A stretch of DNA of 64,000 bases. Origin: Macrotis lagotis. Taxonomy: Eukaryota; Chordata; Mammalia; Peramelemorphia; Peramelidae. The notes below the pieces were generated by a model. It was not told the origin of the DNA. It did no database searches and was given only the letters and a program-made list of their open reading frames with translations. The stretch covers positions 426,837,890 through 426,901,889 of the forward strand of contig NC_133658.1 of the NCBI RefSeq assembly GCF_037893015.1. The letters are read 5' to 3'. The position numbers and the translations under genes were made by a program. Shown here one piece after another: positions 1-64,000 of this stretch; position 1 is the stretch's first letter, and every line of letters begins with the position of its first letter.

Positions 1-1160
1 GTGAAGAGGCAACATCTCCATATAAGTCTCTAAAGGATCAGGTATATCATTCCACTAATGTGAATCTTAAGGAGGGGATAGTGGTTTGATGGGTGAACCA
101 AGGATTGCTGAATAAGTAGAGGAATTGGAAGAACCTCAGGCGATTCAGGATATCCAGTATTTTTAACCTCACCACTTATCTGCAGATGACTCTGATTTAA
201 AGAATTTTTGGTCAGGCTAAAGTCATCATTTGTGTTATGTCCTCATATTCTTAATGCTGAGCAGGTTCATCAACTCTTTTACTCATCATCACTACCTTAC
301 ATTAGAAGACAGTGTAAACTGCAAAAATCTCACATTATCTACCTAATGGAAAAGATATTTGAGATCTGAGACTTGGAGAGGAAAAAAGACTAATATTTTT
401 GGCTTTTTTAATCTTCCTTACTTTTTCTTTCTTTTTCTTTATGGAAACATTTTTTGGGAAAGGAGCATACAATATATTTTTCTTGTTTCTATTACACTTG
501 GTAGTGATTATCCAGTAAAAGCCCTGAAAACATTATAACAAAGCCTTAGGACTTTGTCACTTTGGCTGTGGTTTATGATAAGACATTTTCCCACAACAGG
601 AATTAATTTTCCCCAAAAGACAACAGAACCATTCCTGGGAACTGATTGGCCTCTGTCTCCACTGACACATCTTACTGGCAGCCTTAAGTAAAAAAAATCC
701 AAACTCTGTGGTATTGGGGTCCATCCAACTTGGTGAATATCTTAAGATCACATGAGTCACTATACTCTGCTTTGCTTACACATTGCTTGCATATGGAAAC
801 AAGGAGAACAAGTGTCTAGAATTTGAGTGCTGAATGATCCTTTTTAAATATCTTGCTATATTAGGGCAAAGTAATCTACCTTTTCTTAATTGCTCTAATA
901 CTTTGAATGCCTCATTTCATCACATCAGACCTGATTAATAGGGTGTAGCTGTTAAGCATGACCCTAATACTCTTCTAAACCAAACATTGGGAAAGATTTG
1001 TTATTTTAATATAGGGAATTCCCAAAATAGCATTTTCTTCCACAAACCTGAGAGGTCACAGGGAATCACTTTTTCTTAACTAGGACCTAATGAGTCTGCT
1101 TCTCCACCCAGCTCTCTATCTACAGAATGCCATCTTTCCTCCTCCCTCAACAATAATTTC
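1..1160. other. AT-rich non-coding DNA, nothing recognised
   Basis: I see no long open frame, splice-like exon pattern or repeat I can name here. Short open frames of 64-67 codons on the minus strand around 508-760 overlap one another in different frames and look like chance. Confidence 0.6.
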
Positions 1161-1363
1161 TTATAAAGTTCAATAAAATTTAAGATGCTACCAAAATGTG
1201 GACAATTATAAAGAAAGCATTTTTCAGCAATGAATATGCCCTGGAAGAAATAGGTTTGTGCTATTGCAAAATCACATTTACAGCTTCCTACGCACTAATC
1301 CTTTTCCCTATGTAGAAGAGCACATTATTTACTCAATAGTTTTTAAAAGCTTTGAAGAGTCTG
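1161..1363. repeat. Copy A of a 203-bp direct duplication
   Basis: This segment matches 1852-2053 in the same orientation with about 19 differences by eye, roughly 90% identity, including one single-base indel. The match starts and stops abruptly at both ends. It includes the shared strings acagcttcctacgca and gtagaagagcacattattta. No coding potential or known family is seen. Confidence 0.85.
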
Positions 1364-1851
1364 TCATGTTTTTGCAGATGTAAAAGTCTTTTTATGATAA
1401 AGAAAAAGGTAATGGCACCAGGTTTTCAACATGCTGAGCTGTCTGCATCTGATCTTGATCTTGGTATAATTCCAATCAAAACCTATAAAATGTATATAAG
1501 TATCTTCATGGAGAAAGCAGACTAGAAACTTTACCTCTAGTTCTCCGAGCTGCAATTTCCATAACACTCTGTCTGGTTTATATGAAGATCAGAATGCCCT
1601 TTTTTAAATGAAGTTGCAGCAGAAATAAACAGTATTGTGGGTGTACAGAGAATATAGAGATCATATACAGATATTAGACTAGGTCTATACTAGGCACATA
1701 TATATATATATATGTATACATATAAAACACTGATTACAGTGTCTATTAGGGATCTATATATCTATATACATGAGTATATTCATATATGTGTACACATATA
1801 CAACTTTAAGTATATTAAAAACAGATATGGATATGGACGTGAACAAAGACA
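1364..1851. repeat. Spacer between duplicated copies with TA/CATA-rich tract
   Basis: This 488-bp spacer contains an interrupted AT/CATA simple-repeat stretch at about 1690-1805. It shares no visible similarity with the flanking duplicated block. Minus-strand frames here are short and unconvincing. Confidence 0.6.
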
Positions 1852-2053
1852 TTATAAAGTTCAGTAAAATTTAAGAAGCTACTGAAATGTGAGAAATTAT
1901 AAAGAAAGCATTTTTCAACAGTGAATATTCCCTGAAGAAATAGGTTTGTGCCATTGTAAAATCACATTTACAGCTTCCTACGCATTAACCCTTTCCCCCA
2001 TGTAGAAGAGCACATTATTTACTCAATAGCTTTTAAAAGCTTTGAAGAGTCTG
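1852..2053. repeat. Copy B of the 203-bp direct duplication
   Basis: This is the second copy of the segment at 1161-1363, offset by about 690 bp. The flanks of the two copies are unrelated and I see no target-site duplication. It may be a local segmental copy or a second insertion of an unknown repeat. Confidence 0.85.
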
Positions 2054-2639
2054 GTATATTGAAGAGACATAGGTATAGATATAGATCCCTTCTAATACTC
2101 TTCCAGTCCCAACAATCTATGTTCTATGTTAAAAAGTTCCTTCCATAGATGGAAGGAATTATTTTTTGTTAGCCATTTTCAATGGTCTATCAGAAGAATA
2201 AATGAGATAGCCACACTGGCACATACTGAGAAATGGAGAAAATATTAAAGTATCAATGAATTCCTCTGATTTTTATATTGTTCTCTATCAATTTTTCTGA
2301 AGTACAGACAGAAATGGTGCTAGAGTAAGTTACTTACTTGCTTTTTATTGTTCCTTTATGTTCAATATTCTACATGCTCTTATATAGTTGGATAAAATTA
2401 TTTCCATAGCTGATTACCTATTTGAGATGTTGATAGCTATTAAAAATTTGTAAGTTCTTCAGTTCTTACGAATCAGTGTTATATCCATGCAATTGTGAGC
2501 TAGAGTTCATTCTGTGATGATGGTCCAGTTCTAGTAAAGTTTAGTGATTTGAGTTCTCCATGACATTTAGAATTCTCTATTTGTAGCATAGAAATTTGGA
2601 ATTTATCAGTCTTTGGAAGAAAATAAGTTTCTAAAAACA

Positions 2640-3253
2640 CCTCCAGCAACCTCTTCATGTCTTTCCAGGTATTCTATAGTTACAATATTTTTTACCTACA
2701 ATGATATGTTGTTCCATCTCCACAATTTCTTTGCATACTATACTTCAGTCATTATGATATAATTGAATAAGCACATACTTGTTATAATAACTGGTATCCG
2801 TGAACTGGCTGTGAATTGCCATTATAAACTTCTCTATTTCCATAAACAGATCTTCCTGACTCTTCTTTGTCAATATATTGTTGGATAAAAGTTAGTGTAA
2901 ATGCAATGCAGAAATGGGGTCCATTCTTGGGCCTTAGTAATTTTATGGATTCCATTCATAAATCCATTTTAAGGTAAATTCAACAAATAAAATTCTATTA
3001 GCTTTCAGTAGCACCTAGAGGAGAAATATGTGCTTAATCTAAAATTAGCAATTTTGACCTGTTTTGTCATATACTCTAAGAATATTGATGAATCTTCTTC
3101 AATTTGATGCAATATATTAATTTTTTATAGATATTATGGAGTGATAAACTCTGTATTTCCTTAACATAGTGCATATTTTCATTATGTTGATTCCCAAAAC
3201 TGTTAAGGTCCTTTTTATAATTCGAAAAGTGTATATTAAGGCCAGTATTTCAT

Positions 3254-3260
<7 letters not shown>
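2640..3260 (-). other. Decayed unidentified element, copy 1
   Basis: Read on the minus strand this block gives broken protein-like stretches, for example a run ending IQQYIDKEES near 2865-2960 and a DLNSF string near 3210. The block at 9430-10600 gives comparable strings (KKHYIDREAK, DLNSF) in the same order and similar spacing. At DNA level the two share tgtcaatata(t/a)tgtt, agtcattat and cagtatttcat in collinear order. The family is unknown. It could be an old transposon coding region or pieces of a duplicated pseudogene. Stops are frequent, so it is not functional. Confidence 0.4.
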
Positions 3261-3286
<26 letters not shown>

Positions 3287-3298
3287 ATATACATTATA
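3250..3298. repeat. (TA)n microsatellite
   Basis: Nearly pure TA repeats with a few interruptions, at the edge of the decayed element. Confidence 0.9.
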
Positions 3299-3689
3299 TC
3301 TAAATATATAAATTACTTTAAATGTGTTCTTCCTATTCAGCTTTAGATTGAGGACATGATTAAAACTTCTAAGGAAGAGAAGTCAAATATTTAGTCTGTG
3401 GGACACATGTGACCCACAGTACTCTTGAAAGTTGTATGAATCATATTAAAATGTAATTTGTAAATATTTAACAAAATTAATAAAATTTAAGAAACTATAG
3501 ATAACATTGGTTTATGATATAGGTAGTACTGTTAATACTATGTCAATATGTGGTCTGAAGGAATCCTTTTGCAAAGATAAGTGATGCTTGTTTCTATTTG
3601 AGTTTGAAATCACTCTCCTAAATATTCAGTTACATTCTTTTTGTTGATATTTTTATGCCCAGTTTTCTTTGATTGAAGTATAGTGGAGA

Positions 3690-3905
3690 AAGTTCTGAAG
3701 CTGAAGCAATGAGAATCTGAACCTGAAAACTGTCACTAAAATTTATGATTTGGGAAAGTTATTTAATATCTCTCATTCTCAGTTTCCTCATCTATAAAAT
3801 GGGGATAATACTTAATAACCTATTTCATAGAGTTGCTGTGAGGAGCAAAGAATATATATGAAATATCTGACCAAATGTAAAACATTGTATAAATGAGCTG
3901 TTATC
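3690..3905 (+). mobile_element. MIR SINE
   Basis: The CORE-region order is visible: a degenerate tRNA-like head, the string tcagtttcctcatctataaa, atggggataat, then the agagttgctgtgagga and tgtataaatgagctgttatcat tail typical of MIR. It is old and diverged, with no clear TSD. Confidence 0.8.
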
Positions 3906-4004
3906 ATATTTACCTTTATCTTACAAAGTCTTACTTTTCGAGCTCAAACATTCAATCTTTCTCTTTCCTTGTGTGTTAAGAGTTTCACACTTATCTAGTT
4001 CCAA

Positions 4005-4890
4005 TGATAACTTTTTAAAAATTTAATTTGATTCAATTTTCCCCAGTTGAAGTAAGTGTAGTCATGAAAAACATTGCTATAAGTCATGTTGCAAAAGTAA
4101 ATATAATCCCCCCCTCTAAAAAAAAGAGAAACCTCAAGAAAATTAAAATGAAAAAATGGTGTACTCAGTCACCATCAACTCTATCTTTGGAATGGATAGT
4201 ATTTTTTATCATAAATCCTTCAGAATTCTCTTGAGTCACAGTATTATTGAGAAAAGGTAGGTCATTCATAGCTGATCATTCTGCAATATGGCTGTTAGTT
4301 TATATAAAGAACATTTCCCATTTCATCTATTCAATTTTTGTTTTATTTTATTTTTTTACTTGGAGCATCCTGCTCAACATTTTCCAAAATAGAATAGCAT
4401 TTCTTTTCAATCACATACCACTATTTGTTCAGTCATTCCCCAATCACTGGGCATGCCCTCAATCTCTAACTCCCTGCCACCAGAAAAGAGCTGCCATAAA
4501 TATCCCTGTACATATAGATTCTTTTCTTCCCATATTTCATCTTTTCTGGATGGTCAAAGAGTAAGTATAATTTGATAGTCCTTTGAGCATAGTTCTAAAT
4601 TGCTCTACAGAATATTTTAATCATTTCACAACTCCTCCAACAATGCACTGATGTCCCAATTTCCCTACATCCCTTCTAATATTTGTCATTTTCTCCTTCT
4701 GTCCTATTAGCCAATCTAAAAGGTATAAGGTATAACCTTAGAATTTTTCCAACTCACATTTCTTCTATCAATAGTGAGTTAGGACATTTTTAAAAGATGA
4801 TTTACATAGATTGCATTGATTATCTCATTTGAAAATTGTTCATAGCTCTTGATCATTAATCAATTGGGGAATGGCTTGTTTTTTATATGT
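4005..4890 (-). mobile_element. L1 3' end (3'UTR plus ORF2 C-terminal end), antisense
   Basis: The reverse complement reads as a marsupial L1 3' end. On the plus strand one sees ccacaact-type and ttcagtcattccccaatcac strings, the aactcctccaacaatgcact stretch, and finally caattggggaatggcttg. These follow the same order as the antisense L1 at 59345-60455. It is heavily mutated. It is followed on the same strand by L1 ORF1 sequence, with nearly all of ORF2 absent between them. Confidence 0.8.
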
Positions 4891-4891
4891 T

Positions 4892-5085
4892 CCTTCTAAC
4901 TGCCCTAAGCAGTTCAGCATCATTAAGTCCCTTATGATTTACCTTATTTTGCAAGCCAACAGTGTTGTCCAAGGTCACACAGTTGGGTAATTATTACATG
5001 TTTGAGGCAGGATTTATTCAGGTCCTCTTGACTCTACAGTCAGTGTTCTTTCCACTGTGCCTCTTAGCTGCCACTTGTTTACTTT
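4892..5085 (-). mobile_element. CORE-SINE (MIR/Mar-1 type), antisense
   Basis: The segment holds aaggtcacacagttgggtaat, gaggcaggattt, ggtcctcttgactct and ctttccactgtgcctcttag in the order expected for a minus-strand CORE-SINE. It lies exactly between the L1 3' end and the L1 ORF1 sequence, so it was inserted in the L1 or marks its deletion point. Confidence 0.7.
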
Positions 5086-5714
5086 TTTGATACTTTACTT
5101 GAGTCTTATATTTGAAGATCAAGTTTTTTATTTAGCCCTGGCTATTTCATCAGGAAAGTTTGAAAATCCCCTATTTCATTGCATGTCCAGCAGTTTTGCT
5201 GGAAGATTGACTCTTGGTTGTAATACAAGCTCTTTTGCTTTCTTGAATATCATATTCCAAGAACTACAATCCTTTAATGTAGAAACTGCTAGAACTTGTG
5301 TTATCTTGACTGCCTTCACAGTATTTAAATTGTTTCTTTCTGGCTGCTTGTAGGATTTTTTTCCTTGGTTTGGGAGTTCTGAAATATGGCTATAATATTC
5401 CTGGCCAAATTCCATTTTGGGATCTCTGTAAGGAGGTAATTGATACATTCTTTCAATTTCTATTTTATCCTCTGCTTCTAGGATATCAAAGCAGTTTTCC
5501 TGGATAATTTATTGAAAAATGAAGTCTAGAGTCTTTTTTTTTTTGGTCATGGCTTTCAGGTAGTACAATAATTTTAAAATGATCTCTTCTGGATCTGTTT
5601 TCCAGGTCAGTTGTTTTTCCAATGAGATGTATCACATTTTCTTCTAATTTTTCATCATGTTGTTTTCATTTTATTGTTTCTTGATTTCTCAAAAAGTTAT
5701 CAACTTTCCTTAGT
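5085..5714 (-). mobile_element. L1 ORF1 C-terminal half, antisense (left of the actin insertion)
   Basis: The minus-strand frame 5176-5448 encodes a recognisable ORF1p C-terminal domain: KITQVLAVSTLKDC, then WNMIFKKAKELVLQPRVN and LPAKLL. The better preserved copy at 63071-63448 reads RITQGLAASTLMDR, WNKIFRRARELGMQPRIH and YPAKL. It contains stops and frameshifts outside this frame. It continues at 7778 beyond the inserted actin retrocopy. Confidence 0.85.
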
Positions 5715-5728
5715 TCAATTCTATATTT

Positions 5729-7777
<2,049 letters not shown>

Positions 7778-8985
7778 TCAATTCTATATTTTAAGGAATT
7801 ATTTTCTTCAGAGCAATTTTATATCTCTTTTCCATTTGGCCTATTTTGCTTTTTAAGGCATTCTTCTCCTCATTGGTCTTTTGGACCACTTTTTCCATTT
7901 GCTCCAAACTGATTTATAAGATGTTATTTTCTTTAGTGTTTTTTGTATCTATGTCTTCAAAGTGTTGATGTGCTTTTCATGATTATCATGTATCACTCTC
8001 ATTTCTCTTCTTCATTTTTCCATCTACCTCCCCTGCTAAATTTTCAAAGTCTTTTTTTGAGCTCTTCCATGACCTGAGTAAAATTGATATATTCCTTGGA
8101 CCTTTTGGATGCAGAAGCTTTGACTTTGTCATCTTCTGATTGTGTATTTTGATCAAAGTAATTGTCTATAATCTTTTTTTTTCTTTTGCTTGCTCATTTT
8201 CTCAGACTATGGCTTGATTTTAACTTTTTGTTAAGGTGGGCTCTGCTTCCTTAGTGGAGACATACTTCCCCAAGCTTTTGAAAGGTTTTTCAAGCTGTTT
8301 TCAGTGCTACTCCAGAGACCTGCAAGTTTTCAATTCCTCCCACATCTAATGAGAGTCTATAATTGTTCTCCTGGTCTGGGCTCTGGATCTGTGGGGAAAA
8401 GTCCTTGCTCTACTGCAGGCAGTAAGCTCTGTTATGCTTCTGCTCCTTTGCCTGAGACTGGGGTCCCAGGTTGTGAACTAGATCTGAGTGTGGGCAATGC
8501 AACTATGTCCCACCTCAAGTATAGTATAGAGACTCCTGTAATCTCCTTCAGATCCCTTTACCATCTGTGGACTGAGGGCTCAGGAAGCGGCTTCCAGGTA
8601 GCACCTGAAGCCTGTTCCTGGTTCACTGGAGTTGGGTCTGCTGTTGAGGTCTGTGCTAAACTGGGGGCTCCTCTTTCACCCTGGTATGGCAGAGTTTTCT
8701 TGCTTACCTTCCAAGTAGTCCTTGGAATTCCCTTGGCTGAAAGGTCTGGAATCTGCCACTGCTGCTGCTGACCTAGGCACCCTATGGTCTGTTCTTGGAA
8801 AGTTGAAGCTGGTTCCCTCTAGCATGATCTGGGCTGCTCTGTAGGTCCTTTCTATCCTCAGTGTAACAGATCCTTCACAGGCATCTTACCATATATCTTG
8901 GACTGGAAAATTGTTTCACTATCTTTTTGTGGGTTCTGTCACTTTAGGATTTGGTTAGAATCATTCTCAAATGACATCTTGATAT
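7778..8985 (-). mobile_element. L1 ORF1 N-terminal region and 5'UTR, antisense (right of the actin insertion)
   Basis: This continues the L1 broken at 5714/7778. The stretch 7790-8200 gives a degraded Lys/Glu-rich coiled-coil region on the minus strand. From about 8230 to 8985 the sequence is GC-richer and resembles the antisense of a marsupial L1 5'UTR. The 155-codon plus-strand frame at 8304-8771 is read against the element and is judged to be a chance frame in that UTR. Confidence 0.7.
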
Positions 8986-9239
8986 CATTTGAAAAAAAAC
9001 TTTTTAGTACAGTTTTTTGATAAAGGTATATATATCTTGATGTCATAGAGGATTAACAATATGTTTTGGTTCAATTTCCTCAATGATGTAGAAGCCACAC
9101 TTAGTTATACTTATTAGAAATGATCATGGATTTAAAGCAGAATCAATATAGGCTGAAAGTCTCCCTGGAATATGCTACGAATCATTAATTGTTCTTGGCA
9201 TTATTGTGTCAGTGTTATGTTAAATAAAAAACAGATTCA
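8986..9239. other. Unassigned AT-rich DNA
   Basis: No repeat or coding pattern recognised between the L1 5'UTR edge and the WSINE1 target site. Confidence 0.5.
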
Positions 9240-9252
9240 CATGTAGAAATTA

Positions 9253-9412
9253 TTATCTTTTTTCAGGTTTTTGCAAGGCAAATGGGGTTAAGTGGCTTGC
9301 CTAAGGCCACACAGCTAGATAATTATTAAGTGTCTGAGACCAGATTTGAACCCAGGTATTCCTGACTCCAAGGCTGGTGCTTTATCCACTATGCCACCTA
9401 GCCACCCCACCC
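9253..9412 (-). mobile_element. WSINE1-type CORE-SINE with 13-bp TSD
   Basis: The minus-strand copy has the full-length landmarks: gtttttgcaaggcaaatggg tail, cttgcctaaggccacacagc, ttattaagtgtctgagacc, then the tRNA-like head ending ccacctagccacccc. Target duplications catgtagaaatta are identical at 9240-9252 and 9413-9425. Confidence 0.93.
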
Positions 9413-9429
9413 CATGTAGAAATTAAATG

Positions 9430-10600
9430 TTCTAGTATTCTTGCTATAATTTGGTCTCTTTTATATGTTTACACTACATGAATAAATCATGAGTATGGAA
9501 CTGATTCAAAGACTTTTCAATAATCCATAGTCATTATACATGGTAGGTCTCTTTGAGACAGCTTGTTCAATAATTATCAAATTGATAGTAAGTCACTCTT
9601 TTCAGTCATGGGATTTCTGGGCACACCATTTTTGCTTCTCTGTCAATATAATGTTTCTTAAATGTAGATTTTTTTTTAGTAATATAAGATATGAATGCTT
9701 TGTATAAAGCACATGCATGTATTTTTCCTGGGTTTGGAGGTTTCATTAGTGTTTGAATGACTGAAATTATGTATGTGAAGCCTTCTATTAAGAAAAATGT
9801 GATTAGGCTTACTTCTGAGAAGCTGTTTAAGTCCCTTGCTAATAATTCATACATTATTCTGACACTTTTCAGTATTTCATAAAAGCTTAAAGTTTCAGTA
9901 ACTTCTTTTGACGTAAATTTTCTATCACTCATTATATGAAGGGTACATAAATTTTCTGTTTGAATTTTGTTCACTTGCATTTTTATTATTCTAGACTACT
10001 CTGATCATATAGGAAACCAAATTTTTCCATATCTCACTTTGTCAAAATCACTATTGAATTATTTTGTTCTCTGACTCTTTGTACTGCCTTAAAAACTTAA
10101 ATTGTTAAGTTTCTTTTAAAACAGTGACTAAGGGAAACTAGAATTTCAATATTGCTTACCAGATTCCATTCAACATAATTTTTGTGTCATTGTTGCCTTT
10201 AACAGAATGATATGATAGTCAAGGTTACTCCTTCAATAATAGATAGATATTGTCCAGTGGCTTTCTGAATATTTTCAAAATCTTTCCCAAATTTCTAATG
10301 TAGGCATAGTGTTTGATGTCCTTTTTGAATGGATGTTCCATGAGAGCTGTGTCTTTCTTTGACAATTCTAATGGTAATGATTGATTCTGAATGTGCTGTT
10401 CAGGTCTTGAAATATTTTATTTTCTCTCAAATATTGTGGGAGATGGTATTCATATCTGGGAATTATTGAAAATGCCAGTTTTTTTTAAAAATGACTGTTT
10501 TGGGTATAATAGGTCAGTTAGTTGGATTCATATAATCAAATTCAAAAGGAGCTTTTCAATATCACACTAAAAATATGACCAGATCATTTTCAAATTCTTT
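9430..10600 (-). other. Decayed unidentified element, copy 2
   Basis: The minus-strand frame 9606-9980 is open for 124 codons and contains ARDLNSFSEV, a hydrophobic stretch LITFFLIEGFTYIISVIQ, KPPNPGKIHACALYKAFI and KKHYIDREAK. Further upstream on the minus strand (about 10250-10400) other frames give EHPFKKDIKHYAYIRNLGK and RKPLDNIYLLL. The last part corresponds to the block at 2640-3260. I do not recognise the family, and several frame changes and stops make it a fossil. A transposon coding region or a duplicated host pseudogene are both possible. Confidence 0.4.
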
Positions 10601-10654
10601 TGAGGTACAGATAATGTTCATTTCAGTATTGTGCTTAGTTCCTGAAGATTTTGT

Positions 10655-10890
10655 TAATAATATTTAATAGACTACTTCAAAGTTTGCAAAGCTTTTTATA
10701 AATATTACCTCATTTAATCCTCACAATAACATTAGAATGTAGATGTTATTATTAATTATCTGTTACAGGTGAAGTAGACAGTTTAAGTGACTTAGCCAGG
10801 ATCACACAGCAAGTAAGGATTTGAGTATGAATTTGAATTCAAGTCTTTCTGATTTCATGTCCCATATTCCAGCTACCATACTACTTAACT
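10655..10890 (-). mobile_element. MIR SINE, antisense
   Basis: It contains aaagtttgcaaagctttttataa, cctcatttaatcctcacaa, gtgacttagccaggatcacacagc and gaattcaagtctttctgat in antisense MIR order. Confidence 0.85.
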
Positions 10891-11360
10891 TTCTAAATAA
10901 TCGAGTTTAAAATTATCTTCAAAAAAAAAAAGGATTTTCAATGAACTCAATTATTTCAACTTTTCTGTCTTCAGATTTCAGTATTTTCTCACTTTCATCT
11001 AATCTAGACTTGAAAATAAAGTAATTATTATTTTTAGGGATGAAGCCCAAGAGCAGAGAGGAAAACAGAAATGGCATGTACTTCATTCTATTCCTCCAAG
11101 ATTTTGATTTCAACTATTATCTCTCTATATTTAAAATTTTTCTTGTTATTGTAGTTTGAAGGATATAGGTATTTAGGTTGGCACCAGTTCTTAGAAATGA
11201 TCTTATTGCTCTTTCCTCATTTTTATTTTTATCACTATTATATGTAGCTATAATTCCCTCAGGTCTTAGCTGTTTATGTTTCTCAGTAAGAAGAATATTT
11301 AAGAGAGGCAGGAAAAAGAAGCAAGGTAGGAAGGGATGAGAAAAAGCAAAAAGAAAGATA
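10891..11360. other. No recognised feature
   Basis: AT-rich DNA with a purine-rich stretch at about 11290-11365. The overlapping minus-strand frames (11117-11501) show no domain and mirror this purine bias. Confidence 0.5.
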
Positions 11361-11364
11361 GGAC

Positions 11365-11800
11365 TTTTGGGAGCCAAGATGGTGGAGTAAGCAGTATGTT
11401 TCCATAACTCTCCTATGTTTACCTCCAAACACATAGAAACTCAAAATAAGCATTTTGCAGAGCAAAATAGCAGAATTAGGAAAAAAGATGAGGTGAAACA
11501 ATCTTTTTAACCCATGAAACTTATATCAGCAGAAACGATTTAACTCTCAACGCTTATTCCTCCTATGGACCACCATTTGATCTATGATCTCTGCCACTGT
11601 GGCAATCATAATTATATCACCAGTGTAGCAGGGGTTCATTGAAATGCTCAGGAAAAGAGATTTCTTTCAAGCCTCTCACCCCATAATGTGGCAGTATGAA
11701 GAAAATGTCAAGAAAATCTGGGGAAGAAAGGAGAAAATATATTGGATCCCTCATTTAGCAGCAAACCCTTCCTGAGTAGTCTTAACCATGAGAATAGATT
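11365..11800 (+). mobile_element. L1 5'UTR fragment
   Basis: It begins with gggagccaagatggtggagtaa followed by a ttccataactctcc stretch, the usual start of marsupial L1 5'UTRs; compare 43260-43280 and 61515-61540. The right end is vague. Confidence 0.55.
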
Positions 11801-13855
11801 TTTTAAAAAAGCATTGATGAGGTCAGTAAGCTTCATACTGCTGATTCTGGGTCTGGACTAACTGGTCTACAACATTGCCAAGATCAGGAGGAATTAAAGT
11901 GATGAACCTGACATCTTTTTTTCAGTTTCCTGTAGTTCATTGTAAGCTGCCAGGTGTTATCTGCTTTCCTCAGGGTAACACAGAGTGGCTGTAAGTTGAG
12001 TTGCTATAATAAATGTTTCTTTTCTTTCCTTCACTAGAAAAGAAATACCTTTTACCTCTTCTTCTTAGGAACATGCTCTTAGTAACTTTTCCAGTAGCTT
12101 TTCACAATAGCATGCATGGAAGATGCTAAAAGGGCACCCAGATACTGAACCCATAATTCCCCTTCTTTCTATAGGTTTCCATTTTATTATCCCTGCCTCA
12201 CGTGAATCCAATTCACTTGCAAGTCATGAGATCACCTTCCTACTCTCAAGAGAATGAAGGAAAAACAATAGCAAGTCTTCCATGTAGAATATCACTTAAA
12301 TGATCCAAATAGGGTGGGCTTTTAAGAATGCCTTAGGTTTGGAAGGAACTGCAGGAACCAAAGTGCTCTGGTGATGAATTTCCTTGTACAATTTTATGAG
12401 CAACCCCATGGATTGGCTATCAGCTACTTTCTTATCAGTAACATGTTTTAGGATCTCTTTCTATGAGATAGTGTCATTGCTTTCTGCCTGAGCTGTACAG
12501 TTGACTCTGTGACTTTTCTTATTTCCAAAATTCTTATTCATACTAATTAAATCTGTCCCCACATCCTACTCAACTTTCCCCAATTAATCATCCAAACCTG
12601 TTCAATTGTGGGGCAGGGCAGACCCATAGCTAAAGTCTGAAGTCATTCTTATGGGGTTCCACCCACAAGATTGAACCTAATTGCCCTAGAGTTAGACTGG
12701 GCATTGTTATAGCAGGACTTGAAAGTTAGAGGTAGACTATACAAACTCATTCTATAAAATTCATTTCCTTTTGAAACTTCACCCTTTTTCCTGTAGCCAG
12801 ACATGAAATTATCTCTATGGGATTAGATAAAAATAGTTCCTAATTTAAGTCACCTAAATAGAGATAAATGATAGTCTCCTTCTAGAGGTTCTAATAAATG
12901 TAGCTAACTTTGCAGAAGTAAGATCTCAGTGATCTCTCCCATCCTATTCCAGTCAACTGCAGAAAATTTCTAAGCATTGACTCCTGTGTTTGAACTCATG
13001 CAATGAACTGACTTCCTCCTTGAAGAAGTAATTATATAATTGTTTGTTTTTGTAACCATCATTGGACATTTAATAGGGTTTTCCTTATTTCCAACCTCAT
13101 TCTCCCAACTCATGGATCTAATCTCAGTGGAAACCAGAACCATTAGGTGAGTTCCTGTCTGCAGCCTATTATTTTTCCCCATCTTTTGAAAAGATCCCTT
13201 GTATCATAATACTTGCCTTCACAATGGGAAGGAAGGAGAGAGAAGAAAGGGAAAGAATGGAGGGAATGTGGAACTCAAAAATTGAATGATTGTCTCCTCC
13301 CACAAAAAAGAAAAAAATAGAAAAAGATTCCCTCATTTGTGTGACCACTACTTACATTAGTTGATACTTGATTGTTGCTGCATGACTACTCAAAGCTGAA
13401 AGCTCTATCTCCAGTTTTTGAATTTCTAATCCTGTTGACTTTCAGTCTTATTATGCAGTCAGTACAGCTTCTTCAGGACAGCCAATAATAGACATGGAAT
13501 ACTGGACTTGATGATTTTTTTTTTATTTCTACTGGAAAGCTTTCTCCAGCAACTATCCAATTAATCACCTGTATGAATGAGAACTCAATGTCTATGAAGC
13601 AAGGCGCAAATTAGACTGGAAGGTTTTATGCCATATGGAGCAGGAAAGACTAGTGCATAGAACCATCATCGAAGAGTAATGAGTATTGTCTTAATCATTC
13701 TTTGGTAGCCACCCTATGGCATACCCATGGGAGAATGCAAACCAGGTGCTAAACCACTCCTCAAGCACCAACTTTGTCCTACCCACTATGAAAATTCATT
13801 TAAGCAAATTCTTCCAGGGTGGAAGGATCTTTCTTTGTTGAATTTCTGGCAGGGC
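11801..13855. other. About 2 kb without an assignable gene or repeat
   Basis: No open frame above 70 codons and no exon-like pattern. A purine-rich segment at about 13220-13330, including aatgtggaactcaaaaattg, resembles a short L1 3'UTR remnant. Confidence 0.45.
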
Positions 13856-13863
13856 TGCTAACT

Positions 13864-14280
13864 TTCTCTCTCTCTCTTTCTAAAGCCAGTACAGCATGCT
13901 GTGGGCTGTGCTCTTGGAGCAATAGGATCCCAACTCCATTTGACTGAATTTATATTGATCCACAGTTTTCTTCTCTCCTCTCCTGAACTATGTATCATTT
14001 TCTTCTCCCTTCTTTCCCAAAGTTCTTTCCTAGATTTATGTTTTTCTAAACCTCTCTCTCTCTCTCTTTCAATGAAACTATTCAGTCTATCCTCAAATAA
14101 CTTGCTGACTCTCCAGATTAAGTTTAGTCTGTGAATTACTTGTGCCTTGTGGCCCAGTGATGAACCTTGCAATCTTGTGAATAAAATCTATCATTTCCCA
14201 CTTGCAGGGTTAGTTGTGAGTTCTTTACTTAAAGAACCATGATATTTGGGTGGCACCACCCAAATTCACTGTCACAACCT
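13864..14280 (+). other. Pyrimidine-rich segment ending in an AATAAA-containing block
   Basis: CT-rich tracts at 13864-13882 and 14050-14072 precede a block with AATAAA near 14180. The block might be a solo LTR fragment, but no termini or duplicated target site could be found. Confidence 0.25.
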
Positions 14281-15205
14281 ATACCAAAGAGAAAATTTCC
14301 TACAAATGATTAGATGACTCTTATAATGAAGTGACAAGCAGTGATCCATGATCTGATCATACTGTACTCCACATTTGCATAGCCCTTCCCCTAGCTCAAC
14401 CAGATATGATCCATGAGGCCATCTCATCCTGATGTAGTACCCACATGGTAGGGTTGAGCATAACATCAGCACCTTTTTACTTCAAGTTCAGTGTTGGATT
14501 GGAATGAGGCATTCACATTATTGAAGAGTTAACAAAAGATTTATTTTGTCCTAAGACAACAAAAATATTCAAAAAGAACAGTGGGACACATAACTTTTAT
14601 AGATACATTTATATCCTGCTCCCAACTTCCCCACCTACCTTCCCTTCTCCTAGAGAAATGTATCTTAATCAGTAGATGTTATGGTGACTCCTATTGTCAT
14701 CAAAGATCCATCATATTGGAGGAGATCTGACACCATGTGGTTGAAACATTTTATGTCCTTAGTTGATCAACTTCTTTGGAATAGTTTTGTTAATTTTTAG
14801 GGAAAACTAATGTTTGATGAAGGGAAATTGGGAAGCCAGGTCTTAATCCAAAAGAAAACTGAGTTTAGAATGGAATGCATCCAAGGGCCCCAAATTACTA
14901 AAGGCTTCTGAATCTAAGACAAGTAAGTGCTATTTTTACCCATTCTAACAGGCTATTTCTGAAAATGGACATGTACTGCTGCTCTTATGGAAGCGGTCTG
15001 AGCTGCTGAATGGAAATTCCCTACAGACAGAGTCACTGTGTAAAATATGAAACCTAAAAATTGTTCAGTTCTGTATAGTAATACTATTGACTCAATACAC
15101 ATTCAGATTTTTTAAAAGGCATTTTTTCCCTTCACTTAAGTGGCTAGTTATTTTAGTGTCATATAAACAAAGCAGTTCTAAAATTCAAAAAATAGTATAG
15201 GGATT
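14281..15205. other. No recognised feature
   Basis: No coding or repeat pattern that I can name. Confidence 0.5.
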
Positions 15206-15209
15206 TTTT

Positions 15210-15345
15210 TTTCAAGAGCATTCAATGGAGTATAATATGATCTGGGTTCTAGTCCCTGTTTTACTGCTCTCCAACTATGTCATTGGGCAAGTCATTTCCC
15301 ATAAATGGTCTTATGTTCTTTTCTATAAAATGAAAGTGTTAGAAT
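15210..15345 (+). mobile_element. MIR SINE fragment
   Basis: Visible elements in order are gatctgggttctagtccc, tatgtcattgggcaagtca and ttctataaaatgaaagtgttaga. Confidence 0.75.
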
Positions 15346-16089
15346 AGGTCTTCTCAAAATGTGGTCCAGAATCAGTGAAGATCTCTGCAAACATTTCAGG
15401 GACTTTGCTAGATTTGATGTTTTTAGAATAATCTCAATATGTTTCATTTCTAATATGGTAAATATTCTAGTATGCTAAGATATCTATCTTATTGACAGAT
15501 AAAAAGCTTGACAGTTAATAGAGAAAATGATCATTTCAGCAATAGCAAGAATAACACCAACCACAAGGATCAAGGATTCTCATTCTCCTTTGGAAATGAA
15601 AAATTTCCTTTGAAATGAGTTGGATGAAATAGATTTGTCTAGTAAAATCACTTTCCAGCATTGAAAAGGGAAAGACATGAATCAATGAACAACAGTTTTG
15701 TACTCAGACATCAGGGATCTTCCAGTAAATGAGACAGCAAACAGCTGGAGCCTTGGCATAATTGTGAATTATGAACAGTCTAGCTTTTGGCAGCCTTCCA
15801 CAACCTCCAGTTTTCCATCCTCTCTCCCCTCAGTGTATCCTGTGTCACATTCCCTGAAGGTCTTGTTTTAAATTTGATATGAATTGATGCCTGTTAAGAT
15901 GTCAAGTCACATCAACTTTTAGAAACTTCTTAAGAGACTGAAGAGCCTTTATGTCTCAGAAAAAGAATTGTTAATGGTACCCTATTTCATAGAATTATTA
16001 AGAAGGAAGGATTTGGGGAAGTAAATATAAAGTGGAAGTTAAAAAATCTGGGTTGGAGTCCAGATTCTGGGAAAATTAGGAAATAGGTT
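15346..16089. other. Mostly unassigned; possible old repeat at the left end
   Basis: The stretch 15350-15470 (ctcaaaatgtggtccagaat and onward) has the look of an old dispersed mammalian repeat. The rest shows nothing recognisable. Confidence 0.35.
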
Positions 16090-16094
16090 GGTAT

Positions 16095-16440
16095 ATAAAC
16101 AACACTGAATTTGAAGTTAGAAGATCTGGGTTCAGGGCAGCTAGGTGGTGTAGTGGATAAAGCACTGGCCCTGGAGTCAGGAGTACCTGGGTTCAAATCC
16201 GGTCTCAGACACTTAATAATTACCTAGCTGTGTGGCCTTGGGCAAGCCACTTAACCCCGTTTGCCTTGCAAAAAAAAACCCCTAAAAACAAAAAAGAAGA
16301 TCTGGGTTCAAAGCCCATTTGTGGAATCATTTCCCTTTTCTAAGTATTTAGTTTTCTCATCTGTAAAATGGGTGGATTCATAGTCTCAGCTTTCAAGCTG
16401 GGAGGGACTGCAGAGGCTCTCGACCATACATGAGATAGTA
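16095..16440 (+). mobile_element. Old CORE-SINE interrupted by a WSINE1
   Basis: The two outer parts (16095-16134 and 16295-16440) form one older SINE of MIR/Mar-1 type: gaatttgaagttagaagatc, then agtattt, then ttctcatctgtaaaatgggt. The WSINE1 at 16135-16294 splits it. Confidence 0.75.
16135..16294 (+). mobile_element. WSINE1-type CORE-SINE with 16-bp TSD
   Basis: Full-length plus copy: gggcagctaggtggtgtagt head, ggttcaaatccggtctcag B-box region, ttaataattacctagctgtg, gcaagccacttaaccccg and an A-rich tail. The target duplication agaagatctgggttca is identical at 16119-16134 and 16295-16310. Confidence 0.95.
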
Positions 16441-17480
16441 AGTGCCCTATTCATTATTTAATTAAGAAAACTGAGGTTTTGAGAAGTAGAGACTCATCTT
16501 CCAGCATAACCATAGTAATTAGCAGTCAAGATTTAATCCACAGATTCCAAAGCAAGTACTCTTTCTGGTACAACTCCTTCATCCTTATTATAATTGGATT
16601 TGATTTCCTTGCTCTTTGTTATTTAAAGAGTTTCCTTAACTTGCTCTGTTTCTTCATTTACAAAGTAATTTACAAAATAATCTTTGCTCTCCATATTTCC
16701 TAAGGTTGTGACAAAGGAAATCCTTAAGAAACTTTGAGGTAAAATGGAAATGGGTAAACAGGCCACTAAAGGATTGAGAGTAGGGGGAGATTTGGGGAGC
16801 AAAGAATCCTGACCTGTGCTCTTTAAACTATATCTTTATTATAACTATGGTTAAATTAAAATTCTAGGGTCCTCTGAAAAAGCCAAAATTGAGAGAAAAT
16901 TTACCAATATATCCTTCTACTTGTAGCACAGAAATTTGGCTAAGGCAAATGCATAGACTGGAGCCCTTACTCTGCCTCTTTCCAGCTCGACCACAAAATA
17001 TACAACTCTATTTGAATTACATCTTTTTTTCCTGGGTGAGTTATGAAAACTTCCCATTTTCCTAGAACTTGTGAGACTGACCAAGTCTCCTGTGAGTCTC
17101 CTCTCCTCCCACCTTGTGTTTCCTTGTGGCTTTCCAAAAGTCACTGGACCCTAGCCAACCTAAGCTTAGACTTCAGAGTTGATTGAACCTGAATCTTGCT
17201 CCTTAAAAAAATAAAAAATCATTTTGTATTGTTTCCCAAACGCTTTCAGCAATTGGAGGGCATTTCATCATCCACACTGCTTTTATTTGGTGTTTCTAAA
17301 AGAGTTGTAAAAATGCAGGCAAAAAAATAGAAAAAAATTAAAATGAAGGCAAAACAGCCACATAGGAAACATCTAGCACCAGTTCCAATATTTCAAGCAC
17401 ATAATTGCTCTAGGAGTTTTCTTTGGTCATACTCAGATATTTGTTTATGTACACATATACACACTCCAGATATAGATCAT
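16441..17480. other. No recognised feature
   Basis: Roughly 1 kb with only short unrelated frames. No exon or repeat signature is seen. Confidence 0.5.
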
Positions 17481-17484
17481 AGGC

Positions 17485-17605
17485 TCATAGATTCTAGAAT
17501 TAAAAGGAAACTTAGAGAGCATCTAGTTTAATCCTTTTACTCTACAGATAGGAAACTGAAGATCTTGAAAGGAGATTCTCATGGTCAGAGGTATATAGAT
17601 GTGGG
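17485..17605 (-). mobile_element. MIR-related fragment, antisense
   Basis: It contains catctagtttaatccttttactctacagataggaaactgaag in the usual antisense MIR context. The head is missing. Confidence 0.55.
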
Positions 17606-17670
17606 TAGAGATAAGGAGACAGATGTGTGGCTTCAATATAGATAAATGAAAATTGTATAGATGGATTGAT

Positions 17671-17796
17671 AGGTGTGTGTATGTGTGTTTGTGTGTGTAT
17701 ATGTGTGTGTTTGTGTGTCTGTGTGTGAGAGACAGAGAGACAGAGACAGAGAGAGAGAAAGAGACAGAGAGAGAGAGAGACAGGGAGAGAGAGAAA
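17671..17796. repeat. Compound (TG)n-(GAGA/CAGA)n microsatellite
   Basis: Interrupted TG repeats at 17671-17727 run directly into GA/CAGA repeats. Open frames on both strands here (Ser/Leu- or Arg/Glu-repeat products) are artefacts of the repeat. Confidence 0.92.
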
Positions 17797-17799
17797 AAG

Positions 17800-18944
17800 A
17801 GGAGAGGTACTGTAGAGGACATAAAGACAAGTAAGGTTAAAGCTACCTTTATCTATGTTTATATTTATATCTATCTCTCTCTTCTATAGTAGTATCAAAA
17901 AGTGGCTAAAAGACTAGCTTCAAAATTAGAAAAATCATGTTTAATGATCTCTTCTTGAATTTTGCTAGGAATCAAAGTCAAACTCATTGGTTACAGTTAA
18001 CAGATTCTATTCTCAAGTTTTTAAAAATTGCCCTTCACTATACCAGTGGGCCCCTTTCCCATTTTTCTTGATCTTTCATTTCTCATTAATAGTGGCTTAT
18101 TCAGTCATATCTGCAAGTTCTTCTAATATCTGAAGTTTTGGGTCAAGTGTCTTGAATTCATCAAAACTAATTAATTAACTCTTATACTCTTCTTACTTAC
18201 CTTGTTTATCAATTCCTTGTTAGTCATATTTGTTATTTACAGATCAAAAGTTATTTACCTTGGCAGGGTGGGGATGGGTGTGAGACCAAAAACAAACAAA
18301 AATTAACAGCTCTGTCTTCTCCCTGTTACCAAATTATCACCATCCCATTCACTCTAAGAAACAATCTTCACTCTTCTTTAGACTTCATGTTTTCCCCATT
18401 AGAACTTTAACCAATTTTTTTTTTGCTGTCCTTAGTTTCTTTTTAGAACCTCAGCCTATCCTCAACATCAGTACTCATTACACTTGTTTTAGAATATCCT
18501 CTGTTATCCATTCTTACTTTTATCTTTTGTATAAATCTTTTTTTACAAAGATAGCGTGGTTGGTGACTTCAAATTACATCTATAGTGATTTCTTCAGCTT
18601 TTTCCTACATTTCCTCTTCAATAGAATGATTTCAATTTTTGTTTTCATAATTTTATTCTGGGAGCTTCCCATCTCTCCTGGACTGTTTTTCTTTCAGAAA
18701 TGTAGTACCTGGAATGCTAACCTTCTTCTGAACGTTTAAAATCAACTTTTCTCAGTTATAGGGACAGGTCATAGTATACCTAGATTTCCTCTCTTCTATT
18801 ACAAATTCTAAGAAGGAGTAATCATTTCTCATCACACTCTCTACAACTCTCCAAAAATGAGTGAAAAGTTTCAATCATTTCTATGCTTTAAACTGTTCTC
18901 ATTAATTCAACTCACATCTGGTATTCTCCTTGCTGATTACTCTA
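17800..18944. other. No firmly recognised feature
   Basis: Pyrimidine-rich AT-rich DNA, possibly very old LINE remnants, but nothing I can assign. Confidence 0.4.
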
Positions 18945-19310
18945 CCTTTTGAAGGATGAAGTTATCATTAAAATATTTCAAGAAGGTATTAGAGACCAGC
19001 TATGGACAATGTTATCCCCATCCAGAGGAAGAAAAGCAAAACAAAACATAAAACACACACAAAAACCCCGCAACCCTTCAGAATCTGATGAACACTTTAT
19101 AAAAATTATCTCTTATGAATCTCTTTCCCTTAGTTCTAATTCCTCTTATGAAAATAGCTAATCTGTAAACATGTTTATCAAATATATGTATGTAAAATGC
19201 TAACCTTACTGTTCACAGCTGAGGAGAGGGGGGTGGGAAGGGAGAGTAGAAGGAAATTTTGTAACTTAAAAGTATTCACGTGCATATGGATGAAAATTAA
19301 TTAATGAAAA
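18945..19310 (+). mobile_element. L1 3'UTR-like end
   Basis: The order atggacaatgttatccccatc, a gaggggggtgggaagggaga G-rich stretch and aattttgtaacttaaaagta followed by an A-rich end is that of a marsupial L1 3'UTR. It is 5'-truncated. Confidence 0.55.
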
Positions 19311-21255
19311 AGAAGGTTTTAGCTACTTTGTTCTGGTAGGAAGATCCCAGAGATATCTAGATAATCAAAGTTTGTATGTGCTACTATTGCATGCCTCTCT
19401 ACTAGACTGGTGATCTATTCCCCAATTCTCATTGATTTTTTTCCCTAGGTGACCTGAAGTGTACTCTGATGTCAAAACTCTTATATTCCTCCCTAAATTA
19501 AATTATATCCCGACATTCTCTATAACACATTCCCTTCTAGTTTTTGGATTTACTCTTGCAATTATGTCTTCTTAATAATACAATACTACTACACTCTCAT
19601 TGCTTATCTGTTACTTTTGAAAAAAAGGATAACCATTTTATACTCTATTCCAGGAATGTGTTTTATCCCAACATATCTTAGTTACATCGCTTTGCACTAA
19701 GACCCCAGATTCTTCTTTCTTAGTTTTTAAATAGTGAAAATTTGTACAGGCATTTGAGATCATGGATTTTACTTCTGAATCCTTTTCTTAAATTTTATCT
19801 CCCATTTACTTTGAAAAATTTCAACTGTTATCCTCTCTATTTCAATTTAGTCTATATGGTTTCTAACTTGCTAGATAAACTTGAATAGTTTTCTCTTGTC
19901 CTTATTAGTTTAGAGACATTTAGAGATGTAAAACGTCAGGCATATATACTTTCACGACTTTCCTTAGATAACCTTTATTTTTGACCAAAAGCATATTATC
20001 CTACTATTTTCTCAGATGCCACTTTCTTAGCCAGATGTTAATATCTCCAATACACTGTATGTATGTGTGTGTGCATGTATATGTGTGTGTATGTAAAATC
20101 TTCTTCATATGTTTCTTTCATATGTTTCTGTCTTACTCCATCATTCCTAACAGGGCAAGAAGCCACTTCTTCTCAAGAGTATTCAGCTCTCTCATCTTCA
20201 GAAATAGTCTCAACTTTGGCTTTTGTATTTCCAGGTGTACATTTGTCCTCTCCTCCCTTCATATTCTATGTGATATTCTACTTTCCAACTTCTTGAAAAA
20301 AATAATTTTTCTTCTTTGCCAATTCAGGTTCCTTTTATGCCCAAAGTGAATTTTTTTTCTGGTTGTGTCATTGTTTGCTTTGTTTAGTTTCTTTTGGAAT
20401 TTCATTTTTTTTGATAACTTGAAATATGGAGAGCTGTTTATAGGATCCCTTCACCTTCTTTTTAAGGAGAGAGATATGTATGTACTTAAAACATAAATGG
20501 CAACAATTTGACTGTGGTAAAAGTGCAAATATTGAGCATATTGAAAGACAATATAAAATTCACCCTGCTGAAGGAGATTTTGAACCTTGTCTTTTAAGTT
20601 TTTTTTCCTAAAACTATTTGTAGGTAGTTTGTGTAAACATTACATACAAAATCTATTTAAAACTTTTATAATGCATTATCACTTCCAAATTACTTGATGG
20701 CTACATACAACTTCATTTTCTTAGTCTCAGAAATGCCATAATTGTAACTCAAACTTTCCATTCCCTTATATCAATCTGCGGTTTTGCCAACTTGCCCCAC
20801 TCTCCAAACCTGCTTTATCTACCAGCGTAGCTATATTCATCTCATTCTTACTTTCCTTGGGATTTCCCTTCTCCTTTTCCTTCTCTATATCTCCTTCTTG
20901 AGACCTTCTCATCAGATATTCACTTGCAAATTTTCCTGAATTCTCCTATGTCCCTCTCTTCTTCCTTCAATCTTTTCCTAAAGAAGACAGGAAGAGAATC
21001 AGGATATGGAGATTTTTGTCCTTTAAATATTCTTCAATATGAGCCAGATTTCTTAAAATTTCTCATCACAAAATTTATTTTCTGTTATCCTTCACAACTC
21101 CAAATCCCTCCAAATGACTCATACAATTTTCTTTTCCCTATTAGGTTCAAACCATTCTCTCTTCTCTCAAAATTTCTCCTATTACATGCAAAAGTGAATC
21201 TGCAAGTGAATATACCTATATTCCTCTCTGTACCTGAATCCATAACTATATATTA
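19311..21255. other. About 1.9 kb without assignable features
   Basis: The frames at 19981-20349 and 20063-20296 overlap each other, are cysteine/phenylalanine-rich and have no domain. The frame at 20924-21262 is equally uninformative. A short TG/TA run lies at 20063-20092. Confidence 0.45.
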
Positions 21256-21257
21256 TC

Positions 21258-21425
21258 TATAGTTGTATCTGGAATTCTTAACCTTTTTAGGATTATGGAT
21301 CACTGTGGAAGTAGTAGAAGCCCATGGACTCTTCAGAATAATGTTTTTAAATATGCAAAATAAACTTCAGAGTATTACAAAGGAAATAAATTATTTTAAA
21401 ATAGTTATAATTTTTTTTAAAAAAT
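21258..21425 (+). repeat. Old dispersed repeat of unknown family
   Basis: The string gaattcttaacctttttagg and later agaataatgtttttaaatatgc plus ggattatggatcactg resemble a dispersed repeat pattern common in marsupial DNA. I cannot name the family. Confidence 0.4.
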
Positions 21426-21429
21426 GGAC

Positions 21430-22254
21430 TTCAGTTTATTTTTAGTTATTTCTATATAATCTTTCTCTCTTGATAACATGTCTACATAATTTATATTTAT
21501 ACAATAGGATAGGGAGGAAACTGCTAAACTAAAGACATATATACTTGTTTTTACCATTTCCAGAGGGTTAAATAGAACATTCGCAGATATTCCCTGCCTG
21601 ATTCACATCCAACAAAGAATATCTGTTTGTGGACATGTGTGACTGAGGGAATGGTACTGTACAGTGATGAAGATTTTTCTCATTGGTTATGGCAGCAGAA
21701 CAACCTGTTTCAAGAGTTACTGAGCCAAAACATGGCATATACAAAAGATTTGACTTGACTGTCTCTTGATCTCTTTTCTTTCTTGGTACTGGGAAAGACA
21801 AGGATTGTTGTGAGCTACTGGATAGGGGAGGAATAGTAGGTTTCATCCCCCTATGGTCACTGTGTATCTGTGAGCACATGGTGACTATTTCTTATATTTT
21901 TTTCTTGGTCCTAGGTGAATGAATATTTCAAGAAAGGAATGACCAAATAATTGTGAGAGTTTGAGAGACACTGAGATTCTTGAAGACTTCCCACCACTGA
22001 CTGAAAGTAATAGTAGAAGTCACCATTGTGGTAGAGGCTAACAGAGAAAGTGCCTGTAGACAGATATGGAAAGAACATCTACTAAAGACAAAGATTGCAG
22101 CAGCTTCAGAGATCAGAAAAGCTAGCTATAAAATCCAGAAAGGCAGATATATACTCAAAGACCGGCAGAGAGCTATGTGGAGCTTCATGAAGGCTTCATG
22201 AAGGGACATAAAGAGAGAAAAAGACTTCCTGGATCAAAAGCTGAGTTTTCTTTT
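21430..22254. other. No recognised feature
   Basis: The 103-codon minus-strand frame (21568-21879) shows no domain, and there is no splice or promoter context that makes it convincing. Confidence 0.5.
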
Positions 22255-22319
22255 TACACATACACATACACAAAAATATATGTATGTATATATGGAACCA
22301 TATATATATGTATATATAC

Positions 22320-22369
<50 letters not shown>
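22255..22369. repeat. Compound (TACA/TATG)n-(TA)n-(TG)n microsatellite
   Basis: A CATA-type tract passes into TA repeats and then into a clean TG run at 22336-22368. Confidence 0.93.
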
Positions 22370-22370
<1 letters not shown>

Positions 22371-22594
22371 GTTTGGAATATTGTTCTATAACAATTTGAT
22401 GTACCTTTTCTGCAAATGTCTTTTCAAAAAGCTAATAGAACTTGACTGATAATATGGTACCTGGTAGTTAGGATCCAGCAGTCCAGAATAATACCCTAGA
22501 ACCCTGAGACAAAGCCAAACTACTGGTGTGAAACTAATTTGAGAGAGTGAGTCTAGAAAGGATACCACATATATCTTTATGTCTTTGTCTATAT

Positions 22595-22790
22595 CAGCAG
22601 AATTACATAATGGACTAAAAAGACCAGCCTTGAAGATTTAGGTTTAAGTCATGCCTCTCACACACAAAGGTTGTATGTCACTAGACAAATTACTTAATCT
22701 CTCTATTCTAAGTAGCTCTCTAAGATTATGCATTTCAGAAAAGGTATTGACTTACATTAGTGGATGTAATTTTTCTCATATGGGATTGAT
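22595..22790 (+). mobile_element. Ther-1/MIR SINE
   Basis: It contains tcactagacaaattacttaatctctct and, at its right end, gaaaaggtattgacttacattagtgg, which is the extended 3' region of Ther-1/MIR. Confidence 0.65.
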
Positions 22791-22892
22791 GGGTTGGTAA
22801 AGATGCAAATCTGTGCATTTGACTCTTTATTTAGATCTAGGTCCACATTTATCTTTTTTGCATCTGCATTTCTAGAAAGATAGGCAAAACGG

Positions 22893-23155
22893 GTAGTCAA
22901 AATGGGGCAACCAATTGGTGTAGTGGATAGAGTATTGGGTTTGGATTCAAGAAGATCATAATTCAAATCTGGCCTCAGACACTTTTTAGTTGGGTGACCC
23001 TGGGCAACTCACTTCACCATGTTTGTCTCAGTTTCCTCATCTGTAAAATGACTGGAGAAGGAAAAGGCAAACAACTCAGTATCTTTGCCAAGAACTCAAA
23101 TGAAGTCATGAAGAGTCTGAAATGACTGACATAACTGAACAATAATAACATCAAG
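22893..23155 (+). mobile_element. Mar-1-type CORE-SINE, near full length
   Basis: In order: tRNA-like head (ggtgtagtggatagagtatt), B-box region, gtgaccctgggcaactcact, gtttcctcatctgtaaaatg, ggaaaaggcaaacaactcag and the terminal gaagtcatgaagagtctgaaatgactgac tail. Confidence 0.88.
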
Positions 23156-23235
23156 GCAAATAAGGTACATATGTAAATCATTATGAAGGTTTAAAGGCCT
23201 ATGGAAAAAAAAACCTGAAGGTCTACAAAATTATA

Positions 23236-23525
23236 AAGGGCAGCTGGGCAGATGGAGCACCAGTTCTAGAGTCAGGAGGACCTGAATACAAATCTGTCCT
23301 CAGACACTTGACACTTCCTAGATATGTCACCTTGGGCTAGTCACTAAAATCTGATTATCTTATTTTTAGGGTCATCTTGAATCATCCTGATCCATATCTG
23401 CCCACTGGACCCATATGGCTCCGGAGGAGAAATTGAGGCTGGTGACTTAGCACAGCAACCCCTCACTCAAATCCAATTCAAGTTAATGTCATGTTATCAC
23501 CTCCCCTGATGTTGAGAATGAAGTT
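23236..23525 (+). mobile_element. tRNA-derived SINE with RTE-like tail
   Basis: A WSINE/Mar-like head (gagcaccagttctagagtca, tcaggaggacctgaatacaa) continues into ggtcatcttgaatcatcctg, actggacccatatggctccgg and the conserved caatccaattcaag-like stretch. The minus-strand relative at 24352-24625 has the same order. The 3' end resembles the RTE tail at 32600-32640. Confidence 0.75.
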
Positions 23526-23529
23526 ATAA

Positions 23530-23790
23530 ATAAGCATTTATTTTTATATCTGAATATATAAAATATAAATAACATCAATATTAAATTAATATTTAACAGC
23601 TGTATATATCATTTATATAATTATTGTTCAATAAATAGGAATAATAAATAATATTTGTATAATAATTATAATAATATTATATATTATTGCATACATATTA
23701 AAATAAATAAATATAAATAATATAAACATAAAATAAATATATTATAAATAATATCAAAAAGTATAAATAAGCATTTTTCACTAATAATAA
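23530..23790. repeat. (ATAAATA)n-like AT-rich low-complexity tract
   Basis: About 260 bp of nearly pure A and T with irregular ATAAATAATATT motifs, directly after the SINE tail. Confidence 0.85.
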
Positions 23791-24311
23791 TTATTCCCCT
23801 AAAATATTTAAGAATAATTTTATGGAATATTCAATACCAGATCCTTGAGCTCTTGGCAAAGCAGACTTTCCTTGAATATATGCTCCTTGATATTCATTCC
23901 CCCGACTGGAGAAAAGTTAGAGAAGAAAGGAAGACAGGAAGGTAGGAAGAAGGACAGAGGTGACCCAGGTATTGGGCTAGTTGGGCTAGTCAAAATACCT
24001 TCATTCTCAATCTATTTTCTTTAATAATTTATAAGGGAAGAGGTAGGTTTGTGGTTTCATCAGCACATATCCTTCCTTCCTCTACAAATGGAAACTGTAG
24101 TCCATCCATACCTCAGGAAACTGTTAAATATTTAAATATTTAGTGATGCTAGGTTTTCTGTGTTGGTTAATGCTCTGACTTTGGAATCCCAGAGAGGAGG
24201 AAGGAAGCTTACACTGAGCATTACTTTCAACAATGAGGTATTTGAAGAGAAAAAGAGAGGAAAAAAATATGGCAGAGAAGGATGTTGCATGATTTAGAAA
24301 GCACACTTAAT

Positions 24312-24351
24312 GATGATGATGATGATGATGATGATTATGATGATGATAATG
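24312..24351. repeat. (GAT)n microsatellite
   Basis: Thirteen or so GAT triplets with one or two interruptions, located at the tail end of an antisense SINE. Confidence 0.93.
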
Positions 24352-24625
24352 TTTGTCCTTTGATCTTTAAAAAGATCATGACATTATATGAAGCACATGG
24401 TAGGATTTGAGTGAGGGAATGCTGTGCTAAATTCACTTTTTCCTCCAGAACCATCTGGGTCCAATGGCCAGATATAAATAAGGACTACTGGAGATGGCCC
24501 TGGATGCCAATCAATCAGGGTTAAGTGGGGTGAGGCAGAATCCAACCTCCAAGGCCACCTAGCTGCCATTTTGGAGTCAAAAAATGATGGTTTGAATTCT
24601 GACACTGCCACTCAGAAGAAGAGTT
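24352..24625 (-). mobile_element. tRNA-derived SINE with RTE-like tail, antisense
   Basis: It starts with gtttgtcctttgatctttaa, the antisense of the gaacgaaggacaaac RTE-like end, then gatttgagtgagggaatgct, ccatctgggtccaatggcca and ccacctagctgccatttt at the tRNA-like head. It belongs to the same family as 23236-23525. Confidence 0.75.
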
Positions 24626-24639
24626 AGTAATTAATTCTG

Positions 24640-24980
24640 GTTCCTGGAATCAACAAGATAAAACAAACTGGGGTTAAGAAGGATACTCAATCATTTTCAA
24701 GACAAAGTTGGGACAGGGTTTGAGAGTGAGGAGAGGGTCACTAAGTTAGGAAGCAGGCAAAGGACCAAGTGGGAAAGAAGTTCATCTGGAATATTAGGGT
24801 AGGAGGGAGATGGCTGTGGTTAGAGAAGTTAAGCATGCCATCTAGTAGCTTTCTAGTTTTATTAATTATTATTGATTATTGGATAATAATCCCTACTGTT
24901 TCTATTTGGTAAAGCAGTACAGGTGCTGTCAGAGGTCTTTTAATTTCAGTGTCCTAGGAAAAAGCCCAAGTTGCCCTTGT
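24640..24980. other. No recognised feature
   Basis: Purine-rich unique-looking DNA. Confidence 0.45.
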
Positions 24981-24984
24981 TTGG

Positions 24985-25115
24985 TTGTGACTGTGTTGTC
25001 ACTCTCCTTTTGATCTCCCTCTCTCTGGGGTCTCCATTTTACATCTGTAAAATGAGGGGGCTGTACTAGATGATCTCTAATGTCTCTTTTAGTTGTAAAT
25101 AGAAGGATAAAATTA
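24985..25115 (+). mobile_element. MIR-related SINE fragment
   Basis: It contains ccattttacatctgtaaaatgagggggctgtactagatgatctctaatgtc, the 3' part of a widespread MIR-related SINE. Confidence 0.6.
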
Positions 25116-25119
25116 GCTA

Positions 25120-26084
25120 TAAATACTTGAATAATATGTGAAAGTTAATTCTGTTTCACTGACCATCTGGAACCACCCAAATGGAAAAATGCCACTTGTT
25201 ACTTATCCTGTAGTCCTTAGAGGTCAAGGAGGGAAAAGCCTCCACTGCCTCTAATTGGGTTCTCCTGGAAAGCTTAGAGACTTAAAAAAAATTCCCTTTT
25301 AAAAAAAGGGGGAAAAAAGCCCAGTGCTCTTCAGGCAGATTTTTTTTAGGCTCTCATTTTATGGCTTTTGGAGGATGATTTTGGCGTGGGCAGATGGGGA
25401 GAAATAGTGGTTACAGTCTTCAGAGGTTAATAATTCCTGGAAAATCTTCTGGCAAACATCACTGCCCTGAAATTTCACAGAAAAGGTTCATTTGACTGTG
25501 CCCAGGCTAAATGAGTTTTTTGTCTTCATGTCCTTCCCTCGTGGAATTATGAGTTTGCATGTTGCCTTTTACACAAAAGTGAGGGGTCTCTGCCAAAATA
25601 TACAACACTTTTCTCTCCAGAATTCTTTCTTTATTTACTCTGGAGTTTGAAGACTTGCATTGGAGACATATCTTATGCCAGTGATATTTCTCTGGGGCTA
25701 TTTGCTGAGTTGTCCTCTCATTTTCAGACGGAGGTTAGCACTGAGCCATCATGTCCATGTCATATTCAAACATTCTTAAGTTCTACAGGCATAGGTAAAC
25801 ACTGCGGAATAAATCTATGCCTCAAGGCAGAATACTAATTGATGGGACCTTTCTTTATTGTAAATGTCACTTTTTTGAGGAATAGGCTTCTTTGTCTTTC
25901 AGAACAGGCACCTGGCTCTGCTTGTTATAGCTGAGTCCAAAATGATTTGCTGTTGTTTTTTTGTTTGTTTGTTTTTGCAAATGCATGAGTCAGTTTTGAG
26001 GTCTGTAATAGGTTGTGGTGGGGCGGGGGCTCAAATCCCATCCAAAATACATAGTCACCAGAAAGCCCTCTTTCCAATCCTTAG
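25120..26084. other. Repeat-poor block of nearly 1 kb
   Basis: No SINE, LINE or microsatellite is seen except a short T/G-rich run at about 25953-25977. No long frame occurs; the 63-codon frame at 25647-25838 has no start context or domain. Such blocks sometimes hold conserved non-coding elements, but nothing here proves it. Confidence 0.4.
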
Positions 26085-26282
26085 CTGAAGAGGCAGAGCA
26101 ATTTAGTAGAAAGAGCCAGCTCTGATTTTGATATGTTTTAGCCAAGTGACCCTGGACAAGTCCTTCGCTTTGTTGAGTCTCAATCTTCTCACCTATAAAG
26201 TGAAAATAATTCCTGCACTATATCCCTAATAGTGTTTTTGGGAGTAAAGTGTTCTATAAAGTGTGATACAAATAAATTCATC
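26085..26282 (+). mobile_element. MIR SINE
   Basis: gaaagagccagctctgattt, caagtgaccctggacaagtcc, gagtctcaatcttctcacct and a gtgttctataaagtgtgata end are in MIR order. Confidence 0.8.
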
Positions 26283-26289
26283 TGTTTTT

Positions 26290-26531
26290 GTAGCTTTTTG
26301 TTGTTGTTCAGTCATTGCTGACTTTGACCTTATTTGGGGTTTTCTTGGTAGAGATACTGGAGTGGGTTGCCCTTTCCTTTTCTAGCTCATTAAGAAACTG
26401 AGGCCAATAAGATTGAGTGACTTGCCCAGGATCACATAGCTGCCCAGTGTCTGAGGCTGTATTTCAAGTCAGGCAGAAGATTCTTCCAGACTTCAGGTCC
26501 AGCACCTATCCTTACACTACCTAGCCACCCT
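26290..26531 (-). mobile_element. Mar-1-type CORE-SINE, antisense, near full length
   Basis: It starts at the 3' tail (ttgttgttcagtcattgctg), continues through ggagtgggttgccctttcc, cttgcccaggatcacatagc and agtgtctgaggctgta, and ends at the head cactacctagccaccc. Confidence 0.9.
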
Positions 26532-26534
26532 TTT

Positions 26535-26745
26535 TTATAGCATAGTGGAGTCAAAAAGGCCTAGATTCAAGTAATTACTCTGATACTCACTAGCTGTGTA
26601 ACCCTTGGTTAGTGATATAATATATTAGTATGCACAGAAAACTCTCAATTATATATTACACAAAGGCCATTGTTCTACATTGATGGAAAGATTTTTCATG
26701 CTGGGCACTCTCTACACCAGTGAAATGGCAAGTCTAAATATCAAC
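26535..26745 (+). mobile_element. Ther-1/MIR SINE
   Basis: catagtggagtcaaaaaggc, ctcactagctgtgtaaccct and the far 3' part with ttctacattgatggaaagat and acaccagtgaaatggcaag. Confidence 0.65.
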
Positions 26746-26884
26746 AACAACAAAAATATTTTTATATTATTCTCCTCCTCTCTCATTCCTCTTTCTCTTC
26801 CCTCTCTTTCTTATTATTTCTCTACCCCACTTCTTTCTCCTAGTCATCTCCTTTACAAAAAGGACTTCATTACCTCATAGTTTA

Positions 26885-26935
26885 TTTGGCACACAGTAGG
26901 CTTTTATTAAACATTTACTAATTTGACTTAACTCT
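26885..26935 (+). mobile_element. L2 3'-end remnant
   Basis: ggcacacagtaggcttttattaaacattt is the usual L2 terminal motif. Only the extreme 3' end is recognisable. Confidence 0.6.
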
Positions 26936-27400
26936 AAAGGCTATGAGAGGATAATCTTTCCAGGTTCTCAACAAACTTTGATGGTTTCCCCCTTGGGCAA
27001 GATGACATTTACAGTTTGAAGACCTGCTCATCTAAGTGCACAAAACCTTCTGCAGAAGATTGGTGAGCTGAGGATCAATATTTCTGGTCCACGGCTAACC
27101 ATGAAACCATTTAGTAAAGGATAAAGGGGTTATATTTGTGTCCAAAGAGAAGTCACAGTTCTTCCTTAGCCCGTTCTCCTTGAAATAATGAAGAATGTTT
27201 ATTGTCATTACTAAAGCTTTAGAAACGAATGTTTAACTTTGCTCCCTCCCAAACCCACCTCCCATCCCCACTCTTTCATGGCTGGTACTGAAGGCAGTGG
27301 CAGGCTCTCAAGGAAGGGGACACTGGGAGAGTTAAGGTCGTGGGACTGTTAGGGTGTGACATGAATGCAGAATGGGAAATCTTCTACCCTCTTAGAAAGA
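26936..27400. other. No recognised feature
   Basis: Unique-looking DNA with moderate GC content. No coding signal seen. Confidence 0.5.
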
Positions 27401-27575
27401 CAAAATTTTAAAGATGGAAGATGATGCTCTTGTATAACTCCCTCCTTTTTAGGAGAAGAGATTGAAAGGCTGAAAGGCGTTGCTTATGCGATGTTACACA
27501 TAGCAAGTTAGCAGAACAGGGACTAGGAGACCATGGCTCCTGACTCTCAGTCCCATGCCCTTTCCACCACACTAC
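27400..27575 (-). mobile_element. MIR-family SINE, antisense
   Basis: It contains the antisense order gaagatgatgctcttgtata, gaagagattgaaaggctgaa, acacatagcaagttagcaga and ctcagtcccatgccctttcc. Confidence 0.65.
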
Positions 27576-28048
27576 ACTGTTCAGTGCTGAGAACAAAGAC
27601 AATAAAGCTTCTTTAGAAACAGCAAAACAGAGCTTAGCCTTGCACGGGCCCTGATAAAGGCTTCCGTCCCCTCTGATTCCTGGGAACGGGCACTCTGATG
27701 AATGGGTGAGGAATACCAAAGGAGGAATCCTACATGGACTCCATTCAACAAGATACAGTCTCTTCTGCATGGTAGCCCAGGAGAGGGGGCTTTTTCCCAA
27801 AAGCTGTCCAAGTCACGGCCAAGCAATGTGCTGAATCAATGGCTCCAGACTCAGCACCAGAGAAAAGGGTCCTGCTGTTCCCATGACCATGTGATGGACA
27901 CCTCCACATTGACAGAGACACCCTCCCCCTTTGCTCCCTCCAACAACCCCACCACTGAGCCAGTCTGTTACCACAGAGAGGAAAAGAGATGGTCTTTCTT
28001 GGCAAACTTTTTAGGTGGCACATTCACATAGACTTTGGCATGACCTCC

Positions 28049-28050
<2 letters not shown>
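27576..28050. other. No firmly recognised feature; overlapping chance frames
   Basis: Frames on both strands (27702-28031 plus, 27581-27826 and 27745-28023 minus) overlap in a GC-richer patch. None has a domain, and they cannot all be real. Confidence 0.5.

Positions 28051-28117
<67 letters not shown>
28051..28117. repeat. (CT)33 microsatellite
   Basis: A 67-bp nearly perfect CT run. The Arg/Glu-repeat frame on the minus strand is an artefact of it. Confidence 0.97.
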
Positions 28118-28120
<3 letters not shown>

Positions 28121-28739
28121 TGTCTCCTAACATAGAATTTTTCCCCTTAGCTATTAAACTCATGAGGGAGCTCTCACCCTGAGAATAGTGTGATAGTGTG
28201 ATGTCCATAACCAGCACCCTTCTCCACAGACAGGAAAACAGAAAACAACTCAGGTGGTACCATTCAGACAGGTGATACTAGACTGGATCCTTCCATCATC
28301 ATTCTTATCTTTATAATTTATTTGTTTTGTGTTGGTTTTGGAACAGCATGAGACCCTAAATAAACATCATGCCCCTGCTATCATAATACACAGGGATGCC
28401 TCCTGTTAGCACAAGGTAACATGAGTAATTCTTCCAGTACTGGTTTCCTTCCTCTATACTCCAATAATTTTTATCATAGGATTTTTCTCTCTTCACAACA
28501 CTACAGCTAGTTTCATTCCATAGAAACCAGTTCTTTCCTATTATCAAGTCCTCCTAAGTAAGATGAAGGAAGTACCAGAGGAATTAGTTACTACTCCTTT
28601 CAGTTATCTATGACAGCTTCAGGGTGACAGGATCTTCCTGCTGTACACAGTGATTCCTGCACCCTCTTCCATTTCTTTGATTCATAGTACTCCATTATCT
28701 CTAGGAGCTTAGAAAAATGTTGGGGCATTTTAAGTAGAC
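28118..28739. other. No recognised feature
   Basis: Unique-looking DNA with only a 63-codon minus-strand chance frame. Confidence 0.5.
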
Positions 28740-28744
28740 CTAGT

Positions 28745-28922
28745 CAGTCAATGAGAAAGTATTTCTTCAATACTTACTAAGAGTCAGTTCCTTTGCTTAA
28801 TACTGGCAATATAATGACAAAAATCCCTGTCATCAAAGAGCTTGCATTTTATCTGGGAAAATAATACATGAGCATACATGCAACCAATACGAGGTATTTA
28901 TCATAGAATACAAGGTGATGTA

Positions 28923-28981
<59 letters not shown>

Positions 28982-29130
28982 GGGAAGCACAAACAGTCAG
29001 AGAGATAAAGAAATATAAGGCAGTCATTGAGTTAAAGCCTTAAAGGAAGCTGGGATTCTAAAAGGGACAGGAATACTGGGAAGGTAGACTCATATTGCTG
29101 TAGAGAATATTTAGGTGGTATATTGTTTCA
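28745..29130 (+). mobile_element. L2-like LINE fragment split by a TG repeat
   Basis: The text tacttactaagagtcagttcc, caaagagcttgcattttatct and, after the TG tract, ttaaaggaagctgggattct follows the pattern of a widespread L2-associated segment. Confidence 0.5.
28924..28979. repeat. (TG)27 microsatellite
   Basis: About 55 bp of uninterrupted TG inside the L2-like fragment. Confidence 0.97.
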
Positions 29131-29924
29131 AGAAATTTCTTTTTTATATAAAGGAAGTGAAATGGATTCTGAAAAAAATATGAACAATCATATTAGAAAC
29201 TGCTTTAAAACTGAATTCAAAGATAGTGTCAAGAAATGTGCCTTTTGTTAGTGCAAGGGGTATTGTAGAAAACTTGTAGTCACTGGCTTCCAGCCCAAAC
29301 TCTGAAACAACTCTAATTTAAGAGTCCAGGGACTTACTGAGAATGAGAGTGACAATCAGACTCTTTTGTGTATTTTCCCTACCTTTTATTAGGAAATACT
29401 TTTCTAAAAGGGTGATTTTTGTGTTAAGCCAATTATATAACAGAAAACTGAAAGGCAGATCATGAACAAAATTTGTGAAACTCTAGTCAAAATGTTTTGG
29501 AGGGTATTAAAATCCCCAAAAGGATCAGGTCCTCTAGACCTTTGAAGTTTGAGAGTGATCCTTATTTAACTTGAGGGGTTTCCAGTTTTTACCCTCAACA
29601 GTGAGCCTACCCTAACTTAAGTACAATGTCTCCAGCTTTAAGGAAGAAGATGAAAAGATGACTTTTTAATTTTCCTTTCATATACAGGAAAAGCTCCATC
29701 TCTGATATAGATCTCTGTTTCACAATTTTCCCAATTTAAAAATCTATATCTTATGGGACTCAGAGTAGAAGCTAAAACTTTAATTTGGGAATCCAAATGC
29801 AGAGAGCAAAGGCTTTATTGGAACATTTAAAAGAAGCAAGGTATTAAAGCTACACAGAATAAGCACTTTCTAGTTCTACTGAAAATAATTACCCAGACCA
29901 GAAATACAGGTGGTGTTTCATATA
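29131..29924. other. No recognised feature
   Basis: No coding or repeat signature found. Confidence 0.5.
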
Positions 29925-30135
29925 ATATTTTCTTGAATGTTATTTCATTTACTTTTTCATATTCATCTTTTTGTAAGCTTTTGAATTTTAAATTTTTCTT
30001 CCTCCTTCCTTCCTCCTACCTCTTTCCCCTCCCTCCCATGACAGTGAGTAATTTGATATCACTTTCCACACATTTCCATCATATAACGCTTTTGCAAAAT
30101 TTCTATCTTAGCAATTACACATTGACAGTTTATAT
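29925..30135 (-). mobile_element. L1 3'UTR fragment, antisense
   Basis: Plus-strand order: a T-rich start, ttttgaattttaaatttttc, a cctccttccttcctcc pyrimidine stretch, gacagtgagtaatttgatat and catcatataacg. This mirrors the 59345-59530 L1 end. Confidence 0.75.
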
Positions 30136-30139
30136 ATTA

Positions 30140-30715
30140 GATCCTTTTGCTATTGCCAAATTATACAAAAGAGAAAGAGATAGAAAGAGACAGAGAGAGC
30201 CTTAAAAAGGCATTGGTTATTTCAACCAGGGGGAAATAAAGTCACCATTAATTTTTATAGAAAATTATGAAAATATGCATATGCACATATATGCATATTT
30301 TCTAACTAAAATAGATATTGCTTTTTATCCCAATTTTAATTTAGAAAATTAAATAATCATTTTTAAAAACTCTGTTCCTTTTTACACACCAGGGGTTTAT
30401 TTTTCTTCTCTGTTAGGCAGGTGTCCACAAGCAAGACGGTTTCCCAGAAGGAAGGGAGAGAATAGAGAGAAATGGGAACTCTAACAAACAGATGGAGTTT
30501 TAAAATACATATTTCTTCACTAATAAATTTATGATCATAATAAAAGTGTACTTGGGAAAGAATATATTCCCTGAGAATAATATCTCTCATTTCTAATTTG
30601 AGTAGAAAATGATGGAAGAGATATTTTGGAGGGAATGGATGAGGACTATTTATCTATGTAAGCTCATATCTGTAAACAAAGACTTGTTCAAAACAGGGTA
30701 TGACACTGGCAATTT
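30140..30715. other. No recognised feature
   Basis: AT-rich DNA with a short GAGA run at about 30168-30198. Confidence 0.5.
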
Positions 30716-30718
30716 AAT

Positions 30719-31080
30719 AAGTCAAACAAAAAGTACTTATTAAGGAACAAAATATAACCTATACCTTAAAGGAATTCACAGTTTAATGGAGGAGGCAATA
30801 AGAAAACAAGTTATATGTAAGATAAATCATTAGATCAATAAATATTAATCACTTTCCATGTTCTAGGTTCTGTGCTAAACACTTGGGATACAAGAAAGTA
30901 AAAGAAAGAAACAAAGAAAAAAGAAACAAAGAAACAAAAAAAGAAAGAGAAAAGAAAGATAGAATGGAAGAATGTCATTCTTTCCTCAAGAAGCTTTCAG
31001 TTTAATGGAGGAAAAGAACATATAAACTGTACCTAGAAAGGGGATTGAGGGGTAGAAACGTTCTAAAGCATGGTGGGAAA
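30719..31080 (+). mobile_element. L2-like LINE fragment with internal AAAGA tract
   Basis: ctataccttaaaggaattcac, tccatgttctaggttctgtg, aaacacttgggatacaagaaag and then, after an AAAGA/AAACA-rich tract (30895-30960), caagaagctttcagtttaat. Confidence 0.5.
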
Positions 31081-31084
31081 ATTA

Positions 31085-31910
31085 TAGAAGTTCCAAAGTA
31101 GTGCAGGTAAATGAGAAATGAGATATTCTAAAGTTGAACTCTTTACTTAAATGAAGGCTTGGAGTTCTTGGATCCCCTCTTCAATCTGAGGGACTGAGGG
31201 AAATGATGAGGTGAAGCAGAAAGGCTGATAGGATCTTGCAGGATGATCATACTTTCCCAATAATGAACTATACTTGTTGCCAAAAAAAAGTGCCAAATGG
31301 TAGACGTGATCCAAAATGAAGGTTGTGATTAGGACAGAGTGGAGTTGAACTGATTCACTAAGGGGTCAATATGGGTTAAAGAAAAGTGGCAAGTGAAGGA
31401 GTTATGGTCTGGTAAAGAGCTGAGGGGTTGAAGTGTTGGAGATCATAGTGTGGACAAAGAGAAGAGTTTGGTAAGGGAAAGCAGAGGGAAAACTGGAAAG
31501 AAAATAGATTTACAAACAAGCAATTGAGTTTATATTATTTGTTAATATATAACTATTTCTTATACTGAAAATGGAAGGAGGTTTCTGTTTCTATTACTTA
31601 ATAATTAGTAAAATAAAAGAGATCGTATAAGGAAATATTATGTATATGTGTGTATATGGTATAAAATGCATATATATATTTATATATTCAATGTGTATAT
31701 TTGTGTGTGGATAAACAAGAACCAGCTGCTATAATGAGGTCTTAAATGAAGTGGCCAACTGAGTAACAAGATCCATTGATTGCTATCTTTTCCCTTGGTT
31801 CTCTGAAACTAATTTTGAGTTTTGAAGCATTTGAAAATAAGTTTTATTCAATACTTGGAAATGTAATTTTGAGAATCAATGGAACTTGAAAATGTGTAAT
31901 GCATAAAGGT
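31085..31910. other. No recognised feature
   Basis: AT-rich DNA; a TATG/TA-rich patch at about 31640-31710. No coding signal. Confidence 0.45.
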
Positions 31911-31912
31911 GG

Positions 31913-31916
<4 letters not shown>

Positions 31917-31949
<33 letters not shown>
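31917..31949. repeat. (TA)n microsatellite
   Basis: About 33 bp of pure TA. Confidence 0.95.
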
Positions 31950-31954
<5 letters not shown>

Positions 31955-31984
31955 GACATATAATAAGGAGTCTTAAAAGATATC

Positions 31985-32145
31985 TCTAATACAGATCTTT
32001 GTTATCTAGTAACCTTGGACAACTTTCTTAACCTCTCTGAATCTCAGTTTCTCCAGCTATAAAATGGAGATACTAATGTTACATACCTCTTTCATAAAGT
32101 TGTGTTGAGGAAAACACTTTGCAAATCTTAAATCAATGAGAATCA
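31985..32145 (+). mobile_element. MIR SINE
   Basis: gtaaccttggacaactttct, gaatctcagtttctccagct, ataaaatggagatactaatg and the ttgtgttgaggaaaac end. Confidence 0.8.
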
Positions 32146-32169
32146 TTGCTCAGTTAATAAATAAAAATA

Positions 32170-32645
32170 TCTATGCATAAACACTGCTGTCAAGAGTCCA
32201 ACTCTGGCCACTTTGAATGCTAAATGTGTTTGCCCAAAAGACTTTTTAACAGAGAACTCACACTAGTTAAGCATTCACTTGGAGGTCAGAAGAAATGATA
32301 TGAGGATGCTCCCCCCAAAAAAATCTTTGAAGAAGTTTAGAATTGATTTGAGAAATGGGAGACACTGACAAAGAACCATCTAGCATGGGGTGCCTACATG
32401 AAAAAGGCATTGTGCTTTATGAGCAAAGCAGAATTGTAGTAGCTCCAAAGAAACATGAGAAATGAAAATTTAGACATCTCCGTTTAAAATGTTCAGATGG
32501 ACAATTTGTGCTTGACCTATGGTAGAATGTTCTGAACTTATGCTAGTATGATCAGTCACAGTTGGACACATTGTATTTTGACCCTGACATAGGGTTGTCA
32601 TTTTCCTCCTCTTTGAGGATGAAGAGCAACCAGAGATTCTATGAA
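32170..32645 (+). mobile_element. RTE-type LINE 3' end
   Basis: The 3' part contains agcaaagcagaattgtagtagctccaaagaaacatgagaaatg and, reading on, a degraded ending corresponding to MDxLCLxxGRxF..YASMISHSWTHC.LTLT, a Cys/His-containing C-terminus that I associate with marsupial RTE (BovB-like) elements. It finishes with tcattttcctcctctttgagg, the same tail type as the SINEs at 23236 and 24352. It is 5'-truncated and mutated. Clade assignment is from memory. Confidence 0.65.
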
Positions 32646-32649
32646 TTGC

Positions 32650-33280
32650 TCTAAATGGAAAAAAAGAATTCATACCTGGTTGTCAGTCCTATGGAGGACA
32701 ACCTGTAGACAGCCTTCTAGTCTGGTTGTCAGAAGGAAGACATACAGCTCTTCAATGTGCTGAAGTTATTTTACCTTGATTGAGCTTACCAGAACTTATC
32801 CTCCACTGATTCAGCTTTCACGATTATTCATAATGAAGAATCAGCAGTAAGTTCTAGGGAGAGCCATGTAACTATCTTAATTAAACACACTGGCCTATAC
32901 CTCTCCACTTCCCCATCTTGAAGAGTTATTTTTGAATGGAGAAAGTCTGACAGAACACAGCTTCTGGCCCCTTGAACCTTACTAACCTAGAAAAAGCATT
33001 CTGATGTCTATGGAGAGGATAGTGCAGCATGGAAACAAAGACAACTAAATGCAAACTGAGCCGAGACATCTGTATCCAATACATAAAGAATTTGACTTGA
33101 ATACAAACAACTGCATGAGTATACCATGAGGGGTGGAGAGAAAATGAACATTTTCTGTGAAATATCAGTGGCATGTAAGTTTACACAGGTTGCGTGCGGG
33201 TGATGGGAATCACAGCTGTTTGGCCCTAAGAACCTTCACTCCATATGATTTGGGAATCAATTGCAAGCACTTTGAGTCTT
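32650..33280. other. No recognised feature
   Basis: Unique-looking DNA. The 82-codon minus-strand frame at 32926-33174 has no domain. Confidence 0.5.
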
Positions 33281-33284
33281 TTCT

Positions 33285-33535
33285 TTTAAATAATAATAAC
33301 AATGTTAAATCACATTTATATAGCACTTTAAGTTTACTTTGAGAGAAACAAACATCGCATGCTGGAATGAGCACTCAATTTGGTATGTGGACTTGAAATC
33401 TTGACTCTCAAATAATACTCCTAAATAATTTTAAGGGGGTTATCGCTTTTCCATGGTCCTCAATTTCCTCCTCTTTGAAATGAAAAGTTTGAACTGGTCA
33501 GGTCTAATAGATGGTCTGACTAGTTTTGCTAAATT
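33285..33535 (+). mobile_element. Two short MIR-family remnants
   Basis: 33285-33340 has the tcacatttatatagcacttt antisense MIR start. 33350-33535 has gagcactcaatttggtatgt, tcctcaatttcctcctcttt and ctaatagatggtctgact, a sense SINE 3' part running into the CCTT repeat. Confidence 0.5.
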
Positions 33536-33544
33536 GTCTCCCTC

Positions 33545-33621
33545 CCTTCCTTCCTTCCTTCCTTCCTTCCTTCCTTCCTTCCTTCCTTCCTTCCTTCCTT
33601 CCTTCCTTCCTTCCTTCCTTC
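33545..33621. repeat. (CCTT)n microsatellite
   Basis: About 77 bp of CTTC/CCTT tetranucleotide repeats. The PSFLPSFL-repeat frame across it is an artefact. Confidence 0.97.
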
Positions 33622-33864
33622 TTTTCTCTTTCTTTCAGAGATTTCTAGCTGAGGAGGCAAAAGGAAGGAATATAATTCAGAAATGAAGTTATGTAAAAAA
33701 AATCAATCAACATTTTAAAAGGGAAGAATTAGCAAAAGCAGCAAAGTCACTTCAAAATATGAAATTCAGTTAATAATTATACAAATTAGAAAAAAATTAA
33801 AATATTTTGTCTATGATACTATGCTGTTGATTGGGAAATTATCATAAAAAACAAAATTTTGGGT

Positions 33865-33865
<1 letters not shown>

Positions 33866-33905
<40 letters not shown>

Positions 33906-33985
33906 TAGTAGTAGGAACTAGGTTCAGAAATTAGTAGTAGTAGCATCAGCAGCAACAGTAGCAGCAATGATAATGATAATAATAA
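33866..33985. repeat. (AGT)n microsatellite with degenerate extension
   Basis: A clean AGT run at 33866-33913 is followed by interrupted AGT/AGC/AAT triplets. Confidence 0.93.
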
Positions 33986-34184
33986 TGAAAAGTTTGACCT
34001 GAATGATATAGTTCTAAACCTTAGAAACTGATGAGCTCCTGATACCTTTCTTTAGGGACACAAATATATACATACATATTTGACATTATATATCTGTGTA
34101 TGCATGTATGTATCCTGACTCTGCTACTTATATGCACTCATGACATTTTTTAAGAACGGTAGAAGGAATAAGTATTTAAGTACT

Positions 34185-34405
34185 GTCCATATGCTAAGAG
34201 TTATGCTAAATGCTTTGTAAACATTATCTCTTTTGATAATCACAACAACCCTGTGAGGAAGGTGTTATTTCTATTTTACAGATAAGGAAACTGAGGTAAA
34301 CTGAAGTTAAGTAACTTGTTTAATATCACACAGCTAGGAAGTGTCTGAGTCCAGACTTAAACTCAAGTTTTTCTGACTCCTCATCTTTTATCTACTTATC
34401 ACCAC
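34185..34405 (-). mobile_element. MIR SINE, antisense, near full length
   Basis: aatgctttgtaaacattatctc, aaccctgtgaggaaggtgtt, ttttacagataaggaaactg, aatatcacacagctaggaagtg and aactcaagtttttctgact are in antisense MIR order. Confidence 0.9.
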
Positions 34406-34679
34406 CTGCTTAATTGTACACATCATCTCCCCCTAAAACTCATTTTATTCATTTGACAAAGAGAAGGACATCCTGCATCACCTCCTTCTTGGAAATGGCA
34501 ACTGGTATTTAGGTCTTTTCAAAATGACAAAGTAAGGTTTCTGGAGAAGGATTCAAGGGATTTGGGATAATTTCATCTGGAGAAAAAAAGGTATTTAAAG
34601 CTATTTTTTATTCCATGAAAAAATCATTTATATGGAATATAGATCAAGAAACATTGTTTTAATCTATGGTAGAGTCAAA

Positions 34680-34825
34680 AATCTTGGACTTGGAGGAGAT
34701 GAGTTCAGAACTGAATTGCTCCATAAAATTGACTATATGACTATAAATCCATTAAGTTAGGGAGTTGGATTAGATGCTTGGTGAGGCCACTTCCAGCTCT
34801 AAATAGATGACACAATGCTGTGTAA
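34680..34825 (+). mobile_element. MIR-related SINE fragment
   Basis: gaggagatgagttcagaac, gactatatgactataaatcc and the ggattagatgcttggtgaggccacttccagctctaaat 3' part. Confidence 0.65.
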
Positions 34826-34829
34826 TTAT

Positions 34830-35690
34830 AATCTAGGACACTCAGGCCAGCTTCCTTAGAACTGGGCTGCCATCTTATTTCATTCTTCTATCTCAAGCAC
34901 CACCAGGGAGCATGACACATAATAGGAACATAAGAATATTCCTACTACTGCTAATTACCACCACTACTAAGCAATATTAAAATGGCAGCAGAATTTGAGT
35001 CATCTTAAAGATGGTGGATCACCATCATACTAAATGATTACAGTTAAAGAATTCTTCCTTTATCTTAAACATTAAACTATGACATTATCCATTGTCCATG
35101 CAGTATGTGATTCAATAACTATTTGGGGAATTTATAGTTTGTGTGAGATTTCTTTGGGCATTTGTTGGAAAGTTTCTTGTGTCAAAGCAAAGCATCAAAG
35201 TGATTACAAAGTATTGACAGTTGAATTGAATAGCTAACAAAATGTTTAAAACACAGATTTAGTGGGGATATGTGAGTTATTAGGCATTAAAAATATTTCT
35301 TTAAGAAATTAAGTGATTACCTTTTCTTAAAATTGCCCCTTCCCCCCATTTCCCAAAGCTACTGATTTTAGAATTTTTTAATCTATTATTTTCTCCTTAA
35401 GAAACAGTGGTTTACTTTAGAGTATGAACTATAATAATTTTTAGAAAATTGTGAAATTATTTTCTCATGTCCTGGGTATTTGTAAATTTAAAAGTCTACC
35501 TATACAACACAATATCTCATGCCACGATTCTAGGAGGATTTTCTTTTTTTAAGATCTAGGTCTAAAGACTGGAAAGAGGAACAAGTTATTTGAAGAACTT
35601 AATTTTTTTCCTATATTCAATACAAATGAGTCCCTATCAAAGTCAAAGGATCAGTCAAATAAATTTACTAACAAATTGAATGGAAAGATT
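34830..35690. other. No recognised feature
   Basis: AT-rich unique-looking DNA. Confidence 0.5.
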
Positions 35691-35699
35691 AAAAATTGA

Positions 35700-36000
35700 T
35701 AATTATGGAATATGATTTAAGAACTAGAAGAGTCTTGAGAGATCAAAATCATAAAATTATTGTATCCAATAGAATGTGACTGAGCTGTAGGAGCTTATAA
35801 TGAATGATTCAGAGAAACAAGGAAGACATATAAATTGATGCAAAGTGAAGTTAACAGAACCAGAAAGACAAAACATATGGATACAACAATAGGGAAATGG
35901 AAATGTTACAGTAAAATAATAAAAATGAGTTCCAAATTGAATGCACTAGTATGACCAGATTTTGTCCTGTTAACAGTTAAGAAAATTGTAAAATTGCATG
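35700..36000 (+). mobile_element. L1 ORF2 3'-terminal fragment
   Basis: gaatgattcagagaaacaag, aaattgatgcaaagtgaagt and taacagaaccagaaagacaa match the L1 ORF2 end seen at 54430-54475. Both ends are vague. Confidence 0.65.
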
Positions 36001-36329
36001 CTATCAGATTTTGTAGTTGTATGATTACTTTTTGCCAAATAGATATTTTTCCTCAATTCTTTTAATTTTATTCTTTGATACAAGGGATGACTTTCAAGGG
36101 AAAGCTTGGACATATTTGGAAGTGAAACTGATGCCAAAAATAATAATCTTAAAAGTAGTGTCATCCATGTGTTACATATTTCAAGACTTTGTCCTATTCT
36201 TTTGGATCCTAGAGAAAATGGGAAAATATATACACAGCCCTTTCTTTTCTCTCTCTCTCTCTCCCCATTCTCTACCATTGCAAAGATGACCCTGTTTTAA
36301 GGATGAGACTTCTTTCTTCACAATCTCCC

Positions 36330-36420
36330 TTTAATATAATTTTAGAGAGCTGTCTCAGACACACAGATTAAGTAACCTTCTCAGGGTCACACAACAAGTA
36401 AGAAAACACCTGACAAAATC
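36330..36420 (-). mobile_element. MIR fragment, antisense
   Basis: agattaagtaaccttctcag followed by ggtcacacaacaagtaag. Only the core is left. Confidence 0.5.
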
Positions 36421-36424
36421 TGAG

Positions 36425-36850
36425 AAGGGAATTTTTATTGAAACGTCAAAGAAAGAAAAGTAGATCTCGTATCAGACATCTTGGAAAGATAAATTTGTCT
36501 TCCAATGAGTAATTCTTGACTAGAGATCTTTTTGATATCTTAGTCACAGCTTAATTAAGCAGGGAGATAGTGTCCATACTATCTCAAACATGCATCAGCT
36601 CTTGAAGCTCTGATGTTAGTTGTTATTCCCCATAATGATTACATGTTGGTTCCTTGCAACCGCCAGTATGTAGAATCAGGTGACTTTCCCTCATTGTTGT
36701 TTGGAGTTCAAGACAAAATGAAAACCAGTGGCTGACAGTTAAAGAGAAAGTATATTGAGCTTCAATTTGATGAACAACTAGCACTGTTCAAAGGTAGAAA
36801 GAACTACTCTAAAAGGAATATTCCAATCCCTTGGAGATTTTCAAGAGGAA
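36425..36850. other. No recognised feature
   Basis: Unique-looking DNA up to the WSINE1 target. Confidence 0.5.
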
Positions 36851-36872
36851 ACTCACATGTCAAGGATGGTTT

Positions 36873-37020
36873 CTTTTAAGGTTTTTGCAAGGCAATGGGG
36901 TTAAGTGGCTTGCCCAAGGCCACACAGCTAGGTAATTATTAAGTGTCTGAGGTTGGATTTGAAGTCAGGTACTCCTGACTCCAGGGCTGGTGCTCTATCC
37001 ACTGCGCCACCTAGCCGCCC
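36873..37020 (-). mobile_element. WSINE1-type CORE-SINE with TSD
   Basis: Antisense full-length copy: ggtttttgcaaggcaatggg, cttgcccaaggccacacagc, aattattaagtgtctgaggt and the head ccactgcgccacctagccgcc. The flanks catgtcaaggatg (36856-36868) and catgtcagggatg (37021-37033) differ at one position. Confidence 0.93.
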
Positions 37021-37039
37021 CATGTCAGGGATGTTTTAC

Positions 37040-38765
37040 AAGAGATATATATGTATATCTACACCTATGTATAGACACCTATAAATTGTACTAGATGACT
37101 CTGATATTCCTTCTAATTCTGAGACTCTGAGTCTATGAGGCCCTCTAAAACCGGGTTCCAAACTCCCTTCTTAACCTTATCTTGCATTACATCCCTATAC
37201 TATAATACCCAGCCAAATTGAATTATTTACAGACCCCAATCTCATACTGCCTCTGTGTATTCAAGTTGGCCCAACTTGCCTGGACAAGTCAGTCAGCCTC
37301 AATCCCAAATTTTCTTGCTCTCCAAATGACTTCATAATCATTTGGGTCTTTGCCTGTCCTGGCCTATTTTCAAAACCTTCTGTAGCTAAACACATTTGTC
37401 TCATAAAATAATAGCATGCTAAAATTCCCAAAGATCTAACATTGATCATGAATGCAGTTATATCAAAAGTTTCCAAAATGCTTAGACACTTTTCAGTTTT
37501 TAAAGTTCTATCTTTGGTTTGTTCCAACACACTCTGTTGGGTTGGTGTAACATTTCTTTTCTAAGAACTCTTCAAATTGTAATAGTTTCGGTATTTATTG
37601 ATTCATTGATTCATTCATTTCTTTAATAATTTATATCAAAGCAAATTTTATACAAAACTTCAAACTTTCCTCCTTCAAATGCTGAAATAACTCTATAGCA
37701 ACATTTTCCTCCTTATGTAAATATATTTTATAGAATTGGAAGAGTTGATCTGAGTGTAACCCAAGACCCAAAATCCATTGATATGGAATCTTCTCCTCAT
37801 TGGTGGAGTTCAATGACTCAAACCAGCATAAGGGACAGAGGAGGATTTAGTGAGAAGGGAAAAGCTGTAGAAAAGAAACATCTGGTCCTATCAGTCTCTT
37901 TTTATTCACATTCTGGTTTCCATCTTTGGGAGATGAGCAATGCTGACCTTTTTCTGTGATTGATGGAGACAAAGACTGGCAAGAAACTGATGCTAGAATG
38001 GATATATAAGTTTGGTTTATTCAAAGGACCAACTAATTGCTCAGTTTTCATTTCCTAACTATAAAATCATAGAAAATCAGGAATGAGAGGAACTTAAAAC
38101 TAACCTGGTCAATTTATCATACAGAGTTTGGCATTCAGTGTAGGGAATTGGTGTTTCTCCTAGAAGGTGTGGCTTATAGCAACAGGATGCATGCCTATAG
38201 GTAGTTCTTGAAATTTGCAATGCTAGCTCATTTTCAACTTTTGTATCTGAAAGAAATAGCTTATTTCCTTCCTAGGGCTCCTGAATTCTCTGCTTTAAAT
38301 TAAAGTGGAAAGGATATTTTAATAAAAATTAATCAGAATTGTCTTGACTCTGCTCTCTTATCAATTTGGATTCCAAATCACCTCCCTTCTTGGTTAGTTT
38401 TCCTTCCCTCTCCCACCTCTATTCCCCTTTACTCAATCAGCACATAGATTGAAATGTTATACTATGGTAAAAATGATAGCACTCATAGCACTGACATCAT
38501 AGTGTCTTGGGAAACTGCCCTCACCATGGTATAGTATTAATTTTCAATCAATATCTGTAGCCTGTCTTCTGTAATTTGTCCTTGAATTTTTATGGTAAAA
38601 CTAATGACCTAAAAGTTGTTTTACTAGGCATTTTTGGTCTCAGTCTCAATCTTCTTTTTCCCACATTCAACAGCATTGTTCCACTACAGCCACCATTCTA
38701 GTAGTTTTCTTCTGGATGGGAACAACTTTATTAATAACATATTTGGAAGATGAAAACATCTTTAT
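37040..38765. other. Mostly unassigned DNA
   Basis: 37130-37280 may be an L2 remnant (cagaccccaatctcatactg). A MIR-related start (aaaatcatagaaaatcagga) lies near 38062. Otherwise nothing is recognised; minus frames at 37261-37530 and 37631-37813 have no domain. Confidence 0.4.
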
Positions 38766-38779
38766 AAGTTAGAACAGTG

Positions 38780-39150
38780 GACTGATCACTATTTTCTCCA
38801 TAATGAAATAAAAATATTCTCTGTGTAGCATTTAAATCTCTTCATCACCCATACCTTTCCTAATTTTCTGGTCTTCTTATACTTTACTGCCCTGCACACA
38901 TTCCACATTCTAACTATATTGCTCAAATTTCTATTCCTTGCACATGAAACTTTCCCATCTTTTGACCTTGCTAATGAGCTAAGACTATCTCCTTGGGCCT
39001 GTGTGTATGAGGGAGAACATATGATGGGCTATCCCCTCACCCCCACATCTTAGAATCATTCTCCTTATCTCTTTCTCATAATTTCCCTTTCTTCTTGACT
39101 TAGGTCAAATTTTACCATCTGCAGGAGACATATCCCTATCACACTTTACT
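38780..39150 (+). mobile_element. L2 LINE 3' region
   Basis: ttctggtcttcttatacttt, ccctgcacacattccacatt, ttgctcaaatttctattcct and gtcaaattttaccatctgca follow the order of the L2 region before the 3'UTR. Confidence 0.6.
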
Positions 39151-39304
39151 AAAGGTTTCAGGGGTTTAAGCAAACATGAAAGAATTCACTTAAAAGATCA
39201 ACTGTGGCTCAGAAGAATTTAGGGACAAAAATATATATACATATTAATGTGGATATTAATGTATTTTTAAGGAAACCTAGCAGTAACATGGGCTATTTTT
39301 CATA

Positions 39305-39425
39305 GGGAAAGTAATTGACTTGCTTAAGGCCACACAGTTAGTTAGTATATGAGGATGGATTTGCACTCAGATATTCCTGACTCTATTCCCAACCCTCTAT
39401 CCACTGAGCCATCTAATCACTTCCA
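39305..39425 (-). mobile_element. CORE-SINE fragment, antisense
   Basis: attgacttgcttaaggccacacagtta, ggatttgcactcagatattcc and tctatccactgagccatctaat correspond to the core and head of a Mar-1/MIR-type SINE. Confidence 0.75.
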
Positions 39426-39429
39426 TTTG

Positions 39430-39984
39430 GCTCATAATGAACAGCTAATAAATTCTTGATGATTGAATGACAGAGAGTAAGGAAAATCATGTTCCCCTGC
39501 TGTATCAAACTGACCCTACTCTTAGAGAGACTGCCTCACTGCTAGAAGCCAGGTATAGCTGATGACTGATATAGCAAACTGTCTCCAGAGTCAATCATTA
39601 AAAGTCAACTTTTTCTTCTCATATCCAATGGAAGTGTGAGAGTGAATTTGATACCCAGCATTTCATAGTCTGACCCAAGAAAATTCCCTTTAAAGTAACC
39701 CATGCTCCTTATGTTCTCCCTAAGTCATAGCTGTATCCAGGAGTCTGAATGACAGGGAACAAGTAGAAAGCATGAATGCCAATAAAATGAATGCCATAAG
39801 GCACTGTATCTCATTTTTAAAGGCCCATCAGAAACACTAATTAGTGCTTTTGATCAGCTTTGACAACTGACCTTTATGGTAACATCTCCTGGGACCATTG
39901 GCTCTATAATTACTAATTAAAAAATACAGGAAAATGCAAGTGGGTGGTGGGAATCAATTCAGACAAGGGTAAGTTATAAAGGAG
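39430..39984. other. Repeat-free DNA with TAATTA-rich patch
   Basis: No repeat or gene seen. The stretch 39835-39925 has several ATTA/TAATTA motifs and could be a conserved element, but this is not shown. Confidence 0.35.
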
Positions 39985-40190
39985 AAAAGTAAGACTCAAA
40001 GAGAAAAGGAATAATTTCCCAAGGTCTTAGAACTAGCTGCTGACAAAATCTATCTAGACTTAACAATAGGCCTCCTTAGTACAGTGTCTGTTCTTTTGGT
40101 TATTCCAATGAAATCATGTATTTGCAAATCTGAAGGCACTATATAAAAATATAAAATATGTCTTATTATCATTATTTTCAACCTACTGCA
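39985..40190 (-). mobile_element. MIR SINE, antisense
   Basis: agtaagactcaaagagaaaagg, tttcccaaggtcttagaact and the right part gcactatataaaaatataaa form a degraded MIR. Confidence 0.55.
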
Positions 40191-40389
40191 GTACCATAAC
40201 TGCAGCTTTCTATTGAAAAAAAAATACACATCTCAAATCCACAGTCTTTTCTCTTTTGGGTTTTTAGGTGGTAAAAGTTGCAGAGGAGAGAAGAAAAGAG
40301 GAGAGAATGGAAGAGGATGGGAGGGAAGGGAATGAAGTGTGTGAACAGTTTTGTAAAAAGAAGAAAGGAAAAATGGATAAAGATAGAGG

Positions 40390-40546
40390 GGTATGGGGTC
40401 TGCTAGGTGGCACAGTGGATAGAGCACCGGCCCTGGAGTCAGGAGTACCTGAGTTCAAATGCCACCTCAGACACTTAATAATTACCTAGGTGTGTGGCCT
40501 TGGGCAAGCCACTTAACCCCATTGCCTTTCAAAAAAAACTAAAACA
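40390..40546 (+). mobile_element. WSINE1-type CORE-SINE with 11-bp TSD
   Basis: ctgctaggtggcacagtgga, gcaccggccctggagtcagg, cagacacttaataattacct and gcaagccacttaaccccatt, then an A-rich tail. The duplication aaagatagagg lies at 40379-40389 and 40547-40557. The flanking DNA is purine-rich, so the duplication is less distinctive than the others. Confidence 0.93.
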
Positions 40547-40649
40547 AAAGATAGAGGTGGGGTAAAATCTAGTTAGAAAAAATAAAGTGAGTGTACTGAT
40601 CAGAGACTGCATGGTTTATTTTCTCTCAGCATCTCTCAGCATTTGACCC

Positions 40650-40860
40650 CACCCCAGTCAAATCTCTTCTCTTATTCTCCCTCTTCAAGTGCCATTCTTT
40701 ATCTAAGCCTGACAGGCATTCCTGATGCTCTTGTTTCCTCATCTTTTCAGTGCGAATGATAATATTTGCAATAATACCCTCCTGGGATCTTGGTGAGGAA
40801 AGAGTTTTGTAGAACTTAAAGTGTTATAGAAATTCAGGTTATTTTTGTTTTGACTCTTCT
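40650..40860 (+). mobile_element. MIR-like SINE, diverged
   Basis: tttcctcatcttttcagtgcg, aatgataatatttgcaataa and tagaacttaaagtgttatagaaattcagg fit the MIR 3' half. Confidence 0.45.
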
Positions 40861-41950
40861 TTCCACCACGTTTGCAAACTCTAATTCAATATACTAATGT
40901 ATATGATTCACAATCTAGTTAAAACATTCCCTCCTTCCCTCCTTGCATTTATGCATTGGTCCTCTTCCCTCAGGAGCATTTTTCATACTTGTGAATTTGT
41001 ATGTATGGTGTAAATCTAGCACCCCCTTTGGCTGTCAAAGATTTTTTTTCCTCTAGAAATGACTAAGACTAATTTATAACAGCAACATTTTCCTGCAGCT
41101 CTCTCTACCAGTAATTATCACATCTGTCAGTTGACTTCAGGCCTCTATTTCTGCAATACAGTTAATTAAGCCAAATTGAATATTTGTTAGCTAATTTTCT
41201 GGATAAAAGCTAAGGAAAGGAACCTTAAAATAAACAAACAAAACAAACAAAACAAAAACCCAACAAACAACAAAACAAATGTAGTTTCTGGAGGAATACA
41301 GGTCACAGCTGACCAACTTGTAAAAGTCTACTATAGAGTTTTTCCATAGAATAGAATAGATGGTTAGCTGGCTAGGAACAGATCCTGCTCTCAGGAATTT
41401 ACTTTTTAGCAAGGGAGGGAGCAATAAATATGCAAAAAACCTGTTTAGAATTTGTCCTGTGACATTTTCTAGTACTGCTAAATTTAAAAGGAACTCAGGA
41501 AGTATAGGAACTATAGGAATGCAGAAGTCATTATGTCTGGAATGGTCTTTCCTAGAAAAGATTTGCCTTGAAAGATAGTTGAAATCTCCATGGATGGACT
41601 CCAGATTAAAAATTCCTGGTCTACTGGGCTAATTTCTCTTATGACCCTTCCATTTCTAGGATTTTGGTGCTTCTATGCCTAAAATCACACCATTGTGATA
41701 TGCATCAGCTTGGCTTTTTCCAAACAAATTCTCTCTTTTTGGGCAAAGAAGACTATCTTAGAAAACTATGCTATTGAACAAAGGATAACTAGGGGCTAAA
41801 GTGAAGATTACCCAGTGTGAAAAATCGTAACTCCAAGAGAAAGACATAAATAAAAGACATAAATACCTCAAAGATCTAGTGACAACAAAATTATTTTTAA
41901 AATAATGCAAAGTATAAGACTTTTTCAAGATGGATATCTGAAAAATAGGA
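40861..41950. other. No firmly recognised feature
   Basis: A short MIR-related piece at about 41575-41680 and an AAACA-rich patch at 41232-41280. No coding signal; the overlapping frames at 41191-41578 have no domain. Confidence 0.45.
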
Positions 41951-41957
41951 ATCCTCT

Positions 41958-42035
<78 letters not shown>
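41951..42035. repeat. Compound (CT)n-(CA)n microsatellite
   Basis: CT repeats to position 42000 pass directly into CA repeats to 42035. Confidence 0.97.
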
Positions 42036-42039
<4 letters not shown>

Positions 42040-42043
<4 letters not shown>

Positions 42044-42689
42044 TTCAATATTCAAAATCATACTTGCTTGAAGACAATATCTGCTGGTATCATACTTTTC
42101 TGACTCATCTTGCCATTCTCAAAACTGGCTGATTGCTCTATAGGGTCTCTGGTGCATTCTGGGATTTCTTGATTCCTATATTAAAACCATTGTAGTCTTA
42201 GCTAGCCTTTGCACTGACCTTAAAACCTGGCTTCTGCCTTACCAAAGTTCTCTTCCTATGAATTCCTTATGTTACAATAACCCAACATTGTATACATGCA
42301 ATCTCAAGGGAAATAAAATCTTGACAATTTTTCCCAGTAAGTGTTTTCATTCTAAAGAAATACAGCTTGTGACCCAGTTATATGTACTATTGTGTTATTT
42401 TCCACATGGGTACTTGGATGATGGTTCTACTCATTATACTAACAAAACACCAAAAACATATTAACTTGACAAATGGATTCATCCAGGATAGAATTCTTTG
42501 CCTAACTCAACAAAATACAGTTTGTGGGAAAGCACAAAGACTCCTATTTTGGGTCAGCTACTAAGAGTTAGAACATCCCTAATGATTGACAAGGGTAGGA
42601 GTAAAACAAAATTTGCATATCCAAGAAAATCCTAAGATTACAAAAGAGTTCTGTGGGCTACAACAATAGAATATGAACAACTCTGAAAT
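42040..42689. other. No recognised feature
   Basis: Two overlapping short frames (42258-42464 and 42382-42564) have no domain. Confidence 0.5.
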
Positions 42690-43252
42690 TTTGTATTTAA
42701 GTTTTTAAAAATTATACTAAATAAATTTATGTGATGCAACCAAAGCAGTACTTATGGAAAAATTCATTTTTCTAAATTTATATATCAACAAAATACAAAA
42801 AGAACAGATGAATGAATTGGGCATGGAAATAAAAGAAACTTGAAACAGAATAAATTAAAACTTCAAGTGACCACCAATTTGGAAATCCTGCAAAATCAAA
42901 AATGATATTAATAAGATTGAAAGAAGTAAAAACTATTGAGCAGATAAATAAATCTAGGAGTTATACAAAAAAAATCTAATGATATATAAATTATTGACTA
43001 ATTTGATTTAAAACAAGAAAGTAGAAACCAAATACTGAATTTCAAAAATGAGAAGAATGAAATGACTGTTAATGAAAAATAAATTAAGCCAATGATTAGG
43101 AAATATTTTGCCCTATTTTATGCCAATACATCTACAACCTGTGGAAAATAAATGAATATATATATATATATATATATATATGAATATATATTGCATAGAT
43201 TAAGAAATCAAGAAACAAAATACCTAAATGATCCCATCTTAGAAAAAAGAAA
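42690..43252 (+). mobile_element. Outer L1, ORF2 left part (5'-truncated)
   Basis: From tgtgatgcaaccaaagcagtac on, the sequence follows L1 ORF2 just upstream of the reverse transcriptase core: aaattcatttttctaaattt, gaatgaattgggcatggaaa, aaacaagaaagtagaaacca, attttatgccaatacatcta, and ends at acctaaatgatcccatctta. ORF2 resumes after 52170. It holds stops, frameshifts and a (TA)n tract at 43159-43183. It is 5'-truncated and not able to code. Confidence 0.85.
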
Positions 43253-44340
43253 CTGAAGATGGAGCCAAGATGACAGAGTAAAGGCAGGAATTCCCACAAA
43301 TTCTTCCCCAGACCACTTTGAATACCTTTAAAATAATGAGACTAACCAAATTCTAGAGTGGCAGAACCCACAAAAAAGAGCAAGTGAAATAATTTTCCAC
43401 CCCAAGACAATCTGGAAGATCCATGGAAAGGATGTGTTAAACCATAGTCAGAAAGGGTCCACAGCGCAGTCCAGACTGTACTGGAGCATACTGGTACCAG
43501 CATCCAGGCACATACTTAAGGACAGGGTCCCTTGGGGTCCTTGAGTGCATGGCAGCTGGAGTGATTGCCATATTTCTCAGTCCAAGGATTGCCAAGGATA
43601 ATTGGGAAGCTCAGGAGGAAAACTCTGTCACATCAAAGTGAAAGCACAGCCTAGTCCAGCAGAAGCCTCAGTACAGTTCCAGCCTTGGGGGAACCAGGAG
43701 CAGACCTGGTAGACACCCAGCAGGGAGTCACCCTGCAACTGATTCCATAGTACTCAGCCCACTAATGGTAAGGGGATCGGGGAGTCTGCAGAGGTCTTTT
43801 TGATCTCTCAGAGTCAGGACTCTGTTTCTTTGTCCATACACAGATCCAAATCAAAGCCTGGGGCCCCAGTCTCAGGAAAAGGAGTTTTTCTGTCAAAGAA
43901 GATCAGGGACCCTCGTCACAGTTCCAGGGCAGAGGGGAAGTCTTGTGTTTATCCACTAATCAGAAAACAGGCCCGTTCTTCTAGCAGTCACTGTCTCTCA
44001 TAAGACCTTGTAGGAGTTGAGATTCCTAGGGGGTGTTCCTGAAAATAGCTCCAAAAACCCTCAAAAGCTTGCAACAGTGAGTCCTCTTCCCCCCTCCCTG
44101 CCCTAAAGCAGAACCCCACCTTAATAAAGACTTAAAATCGAGTCATAGGATGCGGAAATGAGCAAACAACAAAAGCAAAAAATCTGATCATATACAATTA
44201 CAATGTTCCTATAGAGTATCAAATTGCACATTTAGATTGTGACAGCATCAAAACTTCTATATCCAAAATCTGCAAGAAAAATAAGAATTAGTCTCAGGTT
44301 ATGGAAGAGCTCAAAAAAAGATTTTGAAAATCAAGTAAGG
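43253..44340 (+). mobile_element. Half-L1-like element, 5'UTR and start of ORF1
   Basis: It starts with gaagatggagccaagatgac, the standard L1 5' end, followed by about 1 kb of GC-richer 5'UTR. Near its right end it enters ORF1 (gaagagctcaaaaaaagatt, Leu-Lys-Lys-Asp-Phe-Glu). It is interrupted at 44340 by a retrovirus-like insertion and continues at 50361. A 10-bp duplicated target, aaaaaagaaa, is possible at 43243-43252 and 52161-52170, but that string is low-complexity. Confidence 0.8.
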
Positions 44341-47300
44341 ACTGTCTGATTTGGGTATTCCATCCCCAGGCAGTCCCTGGGAATAAAAATCTCCACACTT
44401 ATCAAACTCTGGTCTCCATCTCGCTCAACATTTGGAGGCCCCAGAGAGATCTTGGTGTTTTGTGTCACCAAAGGAGACCATGGGAGCCTTGAGTTTAGGT
44501 TCGAATGGACTGTCTCTCCCTTTCCTATGGGACCTGGCCCCTGAGGATGTTCCAGGGCCCCAGGACTAGGTAGACATAGTCTTAGTATGGACCTCTCCTT
44601 GACTGCAATCCCCCATTCAGCTTAAGTGGAGATCCTGTTATACCTCCAGAGGTAAGCTTGTTCTGGTTCTGAGTCTAGACATTGGGTTGCAGGGGAATTC
44701 TGTATCACATGTGATGTCCAGGTCCCGTCTTTTGGGTGCTCCTTACAACAAACAGCAAGGAACACATTTGGTCAGCCTTTGGGAGGGAGAGCTAGTCAGA
44801 TGCAATGCTGAAATCTCCCCTCACAGAATTCCTGAGATGTCAGGAATTTGCCATTGGCCTGTGTTTGTAGATATGTGTTGAGCTTGTCAGTTTGGAAAAT
44901 TCTGTTGCATTTCTGTGATCTGTGCTTGTGCCTCATCTTTCTTTATGTGTTTAGATTGTCTATTTATGTGTGTGTTTGGGTTCTTCTATTGATTTGTTAA
45001 ATGGGGAGAAAAGTTCCCCTAAAAATTTCCTTGGATTGCTTCATTTAAATTGTTGCTCTTTATTTCTAGGCAGTATTCATCTAATGCCCTTGAACCAGCT
45101 TTCTACCTGTGTTACAGTGGGTAATATGATCCCTCCCTCCTCACCCCTGCATTGTCTCTTGAGTACTTCCTAGAGGGATTTTTAAAAATTTTTATTTAAA
45201 AAAGGAATGGATTTTAGTGTTAAATTGATTGAGGCCAAATGACTCACCATGTTATTTTACTATTATGAGAAGGGCCCCCTATTCCTTGTTTATTTTCCCT
45301 TCTCTTTCCCATTCTCCTTGATTCTGTGCTGCCCTAGTGTTTCCCCCTCCCTCCCCCTTTCAGGAGAGAGAGAGTTCCTTTAGGAACAATTAGTAAAGTG
45401 TTAAAAGGGACCTTATTTTGAATAAGTATAGGGGAAACTAAATAGTCTTTTTCCAGAATGACATGGCATCATTAGAACTTCAGGAGTTTATCAATGTAGA
45501 TTCAGATATTAGTTATTACAGAAAATTATAGGACATGTAAGGGTTGAAGAATAGAAGATCAAGCCCCCCCCCCAGAAAGATTTTAGGATAGTCTCTCTAT
45601 AAAAGTTATTCAGTTTACTCTATTTGAAGAAGGGGAGCAGGGAATATTCTAATTAGTCTAAGGAGTTTTTGAATGACTGTTTGCCTTCTCCAGGATTTTA
45701 GCAGTTATAATCAAGAAATGTTAAATATTAAAACCTTGGAATGGAAAATGTATTGTGAAAAGTGAAAGCATATCTGTGGTTTATATAGCTGTAAAAGCTA
45801 TGTGACTCTAGTTCAGAACAGTATGAATTAAGGTTAAGAAGAGCTAATGAAAAGGAATGGTGCAACAGTATATTAAGCTGTATAGTCTGGGACAGAGGTT
45901 TGGAAAGAACTGGAAAGAAAATCCAGACATGAAGACGATTGGGGCTTTTGAACCATTTGTTAAGTATGGAAAGTGGTAAAAGCATGTAGATAGAAGGCTT
46001 GAGCAGGGTTAACATTGTACACCAAAGATGGATTTGGGGAACTTTGGAAAATGGGTTACAAATCATTGTAAGAAAAAAAAGGAAGTATAGAACTATAAGT
46101 CTATAGGGAGATTTGTGTTTATATGAGGTTGGGGTGATTTAAAAATTGCATTAAATTGGTACTTTTTGCAATGTTTGGCAATGAATTGAATGAAAAAGTA
46201 ATAAACCCCATAAAGTGAAAAGTTTGATATGAAAGCAATTGCTAGGTAAATGTTAATTTTATTATGTTATTATTGTTCCTATAATGTGATAATCTAAAGA
46301 TACATGTAAATTGAATTAAGGGGTTCAGAAAAATATGCTTGAGTTTGGATTCTGATGTTTTATGGACCCTCCAGAGTCATGGGAGTCAGGACAGACTTGC
46401 GAGTTAACTTTAGAATAACTAAAGAAGGGGAAGGTAATATTTTACACTGATTGGAATGTAGTTCATGTATTTGGGAAAAATCTGGAGTGAGTGAGTAATA
46501 ATAAAGAGTAAAGGTAAAGAATTAGTACATAGTACTTTGATATCTCAAACTGTAGTGAATCTCCACTTCCCAGAACATAGCACATTCTAATATTAAGAAA
46601 TGTTGGTCAGTAATTATAGAAAGCTCTTATCAGTGAGAGCATTGAGAAATTAGAATTTCACTGATAAAGATAAAAAGAATTTGCAAACTTTTTAGGCTTT
46701 TGAAAAGAAAATGGTTTAAGACTAATTTGAATATGACTTTTGGAATTTAAGAGATGTATGAAGAAAATCTTGTAGTCATAAGAAGGGATTTTTAAAGCAA
46801 CAATTGGTCTTAATTCTTTGTATTTTTAAAGTTTTAGGGAGTAAAGAAAGCATACATGTAATTGAAATATGCTGTGTACAATTAGTAAACTTTGTATAAG
46901 AACAATTTAAGCTATACTTTTTGAGACATTAAAATTGTTTTGTAATAACAAATTATGAATGAATTGAAGTTTCATCTATCACATTTTTAAAGATTTGTTA
47001 TGAGAAAGAAAACTAGAAGAATACCTTGCCAATGGATTATAGTTTTCAAAGGTCTTTTTGGACCAGAAAATTTGTGAAAGGCTTTGTTTTTCACCTCATG
47101 TTTATGAAAGGGAATATTGATATGTGAGATCAATGTAGTTTATTATCTGTTAAAAAGAGGAAATTATACATATAACTGTAACACTGCCATGGGTAATAAG
47201 TGTACATTGAGCTTTTGAAATTATTGTATAAAACTAACATTGATAGAGAATCTTATTTTCTTTGAAAATAGAAGTGGATTTGGAAGAAGAGATAAAAAAA

Positions 47301-50300
47301 GCTTATGAAGCAAAAAATTCAGAACAAGTTTGTGTGTAGAAGATAATTATAAAGTTAACTTTAAGAGAATGAGATGTCAGCATGTTATGTTTCATGTAGG
47401 TTAAGAATTTAATGTTTTCATTATTTCTTAACTGCAAGATACCTTTTCCAATGATATTGAATAATGGTGAGGGGTTTTGGAAAATGATTAGAAAATTGAA
47501 AATTATGTAACCCTAATTAGATGACTTACCAATAAGTAAAATTGAAGGGCGGTGTCAGGCATGTGATCTGCTTATGGAAATGTAAACTATTTTACTGTAA
47601 TGATGTCAAAGCTGGAATTAATGATTGTTAATGATGGAAATTATCAAAGCATGACCCCCTGGGTTCCCCAAAATTTTAAATGATGTGTTGGACCTTGCTC
47701 TAGATCTGTAGGTCCAGGTATACTGTAATAATGGAAAGATTATTTTGTGAAATATAGTTTTTAATGTGTTACACTTATTACTGTTTTGTTAAATTTAGAG
47801 ACCTCAGCCCCTGAATTTCTAAACCCCCTCCCCCCCTCCCCCATCACCAGGTCCCATCTGTTCCTCCTTGGAAGATTCCTTAGCTAGATCAAAAGTGGGG
47901 AAAAGGAAAGCAGGGAATTCAATCAACATTCCTAGACTTGTCTCCCTTTCCCCCTGAACCAGTCTACTCCCTCCTCAAAAGGTTCCTTCCCTGAATAAAA
48001 AGGGGAGAAGAGGGTAGCAGGAGGATGGTGGTGAACTGGAAGAAACATTCTTATCTCAAAAACAATAGAAAGAGAGAGACAATAAAATCCCCTGCAGCAG
48101 GTTTTGAGTATCTCTTGGTTTTTCTTGTCACATTGTCAGAATGGGTAGAATCTAATGAAACAAGCCTTGGAAGTAGTTTAAAAATTCTAAAGGAGCCCCT
48201 CTCTGATTTGACCTTCTGCTAGGAATCAGGTCAAACAATGGCCCTGCCTTTACAGCTAAAATCTCTCAAGGAATACTCCAGATACTGGGAGAACTTGACT
48301 GTTTTTTGAATGTTTAGAAAGTAACCCTATTTAATGTATTCCAATGACAGGGACACTCAGAGTACATATATGTGATATGTGTATAAGGAAGGGAGCATTT
48401 TTAGATCATGGGACTTTTAATGAATTTTCTTTTTATAACAGATACCAGGATGGTAAGCAAAAGGAAATGCTACTGGGTAAATGTCATTTTCTTGCAGCTG
48501 AGGAAGCCAAGATGTCAGGTGACTGGGATGGGCAGCCAAAGTTGCGGCTTCTAAGTATGGCTGAGGTTGGACCCCTTTGACTTGATTTCCCCAAAATGAC
48601 TTTTGGATAATATCTCACCTGGAAGAATAAATATGGCCTAAGTTATTTGACTTACCCATGTGATCTCTGCCTGGACACTGACATTTAATACTTATATCTG
48701 TAAAAATGTCCTGTATCTTTATAGTTACTAGGCAAAGTAGAAAAAGAAATTTTAGGTGAATTGGATCTAATAGCCAGAGATAAGTTAGGGGTATTAGGTG
48801 TGTGACTCTGACACCTGCTAACAGCTAAATGTTAAGATAGCAATTAAGTTTCTTTAATTTTTAGAAGGGGTATTTAGGTAAGAAGAATAGGAGATTCGAA
48901 GGATAGCTATATTTTTAAGGTCTAGCTTAAGGAAAGGAATGTGAGTCATATAGGTATATCAGGAAAAGGAAAATCAATGGTCTATTTGAGAACATTTTGA
49001 AAAATTTCATTTTGGTTAAGGATGTTTGAGCCATTATTGTAATAAGAGCAAAGTTTTTTTTTTTTTTTATTTTAAACTATATGCGGAGTACTCTGAACTA
49101 AGATAATTGTTGTATGTCTGTTACAAGCTTAGGTCAGTATGACAATTCTCATTGGGAGTTTGCTCATATAGTAAAACACTAATGAAAGTTTATTGTGTTA
49201 TAGTTAAGTATGTGCATCAATATGGCAATAAGGGAAAATGTAAATTGCAATAAGCTCCAAAATCTCATTATCTTGTGAGGAAAACATGTGTTTTGATCTG
49301 AGTAAAATGTTAAGCAGATTCTTTACCAGAAGACAAAGTCTCAACTAGTCAGCTGAGCTGGAAAGGACTTTTTGGAACAAATTCAGAAGATGCAGAAGGA
49401 CATTGGAACTCTCCAGGAGAGAAGAGAAGAAAGGAGAGACACCGGACCAGTTCATCTCTACGATTTCTCACCTATATACATTGTATAGTGAAAGGATCTG
49501 TTTTTGTAAGCCCCCCCTTGATTCTGTAAGTGGGACACCCCTAACTTATGCCCTTCCCCTTATGAAGAGGAGAGGCAGGGTGCAAATGTTCTCCATTGAA
49601 AGAAAAGGAGGGAGACTATTGGGTGGTATGTTTATATCCTATCTAAGGAGAGTCTTATCTCTGATTTAGCTGGCCTGTACAACTTAAAGAGATATGTGGA
49701 TTGAGATGTAATGATGATACCTGGATCCTTTGTAAAGATGCTTATAGTTCATGCTTGTCCGGGTTATGAAGATGATAACTCAAGGGTTTGAGTCATTTTG
49801 AAAAAAAAGTGAGGAATGAAGTACAGTATCAATGTTTATGAAATCCCTGTATGGAAAGGGGTCTCCAACATCCTCTGGGCCCTGAGGAATTCCTTAGAAA
49901 TATAAATTTGGCCAGGTGCCTTTGGGTTTCAAAATAATCAAGTACTTAAGTACTTGACCTGGGGAGCCAGGATATAGCATTAAATTTTTTGAAGAATCAC
50001 AAAGCACCTTCATCAGCCTAATTATCTTGCTGTAGCTGTTAAATTCCAGGACTCCTCCCCCTTCACCAGGTGTGACTGGAACAATAATGTACTAAATTCC
50101 TCAAACCTGTGGGAAGCTCATGAATATGTACCTCCTCCTATCTCAGGAAATATGTTCAAACAAAGACCCTTTCTGTCTGTAGGGAAACCCATATTTACAT
50201 ATGATAAGATGATCTTTGCTTCTGTATCCTGTCTGCTCTCAGTATCCCCCCCAAACACTATAAAAACCCTATCCTCTGAACACTCAGGTACTGTCTGATT

Positions 50301-50360
50301 TGGATATTCCATCCCAAGGCAGTCCCTGGGAATAAAGGTCTCCACACTTATCAAAAAAAG
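44341..50360 (+). mobile_element. Class I retrovirus-like fossil in processed (R to R plus poly(A)) form
   Basis: A broken endogenous retrovirus copy of about 6 kb. Parts: R at 44341-44404, very short U5 to about 44430, primer-binding-site-like TGG at 44433, a long leader, an internal region without intact genes, a polypurine tract at about 49799-49816, U3 from the TG at 49817, a TATA motif at 50259, then R at 50290-50353 and an A-run at 50353-50359. U3 is missing on the left and U5 on the right, which is the structure of a genomic RNA, not of a provirus. A 15-bp duplication, gaaaatcaagtaagg (44326-44340 and 50361-50375), is too long for retroviral integration but typical of L1. The layout suggests a gammaretrovirus-like class. 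The internal part looks shortened and has many breaks. The two R copies differ at about 4 of 64 positions, so it is moderately old. Confidence 0.85.
49817..50353 (+). repeat. 3' U3-R of the retrovirus-like fossil
   Basis: U3 is about 473 bp. The TATA motif at 50259 lies 31 bp before the first base of R (50290), and the left end of the inserted copy begins at the equivalent base (44341). An AATAAA in R (about 50330-50335) precedes the A-run by some 18 bp. These fit transcription start and polyadenylation sites. Confidence 0.85.
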
Positions 50361-52160
50361 GAAAATCAAGTAAGGAATTAGGACAAAATACTGAAGAAAA
50401 TTATATCTTGAAAACCAGTGTGGGTCAAATGGGGAAAAAGACAGTACAAAAGAAAATGAGGAGAAGAACGCCTTAAAAAAACAGAACTGGTCAGATAGAA
50501 AAGAAGATACAAAAAACAAAAACTCTCTGAAGAAAATAACTCCTTCAAATGTAGACAGGAGCCAAAGGAAGCTGATGTCTTTGAGAAATTAAGAAGCAAT
50601 AAAACAAAACCAAAAGAATGAAAAACTAGAAGAAAATGTGAAATATCTCATTGGAAAAATAACTTACCTGGAAAACAGATGCAGGAGAGATAATTTAAAA
50701 TTTTTGGGCTACCTGAAAGTCATGACAAAAAACATACTCTAAACTTCATTTTTCAAGAAATTCTCCAGAAAATTGCCCTGATATCCTAGAAGCAGAAGGT
50801 AAAATAGAATTTGAATGAATCTACCAAACATTTCCTGAAAGAGATCTCAAAATGAAAACTGCCAGAAGTATTATATTCAAATTTCAGAACTCCAAGTAAA
50901 AGAGAAAATATTACTAGCAGCCAGAAAGAATCAATTCATATATTGTGTAGCTACAGTCAGGATAACACAACATTTGGCAGGTTCTACATCAAGGCCTCAA
51001 CAGGGCTTGTGATATGATATTCCAGAGGGCAAAAGTGCTTGGATTATAAGCAAGAATCAACTACTCAGCAAAACTAAACATACTCTTTCAGGGGAAAAGA
51101 TGAACATTCAATGAAAGGGGATTTTCAAACTTTCCTGATGAAATGACCAAAGCTGAACAGAAAATTTATTCTTCAAGTACAGGACTCAGGTGATGTATAG
51201 AAAGCATGAATGGGAAGGATAAATTATGAGGCACTTATTGATGCTGAATTGCTTGTATTCCTGCATGGGAAGATGATACTGATAATTCATAGGAACCTTC
51301 TTATTTATTTGTGAAGTTGGAAGGAGCATATATTGATAAGTCACTGGAAGGAGTTGAATTTTAAGGTTTAATATATTAAAATGATGGAGTTGTGGGGAGG
51401 GGAGAAATGTACTGAGTGAAAGGGAAAGGAGAGGTAGATTGGGGCAAGTTATTTCACTGAAAAGGGGCAAGAAAAATATTTAAGATGTGGAAGAATGGGA
51501 AGATGAGGGGAAGTGAGTGAGCTTTTACTCTCATTGGAAGTGGCTCAGAGAGGGAATAACATACACTTCAATTGACTATAGAATTTTATCTTACCCTAAA
51601 GGAAAATAGGAGAAGAAAGGGATAGGAGAAAGGGGATAAGTGGGGAAGGGTAGTGGGTGTAGGTGATAGAAGCAAGGGAAGATCATGGGAGAGGGTAATC
51701 AGATACAAAACAGTTTTCAGGAGGCCAGGGTGAAAGGAGAGAGAGAAAATAGAGTAAATGAGAGTGGGGGGAATAGGATGGAGGGAAATACAACTAGTAA
51801 TAGCAACTGTGGGAAATAAAAACATATTTAAGCAATTTCTCTGATGGACGTATGATAAAGACCACTATCTATCCCAAAGTAAGAGCTGATCGTGTCTGAA
51901 TACAGGCTGAAGCACACTTTTTTCTTCCACTTTTTCTTTCTTGAGATTTCTCTTTCTGAATGGGGATGGGAGTGGGGGTTCTGTTTATCTTAACAACATG
52001 ATGATTGTGGTAATGTGTTTCATGGCTACACATATTTAAACTATTTCAAGTAACTTACTTTCTCAATAGGGGGAGTAGGGTAGGAGGAAGGGAAAGAATT
52101 GGGAACTCAATGTTTTGGAAGTAAATGTTGAAACTTGCTTTTGCATATAGTTGGGATTAT
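50361..52160 (+). mobile_element. Half-L1-like element, rest of ORF1 and 3'UTR
   Basis: ORF1 resumes at gaaaatcaagtaaggaatta. Landmarks are ttttgggctacctgaaagtc (the RRM start of ORF1p), aatttcagaactccaagtaa and gcagccagaaagaatcaatt, with ORF1 ending near 51190. It has several stops and frame changes. Instead of ORF2, a purine-rich region follows, then an L1-style 3'UTR (ttatcttaacaacatgatga, gggagtagggtaggaggaag, gaactcaatgttttggaagt) that ends A-rich at about 52160. Total length without the insertion is about 2.9 kb. An ORF1-only layout is that of half-L1 (HAL1) elements; deletion of ORF2 from an ordinary L1 is the alternative. Confidence 0.7.
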
Positions 52161-52170
52161 AAAAAAGAAA

Positions 52171-54884
52171 AAGGAAAGACAAAGGAAAAGAAAACCTCTA
52201 GGGTCAGATGGCTTCACAAGTGAATTCTATGAAATATTTAAAGAACAATTAATTCCAATACTATAGCAATTATTTGGAAAAATAGATGGAATCCTACCAA
52301 ACTCCTTTGATGACACAAATATGGTGCTGATACTTAATCCAGGAAGAGACAAAACAGAGAAAGAAAATTATAAATCGATTTCCCTAAAATCTTAATGCAA
52401 ATACTTTGAACAAAATACTAGCAAGTTAATTATAGCAATTTATCAGAAGGATTATATAATATGACCAAGTGAGATTCATAATAGAAATGCAAGATTAATT
52501 CCATACTAAGAAATCTAATTTATCATATCAGTAGTAAACCTGACAGAAATCATATGATTATCTCAAATGCTGAGAAAGATTTAAAAAAAAATACAGCACC
52601 CATTCTTTTTAAAAAACACTGGAAATAATATATTATTTTTTTAAAAAAACACTAGAAAGCATAGAAATAAAAGAAATATTCATTAAAACAATAAGCAGGG
52701 GTGGCTAGGTGGTGTAGTGGATAAAGCACTGGCCTTGGAGTCAGGAGTACCTGGGTTCAAATCCGGTCTCAGACACTTAGTAATTACCAAGCTGTGTGGC
52801 CTTGGGCAAGCCACTTAACCCCATTTGCCTTGCAAAAACCTAAAAAGAACCCCAATAAGAAGTATCTATTTAAAATTATCAGCAAGCATTATCTATAATG
52901 CGAATATGCTAGAAGCAGTCCCAGTAAGATTGGGGGTGAAACACCAATGATCATTATCACCACTGTTATTCAGTATTATACTAGAAATCTTAAGAGAAGA
53001 AAAAGAAATCAAATAATTAGAATTGGCATTGAGAAAATAGATAAAAAATTACTCTTTGCAGATGATATTTGGTATACTTAGAGAACCAACTAAAAACTTA
53101 CTTGAAATCACTAACAATTTTAACAGTCTAGCAGGATATAAGAGAAACTCACCCAAATTATCAGTATTTATAATACTAACAAAGCCTAGCAGCAAGAAAT
53201 AGAAAGAGAAAAAAGTAACTTTAAATTAAAGTAACTTCAAACTATGTAAAATACTTGGAAGTCTACTTACCAAGATAAACTCATGAACTTTATAAACACA
53301 CAAACACTTTACAAACTTTACAAAACTCTTTTCACACAAATAAAGGTAGATCTAAATAATTGAATTTATTTCAATTGCTCATGGATAAGACCAAGCCAAT
53401 ATATAATAAAAATGACAATTCTGCCTAAGTTAATTTGGTAATAGAGTATCATATCAATCAAACTGCTTGGTCAAAAATAACAAAAAAATTCATTTGGAAG
53501 AAAAAACATCAAGACTATCAAGGAATTAAAAAAAAAATAGAAAGGAAGGTGAGCTAACAATACCAGATCTCAAACTATATTTTAAGGTAGAAATTATCAA
53601 AACAATTGAATACTAAGAAATAGAGTGATGGATCAGTAGAATATATTATGCAGTAGTTAATGACCATAGTAACCTATTGTTTGATAAACACAAAGGCCCC
53701 AGATTTTGCTATAAAACTCATTATTTTACAAATACTTCTGGAAAAACTGGGGGGGGGGGCAGGATACAAAGAAGTTATAAACCAGCATCTTACTTGGTGT
53801 ATCAAAATAAAGTCAAAATTCATTCATGAATTAGACATAAAATGTCATACTATAAACAAATTAGACTTTATTTTTCAATGATATAAACAAAATGAGTCAC
53901 ATTTATAACAATACTAGCCATTCCTCCTTTGATAATGAATAGGCAGCTTAAAGATGAAGAAATCAAAACTGTCTATAGACAAATGAAGAATTGCTCTAAA
54001 TTATTTCTGATTAGAGAAATATGAATTAAAACAACTCACAACTATCAGTTAATATGACAATAAAGGAACTGTTGAACTGATAACTGTTGAAAAGAATTTG
54101 GGAAATTGTTACACAAATGCACTGTTGGTGGAGTTATAAGCCTATTCAACCATTCTGGAAGGCAATTTGGAATTATACCCGAAGAACTATAAAACTGCAT
54201 ACCTTAGGTCTGTATTCCAAAGGGATCATTAGAAAAGGAGAAAAGATCTAAATGTATAAAAATATTTAAAACAGGTCTTTTCACAGTGGCAAAATATCAG
54301 AAATTGAGAGTCTGCCCATCAGTTGGAGAGTAGCTGAACAAGTTGAGGCATATAAATGCAATGGAAAACTGTTGTGTGACAAGAAATGATGGACAGTCAG
54401 ATTTCAGAAAAGTCTAGAAAGACTTAAACAAACTGATGCAAAGTGAAACAAGCAGAACCAGGAAACTAATCTAATCAGTATTAGTAAAATTGTATGATAT
54501 CAACCATGATCAACTATGACCCATCTCTTCTGAAAAATACAACACAAAAGATTGATGAAGGAAAATGCTATCCATATTTAAATAAAGAACTGCTGGACTC
54601 TGAATACTGATCAAAGCATATTTTTTCAATTCCTTCATTCTTTCTTAAAGATAGTTTTTCCTTTTGATATGTTTCTTCTTACATAACTGAAACTAAACTC
54701 AAAATATTTTTACATAATTGCACATGGATGAACAATATCAAACTCCTTTCATCTTCAGAAAATGAGATGGATGAGGAAATGAGGAAGAAGAATATGGAAG
54801 TCAAAATCTTGCAAAAATTAATAGTAAAAATTTTGTGATATGTAATTTGGGATAAAGATAAAATATTATTAAATTTGAAAAAAA
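52171..54884 (+). mobile_element. Outer L1, ORF2 right part and 3'UTR
   Basis: It resumes L1 ORF2 with cctctagggtcagatggctt (PxGSDGF; L1 consensus PGPDGF) and EFYEIFKEQL. The reverse transcriptase signature FADD is visible at about 53057-53068 (LLFADDIW). ORF2 then runs to the C-terminal region (gcaaagtgaaacaagcagaa at 54440) and a T/A-rich 3'UTR ending in poly(A) at 54878-54884. A WSINE1 lies at 52695-52845. Many stops and frame changes are present, so it cannot encode reverse transcriptase. Confidence 0.87.
52695..52845 (+). mobile_element. WSINE1-type CORE-SINE inside L1 ORF2
   Basis: gtggctaggtggtgtagtgg, gcactggccttggagtcagg, ggttcaaatccggtctcaga, gcaagccacttaaccccatt and a short A-rich tail with aaaacctaaaaag. 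The flanks caataagcag (about 52689-52698) and caataagaag (about 52853-52862) are an imperfect 10-bp duplication. ORF2 sequence continues on both sides. Confidence 0.93.
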
Positions 54885-55189
54885 TACACCAAGTAGAATA
54901 AGGAAAGCACTTTGTGAAAAATCTGTGAATTTTAGAGGAATATAAGTTTGATGTGAATGAATAATGTGACAAGTTGGCAAGAAATACAAAATGAGATTTT
55001 AAAAAAAGGATTTATAAACAGGAAGGAAATAATTCCACTGTAGCCTGTAGCAGTCAGGTCAATATCTAGAATATTTTGTTAAGTTCTAATCACAACATCT
55101 TAGAATGTTGAATAACTAGAGAGCATAATAGAGTATAAATGATGATGAGAGGACTAGAGACTAGATACATCCATACAATTCGTATGTGT
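54885..55189. other. No recognised feature
   Basis: AT-rich DNA following the L1 poly(A). Confidence 0.5.
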
Positions 55190-56500
55190 ATGTATATGTA
55201 CATATGTATTACACATGATCATTAGCTCTAATTTTTTAAAGATTGTCACATGATATGATAATACCCTTTTCCTTTGTTCATCACCCACAATAACTCCATA
55301 TGCAAATCTTCTGAAAATCTCTAATCTTCATTTCTGATCTTTATAGATCTCCTTATGCTAAGATCTCCATATGTTTTAATCTCCCTAAACTCATTCTTCC
55401 TCCACACCATGCCTTTTGATCCTTCCATTCTCAGTACTGCTCCATGTCAGTAACCTTACTCTGACTTTACACTTTTTCTTCCCCATCTTAACTTTTTAAT
55501 CATTTATATTTCATATTTCCTCTCCTCTTAAATTTCTTGCTCCCCATTCTCTGCCTGTTCCTTATCAGGTTTCATTCAACTTGCATTACTTGCACACTTT
55601 AAATCCTCTCCTACTCATAAACTGAAAATTTATATTAAATAATGTCAATTAATTCTATAATACAGCCAGATAATGCTTCTTCCTCCTTAATTTTCTATCT
55701 TATTCCCTACAGTGATCATTTAAAGCCTCTTTTTATCCTCTAGCCCCTCCTACCACTTTTCTGTCCTCATAGATAAGGAATATACTTCCTAACTTTATTG
55801 AGAAAATGGAGAACATTTGCCATGTTATATCTTTTCCCTTCTGTATATATAACAACTTTTTAAACTTCAATTTCTACTATCTCCTCTTTTACTTCAGTCT
55901 CTGACAAAGAGCTATACTTTTTCCTTACCAAAGCTAGCCTTTAATGCCATCCTCTCTCATCTTCTTAAGCAAATTGCCCCAATAAATATCTCCTCTTCTT
56001 TTTTGTCATTCCTTATCTACTAAAAAAGTGACAATGCAAGATGCAAATTTAAATTTGTGGACATTTTCCAAACTGGACAATGTCATGTTTTCTAGAATTT
56101 CCTTGCTTGGTCCTTACTTCATGCCCTTGCTCTGCTTTCCAGCATCTTCCTTTACTTCTCCTTCTGTTGAATAGATACCTAATGTTTAAAGTGATACCAA
56201 AATCCTAGCTCCCCTAGGGAATCTTTCTTGATTCCTTCTATTCATAAGTGGAGTTTACAGCAGGACACCTCTGCCACCCTACCTCCCACATCTTTAAGGC
56301 ATTTATCATGGAATATTGTGTTTTAATAATCTGTGCTGGCAATAGACATATTATTTAATTATAAAATCAATGAAGACAGAAACTACATCTAAATTTTCTG
56401 CCTAGCCCTGTTCTTATCATGATGATCTAAACCCAATTTACACTTTAGTATCTGGCTGCTGGTAGATGCAGAATTAATGTTTGTTATTTGAAGGATTAGT
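55190..56500 (+). mobile_element. L2 LINE 3' segment, about 1.3 kb
   Basis: A pyrimidine-rich stretch leads to the L2 3' end: gaatctttcttgattccttc, ctttaaggcatttatcatgg, aatcaatgaagacagaaact, and finally gtagatgcagaattaatgtttgtt. Frames are badly broken and the left boundary is uncertain. Confidence 0.65.
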
Positions 56501-56739
56501 TGGTTAAATACAGGGTCATTGACATGATTTAAGGTGTGATTTCTGTTCCAGAATTCTCTTTGACTTCCCTTCCATCTCAGAAATTTTGTGAATTAAATAA
56601 AACTCATTATTAAATTATGTGAAACATATTTTAAGTATCATAGGTCATTTACTGGAGGGGTGTCATGAGACCTGGAATAGCAAGGGAAAACTCTTTGGAA
56701 CAGACTGAGTCAATGAAAGGATCAGATAAGATTATTCTC

Positions 56740-56955
56740 ACAAAAAAGACCACCTGGAATAGCTAAAAGAATTCCAGATTTGAGACCAAGGCTGTTTCTG
56801 ACATGTACCAACTGTGTGGTCCAAGAAAGTAATTTCCTTTTTACTTGTTTCTTTACCTATAAAATATAACTTCATGAGAATTTTGTGCAAAAAAGTGCTC
56901 AAACCACTACATAAATGGAAGTTGTTCTTCTTATTACCATAAGCTGTTGGCACTA
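56740..56955 (+). mobile_element. MIR SINE
   Basis: attccagatttgagaccaagg, accaactgtgtggtccaagaa, tttctttacctataaaatat and ccactacataaatggaagttg. Confidence 0.65.
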
Positions 56956-57335
56956 TCAATAAAAAATAATGCCAGGTTTGCCTTGCCACCTATTTACTGT
57001 GCCAACCTTCTTGGACACTTCTTCGAAAGGGAAATTTTCCAAATAAAAGTCTACTACATTTTAAAGTTATGTTAAGAATGCTTTCCCATAATCAGAGTGT
57101 GCATTCAATTACACATGGATAGATCCAACATGAAGGTGACCTTCTATTGCCAGAGAATGAAATTTGATAGAAAAACATTGAAAGCCAAAGAAAATACACC
57201 AAGATAGACAAAAGAAGTATTTTGTAAATCTCATGTAGGAGGTAGCACTAATCCTGAAATCTGATTTACTAGTATATATTTAGATTCTATTGTGTGAAAT
57301 TAGAATGTCATGTTGCAACATGGACTGGTCCTAGA
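56956..57335. other. No recognised feature
   Basis: AT-rich unique-looking DNA. Confidence 0.5.
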
Positions 57336-57339
57336 TTAT

Positions 57340-57570
57340 CTCCAATTCCTAGAAAGGCAGCACATGCTCATTCAAAGGATACTAGGTTTAAAGTTCAGAA
57401 CTGTGGATTAATATACCAGGTCTGATACTAGTTGCAAGGAGTATGGGTAAATCACTATAACCACCCTGAGTCTCAGTTTTCCTCCTCTAAAAAATAAGAA
57501 CAATAATATTCATTTTCTGCCTCATAGGGTTGTTGTTAAGAAGGTGTTTTGTAAGCCTGAACATTTACAG
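57340..57570 (+). mobile_element. MIR SINE, near full length
   Basis: atactaggtttaaagttcag, gagtatgggtaaatcactat, ctgagtctcagttttcctcc, cctcatagggttgttgttaa and aagcctgaacatttaca. Confidence 0.85.
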
Positions 57571-58945
57571 AAATGAACTTGTTGAGTTTACTTTTGAGGG
57601 CAGAACTTTCTTTGGATACCAAGGGTCTTATGTATACTTTGGGAATTCTTATTTCTTTGATTTATTTTCTCCATTTAGTTAATGAAGTTTTATCAATTGA
57701 CACACCTCAAGGGTGCTGAAAGCTCCCTTTTCAAATACACAGGCTTCCAAGTTTTAAAACATAAATGACTTTACTTATAAGAAAATGAAAACAGATAGTT
57801 TTAACAATTGAGCTCGCAAAAATTTCCCATCAGGAAGCAACTCTACCTCCAAGGGATGACTAGAGTCTCAGTGAATTATAGTACTTTCTTGTGTAAGGTA
57901 TCAACAGTGATCAATTGAGGTTTGCTTTCGAACATTTTTTTTCCTCCACATCTTCAAATGACCATTTATTTCTTTGGCTCTTCCTGTGCCATTGCCTTTG
58001 ATCACTGCTTCCACCCTCTACCCTCCATAACACTCCTTCCTGAAGTTGACTTTAGCTATCAGTAGGTAGTGATCTACCTGCAAAGTCTTCTGCAGTTCTG
58101 CCATTTTCTAATCAAATGTACACATTGTATTCTAAGAAGAGAAGATCTCTAACAACCCTCCTAGACAAGGGTAACCTCCAAGTAGGCTGACAACTCAAAT
58201 AATACTCCTTTGAAATTCTTAAGTTTTCTTTTGAACATCAATCCCATAGCCCCAGTTACTCTCATGTAATATGTCTTCTGGGACTTTTGGAACTGTTCTT
58301 GCTTTTGCAAACTATTCTTCATACAAGGCCATTGATTCATTTCCAGTACCTTTATAGACTATCAGAAATAGAAAGAATATCTAAAAACATCTATAATCTG
58401 ATTCATATCTAAACAGAACCTCTACCAACATCTCTAAGTAGTGATCATTTAACTACAACTGCAACTAGTCATTTTAGAGCCCAGGGAGAGTTGTATGAAA
58501 TGAATCTTCAAATTACCTTTGTTATTCATGACATGAAAACAAGTAATTAAGATAAATATAATTGATCAAAGCAATAATTAGTTATGATGGACAGTTCACA
58601 GGTGATACATTAATAATTCCTTCAGAGTAGCATGTTCCAATTTTATGTTCTAGTATCAGTTATTTCTACATTATTGAATGAGCTACATTTTTTTGGTTCC
58701 TTAAATTGTGATGTTCTGGAACAAAACTCTGCTCATTTTGTCATATTTATGCCCAACTTTTATGCATCCTCTCTTCCCAACAATTTTCAGTATCAGTGTT
58801 TAGTTTAAAGAGACCAAGATTTGTAAATCTGAGAAATTTGGTGTGGATTTTGGCTGGGACACATACTAGTCAACTACATCACTGCTTATCAATAAAATGA
58901 AGAAAACAGTACTAGTAGTACCCACCTTATGAGGCTCCAATGGGA
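57571..58945. other. Repeat-poor DNA, about 1.4 kb
   Basis: I recognise no repeat or gene. 58440-58640 is AT-rich with several TAATTA-like sites. Left as unassigned. Confidence 0.4.
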
Positions 58946-58951
58946 AAAAAT

Positions 58952-59140
58952 ATGGGGCAACTAGGTGACCCAGCAGTGAATCTGAAGTCAGGAAGACCTT
59001 AGTTCAAATTCAGCCCCAGACACTTACTAGCTCTTTAACCTTGAGTAAATCATTTAATTTCTCTCTGTGTTAATTTCCTCATATTTAAAACAAGGATAGT
59101 AATATTGCCTACCTCCCAGGGTTACTGTGAAGATAAAATT
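58952..59140 (+). mobile_element. CORE-SINE (MIR/Mar-1 type)
   Basis: ggggcaactaggtgacccag, gaagtcaggaagaccttagt, gacacttactagctctttaa, gtgttaatttcctcatattt and cctcccagggttactgtgaa. Confidence 0.8.
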
Positions 59141-59344
59141 AGAATTTGGAAAACTTAAAACACACAGCGAGTAAATATCTCAAGAGGGATGTGAAAACAT
59201 TTGTCCCACTTAATGGCACAGTATCAAACCATCATATACACTATCCTGCATTTCTTGAGTTATTATTATCACTGGGAATTTCTGTTAGCCTAAAGCTTCA
59301 GTTAAAATGGAAAAAAATAGAAAGACTCTTAGAAGTTCCACCCA

Positions 59345-60455
59345 AAAAAGTGATTTTTTTGCAATTACAAGTAAAGATGATTTTTTAACATTCAATTATG
59401 TAAGATTTTAAGTTGCAAATTTATCTCCTTATCTCCCTCTCCCAACCCCCTCTCAAGATAGCAAGCAATTTGAGATAAATGTACAATCATGTTAAACATT
59501 TTCATATTAATAAAGTTGTGAAAAAATCAGAAGAAAAATGAAAAAATAAAAAATAATATGCTTCAATTTGCATTCAGGTTCCATAGTTTATTCCTTAGTT
59601 GCATGTGACATTTCCATCATGAATCATTTGAGACTTTCTTTGCTCATTGGATTACTGAGAAGAGCTAAGTCTATTATAGATGATTTTGGTACAGTATTGC
59701 TATTATTGCATGTAATGTTCTAATTTCACTCAGCATGAGTTCATGCAAGATATTCCAGGTTATATAAGAAATGTTCATCATTTCAGATATAACAATAGTA
59801 TTCCATTACATTCATATTCCGCAACTTGTTCAGTCATACCTCAAGCAATGGGCATCCCCACAATTTCCAATTCTTTGCCACTACAAAAAAACTGCTATGA
59901 ATATTTTTGGATATGTGACCCCTTTCCCCCTTTTTATGATCTTTTTTGGTATATGTATGGTCTAGTTGTAGTATTGTTGAATTAAAGGGTATGTGAAATT
60001 TCATAGCCCTTTGGACATAGTTCCAAATCGTTTTCTAAAATTATTGGATTTGTTCAAAGTTTCATCAATAATGCATCAATGTTCTAATTTTCCTATATCT
60101 TCTCCAACACTTATTATTTTCCTTTTATAGCATATTGGTCAATCTGATAGGAGTGAGGTGGTTCTTCAGAGTTGTTTTAACTTGCCTTTATTTAATAAGT
60201 AGTCATTTAGATAATTTTTCATATGATTATATTCTTTGACTATCAATTGGGGAATGACTTGTATTCTTATATGGTTAACTCAGTTCTTTATATATTTGAG
60301 AAATTAGGCCTTTATCAGGAAACACTGGCTATAAATTTTTTCCCCAATATTCTGGTTTCCTTCTAATTTTTATGGCATTGGTTTTGTTTGTGCAAAACCT
60401 TTTTAAATTTAATGTAATCCAAAGCATTTGTTTTGTAATTTACAATATTCTTCCA
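59345..60455 (-). mobile_element. 5'-truncated L1, antisense (3'UTR and ORF2 C-terminal part)
   Basis: Starting from the antisense 3' terminus (tgcaattacaagtaaagatg), the plus strand passes ctccctctcccaaccccctc, tcactcagcatgagttcatg, gtattccattacattcatat, gggcatccccacaatttcca, atcaattggggaatgacttg and ggttttgtttgtgcaaaacc. This is an L1 3' end of about 1.1 kb. No convincing duplicated target site was found. Confidence 0.87.
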
Positions 60456-60599
60456 AGGTGTTCTAACATGAAAATACTCAGAAGGAGCTTGGAAAAATGC
60501 TATGATCTCTTTCAATGGTGAAGGTAAGTGTACCCTGCTATGATTGACTGCATAACCAGAGCTAGAAGTCATCTTTAAGACTGACTAGATTACGATGTA

Positions 60600-60833
60600 T
60601 GCCAAGAAGCAGCTGGGTGACTCAGTGATGGAGTACTGGACTTGGAGTCAGGAAGACCTGAGTTCAGATTCAACCTTAGACACTCACAAGCTGTATGACC
60701 CTGGACAGGACACTTAACTATTTGCCTCAAACTGCTAGAGAAAGGAATGGGAAACAACTCTTGTATCTCTGCAAGGAAAAACCCTATTCAGGCCATGCAG
60801 AGTTGGACATGACTAAATGACTGAACAACAAGA
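60600..60833 (+). mobile_element. Mar-1-type CORE-SINE, near full length
   Basis: gcagctgggtgactcagtga, ggagtcaggaagacctgagt, tgtatgaccctggacaggac, gagaaaggaatgggaaacaa and the tail ggccatgcagagttggacat followed by actgaacaacaag. Confidence 0.9.
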
Positions 60834-60839
60834 CTAAGG

Positions 60840-61500
60840 TGGCACATCTTTTTCTAAATGATCTTTTCTTTTTTAATGCTATGTTTCTCTGACTCACAGT
60901 ATTTCTTATGTTGAAAGGTAAAGATTACAGCTTATCCAAAGGAAGGACATAATGAAATCAACAAGTAAGAAGGGAAGAATGTCCATCCCTTGTTCTCTCT
61001 TTTTTCCCTGGCTCTGTAAAAAAAGGTCTTATGTCTTTGTTCATTTATATTTCTCAGGCTTAGGTATTAATGGTGATTCCCATTAAACTCACTGGAAATA
61101 ATAGTTATGGTGGAGTCAGGATTCCAGGTGGGAAGTTGAAACCAGCCAAATCAAAAGGAAAACTCAGAGAAGCCAGGATACCTGGGATTCAAACCTGAGG
61201 TGGGTTTGAACTTGGAAGTAGAATCAAGCTCTTTAGGACCTGAGTTAAGCTATCAATCTAATTCCCTTACACTCCCCAAGGACTGTAATAATTAAGGAAG
61301 AGAGGAGGAATTATACTTCCCAAGTGTTTGTATAGTTGTAATTGTACTCTCTGAAGAAAATATTCTTAGGTAAAAGCTAATCTCATTATAAGTGTTAAAA
61401 TGGACCTGGGGTATAGGAAAGCTCCTATACAGTTATGGGAATTCCAACACTTGAGGTGGGCAAATTGGCAGACAATCTAAACCTGAAATCCCTTTTAAAG
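60840..61500. other. No recognised feature
   Basis: Unique-looking DNA up to the L1 5' end. Confidence 0.5.
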
Positions 61501-62538
61501 ATACTGGAGATCGGGGACTTCTGGCCAAGATGGCAGAGAGAAGACAGACAAAGTTCTAAAGTTTCCTGATCTTTCCCTACCTATCCTATGAAACAAATGT
61601 CTTAACAGAAATCTGACCCACAAAAACCAGAAAGAAAAGCCAGGAGAAAGAACATCTACCTCAGGATTTGTCTCCAGCAGCAGCCTTGGGGTGAATCCAG
61701 GGTGGGTGAGTCTGGGCACAGAGGGCAGGTCAGCCATGGATCAGATAGATTAGCAGCTGTATTGGAGCCAGGGAGTTTGACAGCCCAAGAAACAGACCTG
61801 CTGGATCAGCAGTGGGGCTAGACCACGGGGGCTTGAGTCATCTAGGGAGCAGAGGACTGCTGTTGGCGCTAACACTCTGGAGCTTGCCAACTGGGCTGGG
61901 GGGGAGAGTTCCTGTGCAGGAGAGCTGAAGACACCATCCCTGGGCTCCTTTGGTCAGAGGAAATCTTAGTTCACACCTCCATTATGGCTGAGGCCTCTTC
62001 CCAGAACAAAAAATTGCAGACAACTTCTGCCTCAGGCACAGGTATGTGAGCAGAAGAACCATCCCAGCTGACAATAGGGAAAAGAATGACCTCACTCCAG
62101 GGTAAAGCCCACCACTGATTGATGGCAAAAGGATTTAATAGCTTTAATTGCTCCCATCAACCTAAGGGAGAAGGCCCCAATCAAGGTCACAGACAGTCCA
62201 GAGAAAGCAACCAGCACCTCCTATTGACTAGCCAGAGAAATGGCATTCAGTGAGTAAAGCCTCTAGCAATCCCAAACCCCTGTGAACCAGCCCTTCCCCA
62301 ACTCAAGATCTTAGCAAAATGAAGAAAGGTCAGTGGAAAGGTGAATCCATAGAAAAATTCTAAGAAAACACTCTAATTCAGAGAGACCTAGAACCTCTGA
62401 GGAGAATATGATCTGGTCTTCAGCACAGAAAGCCTTCCTTGAAGAAATAAGGAAGGAGTTTAAAAATCAAGTGGAAAATTTGGGAGAGACAATTAGTACT
62501 TTGTAACAAGGAAACAAATCCTTAGAAAATACAATTGG

Positions 62539-62706
62539 ACAAATACAAAATGAGAATAAATCTCTCAGATCCTTAATTGGACAAATACAAAATGAGAATA
62601 AATCTCTCACATCATCAACTGAACAAATACAAAATGAGAATAATTCTCTCAGAACCTCAATTGGGAAAATGCAAAAAGAAAATAATTCTCTCAAAGCCTC
62701 AATTGG
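62539..62706 (+). repeat. Four tandem 42-bp units in the ORF1 coiled coil
   Basis: Units at 62539-62580, 62581-62622, 62623-62664 and 62665-62706 are each exactly 42 bp, encoding a 14-residue period such as QIQNENKSLRSLIG. Fourteen residues are two heptads, so the repeats extend the coiled coil in register. A diverged fifth unit may precede them at about 62497-62538. Confidence 0.92.
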
Positions 62707-63070
62707 TCAAATGGACAGCTCTTTCAAAAGTAGAATTAACCAATTGCAAAAGGAGTTGCAAAAGGTTAAGAAGAAAACTCCTCCCCCCAAAAAGAATGGA
62801 GTCTTCAGAAACTAATGACTTCATGAAACAGCAAGAGCCAGTTAAACAAAATCAAAAAATAGAAAAAAAAATAGAAGAAAATGTACAATACCTCATCAGC
62901 AAAACCACTGACCTCAAGAATAGGTCGAGGAGGGGCAACCTGAGAATTACAGGACTTCTTGAAAACATTGAAGAGAAAAAAAGCATGGTCTAAATATTAC
63001 ACGATCTAGTGATGGAAAATTGCCCTGATATCATGTAACCAGAGGGCAAAGTAGTTATTGAAAGAATACA

Positions 63071-63448
63071 TTGATCCCCTCCAGAAAATTTCCTAAAATG
63101 AAAACACTAAGGAATGTTGTGGCCAAATTCCAGAACTATCAGATAAAAGAGAAAATCCTGCAAGCAGCCAGAAAGAAACAATTTAAATATCAAGGAGCCA
63201 CAGTAAGGATTACACAGGGTCTGGCTGCATCAACATTAATGGATCGAAGGACCTGGAACAAGATATTTCGAAGAGCAAGGGAGCTTGGCATGCAGCCAAG
63301 AATCCACTATCCCGCAAAGCTGAACCTTCTCTTCCAGGGAAAAGGAAGGACATTTAATGAAATGGAAGAGTTCCAAAAATTCCTGATGAAAAGACCAGAG
63401 CTAAATGGAAAATCTGGACATCAAACAGGAGGTTCAAGAGACACATGA
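63071..63448 (+). mobile_element. L1 ORF1p C-terminal domain
   Basis: A 125-codon open frame covers the ORF1p C-terminal nucleic-acid-binding region: FQNYQIKEKILQAARKKQF, then ATVRITQGLAASTLMDRR, then WNKIFRRARELGMQPRIH and YPAKLNLLFQGK. The RRM start, NLRITGLLE, lies upstream in the frame ending at 62993, separated by stops. Its antisense counterpart at 5176-5448 is more degraded. Confidence 0.88.
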
Positions 63449-64000
63449 AAAGATAAAAAGGGGGGGCATAAAAGAGAAAAAACTGCTACCCAATAAGTTG
63501 AAACTGGCTATATCCCAACATGGGGAAAAAAGATTCTCATAAATCTTGAGGAATTATAACTCTAAGAGAGACAATATAACTAGTCAGAATTGATGGGGAT
63601 TCATGACCTATCCATGAGACTGCTATCCAATGGGATGAAACTAGCTTTAACCCCACTTGGGAGAGAGACTCTAATACTCTTAAGAATGTGAACTCTATTA
63701 GATAGAATGCACTTAGCTAGAAGTGACAGATACTCAGAATTTTCTATGACTCAGAATGGTCTAAAAAACACTACTTGCTTAAAAATGGAGACAGGAAGGA
63801 GACAGGAGGAGGGAGGGGATTGAATGGGGGTAAATCTCATTACACTAAGAGGTACTAAATACCTATGATAATAGAAGGGAAGGAGGGAGGAGATGAGAAA
63901 CACCTGAATTTTCTTCTCATCAGACTTGGCTTAAAGTCAATTTGCACATGCTTAGTTAACTTAAAAAACATCTAACCTATCAAGTATTAAAAGGGGAAAA

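What the first reader, a model, noticed from the sequence alone, without database searches (positions are those of the whole stretch)
44326..50375. Retrovirus-like fossil copied in by L1 machinery (processed retroviral RNA)
Seen in sequence: the element begins at R, ends with R plus an A-run, lacks U3 on the left and U5 on the right, and has a 15-bp perfect target duplication. A TATA motif sits 31 bp before R in the right-hand copy. Known: proviral integration gives two full LTRs and a 4-6 bp duplication, whereas L1-mediated copying of mRNA gives poly(A) and longer duplications, as in the human HERV-W processed copies. Inference: this is a processed copy of a retroviral transcript in a marsupial.
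Basis: partly seen in the sequence, partly recalled or inferred. Interest (0 to 1): 0.85.

Follow-up and report, generated by a model that had tools for sequence, protein, structure and literature searches.

The report
L1-copied RNA of a retrovirus-like element
In this mammalian genome an RNA of a retrovirus-like element was most likely copied into another mobile element by the cell's LINE-1 machinery rather than by a viral integrase, a process well known for one human virus family and here seen as a rare event in another.

Summary
The element runs from R (44341) to R (50352), ends in a short A-run, and is flanked by a perfect 16-bp repeat (44326-44341, 50361-50376). The host genome could be searched. 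The family has ordinary U3-R-U5 LTRs; in 22 solo-type LTRs the duplication is 4 bp (10 perfect, 8 with one mismatch; control 7 of 462 pairs). All 39 other listed 5' ends have U3 before R. Of 39 other listed 3' ends, 35 continue into U5, 3 are unresolved, 1 (contig C5) ends in R plus A7. The interior is colinear with one provirus (90-92%), so the RNA was unspliced. The target is a LINE-1 ORF1 copy. A late check weakens one leg: in 4 of 8 fetched paralogs this LINE-1 carries an imperfect second copy of the 16-mer 66 bp downstream, so the right-hand repeat, and even the A-run, can also be read as LINE-1 sequence with a 13-bp deletion. A true duplication stays the better reading, but is not proved. 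R-to-R ends and the family contrast stand. It works like HERV-W processed pseudogenes, but is rare here. A second insertion (C2) carries R alone plus an A-rich tail, fused to SINEs, with a 14-bp repeat.

The parts
44326..44341 (+). left copy of the 16-bp repeat, most likely a target-site duplication of 15-16 bp (last A shared with R)
   Evidence: LINE-1 sequence by paralogs
44341..44403 (+). R at the 5' end
   Evidence: 4 differences in 63 from right R; in 39 of 39 other listed 5' ends U3 lies before this point, here it does not
44404..44430 (+). U5, 9 bp shorter than in family members, ends in CA
44433..44450 (+). primer-binding site TGGAGGCCCCAGAGAGAT; L025 and L044 read TGGAGGCCCCAGCGAGAT (tRNA-Thr by recall)
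44451..49799 (+). decayed non-coding interior; colinear with the provirus at C2:66480877-66487333 at 90-92%
48207..48314 (+). possible integrase relic (NNGPAF in one frame piece), seen by eye only
   Evidence: no Pfam or PDB match
49800..49816 (+). polypurine tract next to U3
49817..50289 (+). U3, with TATAAAA at 50259
50290..50352 (+). R at the 3' end, with AATAAA at 50331
50353..50360 (+). short A-run (7 A, then G) where U5 should be
   Evidence: could in part be LINE-1 sequence
50361..50376 (+). right copy of the 16-bp repeat
   Evidence: rival origin
43335..44325 (+). target LINE-1 (ORF1 part), left half
   Evidence: aligns to window 8965-8040 on the minus strand
50377..51198 (+). target LINE-1, right half
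   Evidence: aligns to window 7942-7783 and 5728-5090, minus strand

Best explanation
A full-length, unspliced, polyadenylated RNA of a retrovirus-like LTR element was reverse-transcribed and inserted by LINE-1 proteins. The RNA starts at the LTR transcription start (R) and ends at its poly(A) site (end of R), so the copy lacks U3 on the left and U5 on the right. LINE-1 endonuclease nicked a LINE-1 copy at TTTT|GAAAA, the tail primed on the nick, and a 15-16 bp target duplication most likely resulted. Shown here: ends, target, contrast with the family, colinearity with one provirus. Inferred: the enzyme, the tail as primer, and the duplication as such. The insert is old: its two R copies differ by 4 of 63.
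For: Both ends fall at RNA ends, not LTR ends. 39 of 39 other listed 5' ends have U3 before R. All 39 other LTRs listed have U5, in L041 beyond an insertion; 35 of 39 other 3' ends listed have U5. The 16-bp perfect repeat contrasts with 4-bp duplications in 22 solo-type LTRs: 10 perfect, 8 with one mismatch, 4 with more, control 7 of 462. L097-L100 have TTTT followed by the exact first 15 bases of the repeat. The interior is colinear with one provirus, largest absent block 72 bp. An independent insertion at C2:219561867 carries R cut at the same start and within a base or so at the end, plus an A-rich tail, inside a unit bounded by a 14-bp repeat after TTTT.
Against: LINE-1 paralogs L098-L101 hold an imperfect second copy of the word 66 bp on, and L097 a near copy 21 bp on. 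In all four of L098-L101 the best alignment of the window's right flank uses that second copy with one 13-bp gap and takes in most of the A-run, so duplication and tail could both be LINE-1 sequence. The duplication reading needs instead an about 85-bp LINE-1 deletion that ends at the duplication, with AAGG microhomology. The tail is short and followed by GG. Of three provirus interiors compared, only the one on C2 is colinear throughout; those on C9 and C4 lack or replace large parts. The integrase-like piece has no database support.
Confidence: 0.89

Rival explanations
1. An RNA-derived copy (R to R) went in without a duplication: about 50 bp of the target LINE-1 were lost, and the right-hand 16-mer is the LINE-1's own second copy after a 13-bp deletion. 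The enzyme could still be LINE-1, or the copy could have been captured at a break.
For: Second copy in L098-L101; the right flank aligns best to it, most of the A-run included.
Against: The second copies read GAAAACCAAGTCAGC, GAAAATTAAGTCAGC or GAAAAATCAAGTCAGC, 3 edits from the 15-mer. The 13-bp deletion would have to extend the match by chance to a perfect 16, and the left end would have to lie at a LINE-1-like nick distance by chance.
Confidence: 0.07
2. An ordinary provirus that later lost U3 on the left and U5 on the right by two deletions.
For: The family does integrate normally, and deletions are common in old copies.
Against: Both losses would have to stop at the two ends of R; none of the 39 other listed 5' ends shows such a loss, and the outer repeat would be unexplained or a LINE-1 relic.
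Confidence: 0.02
3. Target-primed reverse transcription by another LINE enzyme (for example RTE/BovB).
For: Marsupial genomes also carry RTE-type elements (recalled, not tested).
Against: A-tail, TTTT|GAAAA and a 15-16 bp repeat are the LINE-1 pattern. An actin processed pseudogene in the window shows that mRNA copying occurs here, not which enzyme did it.
Confidence: 0.02

Closest known systems
HERV-W processed pseudogenes (primates)
   Same: R-U5 at the left, U3-R at the right, poly(A) tail, TT/AAAA-like site, 5-15 bp duplication, as described in passages of PMC5537654 and PMC5016936
   Different: Different ERV family and host; tail and duplication less secure here. For HERV-W 135 of 213 loci are processed (PMC5775608, passage); here the window copy is the only such one of 40 listed 5' ends, and window copy plus one candidate are 2 of 40 listed 3' ends.
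Non-autonomous class I-like LTR elements with decayed interiors
   Same: TG...CA LTRs, 4-bp duplication, primer-binding site, polypurine tract, no long open frames in this copy
   Different: This copy was not integrated through its LTRs.
LINE-1 processed pseudogenes of cellular mRNA
   Same: Same kind of ends; one actin copy lies in the same window
   Different: The template here was a retrovirus-like RNA with R at both ends.

Membership tests
LINE-1 processed ERV pseudogene | R-U5 left end without U3 | tested here: met
LINE-1 processed ERV pseudogene | U3-R right end without U5 | tested here: met
LINE-1 processed ERV pseudogene | poly(A) tail | tested here: inconclusive
   7 As, 4 or more untemplated, but alignable to LINE-1
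LINE-1 processed ERV pseudogene | duplication longer than the retroviral 4-6 bp | tested here: inconclusive
   perfect 16-bp repeat against 4 bp in the family, but a LINE-1 internal copy is a possible source
LINE-1 processed ERV pseudogene | TT|AAAA-like endonuclease site | tested here: met
   TTTT|GAAAA in the target and in L097-L100; one base off the consensus
HERV-W group | sequence membership in HERV-W | not tested
   no HERV-W sequence was compared
Retroviral LTR element family | LTRs, primer-binding site, polypurine tract, short duplication in other copies | tested here: met
Retroviral LTR element family | gag/pol homology | tested here: inconclusive
   30 of 45 stop-to-stop pieces of 30 aa or more against Pfam: no retroviral match, one sub-threshold match to SICA_alpha; one piece against PDB: none

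The most novel reading that the evidence does not exclude
LINE-1 copies retrovirus-like RNA outside HERV-W at a low basal rate, and it can also use very short LTR transcripts: the C2 insertion looks like a 63-nt R-only polyadenylated RNA (start at the LTR promoter, stop at the same LTR's poly(A) site) joined to SINE RNA by template switching in one insertion.
Probability: 0.35. Interest if true: 0.6.

Novelty: new member of a known kind. Interest (0 to 1): 0.48.

Why it matters
[quoted passage not shown] A case in another ERV family and host, with its rate against normal copies, gives a baseline: what must be explained in HERV-W is the high rate, not the ability. Processed copies also mark transcription start and poly(A) site of an extinct element almost to the base.

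Tried and rejected
Protein identity of the interior: 30 of 45 stop-to-stop pieces against Pfam gave no retroviral family, only one sub-threshold SICA_alpha match; the integrase-like piece gave nothing in the PDB. Rfam (gathering thresholds) and tRNA scans of the window: nothing. The primer-binding site 18-mer in papers: one paper, on vampire bat microRNAs by its title. SINE words in papers: 94 papers hold at least one of four words; 12 were listed, off topic by title, and the two long words have no occurrence in them.

Other processed copies: the R+A pattern gave 5 places, control (pattern read backwards) 1. Window: real. C5:111943653: R (with a SINE-like insert, by eye) plus A7 and no U5, but its 5' end is at the equivalent of window 48207 and no duplication was found, so candidate only. 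C2:219561867: R-only, composite, 14-bp repeat. C1:548684541: only about 24 nt of R, undecided. C9:242038444: no similarity to the element, chance. Sensitivity: of 73 fetched LTR stretches 35 have at most 1 and 59 at most 3 mismatches in the R part of the pattern, so about a fifth to a half of copies would be missed, and copies with shorter tails as well. A second pattern for the other LTR subfamily did not complete.

One search shows that this is wrong, and one search gives the rival; confidence was lowered from 0.95 to 0.89, interest from 0.5 to 0.48, and the duplication row of the membership test from met to inconclusive.
Full report
What is there. The window holds a 6.0-kb element from 44341 to 50352, on the plus strand. 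It begins with R-U5-primer-binding site and ends with polypurine tract-U3-R and a short A-run. The two R copies differ at 4 of 63 positions. A TATA box starts 31 nt before the right R, and AATAAA ends 16 nt before the A-run. A perfect 16-bp repeat flanks the whole; its last base is also the first base of R.

The target. Both flanks are LINE-1 ORF1-type sequence that recurs in the window at 8965-7783 and 5728-5090 on the minus strand. A frame piece of that window copy matches the LINE-1 dsRBD-like domain weakly, below its cut-off. With the two flanks joined, the host genome gives 3513 first-look candidates, 40 of them scored. Eight were fetched and aligned: L097-L100 read TTTTGAAAATCAAGTAAGG, L096 has one extra A, L101 one mismatch, L094, L095 and the window LINE-1 have diverged. 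So the left copy of the repeat is target sequence, at a LINE-1 endonuclease-like site one base off TT|AAAA.

A weak point. L098-L101 hold an imperfect second copy of the word 66 bp downstream, followed by GGTGAARGAATTAC; L097 has a near copy 21 bp on. The window's right flank aligns best to this second copy with a 13-bp gap, and that alignment takes in most of the A-run. Two readings follow. (1) Duplication: the target had, or later got, a deletion of about 85 bp between two AAGG words, and the insertion duplicated GAAAATCAAGTAAGG(A). (2) No duplication: about 50 bp of target were lost at insertion, and a 13-bp deletion in the second copy made the match perfect by chance. Reading 1 is preferred because the match is perfect over 16 bases, while the second copies lie 3 edits from the first 15, and because a microhomology deletion is commonplace; but it needs the deletion to end at the duplication. 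The search that would decide (and its repeats 129, 131, 133, 134, 136) did not complete. The RNA origin does not depend on this.

The family integrates normally. A search with U3-R gave 1192 first-look candidates, 40 scored, one of them the window copy. All 39 others have U5 after R, in L041 after an insertion. Of these, 22 stand without adjoining element sequence and were tested for duplications; the 17 next to interior sequence were left out. 10 of 22 have a perfect 4-bp duplication, 8 one mismatch, 4 more mismatches, none a 5- or 6-bp match; mismatched left-right pairs match in 7 of 462. Five neighbouring LTR pairs, taken as proviruses, are 91.7-96.7% identical, so the 6% between the two R copies fits an insertion during the family's active time; 63 bases allow no better date.

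The window copy is the exception. Of 40 listed 5' ends the window is one; the other 39 have U3 before R (29, 9, and C9:95439066, which is L025). Of 40 listed 3' ends the window is one; of the other 39, 35 continue into U5 (30 of 34, plus L017, L020, L024, L028 and L047), three show no readable R in the fetched stretch (L111, L118, L126), and one, L102 on C5, ends in R plus A7 with no U5. Some listed places look like duplicates of each other (L042/L045, L054/L078, L131/L135), so the counts are not all independent, and all lists are capped at 40.

Unspliced template. Piece by piece, the interior aligns with the provirus at C2:66480877-66487333 at 90-92%; the largest block absent from the window copy is 72 bp, and blocks of 147 and 94 bp are present only in it. 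The proviruses on C9 and C4 lack or replace large middle parts, so interiors in this family vary.

A second mark of the same RNA ends. The pattern R-end plus A-run gave 5 places genome-wide with 1 in the control. One, on C2, holds R from (G)ACTGTC to CTTAT plus an A-rich tail, without U3 or U5. Upstream lie a 16-nt spacer, a SINE, another spacer and a further SINE, and the whole is bounded by AAACCTCAGCTACT on both sides, after TTTT on the left. Its SINE-to-R junction was found once in the genome at up to 3 mismatches. Reading: one LINE-1 insertion made from an R-only RNA and SINE RNA by template switching. The ends are shown; the route is inferred.

Mechanism. Best explanation: target-primed reverse transcription by LINE-1 of a full-length polyadenylated RNA. 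Shown: ends, target, family contrast, colinearity with one provirus. Inferred: enzyme, tail as primer, duplication, germline setting.

What is known. HERV-W processed pseudogenes are described with R-U5 and U3-R ends, poly(A), TT/AAAA and 5-15 bp duplications (PMC5537654 and PMC5016936, passages); 135 of 213 human loci are of this type (PMC5775608, passage). None were found for New World monkey ERV-W (PMC6995185, passages). A marsupial ERV survey (PMC11334065, passages) has no occurrence of 'processed pseudogene', 'LINE-1' or 'target site duplication' in its main text. Searches for marsupial or other non-primate cases listed no title announcing one: 25 of 117 papers listed; 15 of 36; 15 of 64; 3 of 3; 11 of 11; 6 of 6; 1 of 1. 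Most listed papers were not opened, the library lacks most subscription papers, and the original HERV-W papers were not read.

Limits. The retroviral nature rests on LTRs, primer-binding site, polypurine tract and 4-bp duplications; protein evidence is absent. The tRNA-Thr label and the LINE-1 site consensus beyond the cited passages are recalled.

Noticed in passing
L140 (C2:219561700-219563699, minus strand; R at 1761 of the reverse complement): A unit SINE-spacer-SINE-spacer-R-A-rich tail bounded by a 14-bp repeat AAACCTCAGCTACT after TTTT; its SINE-R junction was found once in the genome. Looks like one LINE-1 insertion made from an R-only LTR RNA plus SINE RNA.
   Followed up: partly
L139 and L102 (C5:111941332-111943675): Second copy ending in R plus A7 without U5, with a SINE-like insert in R; starts at the equivalent of window 48207 next to old LINE-1 sequence; no duplication found.
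   Followed up: partly
LINE-1 paralogs L097-L101 and window 50361-50376: The LINE-1 ORF1 region at the insertion site carries an imperfect internal repeat (66 bp apart in L098-L101, 21 bp in L097), and about 85 bp there vary between copies.
   Followed up: partly
window 6597-7659, minus strand: Actin processed pseudogene (Pfam Actin, E 4.3e-72 and 4.3e-47) lying between two LINE-1 stretches (8965-7783 and 5728-5090).
   Followed up: no
window 9380, 16139, 36993, 40401: Four copies of a tRNA-type SINE matching a recalled marsupial motif with 1-3 mismatches.
   Followed up: no
window 45600-47600: The interior is very AT-rich with a strong G over C skew; cause not examined.
   Followed up: no
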